A stretch of 34,007 nucleotides of DNA, taken from contig JAHFQW010000006.1 in NCBI GenBank assembly GCA_023259115.1, positions 30,477 to 64,483 of the forward strand, read 5' to 3'. Under the pieces are notes generated by a model, which ran no database searches, was not told where the DNA came from, and saw only the letters and a list, made by a program, of their open reading frames with translations. Positions 1 to 34,007 of this stretch are shown in pieces; the stretch's first letter is position 1, and each line of letters begins with the position of its first letter. The DNA comes from an archaeon (GTDB lineage Archaea > Nanobdellota > Nanobdellia > Woesearchaeales > GW2011-AR9). The position numbers and the translations under genes are program-made.

Positions 1-669
1 TTATTCATGATGCTCTTTATCAGCGCCTGTACTCTAAACAGCTCAAATACATTCACCGGGCCAGACATCTGTACACAAAACAGTAGTATCGCCAAAGACA
101 ATTGTTATTATGATAACTTGGTATGCAGTAAAATAAATAACACGCAAATCCGTGACAGCTGTGTTGTAGAACTCGCAAAACAAAAGCAAGACATTAAAGT
201 ATGCAACTTAGTTACCACAGATCAAGCCAAAGGCAGTTGTCAAGAAAGTATGGCTGAATCAAAAAATGATCACGCTCTGTGTAAAGATATTAGCAACACC
301 TATTGGCAAGATAATTGTCACTTTAACTTAGCTTTAAATAACCATCGCGATGTCTATTGTGCTCTCATAACCAACTCTGAACAAAAAACTCAATGTTATA
401 ACAAAATCGCAACGGCCACCGGCAACGAATTGATTTGTAAATTTATCAGCGGTGTAGAGCGTGAAGGCTGTATATACAAAGTATCAACCACCACCTCCAA
501 TCTTAATGGCTGTAAAGACCTTCAAGACACACTCAACCAAGACGCCTGCATCCTCAAAGTAGCTCAAGCAACCAATAGTAGCGAAACTTGCAATCAGGTC
601 AAATATCACGACTTAAAACGTCGTTGCAACGAACTGGTGGCTGAAAATCTGCAGAAGAAAAAAGCATAA
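1..669 (+). CDS. Cysteine-repeat lipoprotein-like protein, 5' end cut by window
   Basis: The frame is open to the first base, so the true start probably lies outside the window; the first internal ATG is at 7. The N-terminus MMLFISAC looks like the end of a signal peptide with a lipobox (ISAC), suggesting an exported, lipid-anchored protein. The rest (about 210 residues) is built of six to seven degenerate units of about 32 residues with the pattern C-x2-I-x6-D-x-C-x3-(L/V)A-x8-C, for example CKDISNTYWQDNCHFNLA. The even number and regular spacing of cysteines suggest disulphide-stapled helical hairpins. I do not know an assigned function; similar Cys-repeat proteins are common in DPANN genomes (recollection, not searched). 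Surface binding or a structural role is inference. Confidence 0.7.
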   Translation, partial: LFMMLFISACTLNSSNTFTGPDICTQNSSIAKDNCYYDNLVCSKINNTQIRDSCVVELAKQKQDIKVCNLVTTDQAKGSCQESMAESKNDHALCKDISNTYWQDNCHFNLALNNHRDVYCALITNSEQKTQCYNKIATATGNELICKFISGVEREGCIYKVSTTTSNLNGCKDLQDTLNQDACILKVAQATNSSETCNQVKYHDLKRRCNELVAENLQKKKA

Positions 670-701
670 TCAATTTCTTCCCAGTTTATTCTGTAACATT
701 C

Positions 702-1424
702 ATGAAAATAGCTCTGTATAACCAGATGTTTGGGTTAAATGGAAAAAGTATTTGGGCAACTCTCACCGGACATTGGGCAATTCATTACCAAGCTAATCCG
801 CAGCAAATCTGGCGTAGAACCAATTTTTCCAACACAATCGATACCGTTCTTAAATCAAAAGCAGATATTATAGGGCTTGTTGAAGTATTAGAAGGACAAG
901 AAAATATAATGCAAGAGAAACTCAAGAACATCGGATATAATTTTTATTACCTGGGCCAGGGCCATAAAACAAAGTATGGACACCTCTTTGTACAAGTAAT
1001 GCTTGCATCAAAAATTCCTGGTAAACAACAAACCACCTCTTGGCCTGTAGAAAATACTCTAGGAGGTGGTGGCGGTTTTGTTCATGTATCCTATCCTAGT
1101 TACCACGTGCTTCTTGCCCATTTTGGTTTACCCTCCAAAGACTGCTACTCAAAACAGATGAGCTTCTTAGAGCAATACGTGAAAAAATTAGAAGGTAAAG
1201 TACTTCTGCTTGGCGATTTCAATAAAACCTATTCTGATATACACTATCACTTTCCTCAATTTGATCTTGCCACAAAAGAAATTCCTAGTTGTAGCACAAC
1301 CCCCATCCTCAAATGGTTTTATAACAAAGATGTCGATCACATTCTCCTGCGTGGTCTCACCCCTCTTGCTTGTGGCGCTATAGAAGGAAATTCTGATCAC
1401 CGATTAATCTATGCTCAGTTATAG
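702..1424 (+). CDS. Endonuclease/exonuclease/phosphatase (EEP) family protein
   Basis: A 240-residue protein with the EEP (DNase I-like) motifs in order: N-terminal beta strand MKIALYNQM, a metal-binding Glu in IIGLVEVLEG (about residue 62), LLLGDFN (about 168-174, catalytic Asp and Asn) and the C-terminal pair DVDHILL and GNSDHRLI (catalytic Asp-His). All expected catalytic residues are present, so it should be an active Mg-dependent phosphodiesterase or phosphatase. The substrate (DNA, RNA, phospholipid or inositol phosphate) cannot be told from sequence. No signal peptide is visible. It starts 32 nt after the cysteine-repeat gene and may be co-transcribed with it. Confidence 0.85.
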   Translation: MKIALYNQMFGLNGKSIWATLTGHWAIHYQANPQQIWRRTNFSNTIDTVLKSKADIIGLVEVLEGQENIMQEKLKNIGYNFYYLGQGHKTKYGHLFVQVMLASKIPGKQQTTSWPVENTLGGGGGFVHVSYPSYHVLLAHFGLPSKDCYSKQMSFLEQYVKKLEGKVLLLGDFNKTYSDIHYHFPQFDLATKEIPSCSTTPILKWFYNKDVDHILLRGLTPLACGAIEGNSDHRLIYAQL

Positions 1425-1443
1425 TAAACTGCATCAATTATAG

Positions 1444-1485
1444 AGAACTTTGAATAATCCGTCATTTTATCAAATTCAGAGTTCT
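1444..1485. repeat. Palindromic repeat, ACTTTGAATAA family, copy A
   Basis: A 12-bp stem (1444-1455 with 1474-1485, one G-U pair) encloses an 18-nt loop. It lies between the convergent EEP gene and rpl37e. Stem core and loop resemble copies at 2034-2073, 5764-5804 and 21376-21408. It could serve as a bidirectional terminator, but the similarity between copies points to a dispersed repeat. Just upstream (1424-1434) is ATAGTAAACTGC, which matches the terminal repeat of the hairpin element at 24983-25095. Confidence 0.7.
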
Positions 1486-1561
1486 TCTTAGATGAGTTTG
1501 AATAAATTTCTTTAATAAAAATGTGATAAAAAAAATAAAATATATCAACCAAACAGAAAAA

Positions 1562-1738
1562 CTACTGTTTACTTACCTTCTTGTTCCAATTATACTTGCG
1601 CATCGTCGCACTTGCACCAAATCCACACGATGAACAGCGTTTCTTATGAATATGATATGTATGCAACCCGCACCGTCTACACATAATGTGCGTCTTCTTT
1701 CCTGTTCGTCGTCCTTGGCTGTATGTTCCTTTTGTCAT
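1562..1738 (-). CDS. rpl37e: Ribosomal protein eL37
   Basis: A 58-residue protein, MTKGTYSQGRRTGKKTHIMC followed by RRCGLHTYHIHKKRCSSCGF and a basic tail ending NKKVSKQ. It matches archaeal/eukaryotic eL37 across its length: the basic N-terminus, a C4 zinc ribbon with Cys20, Cys23, Cys35 and Cys38, and the GFG turn. eL37 is a component of the large ribosomal subunit that contacts 23S rRNA. The start lies 12 nt after the lsm stop, so the two form an operon, an arrangement conserved across archaea. It is too short to stand out as an open frame, but identification is firm. The end overlaps no other gene. Confidence 0.96.
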   Translation of the reverse strand: MTKGTYSQGRRTGKKTHIMCRRCGLHTYHIHKKRCSSCGFGASATMRKYNWNKKVSKQ

Positions 1739-1750
1739 AGTATCTCACTC

Positions 1751-1987
1751 TTATGCTGGTGTAATAATCGTAATCGTATCTCCTCGAACAAAGACCGTGC
1801 CTAACTTACGTTTAACTTCGCCATTGTAATGTTCTTCCGCCTCGTGCAGAACAATATTAATATGGATATCAAATGCTTTTAATTTGCCTACGTAGCGATA
1901 GCCGTTTTTTAAGTCGAGCATAACGGTTTTATTTCGTGCTGCGTTTAATGTATCAAGCGGTCGTGCGCCAGTTCCGGTATCTTCCAT
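1751..1987 (-). CDS. lsm: Sm-like archaeal protein (SmAP/LSm)
   Basis: 78 residues with both Sm motifs: Sm1 (VMLDLKNGYRYVGKLKAFDIHINIVLHEA, about residues 22-50, quoted in part) and Sm2 (GTVFVRGDTITIITP, about 63-77). Archaeal SmAPs form hexa- or heptameric rings that bind U-rich RNA. The start is supported by a strong purine-rich Shine-Dalgarno stretch (GGGGGAT on the minus strand, at 1994-2000) 7-8 nt upstream. It is the first gene of the lsm-rpl37e operon. The leader of about 110 nt upstream contains alternative hairpins (see the leader entry), so translation or termination may be controlled there. Confidence 0.95.
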   Translation of the reverse strand: MEDTGTGARPLDTLNAARNKTVMLDLKNGYRYVGKLKAFDIHINIVLHEAEEHYNGEVKRKLGTVFVRGDTITIITPA

Positions 1988-1990
1988 AGT

Positions 1991-2108
1991 AATATCCCCC
2001 TAATCAAATAAGTTATTCAAACTTTTCAATAAAGGACTTTGAATAACTCGTCTATTCCTCAATATTCAAATCCTTCTATAGACGATAGGAATTCCGTGGT
2101 TATATAAA
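1991..2108 (-). promoter_or_regulatory. lsm-rpl37e promoter and leader with mutually exclusive hairpins
   Basis: Read on the minus strand, a TATA-like element (TTTATATA, about 2100-2107) is followed by a leader, unusual here because most genes look leaderless. Three segments compete: segment 1 (2063-2073, GGATTTGAATA), segment 2 (2034-2048, AGTTATTCAAAGTCC read 3' to 5' of the plus strand) and segment 3 (2011-2021, TTTGAATAACT). Segments 1-2 pair over 11 bp with one bulge; segments 2-3 pair over 11 perfect bp. The second pairing ends about 10 nt before the GGGGG ribosome-binding site. Segments 1-2 are also copy B of the dispersed palindrome family. Confidence 0.55.
2034..2073. repeat. Palindromic repeat, ACTTTGAATAA family, copy B
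   Basis: GGACTTTGAATA (2034-2045) pairs with TATTCAAATCC (2063-2073) with one bulged C. The loop resembles that of copies A, C and D (AACTCGTCTATTCCTCAA). This copy lies inside the lsm leader. Confidence 0.65.
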
Positions 2109-2195
2109 TGTTTTGTTTGTAGAATTGACTTTTTATAGTATGGGTCATTCTATTGTTTATAGAGAACTATTCTGAGTGATCTATAAATTGCTTAT

Positions 2196-2882
2196 TTAGA
2201 CCAGCCTGGGTTGTTTTCCCACACCATACCTAAACTCTTGCATCACAAGTCCCCAAATTTCTTCTCCGGGTTTTTGTATTTGATATGCCCTAGGTAACAA
2301 ATCCTGCGCATTACTCATCGCAAAATACGTAACTTCTCTGCCTTGAAATATTTTTTCCACCGTTCTGCCATCTTCAAACACTTCATTGCGATTTGTAAGC
2401 CCAATTGCGCATAAAACTGATTTATTCATCACATCCAGTTGATCAATCGTTTTTAATAGTGAATCCCCTGTTGTTGTCACATCTTCAAGCACAATAATTT
2501 TTCCTTGCGGCTCTCCTAAGAAATAACGATCTTTTGCCTCACCATGCTCTTTTGGCTTGCCTCGTCCCATAGGCAAACAATGTGTTCCTACACCATAAAC
2601 ATTAGAATAATCCTTTGCCCATAAATATTGTGTCAACAACGCAACTTTTGTTGCTCCTTCAGGCACACCATAAAAACAATCAGGCATCAATCCAATCTCT
2701 GACACAAACTCTAAAATATAATGTGCTAATATTTCCGTTGCTCGCACATCTTCTGTAACGCTGCGCCAATTCACATACCAATGAGATTGTTTGCCCGACT
2801 TCAACGTAATTGGTTCTTTGAAAAATCCTATTACTTTCTGCTCTAGAATAAAATCATTAAATCGTTCTTGATCATAAACCAT
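2196..2882 (-). CDS. pyrE: Orotate phosphoribosyltransferase
   Basis: 228 residues. The PRPP-binding signature is clear: GKIIVLEDVTTTGDSLLKTI, about residues 127-146, with the Asp pair and TTTG loop. N-terminal KSGKQSHWYVNWRS (about 28-41) matches the OPRTase orotate-binding segment. The enzyme joins orotate and PRPP to make OMP in de novo pyrimidine synthesis. It is about 20-30 residues longer than many archaeal PyrE proteins and resembles longer forms. pyrC and pyrD lie nearby on the other strand, so pathway genes are clustered but not in one operon. pyrB, carbamoyl-phosphate synthase and pyrF are not in the window. Confidence 0.92.
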   Translation of the reverse strand: MVYDQERFNDFILEQKVIGFFKEPITLKSGKQSHWYVNWRSVTEDVRATEILAHYILEFVSEIGLMPDCFYGVPEGATKVALLTQYLWAKDYSNVYGVGTHCLPMGRGKPKEHGEAKDRYFLGEPQGKIIVLEDVTTTGDSLLKTIDQLDVMNKSVLCAIGLTNRNEVFEDGRTVEKIFQGREVTYFAMSNAQDLLPRAYQIQKPGEEIWGLVMQEFRYGVGKQPRLV

Positions 2883-2974
2883 ATCTCTATCCTAACTGCT
2901 CTTATTAATAAATTAATCTCTCATCCAAAAACACAACAGAAACCATTATAAATCAACGTCTATATTCTAATAAT

Positions 2975-3535
2975 ATGATCAACTTCCAAAAATTACAAAA
3001 AGAATTACACGACTACGACTCCGAACGTGAACGCTTAATCAAAAAAAGTCGTGACGTACTCAAACTTAGTAAACTCATCATCTATGCCGTTCATCGTGAT
3101 GAATTAGATAACGCCTCAAAATTAATCAAAGAAATCGAACAAGAACGTAAAGAATTAGAAAAAATTGCAACGCATGATGCCAAGATGGCCTATGAAGGCA
3201 GCTACAAAATTGCCATCCAAGAATACGTCGAAGCCATTCTCTATTACGAATTTGTCAAAACCGGCAAAATTCCCGAACTCAAAGTCATTGCGGAACATTT
3301 CTTGCTCGGTTTATGTGATCTTCCAGGTGAATTAAATCGTCGTGCCGTCTTTCTTGCCGGTAAAGGCGAAGTCGAAAAAGTCATTAAAATAAAAGACCAA
3401 GTGGATTATTTGTATGGTGAATTGCTCAAATTCGACTTTCGTGACAACGAAATCCGCCGAAAAGTTGACGCCGTCAAATATGAACTGCGCAAATTAGAAG
3501 ATTTAGTGTTGGATTTAAAATTGAAAGGACGATAA
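2975..3535 (+). CDS. Translin family protein
   Basis: 186 residues, almost entirely helical and charged. The conserved translin block is visible: IQEYVEAILYYEFVKTGKIP (about 81-100) then FLLGLCDLPGELNRRAV (about 109-125), where translins carry the LLG-DL-GEL-R signature. Translin and TRAX bind single-stranded nucleic acid and, in eukaryotes and some archaea, form ring-shaped oligomers with RNase activity. The start is placed 22-30 nt after an ATTATAAAT box at about 2945-2953, indicating a leaderless transcript. It is divergent from pyrE. Confidence 0.88.
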   Translation: MINFQKLQKELHDYDSERERLIKKSRDVLKLSKLIIYAVHRDELDNASKLIKEIEQERKELEKIATHDAKMAYEGSYKIAIQEYVEAILYYEFVKTGKIPELKVIAEHFLLGLCDLPGELNRRAVFLAGKGEVEKVIKIKDQVDYLYGELLKFDFRDNEIRRKVDAVKYELRKLEDLVLDLKLKGR

Positions 3536-3605
3536 TTCTAATTCATTTCCTTTCTTAATTCTCCACCACAACAATTCTTTTAAAGCTTATTCTTTAACGT
3601 CCCTT

Positions 3606-4652
3606 ATGTTCATCGACACCCACGTCCATTTGCGTGATTTTAATCAAGCTCATAAAGAAACAATTCGACATGGACTAGAAGTTGCTCGTGATTCTGGCGT
3701 AGATGCAGTATTTGACATGCCTAATACTGATCCACCAATTATGGCACGTGAGATGGTTGAAGTTCGTTTGCACAAAGCGAAAGAAGCGAATGTGCCAGAA
3801 GTATTTTATGGATTATATCTTGGTGCAACTAAAAATCCAGAGCAGCTTAAACAGGCAGTTAAAACCTATCGAGATTTTTTCCCACACGTGATTGGGATTA
3901 AATTGTATGCCGGTCATTCTGTAGGTAATTTAGGCGTTATTTCTGAACATGATCAGAAGATTGTTTATACTACACTTGCTCAAGAAGGATATGAGGGTAT
4001 TCTTGCAGTTCATTGTGAAAAAGAGTCTGAAATGAATCATTCACCATTCGACCCTCTGCAAGCGATAACCCATTGCTATGCACGTCCAGAAGCGGCAGAA
4101 GTGGCATCATTAGAAGATCAACTTCATCTGGTGAAAGAAACAGGATTTAGAGGGAAATTACATATAGCGCATATTTCTTCTCCAAAGGCAGTTAAACTTG
4201 TTTATCAGGCAAAACAAGAAGGAATAAATATTTCTTCCGCCATTTGTCCGCATCATTTTATCTATGATTGGCAGCAGATGAACAATGAGCAAGGGCTACT
4301 CTGGAAAATGAACCCTCCATTAAGATCACCAGAATCTCGTTCACAAATTCTCAATGATCTTCGTGATGGAAAAATAGATTGGATAGAAACAGATCATGCA
4401 CCTCATAATCTGAAAGAGAAAGCGGATAATCCGTATATGTCCGGCATTCCAGGTTTGGCATGGTGGCCATTGTTTGAAGAATTTTTACGACAACACAATT
4501 TTACGGATAATCAAATAGAGCAATTAACTTTTACTAATATTCAATCCCGTTATGGCATTGATATAAGCAGAAAAAATCGTCCTCTCAAAGATCATCGGCA
4601 AGATTATCCGTTTGATCCGTATCATAAAATTGCAGAAGAATTAAAGTGGTAA
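3606..4652 (+). CDS. pyrC: Dihydroorotase
   Basis: 348 residues of the amidohydrolase superfamily. Metal ligands: His6 and His8 (DTHVHLRD), candidate carboxylated Lys99 (GIKLYAG), His136 (AVHCEKE), His189 (HIAHIS) and Asp263 (ETDHAPH). DMPNTDPP (about 37-44) is the substrate-loop signature of dihydroorotases. It converts carbamoyl-aspartate to dihydroorotate. Closely related allantoinases/hydantoinases share some motifs, but the overlapping pyrD downstream (3-nt gap) makes dihydroorotase the best call. The protein ends soon after the active site, somewhat short compared with 400+ residue class I enzymes. Confidence 0.92.
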   Translation: MFIDTHVHLRDFNQAHKETIRHGLEVARDSGVDAVFDMPNTDPPIMAREMVEVRLHKAKEANVPEVFYGLYLGATKNPEQLKQAVKTYRDFFPHVIGIKLYAGHSVGNLGVISEHDQKIVYTTLAQEGYEGILAVHCEKESEMNHSPFDPLQAITHCYARPEAAEVASLEDQLHLVKETGFRGKLHIAHISSPKAVKLVYQAKQEGINISSAICPHHFIYDWQQMNNEQGLLWKMNPPLRSPESRSQILNDLRDGKIDWIETDHAPHNLKEKADNPYMSGIPGLAWWPLFEEFLRQHNFTDNQIEQLTFTNIQSRYGIDISRKNRPLKDHRQDYPFDPYHKIAEELKW

Positions 4653-4655
4653 CGT

Positions 4656-5762
4656 ATGAATATTAAAACTCTTGCTCAATGGGAACACGTTCTAGCTCCA
4701 TTCATTGCCCATTTACCAGCAAAAATGGTCATTTCAAACTATTCTCAAAGTCGTCTTGATTTTCTCAAAAAACTCACAGAAGAAATTCCAACTAAAGCAT
4801 ATCAACCACCCGAACATCTCGCCAGAACCCTTTGGGGTATTCGCTTTCGTTCGTCAATTATGAATGCCGCAGGCATGTTCAAAAATGGAGAATGTTATGA
4901 TATGATTGCCATGCAAGGTGCAGGAGCGTATCTTGGTGGTACAGGAACGTGGAACGCCAGAAAAGGCAACGAGAAAGAAAACATTTCGCTTCCATTTGTT
5001 GCCTACAGAAAATCTCATGCGGCATCCAATTGGCTAGGCTTGCCCAACAACGGAGATACCAAAAACTTTCTTCATGCTCAAACTCTGGGGAAAATGCTTG
5101 ATTGCCCTATTGGCTGGAGCGTGATGGGGTCCCCTGATTATGAAAGCCAAGAGAAAATGAACTATCTGGTGAGCAGTATGTGCTTATACCAAAATGCCGG
5201 CGTTGACTTCTTAGAAATAAATGAAAGCTGTCCGAATACAGAACAGGGAAAGCCGCAAGATTCTAATTTGGCGCAACGCTTGCAGTATATTAAAGAACAT
5301 TTTTTAGAGCAGCGTTCTCGAAGATTGCCCGTAATTGTGAAATTTTCCAATGATACACAAAAAGAGCAATTGCCTTTTTTATTAGATCTCTTATTTTCGT
5401 TAGGCTATGATGGTGTTAATTTTGGCAACACATCTACTCAGTATGCTCTTCATCGAGAAAAAATCGTGCCACCGGAACAGAAAATCTATGATTATTTCAC
5501 CTCAACATTTGGGGGAGGTGTCAGTGGCAGACCACTCAACGAATCCTCTTTGGAATTAGCATCTCGCGCAGTAGAATACCGTAACGCGGGATATCCCCCT
5601 CAAGAATTTCATGTCATACGTACGGGAGGTATTGAAACGCTCGCTGATCTCCAAGCATCAGCGCAAGCAGGCATCTCTTTAAATCAATGGTTTACAGGAT
5701 ATTTTGAGAACTTTGCGTACTATGGACATGATGTGTATAAGAAATTGCTTAGTCTATTATAA
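4656..5762 (+). CDS. pyrD: Dihydroorotate dehydrogenase, class 1-like
   Basis: 368 residues of the FMN TIM-barrel family. Motifs in order: NAAGMFKNG (about 70-78), NESCPNTEQGKPQ (about 189-201, with catalytic-base Cys as in class 1 enzymes rather than Ser of class 2), VIVKFSND (about 225), GVNFGNTST (about 251), GGGVSGRPLN (about 286) and VIRTGGIE (about 320) for phosphate binding. It oxidises dihydroorotate to orotate. No membrane-anchoring N-terminal helix is seen, consistent with a soluble class 1 enzyme. It follows pyrC after 3 nt. Conserved stretches fit DHODH well, though the barrel has insertions (for example YESQEKMNY) not typical of characterised enzymes. Confidence 0.9.
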   Translation: MNIKTLAQWEHVLAPFIAHLPAKMVISNYSQSRLDFLKKLTEEIPTKAYQPPEHLARTLWGIRFRSSIMNAAGMFKNGECYDMIAMQGAGAYLGGTGTWNARKGNEKENISLPFVAYRKSHAASNWLGLPNNGDTKNFLHAQTLGKMLDCPIGWSVMGSPDYESQEKMNYLVSSMCLYQNAGVDFLEINESCPNTEQGKPQDSNLAQRLQYIKEHFLEQRSRRLPVIVKFSNDTQKEQLPFLLDLLFSLGYDGVNFGNTSTQYALHREKIVPPEQKIYDYFTSTFGGGVSGRPLNESSLELASRAVEYRNAGYPPQEFHVIRTGGIETLADLQASAQAGISLNQWFTGYFENFAYYGHDVYKKLLSLL

Positions 5763-5763
5763 A

Positions 5764-5946
5764 AGACTTTGAATAACCCCTATACTCATCGATATTCAAA
5801 GTCTACCAAAAGACCTAATTTCTTATAATAATAGTTAGGTCTTTTGTAGATACAACGGACAGAACTATTGATATTATTATTTCTGTCCGTTGGTATCCTT
5901 CTTAGAGGGTTCTGACAAGTATTATAGGGTTAATCAAAACCCTCTA
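5764..5946. repeat. Cluster of four tandem perfect hairpins after pyrD
   Basis: Four adjacent hairpins of unrelated sequence: H1 5764-5775/5793-5804 (12 bp, copy C of the ACTTTGAATAA family), H2 5807-5818/5835-5846 (12 bp), H3 5849-5864/5881-5897 (16 bp with one bulge) and H4 5903-5911/5938-5946 (9 bp). H1 begins at the pyrD stop, so H1 could terminate pyrC-pyrD. Four in a row is more than a terminator needs and resembles the tandem-hairpin elements elsewhere in the window. H1 and H2 share an AAAAGAC end, as if they were two arms of one element. Confidence 0.75.
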
Positions 5947-6018
5947 TAGTACATAAAAAAAATATTTGACAGGAAAATTTAAGAACAAGAGCACATTTCT
6001 AATGTAAAAAGAGGTATT

Positions 6019-6243
6019 ATGACAACGAGCGAATTTTGGCAAGACCTGCGATGGGGTGAACAGCATCATAGCAAGTTCTTAACACAGTACAAAGATCAGT
6101 GGGTTGCCATAATGGATAAAAAGATTATTGCTTCAGGTATAAATCTCGCAAAAGTAAAATCTGACGCTCAACGTAAAACTGGAAAAGATCAAATTCCTGT
6201 GCTGTTTATTGATTGTGGAGAGCACATTTATGGCCAGCGTTAA
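6019..6243 (+). CDS. DUF5678-like small protein
   Basis: 74 residues. The core (KDQWVAIMDKKIIASGINL, about 26-44) matches the pattern of DUF5678: a lysine/tyrosine-rich lead, WVAI, K-I-AxG, then a helix and a C-terminal strand (IPVLFIDCGE). Function is unknown. Its 3' end overlaps the next gene by 14 nt, indicating translational coupling. In many genomes such proteins pair with a small retropepsin-like protein, as here; a toxin-antitoxin-like relation is sometimes suspected but not shown. A GAGGTATT stretch 8-12 nt upstream may serve as the ribosome-binding site. Confidence 0.6.
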   Translation: MTTSEFWQDLRWGEQHHSKFLTQYKDQWVAIMDKKIIASGINLAKVKSDAQRKTGKDQIPVLFIDCGEHIYGQR

Positions 6244-6685
6244 ACTATTTTTTGAGACATTTACCGATTCAGACATTTCTGAGCATAAAATTATCCGTTT
6301 AAAGAGTGGTATTCAATTCAAAATGAAAGATGGTTGGACGCAACCGTTCTCTGCGATTATTGACACTGGAGCTCATACTTCTGTTATTCCCCTTTCTATT
6401 TGGAAAGAGATTGCTTACACAAAACAAGGAAAACACAAGATATTTGGACTTTCAAAAAAAGAAGAATGTTCTTTGATAGGTGAACTTGCCCAAGTTTCTT
6501 TAATACTCATCGATGATGAAGCATCCCAAACAAAAGAGTTGAACGCCATAGCTTTTCTCGCAGAAACAGATCAAATTCCTGTGATTCTTGGTTTTAAAGG
6601 GTTGCTTGAACATCTGCGCGTGGCTTTCGATTATCAAAATGAACTAGCGTATGCGGATGATAAGCACTCTCAATCCGGAATATAA
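6230..6685 (+). CDS. Retropepsin-like aspartyl protease
   Basis: 151 residues from the ATG at 6230; an upstream ATG at 6209 is possible, but the chosen one gives the typical coupled overlap with the preceding gene. The motif FSAIIDTGAHTSVIP contains the catalytic Asp-Thr-Gly-Ala of retroviral-type aspartyl proteases, followed by a second-half VILGFKGLLEHLRV segment corresponding to the hydrophobic-hydrophobic-Gly motif. One catalytic Asp per chain means it must dimerise. Together with the DUF5678 protein it forms a two-gene unit. It converges on, and overlaps by 16 nt, the Lrp-type regulator. Confidence 0.72.
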   Translation: MASVKLFFETFTDSDISEHKIIRLKSGIQFKMKDGWTQPFSAIIDTGAHTSVIPLSIWKEIAYTKQGKHKIFGLSKKEECSLIGELAQVSLILIDDEASQTKELNAIAFLAETDQIPVILGFKGLLEHLRVAFDYQNELAYADDKHSQSGI

Positions 6686-7626
6686 TTCAATAGATGGAAT
6701 GTAGAAAAGCCAAAGTATTCCGTATCTACAATCATCTCACAAAATTTCTGTTTCAGTTCATCCAGAATCATCATCAAGTGTGCTTTATCTCGTACTACTG
6801 CTTCAAACTCAAAATCCGCCCCGCCAATTGTCTTATTTATCTGATAAATATTCTTATGATTCTTACAATAGGTAAACAACTCTCTATATCGCTCCATCGA
6901 TTTTAGTGCCACATCCACTCGATACGATTCATACCCCAACAGTTCAACATTTAAACCCAACTTATATCCTACAATTATGTTCTGTTCCTCTAATTTTTTA
7001 ATATGACTTCTAACCGTATCCGCACTCACTCCTAATATTCGACTTATCTCCAATGACGACGCACGCACATTTGATGCATACACGTGCAGCAATTTCACAT
7101 CAAATTCCGAAATCGCCTCACCTAGCCCTTCCCCATACACTCTCACCTCCGTAATCTCTGGTGCATTCAATAAGAATTGCCGATTAAAATTATAAATCGG
7201 CGCATACACCGATATATTATATTGTTTTATCTTCTCTTTATATCTCAGAAATATCGCCTCGCGTATAGTGTGAAATTCTTGCACCGATTTCACTCCTAAA
7301 AATACTGCCAAATCCCACTTCTCATGCATTGTCGTAATCGTCCACACACTCTGCAGTGTTTTCAAAAACCCAATCATCTCTTTTTTCTGTGCTTCCGTAA
7401 TATTTTGTAAATCAAAATACACCCGAAATGTAAAATAGCCTAAGCGCGACATATCCACAATTGCCGTGTAGCCTGTAATCACACCAGCTTCTTCTAGCTT
7501 CTTCATGCGATAGAGCACAAATTGTTTGGAGCGTTTAATCCTCTTTGCCAATTTGCCTAAATCTGCTGCCGAACTCTTATCTAATTCTGTGAGCAGTATT
7601 TTATCAAATAAATCTAACTTAAGCAT
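6670..7626 (-). CDS. Tandem Lrp/AsnC-type transcription regulator
   Basis: 318 residues made of two Lrp/AsnC modules in tandem: HTH 1 (LDLFDKILLTELDKSSAADL, about 3-50) plus a RAM-like sensor domain, then HTH 2 (ISEFDVKLLHVYASNVRASS, about 172-220) plus a second sensor domain. Ordinary Lrp proteins have one copy (about 150 residues); the duplicate form is known in archaea. Its effector is unknown. A paralogue of the same architecture is at 22135-23130. An ideal TATA box (TATTTATAAATA, plus 7648-7659) lies 22-33 nt before the start, so it is probably leaderless and may be autoregulated. Confidence 0.85.
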   Translation of the reverse strand: MLKLDLFDKILLTELDKSSAADLGKLAKRIKRSKQFVLYRMKKLEEAGVITGYTAIVDMSRLGYFTFRVYFDLQNITEAQKKEMIGFLKTLQSVWTITTMHEKWDLAVFLGVKSVQEFHTIREAIFLRYKEKIKQYNISVYAPIYNFNRQFLLNAPEITEVRVYGEGLGEAISEFDVKLLHVYASNVRASSLEISRILGVSADTVRSHIKKLEEQNIIVGYKLGLNVELLGYESYRVDVALKSMERYRELFTYCKNHKNIYQINKTIGGADFEFEAVVRDKAHLMMILDELKQKFCEMIVDTEYFGFSTFHLLNYIPD

Positions 7627-7726
7627 AAATTAGTATAATACCTAACTATTTATAAATATTTTTGCTATCTTATGAATAATTATAACAAAAGTTTAATAAT
7701 AGATGATAACCCTCCGACTGATTACT

Positions 7727-8110
7727 ATGAAATATCGCGTTGAATTATATGAAATGAATCTGCTCTCTGAAAAAGATCGTTATGATAGTGATGAATTTTA
7801 TGTCTTAATAGGTCTAGATTACTCTGGACAATATTTTAATTTCTATAAAACACAGTCTCGTTTTACAGAACCCTATCCTCGAACAAGACGAATTGCCCAA
7901 ATTTGCTTTGGAGATACGAATATTTGTCCGGAAAATCCTTTTGACCCTCTTGATAAAATGGTTGATTCCTATGTTCAACGTTACAACGGATCTATTCAAT
8001 CTCAACAGGGCACAACAAAAACAGCAAAAATGTGGGCGGAAATTTTGATAAATGGTTGCCGTGAATTTGCCATTGCCTCAATATTTAATGAATTTGGAAT
8101 GATTCGATAA
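7727..8110 (+). CDS. Hypothetical protein, 127 aa
   Basis: I do not recognise this protein. The frame opens at 7703, but the ATG at 7727 (MKYRVELYEMNLLSEKD) fits better with the TATA-like GTTTAATAA near 7690-7698. It is a mixed alpha/beta soluble protein without membrane segments, with aromatic-rich strands (YVLIGLDYSGQYFNFYKTQS) and a helix at the C-terminus. Two cysteines (ICFGDTNIC) are close together, without a recognisable zinc motif. It is divergent from the Lrp regulator, which may control it. Confidence 0.55.
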   Translation: MKYRVELYEMNLLSEKDRYDSDEFYVLIGLDYSGQYFNFYKTQSRFTEPYPRTRRIAQICFGDTNICPENPFDPLDKMVDSYVQRYNGSIQSQQGTTKTAKMWAEILINGCREFAIASIFNEFGMIR

Positions 8111-8173
8111 TGGTGATTTAATTTGTAGTAAGTTACGTTAATGATCAAAATGTTCAATTTAAAATAATATTTC

Positions 8174-8464
8174 ATGACACAAAAACCAAAAACCATCGAT
8201 CTGCACATCCTTCTCGAAGCAGAACTAGAAGGAACAACGATTAAATCTATTCAGACAGAGAGAGTTATTCCTTTTCCGTTGCCTGGTTTTGAAGATGCGA
8301 TGCTATTTTACCTGAATACGAATTATATTGGTTCTCTCATGGAACTATTACAACATCCCACAGATAATCAGAATATCTATTACCATCAGATATCACTCCA
8401 TGACGCACTGAAAAGAGGCTACTCCATCCCTATATTTGGAAAAAGTCCATTTAGGATGGGATGA
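8174..8464 (+). CDS. Hypothetical protein, 96 aa
   Basis: I do not recognise this protein. MTQKPKTIDLHILLEAELEG followed by TTIKSIQTERVIPFPLPGFE suggests an alpha/beta fold; there is no signal peptide or membrane segment. It lies 63 nt after the preceding unknown gene and before a decayed gene, so it may itself be a fragment. No promoter with a good TATA box was seen, which would fit co-transcription with the gene at 7727. Confidence 0.4.
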   Translation: MTQKPKTIDLHILLEAELEGTTIKSIQTERVIPFPLPGFEDAMLFYLNTNYIGSLMELLQHPTDNQNIYYHQISLHDALKRGYSIPIFGKSPFRMG

Positions 8465-8560
8465 ATAATTACTTTTCAATATATCGAATTGACTTTGTTT
8501 TGCTTGGGTATATGTTCCTTGGTTGAAAGCATTCTCTTGGGATTGCTGCCTTTGCTGTAA

Positions 8561-9048
8561 TTCATTGACATCTTTTCCCGTGGTCGATTTAAAAGCGCTC
8601 AAGAACAAAGTGAGTATCAAAGAAACATTGAAACGGGTGCTAATCCTCTTTTAAAGATAGATTTTGTGAATAAGAAGCTGCAAGAGAGTAAAGACTTTCT
8701 CCAAGAAAATGAAAAGTCAATCCTTTTTCTTCAAAGTTCGGTAAATGCTATACCAAAAAATAATCTGAATAATCAACCCAACACTAAAGCCAAACCAGGG
8801 GAACATTTCTTAAATGAACTTTCCAATCTTTATAAATCTTCTTCAAAAACTGCTCAAATCGCTTTTAAAGAAGCAGAAAGTGCCACTTTATCTTTTGGCA
8901 TTCAATCCTCGAACAACCCCTGGATATGCTGGATGGCGCAGTGTCAACTGGAGTTCAAGCAATTGTGTCAGCTCCAATTTATAATCGTGATTCAATTTGT
9001 GGTTCAATTTTTGCTGCAAATAACAGCCAAAGCCAAGCATCATATTAA
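8561..9048 (+). pseudogene. Frameshifted gene of unknown function
   Basis: The frame is open from 8561 (after a stop at 8558-8560), with a possible GTG start at 8666: NKKLQESKDFLQENEKSILF and on to ESATLSFGIQ. Near 8895-8910 the protein-like character moves to another frame, which reads SILEQPLDMLDGAVSTGVQA then VSAPIYNRDSICGSIFAANN and stops at 9046-9048. Together they read as one helical protein with a small-residue-rich C-terminus. The single-base shift is either a mutation or an assembly error. Function unknown. The stop overlaps that of the convergent thioredoxin-like gene. Confidence 0.45.
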
Positions 9049-9620
9049 TTCATTCTCCGAAATCTTAACCTCTTTTTTTGTTCCAAAGGCGGCATAGCCA
9101 TTTCTCTTGCACTGCGCACCACATATTCCATGTTTTTCTCATGTGTCGTCCATTTAGAATAATCAAACATTCCTCTAAGAGTTTTATTTTGATAAACCAA
9201 AAATATTGGAAACGACGGTTCAATATTTTTCGGCAAATTATGAATCACATATCGTTCATACGCTGGAGAATATATACATTCTCGCTGCCCTGCTTCTTGC
9301 ACCGGATACGATACATCCATCAGGATAAAATCAAGATCTGTGAATTTTGCCCCTTCTTGTTTTATACTCCACTGGATAACTCGGCAGGGCGAACACCAAT
9401 ACGCACCCACTTCTACCACGCTTATTTTATTTGGCTTCAAATAAGGTTCTAATGCCACATCATAGCCATACGTCTCAATATCCAGAACATTTGTGCTTAA
9501 TCGCTCAATTTTTGGTTGTAATGGCCGCTCTTCGCGTACCTGTAAACCACTGCAATTTGTCAATAGTACACCTAATCCTGTTAATCCTTTAGTCAACAAA
9601 TCTCGTCTTGTTAATACCAT
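9045..9620 (-). CDS. Thioredoxin-like protein with Tat/lipoprotein-type signal
   Basis: 191 residues. The N-terminus MVLTRRDLLTKGLTGLGVLL then TNC has a twin-arginine motif, a hydrophobic stretch and a lipobox-like Cys23, so export and membrane anchoring are likely. The mature part is a thioredoxin fold: VVEVGAYWCSPCRVIQ with the redox pair Cys76/Cys79, strand FILMDVSYP, and the cis-Pro in PSFPIFLVYQ. Two extra cysteine positions are absent, apart from one at about 116. It probably acts in thiol-disulphide exchange outside the membrane, a sensible partner for cysteine-rich surface proteins like the one at 1-669 (inference). Confidence 0.75.
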   Translation of the reverse strand: MVLTRRDLLTKGLTGLGVLLTNCSGLQVREERPLQPKIERLSTNVLDIETYGYDVALEPYLKPNKISVVEVGAYWCSPCRVIQWSIKQEGAKFTDLDFILMDVSYPVQEAGQRECIYSPAYERYVIHNLPKNIEPSFPIFLVYQNKTLRGMFDYSKWTTHEKNMEYVVRSAREMAMPPLEQKKRLRFRRMN

Positions 9621-9724
9621 TGTAGTTGAAAAGCTCCTGCTCAGTTTTAAACTTTTCTATAATTTAACCACTTAAGAATAATAAAAACGAAAGATTTATA
9701 AATAGCAAATACTCTAAAACCCCT

Positions 9725-10321
9725 ATGAAAATCCTTGCCCTCTCTGACATCCATGGCGACCGCTCTCTCATCAAACGTATGGCCGAAAAAGCAGACAAAG
9801 AAAAAGTTGACTTAGTCATCTTAGCCGGTGATTTAGGAGATCATGACGGCTCATTAGACGGTCTCGTCGGTCCATTTAAAGAAAAAGGTTTAGACGTAGC
9901 TCTTCTGCCCGGCAATCACGAAGGTCTCGCTGAAATAAACTTTCTCGTTGATCGCTATGGCGCAAAAAATTTGCATGGCTACATCATAAAGAAAGGTGAT
10001 GTAGGCATCTTTGGCTGCGGCTACGCTGATGTAGGCTTGCATCAAATCTCTGACGAAGACCTCTTCAACACCCTAAAACAAGCTCATACTTCTTTGGGTG
10101 ATGTCAAAAAGAAAATCATGGTCACCCACGTACAGCCCAATAACAGCATTCTCGGCTTAGGCTTATTTCCTGGCAACAAAGGTGTGAGAAAAGCCATCGA
10201 ACAATTCAAGCCAGACATTCACATCTGCGGTCACATCCACGAAACCCATGGCATCGAAGAAACCATTGGCACAACCCGAGTCATGAACGTTGGTAAGAGT
10301 GGCAAAATTATTGAATTGTAA
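9725..10321 (+). CDS. Calcineurin-like metallophosphoesterase
   Basis: 198 residues with the full metallophosphoesterase set: LALSDIHGD (Asp8, His10), LAGDLGDHDG (Asp38), LPGNHEG (Asn and His, about 61-65), VTHVQPN (about 134) and ICGHIHETHG (about 165-174). The small size and motif spacing match the YfcE/MJ0936 phosphodiesterase group. Both metal sites appear complete. Substrate unknown. A canonical TATA box (TTTATAAATA, 9694-9703) lies 22-31 nt upstream, giving a leaderless transcript. Followed by a hairpin array that may terminate transcription. Confidence 0.85.
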   Translation: MKILALSDIHGDRSLIKRMAEKADKEKVDLVILAGDLGDHDGSLDGLVGPFKEKGLDVALLPGNHEGLAEINFLVDRYGAKNLHGYIIKKGDVGIFGCGYADVGLHQISDEDLFNTLKQAHTSLGDVKKKIMVTHVQPNNSILGLGLFPGNKGVRKAIEQFKPDIHICGHIHETHGIEETIGTTRVMNVGKSGKIIEL

Positions 10322-10328
10322 ATTATTT

Positions 10329-10532
10329 CTTAACTGGGTCTAATACCCCGTAGCTCTGCTACGATATCTAATTACCCAGTTAAGATTAAAAAATCCCAAC
10401 TATAGTAAATTGCCACAAAAATCGAACATTCTAGGCAATTTCTATATCTGAAATTCGCAACATTTTATTCGATTTCTTGCGAATTTCACTATAATTGAAT
10501 ACCCCGCAGCTCTGCTGCGATTGGGATTTTTT
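10329..10532. repeat. Two nested hairpins with a twin inner stem-loop
   Basis: Hairpin 1: 10329-10339 with 10374-10384 (11 bp). Hairpin 2: 10388-10399 with 10521-10532 (12 bp). Each holds in its loop the motif TACCCCG(T/C)AGCTCTGCT(A/G)CGAT (inner stems 10349-10363 and 10505-10519), where the single stem difference is compensated on both sides. Hairpin 2 is split by the hairpin element 10403-10491. The array fills the gap between the convergent phosphoesterase and Fic genes and could act as a bidirectional terminator. Confidence 0.75.
10403..10491. mobile_element. MITE-like tandem-hairpin element (TA duplication), 89 bp
   Basis: TA (10401-10402) and TA (10492-10493) flank an element that begins TAGTAAATTGCC and ends, read inward, TAGTGAAATTCGC. 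It consists of two hairpins (10407-10414/10434-10441, and 10450-10460/10477-10487). It sits in the loop of hairpin 2 of the host array; removing it and one TA leaves that hairpin intact. Same architecture as the element inside vapC at 24983-25095. Confidence 0.65.
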
Positions 10533-10594
10533 ATTTTAGAAGAGTTATGATTTTGATTTCTTAATAGTTTTAGTCAAACTGATCTATGCAAAAA

Positions 10595-11587
10595 TTATAA
10601 ATTATCCTTTACATCAACGGTCACATCTATTTTATACTTTTTCTTTAATCCGTTGTGGATGAGATTTAATAAATTTTCTTGACTAATATCTCCCATAACA
10701 TCTAAAATACCTTCTTTTTCTTGGTTTTTCTTTATTCTTACTTCGAAATGTTCACAGGGTGTGCTTTTACCAAATCCTTTTAATTGTTTGGCAATCTGAA
10801 TAATTAATCCTTGCTCTAACTTTGTGCCCTCTAAAGTCACCTGATACATTCTTCTTTTGAGGAGCTCTTGTTCCAGATGTTTGGTTGATTCAAGTACTTT
10901 TGTTACAATATATTGTTGAAATGCTTGTTCATGCGTACTTGGCTTCTCTAATGAACTACTTGACTCCATACGATCTCTTAATGTGTTTCTTAATAGAGTA
11001 AAATATAATTCTTTTTCCGTGGGGGTGATGATTGTTGCAGGATAATTTTTTTCTTGCAAACAGAAGTTTTGCACTAAACGAGAGACACGGCCGTTTCCAT
11101 CTTCATAGGGATGAATTCGAGTGATTTCTATATGTGTTTGAATGGCGCGTAAAATGGGATGAAAAGTTGTATTCTCGAGAAAATTAGCCAGATTTTTCAT
11201 GAGATAGGGTACTTTTTCGGTGGCAGGGGGTTGTACTGTCCCAATTACTACTTCTACTCTACGAAAATCGCGATAGGTATGGCCTTCTGGTTCGACCAGA
11301 TTTCCTAGTGCGGCTAATGTGCTAAAATTGAGACCATATCGTCCAATATAATCACTGGCATTGTTAAGCTGAGCGACTACTTGACGTGTGCGTTCTTGAT
11401 ATGCTTTTGGAGAAATATGATCGCTGTTATATTCTTTTCCATTCTCTTTTTCTATGGCATAAGAATGGCGAGTGGCTTCATCACGAATACTGCGTACTAT
11501 TTCGATACGGACACGAGAGGAATATTCCGGATGTGTATTTATGCGAGAGAGGATATCGTCAATATTATGAATAGTGCGGTCTACCAT
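10595..11587 (-). CDS. Fic-domain protein (putative AMPylator)
   Basis: 330 residues from ATG 11587. The frame extends upstream to 11629, but the upstream part contains a TATA box (GGTTTAAAAA, plus 11611-11620) 24-33 nt before 11587, so the shorter form is preferred. The Fic signature ITRIHPYEDGNGRVSRLVQN (about 155-174) has the catalytic His and the phosphate-binding GNGR. The N-terminal SYAIEKEN segment aligns with the inhibitory-helix motif (S/T)xxxE(G/N), with Lys in the last place. Fic enzymes usually transfer AMP to a protein hydroxyl. The target is unknown. The lysine-rich C-terminus has no domain I recognise. Confidence 0.86.
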   Translation of the reverse strand: MVDRTIHNIDDILSRINTHPEYSSRVRIEIVRSIRDEATRHSYAIEKENGKEYNSDHISPKAYQERTRQVVAQLNNASDYIGRYGLNFSTLAALGNLVEPEGHTYRDFRRVEVVIGTVQPPATEKVPYLMKNLANFLENTTFHPILRAIQTHIEITRIHPYEDGNGRVSRLVQNFCLQEKNYPATIITPTEKELYFTLLRNTLRDRMESSSSLEKPSTHEQAFQQYIVTKVLESTKHLEQELLKRRMYQVTLEGTKLEQGLIIQIAKQLKGFGKSTPCEHFEVRIKKNQEKEGILDVMGDISQENLLNLIHNGLKKKYKIDVTVDVKDNL

Positions 11588-11692
11588 AATTTCACAAAAA
11601 GCGAGGGTACTTTTTAAACCTTTTGTCACTTTGTTACTAAAAAGTAATTACATATGGAAAAGTTTATAAATAGCCTAAGAAATGAAGTGTAT

Positions 11693-12433
11693 ATGGTCAG
11701 TATTCAATTTCTTCCTAGGGTGGAAGGCGAAAGATTAGCAAAGAGAAACAATCCTCAAAAACTTGCCTTTGACGTATCCTCCTATGCCCCTGCACCCTAT
11801 AACTCTTTCAGTCCATTCTCCTATTCACCACAATTTCAAATTCCTGTTCCAGGCATACCTGGTAGAATAGCACATTCTGTTGAGAGTATCTGGCAGGGAC
11901 TTAAAGTGATTGATGGAGTAATTGATGATACCTTATTTACTACTCATCCTCATAAACGCCGAGGCGTTGTAGATGGCCATTTGTATAACGGTCGGCTATT
12001 AGAAGTTGAAGAAGCACGGTGGAAAATTTATTTGCCTGCCTATCACTATTTTGTCGATAAATATGTTCCAACAGAAACAGTTAACTCCCTCCTCTCCCTC
12101 CCACATCAAGGCAAAGAAATATCGCTCTATGATGTGCAAGAAAACGGAAATATTAGTAATCCCGAGCCTCTCGCCCATGCCTCTGTCCTCGCGTTATATC
12201 TCAATCTTAAAATTGCCCAAACCCCTTGGAAACCATCCACCAAACAAGAACATCTGCTCTCAGACATTCTCAATGATGATAACAAGAGTATTGAAGATAA
12301 AGCCAGTGATCTTCTCGCTTCGTTCTCAGATGACAAATTTAGGAAAGTTTTCATCTACACCTGTATCGAGCATCCCCAGAATATTGATCAATATCATCTT
12401 GGTCAAGTGCTTAGCAATCTTGCACTTAAATAA
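11693..12433 (+). CDS. Hypothetical protein, possible NADAR/YbiA-like relative
   Basis: 246 residues from ATG 11693. The frame opens at 11654, but that would place the TATA box (GTTTATAAATA, 11662-11672) inside the gene, so the later ATG is preferred. I do not recognise it firmly. The middle part, AHSVESIWQGLKVIDG, then KRRGVVDGH and EARWKIYLPAYHYFV, is loosely like NADAR domains (SVEHYYQ-K followed by Gly-Arg and an AR-x-I helix), which hydrolyse ADP-ribose derivatives. The C-terminal 80 residues are helical. A link with the divergent Fic gene is possible but unproven. Confidence 0.45.
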   Translation: MVSIQFLPRVEGERLAKRNNPQKLAFDVSSYAPAPYNSFSPFSYSPQFQIPVPGIPGRIAHSVESIWQGLKVIDGVIDDTLFTTHPHKRRGVVDGHLYNGRLLEVEEARWKIYLPAYHYFVDKYVPTETVNSLLSLPHQGKEISLYDVQENGNISNPEPLAHASVLALYLNLKIAQTPWKPSTKQEHLLSDILNDDNKSIEDKASDLLASFSDDKFRKVFIYTCIEHPQNIDQYHLGQVLSNLALK

Positions 12434-12447
12434 TTAAAATTAAATAC

Positions 12448-13389
12448 TTAAATAAGATGCGCCAACGTAATAACCCGTCGAACTTGTTCTCTTTTCAACT
12501 CCGCAATCGCAAAATGTGTCGGTATTTTCTCCCCCACTTTTAGATACACTTGTTCAGGAAAAATCTCAATCTCTAATCCCACCACCGCTTGCGCATTTTT
12601 GATACCAAGCATTTTTTGAATTTCAACAGAGGTTAAACCCTGCAACCTTCCTCGTTCCACAAAATAACTAAACGGATCACTCATTGACGCGTACAACAAT
12701 TTATCTCCTTGTATCCATCGTGCCTGTTGTATAGAAGAATAATGATCTCCTTTGAGAATTATTTTATTTCCCACTATCCTCACTCCTTGAATTTGCTTCG
12801 GTCCACGCCATAACACTCCCTGTTCACAACGTACAATCCCTCTTGAAATAGCCTCCAAAAGACGTACATACCCAACCGCCCCCGCCCCTGGATTTTTTTT
12901 AATAAGAAAAGATTCAATCAGCTTGTTTAACGCTTCATCATCCACAAGCAAAAACTGTTCTTCCACTTTCAACAGATCTTGAATCTCATAAAATCTACTT
13001 TTATCGGAAAATTTCCCTGCCAACAATTCTTCTAACAGTATTATAGATGATCTTTTCTCATGTTCCATTTTTTCTGATAAAATATGAATTAATTCATAGA
13101 ACTGATTTATCTCTGTTTGAGTTATATCTGACGTCTTAACTTTTTGTATTTTTTGAAGCAAAAGCTGATATCCTGCCGTATACCGTGCATCTTTATAAAA
13201 AAGTAACAATTCTCTTGCCGTATCATATAATTTTGCAAAATCAATACTTTTTTTCTGTATCTCCTGCCAGATCAACGCATGCATCTCTACCCTAATCTTA
13301 AAAAATTCCTCCATCTCAATCAATTCTTGACGTAGGGAAGACAATTCTGTTTCCACATTCTTCCACTGCGAAAAAAAATGATACACCAT
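12448..13389 (-). CDS. Hypothetical protein with N-terminal coiled coil
   Basis: 313 residues, not recognised. Residues about 1-180 are helical and charged (for example KNVETELSSLRQELIEMEEF), likely coiled coil. The C-terminal 120 residues contain beta-rich segments (QGVRIVGNKIILKGDHY) and a conserved-looking GLTSVEIQKMLGIKNAQAVV that could be a small helix-turn-helix or ubiquitin-associated-like helical bundle. No signal peptide or membrane segment. A TATA box (CTATTTATAA on the plus strand, 13411-13420) lies 22-31 nt before the start, supporting a leaderless transcript starting at this ATG. Confidence 0.6.
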   Translation of the reverse strand: MVYHFFSQWKNVETELSSLRQELIEMEEFFKIRVEMHALIWQEIQKKSIDFAKLYDTARELLLFYKDARYTAGYQLLLQKIQKVKTSDITQTEINQFYELIHILSEKMEHEKRSSIILLEELLAGKFSDKSRFYEIQDLLKVEEQFLLVDDEALNKLIESFLIKKNPGAGAVGYVRLLEAISRGIVRCEQGVLWRGPKQIQGVRIVGNKIILKGDHYSSIQQARWIQGDKLLYASMSDPFSYFVERGRLQGLTSVEIQKMLGIKNAQAVVGLEIEIFPEQVYLKVGEKIPTHFAIAELKREQVRRVITLAHLI

Positions 13390-13473
13390 TTATCTACTTG
13401 AAAAGAATTTCTATTTATAATCTTTTTCTCACATTTATGATATTCTTTCATTCGATCTCCTCAATCCGACAAT

Positions 13474-13671
13474 GCTCTGTAGAAAAAGTCGCCGCCTAGG
13501 CCAAAATGTAGGCTGAGAACCACCAGTCGTATGAGAATTGGTAGGTGCTGCATCCCGATGTTACAATCAGTTGCAGCACGAAGCCTACGGCCAAGGCGAC
13601 TCACGGGAAGGCAAAGCCTTCTGTGCGCCAGAAACTTTGTTTCTGTGTGTTTTCGATATTTTCTACAGAGC
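13474..13671. ncRNA. Candidate structured RNA or nested foldback element, about 198 nt
   Basis: A closing stem of 13 perfect bp (13474-13486 with 13659-13671) encloses ordered inner stems: GTCGCC/GGCGAC (13488-13493/13595-13600), GGCC/GGCC (13499-13502/13589-13592), GTAGGCT/AGCCTAC (13508-13514/13582-13588), GTGCTGCA/TGCAGCAC, then two compact hairpins AAGGC-AAA-GCCTT and CAGAAAC-TTT-GTTTCTG. The whole is GC-rich against the flanks. I found no SRP, RNase P or tRNA motif. Strand cannot be decided. It could instead be a layered set of foldback insertions. Confidence 0.5.
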
Positions 13672-13717
13672 CACCCAAAAAGAAACCCTTTTATACCTCA
13701 TCCTCTTCTTAGCTTCC

Positions 13718-13852
13718 ATGCTCCAAACCTGCCCCGAATGCCAAAAACCTCTCCACATTGGCCAGCACAAATTCGCCGATGGCTTATTTGAAGTATGGAG
13801 TTGCAAAACCTGCGGCTTTAAGAAAGAAATGCCCATTAAAGAAAAAATATAA
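13718..13852 (+). CDS. Small zinc-ribbon protein, 44 aa
   Basis: ATG at 13718 gives MLQTCPECQKPLHIGQHKFA followed by DGLFEVWSCKTCGFKKEMPI and KEKI. Two CxxC pairs (CPEC and CKTC) 24 residues apart form a classic zinc ribbon. Function unknown; such stand-alone ribbons often bind nucleic acid or act as partners in larger complexes. The frame opens further upstream, but only through the structured element, so the ATG just after that element is the likely start. It converges on the gene at 13858 with 5 nt between. Confidence 0.6.
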   Translation: MLQTCPECQKPLHIGQHKFADGLFEVWSCKTCGFKKEMPIKEKI

Positions 13853-13857
13853 CTCAT

Positions 13858-14715
13858 TCATTTCTTCTCAACTTCTAACGCCAACCTATTTCGATTCAAC
13901 GCTGGCCTTGACAACTCCGCTCTCTGCGGCAAGGGCGGCGGCATTTCTGGATTCAACCCCGAGGGATAAAAACGTTGCACTTCTTGTAAAAATTGTCCTT
14001 GCGCCACTTTTGGTACATAATGTTGTACTAACACCAGTAATTCCTGCAACGGTAGTCCTCCTCTTGTTTCCTCTATCCCTAAACAATTATTTTCGCTCTC
14101 TAAACTCGCAAGACTATCTAATGCCCCTTTATTACCTAAATACAATAATCTCGCTAATGGTCTCTCCATCACATCATCATCATGTAGTATCTTAACATAA
14201 TTTCCATACATCTCACGACATTTCTGCAGATACCGTCTCGCTCTCGCCTCTCCCCCGCAAAACGGCACTAATAACGGATGCTCTACCGCTTTTTCTATCG
14301 TTAACTCCCCTGTAAACGTTTCATGCACCCGCGCATAATCCACCACAAAAACACTCTTCCCATCTTCTCGTTCAAGCATGGCATAAAACTCATTAAGAGG
14401 TATAACTCCTGCCCCATTTTCCAATCCTGCTCCAATTGCTGCACGGATGACTGCCCCCCTCTTGAAATAAATATCTCCATGTGCATACACAATTACTGCT
14501 CTTCCTTGTTTGCTATATCCCACTGCCCGCATACTTGCTGTCGTATACCACTGCGTCCACAAATGAGAATCAGCCGATGCATTAATGCGTAAATCAATAA
14601 TCTCCGGCACAGATAACGCGCGAAACCCTGCCTGCACACAATCATCTAATGCTTTTCCCGGCGTATCACTCACAAAATCTCTGCCTTCCACATGCTTTTT
14701 AATACGATACTTCAT
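13858..14715 (-). CDS. Hypothetical protein, 285 aa
   Basis: Not recognised. Visible features: a basic N-terminus (MKYRIKKHVEGRDFVSD), a beta-rich centre (GRAVIVYAHGDIYFKRGAVI, then GAGLENGAGVIPLNEFYAML) and a Pro-rich C-terminal tail (PEMPPPLPQRAELSRPA). A TATA-like ATTTTAAATAG on the minus strand lies about 40 nt upstream. No transmembrane segment. It resembles no family I can name, but the composition and intact length of 285 codons support a real gene. It lies in the same direction as SRP54 and could follow it on a longer transcript. Confidence 0.6.
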   Translation of the reverse strand: MKYRIKKHVEGRDFVSDTPGKALDDCVQAGFRALSVPEIIDLRINASADSHLWTQWYTTASMRAVGYSKQGRAVIVYAHGDIYFKRGAVIRAAIGAGLENGAGVIPLNEFYAMLEREDGKSVFVVDYARVHETFTGELTIEKAVEHPLLVPFCGGEARARRYLQKCREMYGNYVKILHDDDVMERPLARLLYLGNKGALDSLASLESENNCLGIEETRGGLPLQELLVLVQHYVPKVAQGQFLQEVQRFYPSGLNPEMPPPLPQRAELSRPALNRNRLALEVEKK

Positions 14716-14800
14716 CAGGATGATTTTTTTCCGCTATCTCTTTTTAAGAATTTCTATTTAAAATAAGTAATGTCTGACGCAAAGAAAAGTTTATATTTAA

Positions 14801-16147
14801 TCACATCATCCCCTTCGGCAGCTTCCCCCCCATCTTCTTCATCATCCCCTGCACATCTTTCTCACTCTTAAACATTTTCATCATTTTCTTCGACTGTCGA
14901 TACTGCTTTAACAATTCTCGCACCTCACTCACACTCAACCCCGCACCTCTCGCAATCCTCTCAACTCTCTCCGCTGAAATAATCTCCGGATCTTCCAATT
15001 CCCCTCTAGTCATCGAATCCATCGCATACTTCCACTTCTCCAATTTGCCTTCCTGCACTTCCAGCGCATCTTTAGGCAACTTTAACTGCCCCATACCCGG
15101 AATCATCTCCATCAATTTGCCAAACGAACCCATTTTCTTCATGGTCTTCATTTGCTCATATAAATCAATCAAATTAAAATCACCTTTCAAAAACTTCTCA
15201 CTCATCTCTTTGGCATCCTCTTCTGTGACAACCTCGCGCGCTTTCTCAAGTAACGACTCCAAATCGCCCATACCCAGCAACCGGCCAACAAAACGTTGCG
15301 GGTTAAACGACTCTAAATCATCAATTTTCTCTCCCACTCCAATAAAAATAATGGGCGCATTTGTCACAGAACACGCAGACAACGCTCCTCCTCCTTTCGC
15401 CGTTCCTTCTAACTTTGTCACAATCACCCCTGTAACTGAACACGTATCATGAAACGCCTGCGCCTGTATCTGTGCTGCTTGCCCAATATCTCCTGAAATA
15501 ACCAATAAACGCTCATTCGCTTTCACATACACATTCAATTCATTGAGTTCCGCAATCAAGTCCTCAGAGAGCGCATCTCTTCCTGCCGTATCCACAATCA
15601 CAACCTCATATTCTCCTAACTTTGATTCAAACTTTTTATAAATACTCAATGGCTTCTTCTCCTCACGTATACCAAAAAAATCCACTCCTACTTGTTTTGC
15701 CAATTGCTCCAATTGATCATACGCCGCCGGTCGCCACGTATCCGTTTGTATCACCGCAACTCTCAATCCTCGTTTGCGATAGTACTTCGCCAACTTTCCC
15801 GCTGTTGTCGTCTTACCTGAACCAAACAACCCAACCAGCATAATCTTTGTTGGTTTCGTCTCAATTTTGATTTCATGTGCTTCTTTACCTAAGAAATTCG
15901 TCAGCTCCTCGTATAAAATCTTCACAATCTGCTCTCGCTTCGTCACCCCTGCCGGCGGATTCTCCTTCGCTCGTTCTTTAATCTTATTGCTCAACGAAAA
16001 CACTAACTGTACATTCGTATCTGATTGCAGCAACGCCCGTTGAATCTCTTTCACCAGTTCATTTATGAGCTTTTCATCTACAAACATCGCGTTCGTAATC
16101 TTGCTCAATGTATTCTTCAACGAATCGCCTAACTTTTCTAAGACCAT
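14801..16147 (-). CDS. srp54: Signal recognition particle 54 kDa protein
   Basis: 448 residues with the three SRP54 domains: N bundle (1-95), G domain with G1 GLFGSGKTT (106-114), DTAGRD (G3, about 187) and TKLEGTAKGGG (G4/G5 region, about 244), and a methionine-rich M domain (about 310-448, ending in repeated KKMMKMFKSE and GMMKKMGGKLPKGMM). P-loop GLFGSGKTTT matches archaeal SRP54. It binds 7S RNA and signal sequences and docks with FtsY. A TATA box (plus 16170-16179) lies 23-32 nt before the ATG, inside the 3' end of the upstream protease gene. No SRP RNA gene was identified in the window. Confidence 0.97.
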   Translation of the reverse strand: MVLEKLGDSLKNTLSKITNAMFVDEKLINELVKEIQRALLQSDTNVQLVFSLSNKIKERAKENPPAGVTKREQIVKILYEELTNFLGKEAHEIKIETKPTKIMLVGLFGSGKTTTAGKLAKYYRKRGLRVAVIQTDTWRPAAYDQLEQLAKQVGVDFFGIREEKKPLSIYKKFESKLGEYEVVIVDTAGRDALSEDLIAELNELNVYVKANERLLVISGDIGQAAQIQAQAFHDTCSVTGVIVTKLEGTAKGGGALSACSVTNAPIIFIGVGEKIDDLESFNPQRFVGRLLGMGDLESLLEKAREVVTEEDAKEMSEKFLKGDFNLIDLYEQMKTMKKMGSFGKLMEMIPGMGQLKLPKDALEVQEGKLEKWKYAMDSMTRGELEDPEIISAERVERIARGAGLSVSEVRELLKQYRQSKKMMKMFKSEKDVQGMMKKMGGKLPKGMM

Positions 16148-16171
16148 GGGGACTATAAAAAGAAGATTTTA

Positions 16172-17032
16172 TTATAAATGTTTTGAGTTATTTCCACTCT
16201 TAGGTCTCTGTCTTTTGCCATTCGCTTTATTCTCAAAATACATGGCACCAGCGCCAAGCAGATACGTCACAAAACTACTGGGAATTCCCAATACCTCTCG
16301 TTTATCATTTTTTGTATCTATATGTCCGCTAATCAACCCATGCAACGAACCCGCTTGATCAACAATCGGTCCGCCGCTAAACCCCTCTTCTACATATCCT
16401 TGCGCTCTAAACGCATCTTCAATAAATAACGCACCACATCTCGCCAGTGCCTGTGGTTTTTGCGTTTTTACAATCGCCTCATTTTTATATAACCCCTGTT
16501 TCATTCCTAAAAGCGTAAGTACTTCTTCTCTCTCCACTCCCCTATTTGATAAATTATACGATAACGCTTCACAGCATCGGGGTATAATTGCTTTAAACAG
16601 TGCTACATCATGTTTTCTATCCGCCAGTAAAAAACTCGTATCAATGCTATAATATTTCCCTGTTTGATCAATAATAAAATAACCCACTCCCCCCTCTAAA
16701 AAATCTTGTACATTCTTTCGAGTTATTTTTCTCACACTATCTTCTGCAAATTTATTCTCCAGCCCCTCAATTGCATGATACGCCGAAACAAAAAAACCAT
16801 TAGTTGTTGCTAACAATCCCGTTGCCGTTCCTCGTGGCGTAACCATCATAACCGTATTCTGCTCAATTGTTCTTGCCGATAATTCCTGCGCCACTTCTTG
16901 CGTAGATAACCTATCCAATGAACTCGCAAACTGCTGCGCATTTTCTCGTTTTTGTACACGAGGGATATCAGATCGCCCAATAATAGAATCTAAATAAGCC
17001 CAATTTATCGTATAGCCCGGTTGGTAAGTCAT
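16172..17032 (-). CDS. Trypsin-like serine protease without signal peptide
   Basis: 286 residues. The chymotrypsin-fold triad is visible: His86 (FVSAYHAIEG), Asp142 (RKHDVALFKA) and Ser219 (EEGFSGGPIVD), with the typical TGLLATTNGF strand before the His. There is no signal peptide, no transmembrane segment and no PDZ domain, so it appears cytoplasmic, unlike HtrA/Deg proteins. The N-terminal 60 residues are an extension of unknown role and the C-terminus is very basic. A TATA box (AATTTATAAAG on the minus strand, about 17057-17067) fixes the start. Confidence 0.78.
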   Translation of the reverse strand: MTYQPGYTINWAYLDSIIGRSDIPRVQKRENAQQFASSLDRLSTQEVAQELSARTIEQNTVMMVTPRGTATGLLATTNGFFVSAYHAIEGLENKFAEDSVRKITRKNVQDFLEGGVGYFIIDQTGKYYSIDTSFLLADRKHDVALFKAIIPRCCEALSYNLSNRGVEREEVLTLLGMKQGLYKNEAIVKTQKPQALARCGALFIEDAFRAQGYVEEGFSGGPIVDQAGSLHGLISGHIDTKNDKREVLGIPSSFVTYLLGAGAMYFENKANGKRQRPKSGNNSKHL

Positions 17033-17205
17033 AATTGCGCAAAAACCACTTTTCTTTATAAATTTATCCCTAAAAAGTAATAACTCATATTATTAACATA
17101 ATCTTATTCTCATCTCTCAATTGCCTCACCTCTACTTCTCCTTGACCACCAGATGACCCCCAGAAAAGTCACAACCCTTAAGAACCTCTAAAATATCTTC
17201 CACCC

Positions 17206-17577
17206 ATGATAGAAACGTTATCCATTGAAGATATCATCTATTGCTATGAAGAAGGCGTGCATGTTAAATTATATTCCCATCTTCCCCGAAGTCTTGATAT
17301 CGAGCAACTCAAAGCATACCATCAGCGAGGCTCATATGACCCCGGCGAGAAGAAAGTTGCAATTTATCTTTCCCATATCACCGATCTCGCAGATTATAAA
17401 ACCACATTGTTTCACGAATTAGCCCACGCCATAGACGATTTATTATTCGATGAAGCCTCCTCCGAAGAACAAATCGAACAAATCGGCCTGCAAACCTATC
17501 AGCAAAATCCTCAATTATACGATTTCATCAAAGGCATATTTAAATTACCAAACACCCGTTTTGAAAGAATAGAGTGA
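17206..17577 (+). CDS. Small zincin-like protein (HELAH)
   Basis: 123 residues. The segment YKTTLFHELAHAIDDLLFDE (about 65-84) carries HExxH, the zinc site of zincin metallopeptidases, and preceding strands (KKVAIYLSHI) fit a minimal metzincin/IrrE-like fold. A third ligand is not obvious; a Glu in the following helix (EEQIEQIG) could serve as in gluzincins. No signal peptide. It may be an active small protease or an inactive relative. Convergent with the exonuclease gene. Confidence 0.62.
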   Translation: MIETLSIEDIIYCYEEGVHVKLYSHLPRSLDIEQLKAYHQRGSYDPGEKKVAIYLSHITDLADYKTTLFHELAHAIDDLLFDEASSEEQIEQIGLQTYQQNPQLYDFIKGIFKLPNTRFERIE

Positions 17578-17613
17578 TATATATCGCAAATCAGGTATCA
17601 ATCAAATAAAGAA

Positions 17614-18234
17614 CTAAAATTCCCCATGTACTCTTCTCAAAATCAATTCTGCTGCTCTAGATTGATAGAGCGCATCTTCCAACGCATTATGAGCTGGATT
17701 TCGTGTATCTTTCACTTCTAAAGCCGAGAGATCAACTTTTAAATCCCCCTGCAATCCTTTGTAGAGCATATCTAAATTAATTCCTTTGTACCCAAAAATA
17801 TTCTCATGGTCACAAAACGTTCCAAAATACCACGCAACAAACATCCCATCAAATGGTTGAATATCTGTTACCATCCAAGGATCTCGATTCACACTTACAC
17901 TTTCAATCCATCTATAAAACTGCTCCATTGTGCGTCTTGGTTCTACTCCCTCTTTCTCCAAAATCTGCAAAACCAGTGCCGGTTCAAAACAATCATCATA
18001 GGGATCATATTCCATCCGCCCCGCATAGGGTTTAAGACAGTTAAGACCCAAACTACCCACTTTCATAGAAATAACCTCATAATCATGAGAAATCGGTTTA
18101 ATCTCCTCATAAAATCTCTTCTCAGAATCACCCACCACACACGCCCCAATCGAGAGCATACTATATCTTCCCGGAACAGGTCCAGCCGCTTCCACATCAA
18201 CTGAGATGTATATTGGTTTTCTGCCCGTTTTCAT
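17614..18234 (-). CDS. DEDD-family 3'-5' exonuclease (RNase T-like)
   Basis: 206 residues from ATG 18234 (MKTGRKPIYISVDVEAAGPV). The frame opens at 18318, but the upstream 28 codons run into the tRNA gene at 18286-18421, so the internal start is preferred. ExoI motif: SVDVEAAGP (Asp and Glu metal ligands); ExoII near DIQPFDGMFVAWYFG; ExoIII: HNALEDALYQS with His and Asp. This is the DEDDh pattern seen in RNase T, DnaQ epsilon and oligoribonuclease. Lying right after a tRNA gene, a role in RNA 3'-end trimming is tempting but unproven. DNA repair is an alternative. Confidence 0.75.
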   Translation of the reverse strand: MKTGRKPIYISVDVEAAGPVPGRYSMLSIGACVVGDSEKRFYEEIKPISHDYEVISMKVGSLGLNCLKPYAGRMEYDPYDDCFEPALVLQILEKEGVEPRRTMEQFYRWIESVSVNRDPWMVTDIQPFDGMFVAWYFGTFCDHENIFGYKGINLDMLYKGLQGDLKVDLSALEVKDTRNPAHNALEDALYQSRAAELILRRVHGEF

Positions 18235-18299
18235 AAACTCAATCTCACTTTCTTCTTTCTCTCTCAAAACCTCATAAAAATAAAGCGAGCCTGTCCGGA

Positions 18300-18342
18300 C
18301 ATTCCCACTAGCGTTCAAAGCATTATGCCCCAGGCGCTAACA
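18300..18342 (-). other. tRNA intron 2, 43 nt, T-loop position 59/60
   Basis: Removing it restores a perfect T stem and the 7-nt loop TTCGAAT. The intron has an inner stem (GTTAGCG with CGCTAGT, two wobbles). The junction helix is shorter and less regular than in intron 1 (TTC/GAA with 3-nt bulges), i.e. a relaxed bulge-helix-bulge. The sequence GAATGT occurs at both boundaries, so the exact cut could be placed one or two bases differently. Confidence 0.75.
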
Positions 18343-18363
18343 TTCGAACCGGAGTTTGCGGGT

Positions 18364-18382
18364 GACTTCTGAACTTATTCAG
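18364..18382 (-). other. tRNA intron 1, 19 nt, position 37/38
   Basis: A textbook bulge-helix-bulge: the anticodon stem GTGGG/CCCGC, central 4-bp helix CTTC/GAAG, 3-nt bulges GGC and TCA with cleavage after the second base of each, and an inner TGAA/TTCA stem. This is the substrate shape for archaeal tRNA splicing endonuclease. Confidence 0.9.
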
Positions 18383-18470
18383 CCGAAGCCCACCGTCCTA
18401 TCCAGGCTAGACTACAGGCCCACTAATAACAGAAATAATCCCTCTCCTTTTAAAAGATTATGGTATAAAA

Positions 18471-18748
18471 GGCTAATATGAAACCCTCGCCAAAGGGCCA
18501 GCGAACTAGTCTGGTGTCTCGTCAGACAACACCCGGTGCTCCATTCAAATTTATAGTAAATGTGTGAAATAATCAAATATTAATCTACACATTTACTTAC
18601 AAGAAATGTGAAAGCTATCACATTTCTGTACAGAAAATGAGTCATTACTCATTTTCTTGTATTAGTAATGGTGAACTCCCATTCGAAAATTATTCACCAT
18701 TACTATACCTTGATTGGAGCAAGTGAGCGGGAGGGTTTCATATTAGCC
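18471..18748. repeat. Large inverted repeat enclosing nested hairpins
   Basis: Arms 18471-18488 and 18731-18748 are perfectly complementary over 18 bp. Inside are GGTGT-ACACC around GTCT-AGAC (18513-18533), a second stem (18538-18548 with 18710-18720, 10 of 11 bp) and, within that stem's loop, the element 18554-18705. It fills the 371-bp gap between the tRNA promoter and the ZIP gene. Without the inner insert it would be about a 126-nt foldback. Whether it is an RNA gene or an older mobile element is not clear. Confidence 0.7.
18554..18705. mobile_element. MITE-like tandem-hairpin element (TA duplication), 152 bp
   Basis: TA (18552-18553) and TA (18706-18707) flank ends TAGTAAATGTGTGAA and, inverted, TAGTAATGGTGAA. 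Four perfect hairpins in a row: 18556-18565/18587-18596 (10 bp), 18602-18611/18618-18627 (10 bp), 18632-18642/18647-18657 (11 bp) and 18664-18675/18693-18704 (12 bp). Precise removal restores the loop of the host stem. No coding capacity. Confidence 0.7.
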
Positions 18749-18755
18749 GGTATAA

Positions 18756-18786
18756 AGTACGTATTAAGTTCACATTAAAAGTGCTG
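18756..18786. repeat. Lone terminal repeat of the 190-bp foldback element
   Basis: AGTACGTATTAAGT followed within 17 nt by AAAAGTGCTG matches both termini of the element at 25354-25543. No inverted partner was seen within the intergenic region, so this is a solo or degraded copy. It lies a few bases downstream of the ZIP stop codon, like the full element, which lies on the truD stop. Confidence 0.6.
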
Positions 18787-18792
18787 TATAAA

Positions 18793-19524
18793 CTACGCAA
18801 TAAACAATGTCAATAAAAAAATCAACACAATTCCCATAAACATCGATAACAATATCTTCCCCATGGGATGATGCCTTGTTTCTGGCAGCAAATTCGCCGC
18901 ACCAATATAAATAAATTCTCCCACAAAAAAAGCCAAAATCAAACTCAACACAACTGAACTAATATGTACCGTAAACGTCACCAATATCCCAACCACCGGA
19001 GCAATCGCATCCATCACTAAAAAACCAATCGTCTTGCCCACTTTCTGTTTGTTCTTCAACATCAACGTCACCGTATTAATTCCATCCGTAAAATCATGAA
19101 ATATCACCGCTAATGCCACAATTAATCCCATCGACGAACTCAAATGAAATGCCGCGCCAATCGCAATTCCATCTAAAAAACTATGGACAACTAAACTCCC
19201 CGCACCAATTGGTCCTAAAATATGCCCATGCTCTTCACTTCCATGCTCATCATCATGATGATGCGTTAAAAAGAATCGCTCAAGTATAATATACAAAAAA
19301 AATGCCGCAACAATTACCAGCATAAGCATCCGTATGGGCAACTGCACCGAATTTGCTAATTCCAAACTCTCTGGCAATATATCAAAAAACGCCACCCCCA
19401 TCAAACTTCCCGCGGAAAACGCAAAAAAGTAGGGCAAACTATGCCTAAACTTCAACAACACAAATCCCCCTAATAACGTAGAGAGAAATGTAACAACTCC
19501 AATAAGCAACAATGACCAATTCAT
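18793..19524 (-). CDS. ZIP-family metal (zinc) transporter
   Basis: 243 residues, about eight hydrophobic segments. The His-rich loop (HHHDDEHGSEEHGH, about 95-110) and the transmembrane metal motifs HSFLDGIAIGAAF (TM4) and VIFHDFTDGINTVTL (TM5) identify a ZIP transporter of the GufA/ZupT type, which moves Zn2+ or Fe2+ into the cytoplasm. The frame opens at 19548, but that ATG overlaps the TATA box (ATATATAAATG), so the ATG at 19524 is preferred. It is divergent from a Fur-family gene with a palindromic operator between them, so metal-dependent repression is likely. Confidence 0.9.
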   Translation of the reverse strand: MNWSLLLIGVVTFLSTLLGGFVLLKFRHSLPYFFAFSAGSLMGVAFFDILPESLELANSVQLPIRMLMLVIVAAFFLYIILERFFLTHHHDDEHGSEEHGHILGPIGAGSLVVHSFLDGIAIGAAFHLSSSMGLIVALAVIFHDFTDGINTVTLMLKNKQKVGKTIGFLVMDAIAPVVGILVTFTVHISSVVLSLILAFFVGEFIYIGAANLLPETRHHPMGKILLSMFMGIVLIFLLTLFIA

Positions 19525-19557
19525 AACCAGAATAATTACCCAAAGCATTTATATATC

Positions 19558-19580
19558 TTACTGATACTCATTATCAATAA
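19558..19580. promoter_or_regulatory. Fur/Zur-type palindromic operator
   Basis: TTACTGATA-CTCAT-TATCAATAA: 9-bp arms with one mismatch and a 5-bp centre. Core GATACTCATTATC resembles the Fur box GATAATGATTATC. It sits just upstream of the ZIP TATA box (19550-19558 region) and 12 nt before the Fur-family ATG, so one bound dimer could repress both genes. Confidence 0.7.
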
Positions 19581-19591
19581 GAAATCCCCCT

Positions 19592-19975
19592 ATGAAACCC
19601 CAAACCCCTCAAACACGGCTCACCACCCAAAAAGCCATTCTCGAAACAGAAATAGCTCAATTTTCCTCATTTTTCACCGCAGAAGAATTGCATCATAAGA
19701 TCAAAAAAGAATTTCCCCATTTAGGAATTGCCACCATCTATCGCTATCTCAAAACACTTGTCCATCAAAATCAAATCCACTCCTATCAATGCGAGCGTAG
19801 AACCATTTATTCCACCAACACCAAAAACCACTCTCACTTCCTCTGCGAAAAATGCAACACCAAATCCCATCTCCATCTCAAAAACATCGACTCCCTCAAG
19901 CAGAATCTCAGAGGAAAAATGTGCCACTTCCAAATTGATATCACTGGAATTTGTGAAGACTGTTTAGGGAAGTGA
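19592..19975 (+). CDS. Fur-family metal-responsive repressor (Zur-like)
   Basis: 127 residues: N-terminal winged helix (TRLTTQKAILETEIAQFSSF then HLGIATIYRYLKTLVHQNQI, the recognition helix) and a short dimerisation domain with two structural-zinc pairs, Cys85/Cys88 (HFLCEKC) and Cys121/Cys124 (GICEDC). His-rich positions (KNHSHF, KSHLHL) can form the regulatory site. The divergent ZIP transporter and the palindrome between the genes point to zinc (Zur) rather than iron, though Fur cannot be excluded. It probably represses itself and the transporter when metal is plentiful. Confidence 0.85.
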   Translation: MKPQTPQTRLTTQKAILETEIAQFSSFFTAEELHHKIKKEFPHLGIATIYRYLKTLVHQNQIHSYQCERRTIYSTNTKNHSHFLCEKCNTKSHLHLKNIDSLKQNLRGKMCHFQIDITGICEDCLGK

Positions 19976-20009
19976 AGAAATTAAAAAGAAACCAGGCCCA
20001 CTGTCCGAA

Positions 20010-20039
20010 GAACTCAATGAGTTCCTATTTTATTTTTTT
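20010..20039 (+). terminator. Hairpin plus T-tract after fur
   Basis: GAACTCAATGAGTTC (6-bp stem, 3-nt loop) followed by CTATTTTATTTTTTT. Archaeal termination relies on the T-tract, which is present. Confidence 0.5.
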
Positions 20040-20120
20040 CAGTCGAGGCGGGTTCCCCCATAAATACTATTTCAAAGTAATAAAAAGTTTTATAAGTAAC
20101 CACTTGTTTTAACTCTTCCA

Positions 20121-20828
20121 ATGACATTAGAAACAATAACCGGAAACTTATTGATGTACAAACAATTAGCGCCAGGCACATTTCAGCATGTTGACCAGCT
20201 TACAACTAAGCGAAGAGAAAATCATGCATTGGGAAATGAAGATTTTTATACTGCTGATGGGGCATTAACTGCTGATGGCGCATTATACACTGTTCAAAAA
20301 GAAAACGTTGTGTGGGCAATTACACGAGAACCACAAAATTTGGTTTTACAGAACATTGAAGAAGCATATAGACAATTAGTAGGTCAAAGAAACTATTTTC
20401 CTGATACTGAGTCAGCTCGGAATTCTGTAGCCCATCCAGACAGTGTTGTAGTTAATTTGAACGGATTGAAACTGGTGAAAGACAGTGATCAATATAGTTA
20501 CTTCGTAATTGATCCTAGAAATGTTAAAAAATTGAATTCTGAGCAGAGAAAAGCCGCTCAACGAATTTATGGTCCTGATGAAGAAAACTTTGGCTTAAAT
20601 ATGGAACTGTTTGCAGAAGCTAGAAAAAAAACCTATGTTTTCGTGTTAACACCTGATTATGTGGAAGGCACGTTACGAAGTAATGATAAGACATTTCTTG
20701 GGCGGGCTTCGGAGCTGGAGCTGGCTTCGCAGCCGGATTATTTCGACGGCAATTTCAACTTCTTTGCCTGTAATCGTAGCGTGGACGGTCATTACGCCCT
20801 GCGTGGTGTACGTATAGGAGCGCCGTAA
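20121..20828 (+). CDS. DGR-like variable protein, paralogue 1
   Basis: 235 residues. Scaffold (1-192) is paralogous to the protein at 27741-28580: shared GNxxxxY, HVDxL, FYTADG, AITREPQNLVL...IEEAYRQL and NYFP motifs. The last 43 residues (from 20700) change character: LGRASELELA ... FFACNRSVDGHYALRGVR, encoded by DNA of 56% GC (67 of 120) against about 38% just before. This has the layout of a C-terminal variable region on a lectin-like fold as in diversity-generating retroelement targets. An in-frame 18-bp tandem duplication (20250-20285) doubles TADGAL. No signal peptide. TATA-like TTTTATAAG lies about 30 nt upstream. Confidence 0.6.
   Translation: MTLETITGNLLMYKQLAPGTFQHVDQLTTKRRENHALGNEDFYTADGALTADGALYTVQKENVVWAITREPQNLVLQNIEEAYRQLVGQRNYFPDTESARNSVAHPDSVVVNLNGLKLVKDSDQYSYFVIDPRNVKKLNSEQRKAAQRIYGPDEENFGLNMELFAEARKKTYVFVLTPDYVEGTLRSNDKTFLGRASELELASQPDYFDGNFNFFACNRSVDGHYALRGVRIGAP
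20700..20819 (+). other. Candidate DGR-type variable region 1
   Basis: Begins TTGGGCGGGCTTC, identical over 13 nt to variable region 2 at 28302-28314. Codons at positions that differ between the two proteins (F-x-A-xx-R-x-V-xxxxx-LR frame) are here TTT, TGT, AAT, AGC, GAC, GGT, CAT, TAC and GCC, all ending in C or T, the pattern left by adenine-specific mutagenesis of AAC/AAT codons. No template copy is present in the window. Confidence 0.5.
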
Positions 20829-20967
20829 GGTGCCGACGCCCTCAAAAGTAAAGTTCCACAGAAGTGTACAGAATGTAGGTGGCTTTGGCGTTTAGAAATA
20901 AAATTTGTAACTTTATAGGAGTTATAAAATAGAAAGATTTAAAAACGACCTATAACTATCACCGGGT

Positions 20968-21384
20968 ATGCAACGTAATCAAATAAAATTAGGAAATAGG
21001 TCTGTTGAGAAAAATCGAGATTTTCTCAGAGCATTGTATGGAACTAACGATTTGGAAAGAGCTAGAAAATGGTTTGATATATTAGATTCTTCAGTTTCAG
21101 TTGCAAGACAAGATGATCCTAATATGACTTTAGAAGCATTTTTGGATTTGATGACCGATTCATTCCATATTGTACTGCAAACAGGTTCTCCATTTCAAGA
21201 TCAAATTAGATATTGTGCAAGTAATATTCGAGAAGAACCTAACAGATTTGCTTGGGTTCAATGTCCATATAATGAACATAATTATGGCGTTGTATCTAGT
21301 TTGTTTGAACAAGTTTATGGTCAAAATATTGATTTGATTCCAGTACCTGAATCCTTAAGACAATATCATAAACAATTTGAATAA
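20968..21384 (+). CDS. Hypothetical protein, 138 aa
   Basis: Not recognised. MQRNQIKLGNRSVEKNRDFL then RALYGTNDLERARKWFDILD is helical; the C-terminal part (WVQCPYNEHNYGVVSSLFEQ) is mixed. A TATA-like GATTTAAAAAC lies about 27-37 nt upstream, so it has its own promoter. AT-rich coding with few GC-ending codons compared with pyrC or srp54, suggestive of recent arrival. Its stop overlaps copy D of the palindrome family. The gene after it has similar composition and may be a partner. Confidence 0.5.
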   Translation: MQRNQIKLGNRSVEKNRDFLRALYGTNDLERARKWFDILDSSVSVARQDDPNMTLEAFLDLMTDSFHIVLQTGSPFQDQIRYCASNIREEPNRFAWVQCPYNEHNYGVVSSLFEQVYGQNIDLIPVPESLRQYHKQFE

Positions 21385-21408
21385 CATTTTATTTCATCGA
21401 TTTCAAAC
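21376..21408. repeat. Palindromic repeat, ACTTTGAATAA family, copy D
   Basis: TTTGAA (21376-21381) pairs with TTCAAA (21402-21407). The loop TAACATTTTATTTCATCGAT matches copy C (5771-5794) at TAAC, TAT and TCATCGAT. Stem is shorter than in A-C. Overlaps the stop codon of the preceding gene. Confidence 0.5.
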
Positions 21409-21428
21409 TCCCCTATAACTGAATTACT

Positions 21429-22064
21429 ATGGTAGAAAAAAATTTAGATCATACGGTTATGTATCATTTTACTAATAGGGCTGGATGGAGAGGTGTAAAT
21501 GAAGGAAATCCTGATTTCATCTATCCAGATCCTAGAACTGGAAAGTATGTTGAAGGAGAAGATATTAGAGGATTGTGGCCAAGTAGACGTTTAGTTATTC
21601 AAGGAGCTGGTTCTGAGTTAGTTCCTAATGAAGCAACACAACCAGCCGTATTTGGTTTACCTCAAGAAAGTCCAGAATCGTGGATTAAATATAAAGATTG
21701 TATAACTGTTTTTGATTATCTTATGAGTTGTTGTGCTGGCAAATCAGATGATGAAGGTAAGAGAGATCTGGTTCTATTGAAAATTGATTTAAAGCCCAAA
21801 GATAACCCCATTGTTGTTGATTATATACACATTAGACATCTTGCGAGAGATTTTAGTACTGAATCAGATCCAGTTAGAAAACAAAAAATAGTGTCAGAAG
21901 GTAATCAGAGATATTGGGAAACTAGAATTCCATTAGCTGATTACAAAAGTGGTTTTACTCTACCTGAAATTGTAGTTTGGACACCAATACCTCAAGAAAG
22001 AGTGCATTTTGTTTGGGAAAAGGATTTGTATGCATTCTTAGATGAAGTGCATCAACGTTGTTAA
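21429..22064 (+). CDS. Hypothetical protein, 211 aa (possible ART-like start)
   Basis: Not recognised firmly. The N-terminal MYHFTNRAGWRGVNEGNPDF resembles the opening YHFT...W-x-I...G of proteins with ADP-ribosyltransferase-like folds found in toxin systems, but I see no clear catalytic Glu motif, so this is only a hint. The rest is mixed alpha/beta with two adjacent Cys (MSCCAGKSDDEG) and ends EKDLYAFLDEVHQRC. It follows the 138-aa gene by 44 nt and shares its AT-rich codon use; the two could be an accessory pair. Confidence 0.45.
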   Translation: MVEKNLDHTVMYHFTNRAGWRGVNEGNPDFIYPDPRTGKYVEGEDIRGLWPSRRLVIQGAGSELVPNEATQPAVFGLPQESPESWIKYKDCITVFDYLMSCCAGKSDDEGKRDLVLLKIDLKPKDNPIVVDYIHIRHLARDFSTESDPVRKQKIVSEGNQRYWETRIPLADYKSGFTLPEIVVWTPIPQERVHFVWEKDLYAFLDEVHQRC

Positions 22065-22134
22065 AGTCCCTTACGTATTAGGTAAAGAGGAGTTTGAATA
22101 ACATTTTACATTTTTTATTGACAAATTTTAGAAT

Positions 22135-23130
22135 TCACTCTTTAATCTGTGCATAACATCCTGGCATGAATGATTGTTTTGGTTCTTCTCTGAATACGAC
22201 AGATTCATAGTTTTTTATTATGTCTGAAAACTTTTCTTTAATTTCATTCATTAGATTATAGAAGTCATCAAATTTTTTCACCTCAAATTCTATCTCCATA
22301 TCCCATGGGCCAACACAAAGAACAATATTTATAACATTCTGGTGTAACTTGCAAAAATCGATAAGTTGTTTTCTTCTTTTTTCGGTTATGTTTTTGAAAT
22401 AAATAAATGATTTACAGATTTCATAGCCTAATTGGTTTGTATCTAAAGCGAACTTATACCCATAAATTATCTTTTTCTTCTCCAATTGTTTTATTCTATA
22501 ATGCACAACATTAGTTGTTGTTTTAAGTAGTTTGGCTAATTTCGTAACTGGAAGCCGAGCATTATTTGCAAGATATTTTAAGATTTCAGTATCCATTTTA
22601 TCTAATTTTATGTCGCCTAATTCTGAGCCAAATTCAGTTTCAATAGGTTCTAATTCATCATAATAAAACCAACGACGATTATATTGGATAGTATTTTTAC
22701 CAATTGTCACTTCCCTCTCTAAAATGTAAGGACTAAATTTATGGAGAAGATCATCAACAAGTTTACCAAATTCAAAAGTGTCTTTACTCCAATAAGCTAT
22801 CATTAAATCCCATCTCCCCTGCGAAATCCCAAACCAAAAAACACTTTTGTGTTCAATGAGATAATCATAAAGTTCCTGATATTTTTTTTTTGTTATGTCT
22901 TGTAACTGCAAATATACTTTTGGAGCAATGTAACCCAATTTTGAAATTGCAACAACTGTCTGAAATCTTTTGATTATTCCTCTTTCTTGCAGTTTATTGA
23001 CCCGATGAAAGACAACCTCCTGGCTAAGGCGGACTTTACGCCCAATCTTAGATAAAGAAGTCCTTGCATTTTGATCTAGATAGAAGAGGATTTTCTTATC
23101 TTTCAGATCCAATACTTCATCTTTAGTCAT
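22135..23130 (-). CDS. Tandem Lrp/AsnC-type transcription regulator, paralogue 2
   Basis: 331 residues with two HTH-sensor modules: HTH 1 (LDLKDKKILFYLDQNARTSL, about 7-55) and HTH 2 (LDKMDTEILKYLANNARLPV, about 176-225), each followed by an Lrp-like sensor domain with WDLMIAYW and WDMEIEFEV strands. Same architecture and length as the regulator at 6670-7626, with moderate similarity. Effector and targets unknown. TATA box ATTTATAAAT (plus, about 23151-23160) lies 21-30 nt before the ATG. It is divergent from the gene at 23232, a candidate target. Confidence 0.85.
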   Translation of the reverse strand: MTKDEVLDLKDKKILFYLDQNARTSLSKIGRKVRLSQEVVFHRVNKLQERGIIKRFQTVVAISKLGYIAPKVYLQLQDITKKKYQELYDYLIEHKSVFWFGISQGRWDLMIAYWSKDTFEFGKLVDDLLHKFSPYILEREVTIGKNTIQYNRRWFYYDELEPIETEFGSELGDIKLDKMDTEILKYLANNARLPVTKLAKLLKTTTNVVHYRIKQLEKKKIIYGYKFALDTNQLGYEICKSFIYFKNITEKRRKQLIDFCKLHQNVINIVLCVGPWDMEIEFEVKKFDDFYNLMNEIKEKFSDIIKNYESVVFREEPKQSFMPGCYAQIKE

Positions 23131-23231
23131 TATTTTATTATTATTTGATTATATTTATAAATTTTACTATTAAATTAAAAATTATCAAAGAAAAATTTAT
23201 AATAAAATGAATTATGGTCAATTATTAGAAC

Positions 23232-24158
23232 ATGAAGATAGATAATCTTGATAGGATTGCAAGAGAAAGTTTAACAAGCGCAGATAAATCTATGCGAACT
23301 CTTGATTTAGATAATAGTATGAAGTTTTTGAAAACTGCCTACTGTGCAACGTACATCATGGGGTTTGTTGGAGGAATAAGAGATCAAAATGATGAGTTAA
23401 GATCATATTCCTCATACCATTCACTCTTACAAAGAATTGTGCCGGGATATGTTGAACAATATTTAGAACATTTTCAAATGAATAAATGGGATATTCCTCA
23501 TCTCCATGAACAGATAGGGCAGTTTTATACAAAAATGGGATACACCACAGATGCCCTAAATAGTGATAGAGTGCTTATTGATTGGTATGGTGGTCTAATA
23601 AGACATTCACAACGAGGTTGCTTTCTTGACGCTCAACAACTTAAAAGTTCAATAGAATCTCATCCTCAAGGGATTCCTTGGTTTCTAGGGCAAGAAGACT
23701 TGGGAAAAGGTTTACCAAAACCATTGATATCAAATGAAGCTACAAAAGCAATTGTAGATTATGCTTATGAGCATAAAGAAGAAGGATTAGAATTTTGGTT
23801 AGGGAAAGCTTGGGATCATGTAAATAATGGGTATATGGCCTATCGAACAGAAATACCACATAGCGCTAGAGAGAAAATTAGTTCATATACTAATGCGTTA
23901 GGAGTTTCATTTCCTGAAGAAATATTTCAGCAGATTATAAAAATTAATGCTAGAAATGTTGCATTAGATAGTATTCGAGTTTTGCAAAGAGTTAAACCGG
24001 AAATGATAAGTAATGATATAAATTATAGAAGAGAGTGGCTAGAAAGAGAAGTTTATGAGGCTAAAGAGTATGCACAGCAAGCAGGTTTAGGATTGCTTTA
24101 TATATTTAAATTATCAAGAGCAAGAAAAGAAGCAGAGAAAAAATTGCTGACTGCGTAA
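23232..24158 (+). CDS. Hypothetical helical protein, 308 aa
   Basis: Not recognised. Predominantly helical: MKIDNLDRIARESLTSADKS, then NSMKFLKTAYCATYIMGFVG, suggesting a TPR-like or four-helix bundle start; the C-terminus is a long charged helix (WLEREVYEAKEYAQQAGLGL ... LSRARKEAEKKLLTA). No signal peptide. A TATA-like TTTATAATAA is about 35 nt upstream. Codon use is AT-rich like its neighbours at 20968 and 21429. It is the last gene before a toxin-antitoxin-rich stretch. Confidence 0.55.
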   Translation: MKIDNLDRIARESLTSADKSMRTLDLDNSMKFLKTAYCATYIMGFVGGIRDQNDELRSYSSYHSLLQRIVPGYVEQYLEHFQMNKWDIPHLHEQIGQFYTKMGYTTDALNSDRVLIDWYGGLIRHSQRGCFLDAQQLKSSIESHPQGIPWFLGQEDLGKGLPKPLISNEATKAIVDYAYEHKEEGLEFWLGKAWDHVNNGYMAYRTEIPHSAREKISSYTNALGVSFPEEIFQQIIKINARNVALDSIRVLQRVKPEMISNDINYRREWLEREVYEAKEYAQQAGLGLLYIFKLSRARKEAEKKLLTA

Positions 24159-24203
24159 AAGAAATTCTCCTCTTCATTTATAAGTTCTATTTCTAATTAG
24201 TTT

Positions 24204-24536
24204 CTACCAACTATACCCCAAAGAGCCACTCCCATATCCATTTTTATCAAGAATACCATACTCTTTTTTGTGCAAACCCCGTCCTACATAATCTTTCCCT
24301 GAAGTAAACATCCCTCTAGTATATACATGATCATTTCTCCCCAAAATATCACCTAGCTCCTGATCTCTTAAGCTATATGAACGCACCGTTGGCATAATCA
24401 ACCCCGGCGTTGGTCGTAATCTATCAAGATACAACGACTCCATTTTCGGCGGCTGTTTTTGATATTCTGTCTGGACTAAAAAATACATTTGTGTTAAAAA
24501 GCTTCGTTCCGGGCATATATCCAATTGAATTTCCAT
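24204..24536 (-). CDS. Hypothetical protein, 110 aa
   Basis: Not recognised. MEIQLDICPERSFLTQMYFL then VQTEYQKQPPKMESLYLDRL, followed by a Gly/Tyr-rich C-terminal third (DKNGYGSGSLGYSW). The composition is compatible with a real small protein. No domain, signal peptide or membrane segment. It precedes the disrupted vapBC and has the same orientation. Convergent with the gene at 23232, 45 nt away. Confidence 0.45.
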   Translation of the reverse strand: MEIQLDICPERSFLTQMYFLVQTEYQKQPPKMESLYLDRLRPTPGLIMPTVRSYSLRDQELGDILGRNDHVYTRGMFTSGKDYVGRGLHKKEYGILDKNGYGSGSLGYSW

Positions 24537-24634
24537 AATTCTCTATCTGTGACATTTATATCTCTATCACCATGTAAAGACAACCAAAGATATATACTTT
24601 TCCTAAAGAAGCGAGACAAAAAAGTCAGACAAAA

Positions 24635-25120
24635 TTAAGACAACACTATCGCCCGGGGCAATCCCCGAAAATCATTATCTCTTGTTACTAATTCTGTTCC
24701 AATTTGTTGCGATGTAGCATAAATCAAAGCATCTGCTGCTGCTAAATTATGTTGCACTGATAATTCAGATGCAGACACAGAAATATCTTTTGTAATGAGA
24801 TAAATTAAACTTTTTTTTTCTAAAAAAGCCATGAGATTCCCAATTTTAACCGGATCAATTTTATCTTTTAGCATTTTTTACGTAATTCAAATAAAGATAT
24901 CACCCTTATCGCAAGCAATTGATTTGAATCAATTATCTCCTGATACTTTTGACTATAAAAATAATCAATCCAAATAGAAGTATAGTAAACTGCGTTACTT
25001 GTAGCACATCCCTATTTACAGCAAAACCCCATTATGCACGCAGTTTACTTATTAGATAACTGCGCCAAATGTGATATAACTTGCGCAGTTATCTATATCA
25101 ATAAATTTAGAAGCGGTCAC
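24635..25120 (-). pseudogene. vapC: vapC (PIN-domain toxin) disrupted by hairpin element and a frameshift
   Basis: Starts with GTG at 25120, overlapping the vapB stop by 14 nt. The first codons read VTASKFID; then the element (24983-25095 plus one TA) intervenes; then TSIWIDYFYSQKYQEIIDSN and LLAIRVISLFELRKK. At the A6 tract (24874-24879) one base is missing and the frame resumes as LKDKIDPVKIGNLMAFLEKK, SASELSVQHNLAAADALIYA and LVTRDNDFRGL. Joined, this is a complete PIN protein: Asp8, the Glu in LFELRKK, Asp in AAADALI and RDNDF. Read as it stands, translation stops in the element, so the toxin should be inactive. Confidence 0.85.
24983..25095. mobile_element. MITE-like tandem-hairpin element inside vapC, 113 bp
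   Basis: Ends TAGTAAACTGCG and, inverted, TAGATAACTGCG (10 of 12 identical), flanked by TA at 24981-24982 and 25096-25097. Inside, two perfect hairpins: 24984-24995/25038-25049 (12 bp) and 25053-25065/25083-25095 (13 bp). Removing the element and one TA joins GAT to ACT and restores FIDTSIWIDYF of VapC. A TA duplication is typical of Tc1/mariner-IS630 related insertions. No open frame of its own. Confidence 0.85.
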
Positions 25121-25310
25121 GTTTATCCCTAACCCCTTTGTAATTATCTTTCCTTGAATATGCTGATAAATAGCCAGCCTTGGAAGGCTCTTTGACACGC
25201 AAAAGCACAATTTTTCGAATCGCCTCATCATAAGAATGAGAGTTGGTTTCTTCCTTCACTTTTTTTAATAACTCCAATGTTTCATCCTGTATCTGTACGG
25301 TCGTTGTCAT
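25107..25310 (-). CDS. vapB: VapB-type antitoxin
   Basis: 67 residues. MTTTVQIQDETLELLKKVKE followed by ETNSHSYDEAIRKIVLLRVK is the usual ribbon-helix-helix-like layout of small VapB/DUF217-type antitoxins (beta strand TTTVQI, then two helices), with a basic C-terminal tail (YKGVRDKRDRF) that binds the toxin. It overlaps the start of vapC. Upstream lies an A/T-rich near-palindrome ATATAATTATATAACTAT (25312-25329) next to TATATATAA, a plausible autoregulatory operator. With vapC broken, the antitoxin is now without a working partner at this locus. Confidence 0.75.
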   Translation of the reverse strand: MTTTVQIQDETLELLKKVKEETNSHSYDEAIRKIVLLRVKEPSKAGYLSAYSRKDNYKGVRDKRDRF

Positions 25311-25353
25311 ATAATTATATAACTATAGCTTATATATAACCATTTCTCAACCA

Positions 25354-25543
25354 AGTACGTATTAAGTATACCTGAAAAAGTGCTGGCTTGGCCAAGATGT
25401 CTGCCGCACTACGCTATTCGTCAGACAAGATTAAAACGCAAAAATAATCGAGAGACACTACAAGGAACAGCGGATTTGATGGCTAATTTTTGCTGCGGCA
25501 GACGGCCTGCCAGCACTTTCTGTAACCAGACTTAATACGTACT
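25354..25543. mobile_element. 190-bp foldback element with CAACCA duplication
   Basis: Termini AGTACGTATTAAGT (25354-25367) and inverted ACTTAATACGTACT (25530-25543) are perfect 14-bp inverted repeats; after a variable stretch, AGTGCTGGC/GCCAGCACT and GTCTGCCGCA/TGCGGCAGAC (25399-25408/25494-25503) continue the pairing. Direct repeats CAACCA at 25348-25353 and 25544-25549 look like a 6-bp target duplication. It carries no gene. It was inserted at the truD stop, which reads TGA with or without it. Confidence 0.8.
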
Positions 25544-26559
25544 CAACCAATCATCCCTCGTATCACCATCGTCGCATAACTTCCTTTTCCCAACGAAAAA
25601 CAAATCCTCACTTTCTTCTTCCCAGAATTCAACTCATCATCCTCAAATGAACCAATCACTACATCTTGCACCGCAGCCATTATCTTTCGCATCTCTCCTT
25701 CTAACGTCAATTCCGGTATTTGCTTTATAATAAAATCTGTAAATGTCACCTGCTCTCTCTTCATGATTTTATTAATAATCTCTCTAATCTCCTCATCATC
25801 AACACCATCTATCCCTGCAAATCCCACAATTGGCATCTCAACCTCCCAAAAATCCTCCACATTCTCCACAAACACTAATTTTCCTTGTGAATAGTCCATC
25901 TCCCAAATTTCTCTTCCTCTCAATCGTAGATACTCCGAAACAGTTTCATTCCACATCTTACTCTGATAGGCATTCACATACAATCGCAGCAATCGTATTG
26001 GTATTTTCTTCAACGCCCCCACATAATCAGCAGGTCGCTCCTCCAAATGCGCATGACAATTCACATCATCAATCAACTCCACTGCCTCTTTGAATTTTTT
26101 CAACACAATACATTTCCCAATCTCCACATTTTTCGTACTAAAACGCTGCTCATCAAAATAATTAGCTATCCCGCTCACTCTTCTCATGTTCTCTGTATCC
26201 AAATTACGCACCACAATCTCAAAAGAATTCCCCTTCAAATCCCCCAATGTTACCGGCGCATCCCCATAACCCAAAAATTCCAACACAACACCCTTGCACG
26301 TCACACCTAATACTCTCTCTCTCGAAACACCTAAAATAGAGCAAATTTGCTGCGTCAGCGCATTTTTATCCTTTGTCCCCGCAAATCCAATGTGTTTCTC
26401 TGGCACATGAAATATTCTGCTCAATTCCAGAATAACATCCAACGTATTTCTATTCTTCTTTGTCAGTTTGAAATACACATATTTTCCCCTCTCTTGAGAC
26501 CGAATCGTACTGCGTTCACATACCCTAAAATCTTCCGGGAGTTGTTTGAGGATGTACAT
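25543..26559 (-). CDS. truD: tRNA pseudouridine(13) synthase
   Basis: 338 residues. The TruD signature is clear: HIGFAGTKDKNALTQQICSI (about 57-76, catalytic Asp in TKDKNA), NYFDEQRFSTKN (about 126-137), and NAYQSKMWNETVSEYLR (about 192-208). The family makes pseudouridine at tRNA position 13 in bacteria and other sites in archaea. At 338 residues it is shorter than many archaeal TruD proteins (around 400), with a reduced insertion domain. The last codons (MVIRGMIG, then TGA) abut the foldback element. It is divergent from the MNT gene at 26645. Confidence 0.92.
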   Translation of the reverse strand: MYILKQLPEDFRVCERSTIRSQERGKYVYFKLTKKNRNTLDVILELSRIFHVPEKHIGFAGTKDKNALTQQICSILGVSRERVLGVTCKGVVLEFLGYGDAPVTLGDLKGNSFEIVVRNLDTENMRRVSGIANYFDEQRFSTKNVEIGKCIVLKKFKEAVELIDDVNCHAHLEERPADYVGALKKIPIRLLRLYVNAYQSKMWNETVSEYLRLRGREIWEMDYSQGKLVFVENVEDFWEVEMPIVGFAGIDGVDDEEIREIINKIMKREQVTFTDFIIKQIPELTLEGEMRKIMAAVQDVVIGSFEDDELNSGKKKVRICFSLGKGSYATMVIRGMIG

Positions 26560-26621
26560 ACGTTATCTACAATCTCTGTTATATAAAAAACAACCTCATT
26601 TTCAACAAAACATTTAAAAAG

Positions 26622-26642
26622 TAGTTATGTTTAACATAACTA
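26622..26642. promoter_or_regulatory. Palindromic operator of the MNT-HEPN operon
   Basis: TAGTTATGTT-T-AACATAACTA is a perfect 10-bp-arm palindrome. It lies between a TATA-like ATTTAAAAAG (26612-26621) and the ATG at 26645, over the expected transcription start, so the HTH of the first gene product could repress its own operon there. Confidence 0.7.
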
Positions 26643-26644
26643 TT

Positions 26645-27187
26645 ATGAAAAGTAAAGAAAACAACTTACTAGAACTCTTCTTTAATAGTTCCAAGCACTG
26701 GCATTTTGAAGAATTACGCACAAAAGTCCATATAGGCAAACCCCAACTTGCCCGCTGGTTGCATTTATTTCAAAAACAAAGTTTAATTAAGCGTGTTAAA
26801 AACGCTGGGAAGATGCCCTATTATATTCAAGATTCTGGCAACCCTCATTATCAACATAAAAAGAAACTCTACACATTAGAAAAAATGACCAATAGTGGTT
26901 TATTTTTTCATCTCTCTACTCTCGCTGATGTAAAAGTCGCTATCCTCTTTGGTAGTTTTGCCCGTGCCGATTGGTATTCTGAGAGTGACATTGACCTCTT
27001 TATCTATGGCAATGCCGATAAATTAGAACAAGGCAAATTTGAACTCAAATTAAAACGAACTATTCAAATTCATGAAGCACACAACACTCAAGACTTGCAA
27101 AAAATTGATAAACTCCTACCTTATATCCTCTCCGGAATGTTCATTAAAGGTTCCATTCAAGATTTAGGAGTTCAGATTCATGCCTAA
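26645..27187 (+). CDS. HTH-MNT nucleotidyltransferase, antitoxin-like
   Basis: 180 residues from ATG 26645; the frame opens at 26627, but that ATG is part of the operator palindrome. Residues about 1-70 form a winged helix (LELFFNSSKHWHFEELRTKV then IGKPQLARWLHLFQKQSLIK). Residues about 90-180 are a minimal nucleotidyltransferase: AILFGSFARADWYSESDIDL carries GS...DxD. In MNT-HEPN systems the MNT protein neutralises the HEPN RNase by AMPylating it or by binding. It overlaps the HEPN gene by 8 nt. The fused DNA-binding domain plus palindrome suggests autorepression. Confidence 0.82.
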   Translation: MKSKENNLLELFFNSSKHWHFEELRTKVHIGKPQLARWLHLFQKQSLIKRVKNAGKMPYYIQDSGNPHYQHKKKLYTLEKMTNSGLFFHLSTLADVKVAILFGSFARADWYSESDIDLFIYGNADKLEQGKFELKLKRTIQIHEAHNTQDLQKIDKLLPYILSGMFIKGSIQDLGVQIHA

Positions 27188-27644
27188 AATTAAAACAGTA
27201 ATAGAAACATACGATAGTTGTGTCGCCGAAGGGTATTATAAAATAACCGAAGAAGTAAATATTGAATTAATTAAATCTCTTCTGGATGATGGAAAAACCA
27301 ATATTGAATGCGCACAAATAATTATTAAATCTATCTCTAAAAATGCTAAACAATGGAAAAATGTTTTCAAAAATTATTATGATGCACTGCATTCGTATGC
27401 CGAAGGGTTGCTTTATTTTCATAGCATAAAATCTGCAAACCATCAATGTCTTTTTGCCAGTCTTTGTATCAAATACCCTAGCTTAGAATTAGATTGGGAA
27501 TTTCTAGAGCAAATCAGAGTAAAAAGAAATAGTATCAGTTATTATGGTGAAAGCATTACCTATGGCGATTGGAAAAAAATTGAATTCCAACTCACCCTCT
27601 ATTGTTCTAGCTTGAACAAAGAAATAGAAAAGAGATTAATTTAA
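27180..27644 (+). CDS. HEPN-domain protein, toxin-like partner
   Basis: 154 residues, helical. The segment RVKRNSISYYGES (about 117-129) is the HEPN active-site region: R-N at the start of the last helix but with Tyr-Tyr-Gly where the canonical Rx4-6H His would be, so RNase activity is uncertain; the same Tyr form occurs in MNT-HEPN pairs whose Tyr is the AMPylation site. The region NYYDALHSYAEGLLYFHSIK is the first HEPN helix pair. Starts inside the MNT gene, so translation is coupled. Confidence 0.75.
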   Translation: MPKIKTVIETYDSCVAEGYYKITEEVNIELIKSLLDDGKTNIECAQIIIKSISKNAKQWKNVFKNYYDALHSYAEGLLYFHSIKSANHQCLFASLCIKYPSLELDWEFLEQIRVKRNSISYYGESITYGDWKKIEFQLTLYCSSLNKEIEKRLI

Positions 27645-27740
27645 GCTTCAGTCAACTGAGTATCACTAAATAATAACAAACAGATTTATAAATCATCACC
27701 CCTTTCTTCCATCTAAATCCTAATTAAAGAGGAATATACT

Positions 27741-28580
27741 ATGCCCTTAGAAAACATCATTGGAAATTTTAAAAGTGCGTACCAACAAACAGAAATAGGC
27801 ACCATGCTTCATGTAGATGAATTAATGAAGGCACGTCAAAAAAATCCCGCTTTACAAGACATTGGCTTCTACACTGCTGATGGTATGATCTATTTCATGG
27901 ATGGTGACACACCTAAGTTAGCAATAACTAGGGAAGCAGACAATCTCGTTTTAAGACATATTGATGATGCATTTACTCAACTAGTATATAATCAAAATTA
28001 TTATCCTCTTTTAGATGAAGCTCAACAATCCATTCATGCCAAGAACACAGTGATTATTGATTTAACTCAACTGTTCTTATCGAAACATGATGATGAGTAT
28101 AGTTATTTGGAAATATTTCCTAATCATCTTGTTTGTATATCTCCCTTAAAAAATGAACAGAGAACATTTTTCGAGCGAATGTACGGTTCAGGTCAAGAGT
28201 TTATTGCTACTATGAATATGCTTGCCGAAACTAATATCTTAAAATCAAGAATTTACTTTTTGAATCCTGATTATATTAAAAAAAAAGCAGTTGATAGTCC
28301 TATTGGGCGGGCTTCTTGCTTGTACAATTTCGGCGGGAACTCTCGTTTCGATGCTGATGTCCGTGAGGTCAGTAATAAACGCCATCTGCGCGCAGTACAT
28401 CGTGAAAGCGTCAGCAATCCTGTGCACTCCTCTGGATCTAAAGAAGAAAGCAAAGTTCCATCAGACTCATTGGGAACAATTTTGCCAAGTGTAGATGATG
28501 TTCTTGGATTTTCCAAATCATTTATTCCAGACAGAATCTTTCCTGACTATGAAGCAGGTCTGCGAACATTATACAAATAA
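27741..28580 (+). CDS. DGR-like variable protein, paralogue 2
   Basis: 279 residues. Scaffold (1-187) aligns with the protein at 20121: MPLENIIGNFKSAYQQTEIG, HVDELMKARQ, FYTADGMIYF, LAITREADNLVLRHIDDAFT, NYYPLL. From 28305 follows the GC-richer IGRASCLYNFGGNSRFDADV then REVSNKRHLRAVHRE, matching F-x-A-xx-R-x-V-xxxxx-LR-x-V of paralogue 1. Unlike paralogue 1 it continues for about 60 more residues (KEESKVPSDSLGTILPSVDD and on), so here the variable segment is internal. TATA box ATTTATAAAT (27684-27693) lies about 50 nt upstream, and AAAGAGGAAT precedes the ATG. The next gene starts 9 nt after the stop. Confidence 0.6.
   Translation: MPLENIIGNFKSAYQQTEIGTMLHVDELMKARQKNPALQDIGFYTADGMIYFMDGDTPKLAITREADNLVLRHIDDAFTQLVYNQNYYPLLDEAQQSIHAKNTVIIDLTQLFLSKHDDEYSYLEIFPNHLVCISPLKNEQRTFFERMYGSGQEFIATMNMLAETNILKSRIYFLNPDYIKKKAVDSPIGRASCLYNFGGNSRFDADVREVSNKRHLRAVHRESVSNPVHSSGSKEESKVPSDSLGTILPSVDDVLGFSKSFIPDRIFPDYEAGLRTLYK
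28305..28412 (+). other. Candidate DGR-type variable region 2
   Basis: Starts with the same TTGGGCGGGCTTC as region 1. Codons at presumed variable positions are GAT, GAT, GTC, GAG, AGT, AAT, AAA, CGC and CAT; seven of nine end in C or T. Third bases do not all agree with region 1, so the two do not derive from one identical template, or have drifted. Confidence 0.45.
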
Positions 28581-28589
28581 TAACTTATC

Positions 28590-29975
28590 ATGATCCTCAA
28601 CCTATCGAAAGCCCGTGAACACTACTTCCAAGATTCCACTATCACAGATATTCTTCGTCAATTCATCCACAAAGACGGCGATATCAGAATAAAAGATATT
28701 CAGCAATTATCTGAGGCAAAACGTATCATCGGCACCAAAGATGGCTCATTAGACCAACTCTTAGAAAAACAACACACCGCTGATTCTTCAACTGTAGTTG
28801 AAAAAATAAAACAACTTCACCCCTCTCAACTTCTGATTCTTCCGCCCGAATATCGCATTGATGCCAATGAAGTCAGAACCCGTATTGCCTATTCATTAGA
28901 CACCCTGGTTAAACTCGATGCCAATCACGTCAAACGTGCATTAATAGGAAATACCTTCCCCAGAGGAAAACTCTCTCTCAAATGGAAACAACAACATCAA
29001 TGGCAGCCTGAAAGAGTCCTCTCCACTGCTCTCAATTATCTCCATGAACATAAAGATGAATTCATCAACCAACCTCTCTTGTGCTATTCTTGGTGGGGCA
29101 AAGACAACCACCGCCATATCGTCTCGCTCTACCGCTCCATCCAAGGCGCCGAACTGCGCGCATTTCAAGACTACGCCGCATTTCGTTTATTGATTCCCAC
29201 CTACAAAAAAGAACTTCGCACCAGCATAAATCTAAAAACAAAAAACCCGCTCACTCCTGAAGAAATCGCATATAAAACCCAAAAAGTCCAGCGCTATGAA
29301 CGTTATCTCGAAGTTCGCAACATAAAATCTTCGATTAATAAAATGGACGTCTTTTTCACCGACTTGATTGAACCACTAGGGGGATTCTCCTACCAAACGG
29401 GTCAAATGATGCGTGTCCCCTCAAGATCAAAAATCCAGCGTGATCCCAAAGATTCCAAAAATCCCCAAAAAGTAAACCATCAAGTCTACAAAATAAAATT
29501 AACTGACCTACCCAATCTAAAACCTACTGAACTCTCTCACAATTCCTTACCTTGGGAGCTTGCCGGCAACTGCAATTGCGAAGACAAAGTCTATCGTTCA
29601 GATCGGCGAAAACCACAACCCGATAAAGGCAATCGCGAAGACTTCTACTGCCCCCATGAAATCGCCGCCTCATTAACCTTGAGAAAAAAATACGAAACAG
29701 GCGACGAACGTACCATCAAATATCTTCCATTCGTTCTTCCCACCAAAGACATGATGGACTACGTTGACAAACTTCGCCATCAGGCCATCATGCTCTACTT
29801 CAAAGAAGACACCCAAAGATGGAGCAAACGCGCCTTAAACCACACCGAAATCGAAAACCTCCTCTGGAAAAAAGTAATAATGGACGGCTACGAAGCCTGC
29901 TTTACCACCGACATCAACAAATTCAAAGAACAACGATATGACCCACATCTGGATTTGATAAAGTTTCGAAATTAA
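28590..29975 (+). CDS. SWIM zinc-finger protein, 461 aa
   Basis: Residues 328-356 form a SWIM-type motif: CNC (Cys328, Cys330) and, 24 residues on, CPH (Cys354, His356), i.e. CxCx(n)CxH. SWIM fingers bind DNA or proteins. The rest is not recognised: an N-terminal helical third, a region rich in aromatic and basic residues (YSWWGKDNHRHIVSLYRSI), and a helical C-terminus. 461 residues with no signal peptide. It starts 9 nt after the DGR-like paralogue 2 and is probably in its operon, so the two may work together. Codon use is chromosomal in style (many C-ending codons), unlike the gene before it. Confidence 0.6.
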   Translation: MILNLSKAREHYFQDSTITDILRQFIHKDGDIRIKDIQQLSEAKRIIGTKDGSLDQLLEKQHTADSSTVVEKIKQLHPSQLLILPPEYRIDANEVRTRIAYSLDTLVKLDANHVKRALIGNTFPRGKLSLKWKQQHQWQPERVLSTALNYLHEHKDEFINQPLLCYSWWGKDNHRHIVSLYRSIQGAELRAFQDYAAFRLLIPTYKKELRTSINLKTKNPLTPEEIAYKTQKVQRYERYLEVRNIKSSINKMDVFFTDLIEPLGGFSYQTGQMMRVPSRSKIQRDPKDSKNPQKVNHQVYKIKLTDLPNLKPTELSHNSLPWELAGNCNCEDKVYRSDRRKPQPDKGNREDFYCPHEIAASLTLRKKYETGDERTIKYLPFVLPTKDMMDYVDKLRHQAIMLYFKEDTQRWSKRALNHTEIENLLWKKVIMDGYEACFTTDINKFKEQRYDPHLDLIKFRN

Positions 29976-30044
29976 TAATCAGCACTTCTTTTTCCTCTTC
30001 ACAAAATGATTATTATCATATTAGCCAATACATTTACCTTTAAT

Positions 30045-30096
30045 GGTACTTTTCTACCAACATATTTATAAATAATAGGTACTTTTCTACCAGCAT
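30045..30096 (+). promoter_or_regulatory. Operator repeats flanking the HEPN-MNT TATA box
   Basis: GGTACTTTTCTACCA occurs at 30045-30059 and 30078-30092, each followed by one base and CAT, 33 bp apart (about three helical turns). Each repeat is itself a short dyad GGTA-N6-TACC. The TATA box ATTTATAAAT (30064-30073) lies between, and the second repeat covers the expected start site and touches the ATG (30095). Confidence 0.75.
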
Positions 30097-30538
30097 GACC
30101 GCGCAAACAATCCATAAAGCGAGAATTAAAGAGCATCTACAGGAATTGCAAGATGCCATAGCTATTGGTATAGAATCCCGTCCTGCAACGATAGGCTTTC
30201 ACACTTCTGCCTGCGCCATTGATCTATTAGAATTGTATCTTCATAAAACCGGTAAAATTCCTATTGGCACACAAGTGAAGCATGACTGGTTCAAACGTCC
30301 CAAACCAGAACAAAAAATAATCCCTCTTGCCCAGCGCAATCTCAAAAGTACTTTTCAGAACAAAGAAGAAATATTTGAATTATTGTACACGTTAGAAGAA
30401 AAACGCAACAAATTAATCTATGGCCACTCTACCCCCGCTGAAATTAAACAGGCTCTTTCCTCGTTTGAGAAACTACGAGATATACTCACTAAAATGTTGG
30501 TAGAAGTAGGTGAAACTCTTGAAGACGCAAACAACTAA
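30095..30538 (+). CDS. HEPN-domain protein, toxin-like
   Basis: 147 residues, helical. ACAIDLLELYLHKTGKIP is the first HEPN helix pair; LEEKRNKLIYGHSTPAEI (about 104-121) holds the Rx4-6H RNase motif (Arg108-N...His115). Such proteins are minimal RNases inactivated by an MNT partner. Leaderless start, with the ATG 22-31 nt after the TATA box. Overlaps the MNT gene by 29 nt if that gene starts at 30510. Gene order (HEPN first) is the reverse of the unit at 26645-27644, so the two systems were acquired independently rather than by duplication (inference). Confidence 0.78.
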   Translation: MTAQTIHKARIKEHLQELQDAIAIGIESRPATIGFHTSACAIDLLELYLHKTGKIPIGTQVKHDWFKRPKPEQKIIPLAQRNLKSTFQNKEEIFELLYTLEEKRNKLIYGHSTPAEIKQALSSFEKLRDILTKMLVEVGETLEDANN

Positions 30539-31142
30539 ATCTCTTTCGTACTGTTTTGATATGCTCAGTTTCATCTTTCAAATCCCTGAAGCAAGCCAAA
30601 AAATTAATGCCATTTACCTCTTTGGTTCAGCAGTGCGCGGCGAACTCCAGGATCACAGTGATATTGATTTATTTATAGAATGTACACTCCAACATGAAAA
30701 AAGAGTTGAACAACTCGTTAACTCTGGCATTGCTAAATTCATCGTTTCCCAAGATTTCCAGAAATGGAAACTTCTGCGATACACGTATCCATTTTCAATC
30801 CAAGTTGGAAGATTGCAAGAATGGGAATTAAAGTTAAGTATCGCCAGCGAAGGGATCCTTCTGTATAGCAACAAAAGTATTCTCACACTAGGGAAGCGTC
30901 ATGTTCTCTTTACTATCTCCTTACCTAAATCAAAGAAAGCATATATTAAACTCAGAAGAACCCTCTTTGGCCGTGATGAAGAATTCTACCAAGACACCGG
31001 AATAATCCACGCTTTGCAAGGGAAAAAAATCAGCTCCACCGTATTCATACTCCCGCAAGACCAGCAAACCAAAATGCGTGAAATTCTCGATACATCTCAT
31101 GTAGAATTCTCCATGACCCAAATTATTCTCCAGGAGAGTTAA
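30510..31142 (+). CDS. MNT-type nucleotidyltransferase, antitoxin-like
   Basis: 210 residues from GTG 30510; an alternative ATG at 30561 (MLSFIFQIPEASQK) gives 193 residues and removes the overlap. NAIYLFGSAVRGELQDHSDI then DLFI is the GS...DxD nucleotidyltransferase motif. The C-terminal 110 residues (KKAYIKLRRTLFGRDEEFYQ and on) form an extra domain not present in minimal MNT proteins; LFGRDEEFYQDTGIIHALQG looks like a DNA-binding insert and may bind the operator repeats (inference). It should neutralise the HEPN RNase encoded upstream. Confidence 0.78.
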   Translation: MKLLKTQTTKSLSYCFDMLSFIFQIPEASQKINAIYLFGSAVRGELQDHSDIDLFIECTLQHEKRVEQLVNSGIAKFIVSQDFQKWKLLRYTYPFSIQVGRLQEWELKLSIASEGILLYSNKSILTLGKRHVLFTISLPKSKKAYIKLRRTLFGRDEEFYQDTGIIHALQGKKISSTVFILPQDQQTKMREILDTSHVEFSMTQIILQES

Positions 31143-31182
31143 ATGTTAAAATGAGTGCAAAAAAATCTACACCTCTTATAAT

Positions 31183-31584
31183 TCACCACGATTGCACTTT
31201 CACATACTTCTTCTTTTTTAAGAGATCGTAGTCGGAGTCTTTTGTAAGAAGTATCTCACAATTATTCATTATTGCAGTTGTAGCAACGAAGGCATCCATA
31301 ATAGAAAGAGAAAATGTCAAAGAGATATGCGCGGTTCTTGTTGCCAAATCTTTGTTAGGAAAGACCAATATAATATGTGGCGATGCTTCTATATAATCAA
31401 AAAAAGTGTTAATTCTTTCTTGAGAAATGCCCCATTGGAGTAATTTCTTCGTTCCTTCTGTGAATACTACAAGAGGAATTATAATCCTATCTTTGCCATA
31501 TTTTGTATTCTGAAGCAGTTCCAATGCTTTGGCATCCTGTTCAAATAATTTCAAAATAAACCAAGTATCAGCGCAATATAACAT
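31183..31584 (-). CDS. vapC: PIN-domain toxin (VapC)
   Basis: 133 residues with complete PIN acidic residues: Asp6 (YCADTWFILKLFE), Glu43 (VFTEGTKKL), Asp97 (SIMDAFVATTA) and Asp116 or 118 (LTKDSDYDLL). VapC toxins are ribonucleases that cut tRNA or rRNA. It starts 1 nt after the stop of the AbrB-type antitoxin gene. Intact, in contrast with the broken vapC at 24635-25120. Convergent with the MNT gene. Confidence 0.86.
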   Translation of the reverse strand: MLYCADTWFILKLFEQDAKALELLQNTKYGKDRIIIPLVVFTEGTKKLLQWGISQERINTFFDYIEASPHIILVFPNKDLATRTAHISLTFSLSIMDAFVATTAIMNNCEILLTKDSDYDLLKKKKYVKVQSW

Positions 31585-31585
31585 A

Positions 31586-31885
31586 TTATCTATGCTCCTT
31601 TCTTCTTTCTTTTAAGATTTCTTGCCAAGCTTTATCTGCATCTATGGGGGGCATACTTTTAAGAAATTTAATTAAATGATCTACAGGGTCCTGTTGCTTT
31701 TTCACTTTGAACACAATATCTCCTGTAGGGGTATGCGTCACCGTAAACAGATCTCCCTCTTGCATGCCATCCTCATCCCGAATAGCTTTCGGAATCGTAA
31801 TCTGACCTTTCTTAGCCATACAAACCTCTTTGACCATGAATGTATGCACTTTTGGGAAGGGATACTCTTTCTTTTCTTTATTCAT
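31586..31885 (-). CDS. vapB: AbrB/MazE-type antitoxin (VapB)
   Basis: 99 residues. MAKKGQITIPKAIRDEDGMQ followed by EGDLFTVTHTPTGDIVFKVK is the swapped-hairpin AbrB domain. The N-terminal 22 residues are an extension; the ATG at 31885 is preferred because a TATA box (TTTATAAATA, 31908-31917) lies 23-32 nt before it. The C-terminal helix (DADKAWQEILKERRKEHR) should wrap the toxin. The palindrome around the TATA box suggests autorepression. Confidence 0.86.
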   Translation of the reverse strand: MNKEKKEYPFPKVHTFMVKEVCMAKKGQITIPKAIRDEDGMQEGDLFTVTHTPTGDIVFKVKKQQDPVDHLIKFLKSMPPIDADKAWQEILKERRKEHR

Positions 31886-31899
31886 AGGGGTTCGACATA

Positions 31900-31926
31900 T
31901 TTCCGAATTTATAAATATTTCGGAAA
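31900..31926. promoter_or_regulatory. Operator around the vapBC TATA box
   Basis: TTTCCGAA (31900-31907) and TTCGGAAA (31919-31926) are perfect inverted repeats flanking the TATA box at 31908-31917. Binding by the AbrB-type antitoxin would mask the promoter. Confidence 0.75.
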
Positions 31927-31965
31927 AACAGGAAAATTCAGAAATAGGAGCAATTATCTCTTTTC

Positions 31966-32481
31966 TTAAAATTTGACTTCAAAATACACTGTTTTCGCAC
32001 ACCTCGCATCATCAAAAAAAATCAAACTGCTGCATCTGCGGTAAAACTCAAACGCCGCCCCCTCATTCTCTTTCATCCCTTTTTGATCAATCTCAATCGC
32101 ACAAAATCCTCTCCCTCTCTGTTCAATCCCCATAATAAACCCTTTCTCGCCTAGCCACAACCAAAATTGATAGGGCGCTTTAAACTCTGAATAATTCATA
32201 CAATTCGATCCCGCCTCAGATAAAAAATACGCCACTTCATCCTCTTCAATATGATAAAACCAATTATACAGATCCGCTTTACGCAGCAGCACATCCCCAT
32301 ACTTCGCATTTAACTTCTCAATAATCCCCCACTTCGCCGCACCATACCTCTCAATAAACCCCTCTTCATCTGATTTATCCCACTCTTTCTCATGCTCATG
32401 CACCACAAACGTATGGCACTCTGTTGTATAGGCAATATCTTTCAACGCCTCTGCCAGCTTCTTATTAAAATCTAAGACCAT
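31966..32481 (-). CDS. Hypothetical protein, 171 aa
   Basis: Not recognised. MVLDFNKKLAEALKDIAYTT, a His/Glu-rich stretch (HTFVVHEHEKEWDKSDEE), then a mixed alpha/beta region with FWLWLGEKGFIMGIEQRGRG and a C-terminal strand. Four cysteines, without a clear zinc pattern. No signal peptide. A TATA-like ATTTATAATAA on the minus strand (about plus 32502-32512) lies 21-31 nt before the ATG. Probably a chromosomal gene given its length and codon use. Confidence 0.55.
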   Translation of the reverse strand: MVLDFNKKLAEALKDIAYTTECHTFVVHEHEKEWDKSDEEGFIERYGAAKWGIIEKLNAKYGDVLLRKADLYNWFYHIEEDEVAYFLSEAGSNCMNYSEFKAPYQFWLWLGEKGFIMGIEQRGRGFCAIEIDQKGMKENEGAAFEFYRRCSSLIFFDDARCAKTVYFEVKF

Positions 32482-32961
32482 ACAGAATGAAATCCCCCAG
32501 AGGTTTATAATAATTATGAAGACGTCGAATGTATATATTAAATTGCGTGTAACGTATGTATGCTGTTAGGTGAGATAACGACCGAAGAGAGAAGAGCAGC
32601 GTCTCCGAACAACCAAAATGAGCACAGAGTTTCGTAGGGGGCAAAGTCTAGTAATTAGGGGCGAATTCTTAAAGTACTTATTTATTTCCTGAACTATTCC
32701 CGCAATCATTTCACCAGATGAATATGCAGATAAATTCAATCATTTAAGTTTATCCCATTTTTCAGAACATATTGGTGAGTGATCCGGTTTATCTTCTGGA
32801 GAAACATTAATCTTAAATCTGGAGTCCGCCAATTAAAAGAGCGTAGCGATACCTCAAGACATAGAATTAAATGGCGTTGGCGGTTATAAATATGTTATTA
32901 GTGACTTTATTGTAGTTACAAAAGAAAGATTTATAAATCACTCGCTATTATTAAACATAAT
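32482..32961. other. 480-bp intergenic region
   Basis: Contains the promoter of the gene on the left (about 32500-32512), an uncharacterised stretch (32520-32690) in which I see no ORF, hairpin array or RNA motif, a possible gene remnant (next entry) and, at its right end, the TATA box GATTTATAAATC (32929-32940) of the gene at 32962. Confidence 0.6.
32693..32940 (+). pseudogene. Possible gene remnant with two in-frame stops
   Basis: One frame reads IISPDEYADKFNHLSLSHFS, EHIGE-stop, SGLSSGETLILNLESAN-stop, KSVAIPQDIELNGVGGYKYV and ISDFIVVTKERF. The text is protein-like across two stop codons, suggesting a decayed gene. No family recognised; there is no start codon with a promoter. Confidence 0.3.
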
Positions 32962-33513
32962 ATGTCAGAACAAACTGAGTTAACAAAATTAGGTAAGAGA
33001 ATTATTCCTATTGAATTAGTTGGACAAAACGTAGATTATAGAGTTTTGAAAGAACTAGCTATCCCCGCATATCCGAGAGGAGATGAAATAAGATATTCTG
33101 ACGATTATGTTTCCAAGTTAAATGATACTTATTCTCTAAGTGAAGTACTTGGAGATCATACTAAAGAAATTGCTCAAAGAAGAGTACTCAGCAGATTTGT
33201 AATGAGTTCCCCATTAAACAACAGTGAAGGCGAGGATATTCTATCATATATATTAATAAATAGTGCTCAGGCAGGATTATGGCAACCATTTATTGTTGAT
33301 GTTCCTCATTTAACAGACACGTCAATACAAACTGCAACAAAATATATTGAAAGTATCAATTGTGCAAATAATATTGGCAAAGTTGATGCAGGAATATTAT
33401 TTGGTCTTAAAGTTGCAAGAAATGGTGGATTTGCATTGCCTACTGAATATGAGAATAAAGTAATTGTTGTGCCATCTCAAGCACTTCTTGAATACGCTGC
33501 ACAACGGAAATAA
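32962..33513 (+). CDS. Hypothetical protein, 183 aa
   Basis: Not recognised. MSEQTELTKLGKRIIPIELV then GQNVDYRVLKELAIPAYPRG, followed by helices and a C-terminal strand-rich part (NKVIVVPSQALLEYAAQRK). Soluble, no signal peptide. A canonical TATA box lies 22-33 nt before the ATG (leaderless). Codon use is AT-rich like the accessory genes at 20968-24158, suggesting the same origin. Confidence 0.55.
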   Translation: MSEQTELTKLGKRIIPIELVGQNVDYRVLKELAIPAYPRGDEIRYSDDYVSKLNDTYSLSEVLGDHTKEIAQRRVLSRFVMSSPLNNSEGEDILSYILINSAQAGLWQPFIVDVPHLTDTSIQTATKYIESINCANNIGKVDAGILFGLKVARNGGFALPTEYENKVIVVPSQALLEYAAQRK

Positions 33514-33550
33514 TCTTTTAGCCAAAGCACCATTTTTTTTTAGAATTCAT

Positions 33551-33577
33551 TCTTGATCTAACTTACACAGTTATCTA
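33551..33577. mobile_element. Remnant of the TA hairpin element (one terminus)
   Basis: TCTTGATCTAACTTACACAG followed by TTATCTA matches the right end of the element in vapC (25070-25095), with three to four differences, and is followed by TA. The left half is missing. Its edge coincides with the stop codon of the short ORF at 33571-33657. Confidence 0.55.
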
Positions 33578-33657
33578 TACGTTCTAAAATAGTGGTATTC
33601 TGGCAATTCCCCTTTTATTTTTTGAACATGCGCATCACCAAGTATCACCATATCCAT
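33571..33657 (-). pseudogene. Truncated ORF ending in the hairpin-element terminus
   Basis: 28 codons: MDMVILGDAHVQKIKGELPE then YHYFRTYR, with the stop supplied by TAGATAACTG of the element remnant. The start MDMVILGDAH resembles that of the gene just upstream (QKVILGVAHAEKKELQ), so it may be a second member of the same family, cut short by the insertion. It begins 3 nt after that gene's stop. Confidence 0.45.
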
Positions 33658-33660
33658 ATT

Positions 33661-33965
33661 TTAATTTTTAATTTTATTCAGGGCATATTGTTCTCGTGCA
33701 TGATTTGATTCTCTCCATAAAATAATTATCTCTTCTAATGTGGGTGCTTTCTTTAATATTTCCAAAGCACGTGTATACCTTCTTGCAAAAAACATTTGAC
33801 CGTATACTAAACTTGGTGGGCGATAACGATAATTTTTTGTTGGATAATATAATCTTCCGAAAGCTCAATTCCCACCGTTTTTGGGCTGTATTGATTAATT
33901 ATTTCCCATATCCTTTGTAGTTCTTTTTTTTCTGCATGTGCCACGCCAAGTATCACTTTTTGCAT
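33661..33965 (-). pseudogene. Frameshifted gene, weak TraB-like N-terminus
   Basis: Starts at ATG 33965 (MQKVILGVAHAEKKELQRIW then EIINQYSPKTVGIELSEDYI). Near 33835-33850 the protein-like reading moves to another frame: YYPTKNYRYRPPSLVYGQMF, FARRYTRALEILKKAPTLEE, IIILWRESNHAREQYALNKI, stop at 33661. The opening (strand, H, helix, then VGIEL) is reminiscent of TraB/PrgY-type proteins (GTAHIS ... VVGVELD), a weak similarity only. One base change is enough to join the parts, so an assembly error is possible. An upstream TTG at 33992 is a less likely start. Confidence 0.5.
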
Positions 33966-34007
33966 AAATCTCTTCAGAACACCTCTCAACAAAAAAAATA
34001 TGGGCCC

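What the first reader, a model, noticed from the sequence alone, without database searches (positions are those of the whole stretch)
18554..18705. Four-hairpin member of the same TA element family nested in a larger inverted repeat
Seen: TA-flanked ends TAGTAAATG and TAGTAATGG (inverted), with four consecutive perfect hairpins of 10-12 bp that do not share sequence except at the ends. It lies inside the loop of another stem, which is restored on removal. Inference: the family grows by units of hairpins, which is not a described MITE architecture that I know.
Basis: partly seen in the sequence, partly recalled or inferred. Interest (0 to 1): 0.7.

Follow-up and report, generated by a model that had tools for sequence, protein, structure and literature searches.

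The report
Nested two-hairpin mobile elements in archaea
The four hairpins are two small gene-less mobile DNA elements, each made of two hairpins, one inserted into the exact middle of the other in a woesearchaeal archaeon; across their family the two letters in the middle of such an element are nearly always the mirror complement of the two letters of the site it sits in, which suggests a very simple way of choosing a target.

Summary
18554-18705 is four adjacent hairpins (11, 10, 11, 13 bp) bounded by TA. It is not one four-hairpin unit. A 90-nt double hairpin ("A") occurs alone elsewhere in the genome. A 60-nt double hairpin ("C") has been inserted at the TA between A's two hairpins. A in turn sits in a 124-bp MITE with 9-bp target duplications, whose empty copies exist with a single TA. 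So the family grows by nested insertion of two-hairpin elements.

C-type elements occur in 44 of 49 genomes of the same taxonomic family. Their form is NN-hairpin-N'N'-hairpin-NN, where N'N' is the reverse complement of NN, in 101 of 114 copies. Classes are TA, TG, CA, CG, TT, CT and AA. One representative per host context: 57/64, against a mean of 15.5 and a maximum of 28 in 20,000 permutations. Unoccupied sites carry NN once. A second family shows the rule with TC/GA/TC.

I favour two-nucleotide guide pairing by an unidentified enzyme. The window's genome has no detectable Y1, IS630 or IS110 transposase. Later repair of the centre is the main rival.

The parts
18471..18748 (+). O: outer MITE (terminal inverted repeat GGCTAATATGAAACCCTC) that hosts the whole array; about 124 bp without the insert
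   Evidence: 18-bp perfect inverted repeat; 4 empty copies at 93-98% identity, each flanked by 9-bp direct repeats
18462..18470 (+). left 9-bp target duplication of O (GGTATAAAA; right copy GGTATAAAG, 8/9)
   Evidence: sequence; exact 9-bp repeats at L046, L047, L048
18749..18757 (+). right 9-bp target duplication of O
   Evidence: sequence
18552..18553 (+). TA, left target dinucleotide of element A
   Evidence: single TA in empty O copies
18554..18599 (+). A hairpin 1 (TAGTAAATGTGT...ACACATTTACTTA)
   Evidence: conserved in 12 of 49 genomes; covariation
18598..18599 (+). TA, left target dinucleotide of nested element C (the centre of A)
   Evidence: A copies without C read ACTTATTAG here
18600..18628 (+). 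C hairpin 1 (CAAGAAATGTG...CACATTTCTG, bulged A near the foot)
18629..18630 (+). TA, central dinucleotide of C (reverse complement of its flanks; proposed guide)
   Evidence: rule in 101 of 114 copies (L262 corrected by hand)
18631..18659 (+). C hairpin 2 (CAGAAAATGAGT...ACTCATTTTCTTG, bulged T near the foot)
18660..18661 (+). TA, right target dinucleotide of C
18662..18705 (+). A hairpin 2 (TTAGTAATGGTGAA...TTCACCATTACTA)
18706..18707 (+). TA, right target dinucleotide of A
5802..5897 (+). H-type double hairpin, TC-[TACCAAAAGACC..GTA]-GA-[TACAACGG..GGTA]-TC, nested in an E-type double hairpin (5764-5946): a second family obeying the rule
24983..25095 (+). B-type double hairpin (AGTAAACTGCGT.../TAGATAACTGCGC...), relative of A without nested insert

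Best explanation
Shown: the locus is a three-level nest of gene-less mobile elements. MITE O is host to double-hairpin element A, which is host to double-hairpin element C. Double-hairpin elements are dispersed through intergenic DNA and insert exactly at a dinucleotide NN, present once in the empty site and on both sides afterwards. In the C-type family, and in a second family, the dinucleotide between the two hairpins is the reverse complement of NN. Inferred: the elements move as folded single strands, cut and joined by an enzyme acting in trans that reads the bulged hairpins and their conserved loops. The central N'N' is a minimal guide that pairs with NN at both ends for excision and with the target NN for insertion, as guides do in IS200/IS605 elements. 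Hairpin junctions and loops of resident elements are favoured targets because they too are exposed as single strands, and this produces the nesting.
For: Empty sites: O without A, A without C. C-type hosts empty with one NN: CG (62/62 nt identical, L223 vs L056), TG (L209 vs L250), CT (L250 vs L209), CA (L257 vs L258). One host sequence, CTTG-CG-TG-CTC, is used at CG by elements with centre CG and at TG by elements with centre CA. Rule: 101/114 copies; 57/64 host contexts vs permuted mean 15.5, max 28. NN was unpaired in the search model, so the rule is not built in. Second family: 44/50 copies, of which 36 TA and 8 TC/GA/TC, one (L306) with unrelated stems and host. Stems covary: in 20 chosen copies 96 two-sided changes and 1 one-sided. 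Bulge and loop letters are conserved. 0 of 29 arrays are centred in stop-free frames of at least 120 aa that cover 87% of bases. Host flanks share an inverted repeat in 29/114 against 5.8% by chance. Guide pairing in IS608: PMC5934647.
Against: No enzyme was found: no Y1_Tnp or DDE_3 in the own genome, no IS110, and no gene recurs beside C copies. Y1_Tnp in 17 of 49 relatives does not track C copy number. In six copies both flanks agree but the centre differs by one letter, for example L233 TA/CA/TA and L235 CG/CA/CG with identical bodies; a strict guide does not predict these. Near-identical bodies can differ in NN and centre together, so guides would have to switch often. Movement itself is inferred from presence and absence, not seen.
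Confidence: 0.5

Rival explanations
1. The elements insert with an ordinary 2-bp target duplication, and the centre is afterwards (or during insertion) rewritten to match NN by template switching within the hairpins, since left NN, centre and right NN lie at the feet of the two stems. The rule would then be a by-product of palindrome correction, not a guide.
For: Stems show almost no one-sided changes, as palindrome correction would give. Copies with equal flanks but a one-letter mismatched centre (L200, L218, L230, L233, L235, L261) look like uncorrected insertions. Near-identical bodies occur with different NN and matching centres, such as L187 TG, L188 TT, L222 CT.
Against: Correction running through the stems should erase the unpaired A (position 4) and T (position 61), yet these are kept in 90 of 93 copies each. 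NN is limited to a few classes, mostly pyrimidine-purine steps. In D-in-C the right flank TG matches the centre and the left flank CA does not.
Confidence: 0.3
2. Classical MITEs of a Tc1/mariner-IS630 transposase with TA duplications; the hairpins and the centre have no role in targeting.
For: Family A and most H-type copies are flanked by TA, doubled on insertion.
Against: C-type elements use TG, CA, CG, TT, CT and AA with a covarying centre. No DDE_3 domain in the own genome, although the control search works.
Confidence: 0.08
3. The tandem hairpins are structured RNAs or terminators kept by selection; the flanking complementarity is simple extension of the stems.
For: Intergenic, covarying stems, conserved loops.
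Against: No Rfam family matches. Empty sites with one NN show discrete insertions into other elements. The same host takes inserts at neighbouring dinucleotides, and copy number varies from 0 to dozens between related genomes.
Confidence: 0.05
4. The array grows by stepwise duplication or addition of single hairpins.
For: Arrays of 2, 4 and more hairpins occur.
Against: The inner pair C occurs by itself and in unrelated hosts, and A occurs without it, always with exact single-dinucleotide junctions.
Confidence: 0.02

Closest known systems
IS200/IS605 transposons (IS608, ISDra2) and their hairpin ends
   Same: Terminal hairpins, guide letters near the hairpin foot that pair with the cleavage site and the target, target kept at the left flank, insertion without a long duplication (PMC5934647)
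   Different: Here there are two letters instead of four, one guide between two adjacent hairpins serves both ends, no gene is inside, no Y1 transposase is detectable in the own genome, and targets vary between copies of one family
REP / BIME / REPIN elements mobilised by RAYT (TnpA-REP)
   Same: Short intergenic hairpins in pairs, high copy number, covarying stems, sometimes inserted inside other palindromes (PMC3733652)
   Different: No GTAG or CGTC foot, no RAYT gene, hairpins almost touch (0-6 nt), precise dinucleotide target with complementary centre, archaeal
Double-hairpin elements and RHEs of mitochondrial genomes (Allomyces, sponges)
   Same: Gene-less double hairpins, intergenic, presumed mobile, tandem and multiple forms (PMC2800124, PMC7218506)
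   Different: Organelle DNA; no flank-centre complementarity described in the passages read; the sponge cases are explained by tandem insertion of single hairpins
Tc1/mariner-IS630 MITEs
   Same: TA target, doubled on insertion (family A)
   Different: C-type targets are not confined to TA; paired hairpins; no DDE_3 transposase found
IS110 elements with bridge RNA
   Same: Dinucleotide core shared by target and element ends, chosen by pairing with a two-loop structure (general knowledge, not tested here)
   Different: IS110 transposase in only 4 of 49 genomes and not in the own one; elements are 64-96 nt

Membership tests
IS200/IS605 family | Y1 HUH transposase (TnpA) in the element or genome | tested here: not met
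   PF01797 absent from the own genome, present in 17 of 49 relatives; one of the ten Y1 loci examined lies beside C-type copies (L289), one shows only weak matches, and copy number does not track Y1
IS200/IS605 family | Imperfect (bulged) hairpin at each end | tested here: met
   C-type: unpaired A in hairpin 1 and unpaired T in hairpin 2, kept in 90 of 93 copies each
IS200/IS605 family | Guide letters complementary to the cleavage and target sites | tested here: met
   2-nt complementarity centre/flanks in 101/114; a tetranucleotide guide 5' of each hairpin was not seen
IS200/IS605 family | Insertion 3' to the target with no target-site duplication | tested here: inconclusive
   NN on both sides fits either a 2-bp duplication or an element-borne right NN; D-in-C (left CA, right TG) favours the latter
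REP/RAYT | GTAG (or CGTC) at the hairpin foot and a linked RAYT gene | tested here: not met
   feet are NN-CA or NN-TA; no recurrent gene beside copies; no Y1 in the own genome
Tc1/mariner-IS630 MITE | TA target duplication | tested here: not met
   met for family A; not met for C-type, with 77 of 114 copies not TA on both sides
Tc1/mariner-IS630 MITE | DDE_3 transposase source | tested here: not met
   PF13358 absent in the own genome; control positive
IS110 | DEDD transposase | tested here: not met
   absent from own genome, 4 of 49 relatives
Mitochondrial double-hairpin elements | Two adjacent hairpins as the mobile unit, gene-less, optional between relatives | tested here: met
   likeness of form only, no sequence homology tested
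MITE (in the broad sense) | Short, gene-less, inverted-repeat, dispersed, with precise empty sites | tested here: met

The most novel reading that the evidence does not exclude
A transposition system whose whole address is a two-letter guide placed between two hairpins and shared by both ends: change the two central letters and the element goes to another dinucleotide. It would be spread through a whole family of DPANN archaea, driven by an enzyme not belonging to the Y1, IS630 or IS110 transposases.
Probability: 0.35. Interest if true: 0.9.

Novelty: new variant of a known kind. Interest (0 to 1): 0.74.

Why it matters
Short hairpin elements are common in bacteria and mitochondria, but how most of them choose their sites is unknown. 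Here a rule of sequence, flanks versus centre, holds across dozens of archaeal genomes and two unrelated element families, and predicts the target from the element. It turns the mobility of gene-less double hairpins into a testable problem and points to an unknown enzyme in a group of archaea that has hardly been studied. It also shows how large hairpin arrays arise, by insertion into the middle of each other. If guide pairing is confirmed, it would be about the smallest programmable targeting signal known.

Tried and rejected
Rfam scan of the window: nothing at gathering scores; weak hits around the locus are chance. Y1, IS630 and IS110 as sources: rejected for the own genome. Link to Y1 loci in relatives: only one of the ten loci examined (L289) lies beside clear C copies, and one more (L293) shows only weak matches. 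Search for a gene that recurs beside C copies: none. Two regular expressions for A failed before a working one, as did one H scan. Test of guide versus copied centre by comparing near-identical copies: mixed result, both outcomes occur. Two paper searches with archaeal or woesearchaeal terms found nothing on such elements.

Full report
What is there. A search of the whole genome (1.57 Mb, 54 contigs) with this sequence gave 65 matches. Reading them shows the anatomy: in many places the first and fourth hairpins are joined directly (ACT-TA-TTAG), as a 90-nt double hairpin I call A. The second and third hairpins (C) are absent there. C is found again between the hairpins of other double-hairpin elements. 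In the window, C sits at the central TA of A. In other copies a further double hairpin, D, sits inside C, or another, E, inside a loop of A.

The outer stem. The inverted repeat 18471-18748 is a separate MITE (O). Four copies elsewhere lack the insert; three read CAAATTTACATTGATT and one GTACATTGATT where the window reads CAAATT-TA-[A with C]-TA-CCTTGATT. O copies are flanked by 9-bp direct repeats (TGTTTACTT, GGGAAAGAA, TTCAAAAAC; in the window GGTATAAAA/GGTATAAAG, 8 of 9), so O moved by another mechanism than A and C.

More than chance. In 412 kb of this genome there are 145 hairpins with stems of 9 bp or more and 38 adjacent pairs; a Markov control gave 35 and 0. Of 29 tandem arrays none is centred in a stop-free frame of 120 codons or more, though such frames cover 87% of the bases. 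The sample was chosen partly for contigs known to hold copies, so densities are not genome averages.

The organism. The SRP54 protein of the window is closest to Woesearchaeota and other DPANN genomes (up to 84%; two top hits are labelled as CPR bacteria and look misbinned). Family A is in 12 of 49 genomes of the same taxonomic family, in 10 of 36 genera.

The C family. A covariance model of C (the flanking and central dinucleotides were left unpaired) found it in 44 of 49 genomes and 31 of 36 genera, but in only 24 of 253 genomes elsewhere in the phylum, mostly weakly. Most matches count twice because the element is nearly its own reverse complement. Stems change by compensation: in the first 11 copies 32 two-sided and no one-sided changes; in 20 diverse copies 96 and 1 (these 20 were picked from copies that obey the rule below, so only one search is unbiased for it). 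Loops (AAACTA, TCGTT), feet and one unpaired base per hairpin are conserved. Family A also shows two-sided changes (10 cells, 2.5 in shuffles).

The rule. Among 114 distinct C-type copies, the left flank dinucleotide, the right flank dinucleotide and the reverse complement of the central dinucleotide agree in 100, or 101 when one copy (L262) that the script could not parse is read by hand. The scored classes are TA 35, TG 32, CA 16, CG 7, TT 5, CT 4, AA 1. Reduced to one representative per host context, 57 of 64 agree; with centres permuted the mean was 15.5 and the maximum of 20,000 trials 28. Of the 13 remaining exceptions six have equal flanks with a centre off by one letter, and seven have unequal flanks.

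Empty sites. Joining the flanks and searching all fetched DNA found unoccupied relatives with NN once: CG (L223, 62 of 62 nt), TG (L209, inside the loop of another C, fully identical), CG (L188), CT (L250), CA (L257, L258) and many TA. One host sequence, CTTGCGTGCTC, is used at CG by elements with centre CG and at the neighbouring TG by elements with centre CA. Insertion prefers other hairpins: host flanks share an inverted repeat of 7 bp or more in 29 of 114 copies, against 5.8% expected.

A second family. H-type elements (window 5802-5897; TAC(C)..GTA feet, about 96 nt) occur in 27 of 49 genomes. Of 50 copies, 36 are TA/TA/TA and 8 TC/GA/TC. Seven of those eight sit in the same kind of host; one (L306) has other stems and another host, so there are at least two independent cases.

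Mechanism. The pattern is what single-strand transposition with a guide would give: in IS608 the cleavage sites and the target are chosen by pairing with guide letters at the hairpin foot (PMC5934647). Here the centre could serve both ends. D-in-C (left CA, centre CA, right TG, no duplication) suggests that the right dinucleotide belongs to the element. But the enzyme is missing: no Y1, IS630 or IS110 transposase in the own genome, Y1 in 17 of 49 relatives without tracking copy number, and no gene that recurs beside copies. The main rival is that NN is an ordinary 2-bp duplication and the centre is later corrected through the hairpins; near-identical copies give mixed evidence, while the preserved unpaired bases speak against wholesale correction.

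What is known. Gene-less double hairpins are described in fungal and sponge mitochondria (PMC2800124, PMC7218506), and REP pairs in bacteria, in one case inside TATAGGA...TCCTATA palindromes (PMC3733652). I found no description of the flank-centre rule or of serial nesting of this kind; the library holds only open-licence papers. I therefore call it a new variant of a known kind, with a categorically new targeting rule as the reading not excluded.

Noticed in passing
window 18471-18748; L045-L048; L136:11991-12543: O is a separate MITE with 9-bp target duplications and a structured 124-bp body; a longer relative with the same terminal repeats also carries TATAGTAAAT inside. Its transposase was not sought.
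   Followed up: partly
L011:2681-3007, L013, L015, L018: A 327-bp version of A with C, D and further hairpins in the loop of hairpin 2 exists in at least four copies at 93-98% identity, a sign of recent spread of the composite as a unit.
   Followed up: no
window 10449-10488; L136:12254, L140:17233, L141:2439: A single-hairpin family (TGAAATTCGCAA...TTGCGAATTTCA, ends TATA/CTATA), often beside the repeat GAACATTCTAGGCAATTTCTATA.
   Followed up: no
L053, L061: Contigs labelled Nomurabacteria and Staskawiczbacteria carry an SRP54 79-84% identical to the woesearchaeal one: probable misbinning in public MAGs.
   Followed up: no
G000 contig ends C47:40, C5:16974, C30:74, C13:121: Several contigs of this assembly end inside or next to these elements, so copy numbers are lower bounds.
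   Followed up: no
L139:13384, L143:15665, L144:10157, L147:7834: Another dispersed hairpin (AGTAAAAATCAC...GTGATTTTTACT followed by CTTGAAAATGGTTTTTGCATTTTCA) sits repeatedly after TTTGACA in the second hairpin of E-type elements.
   Followed up: no
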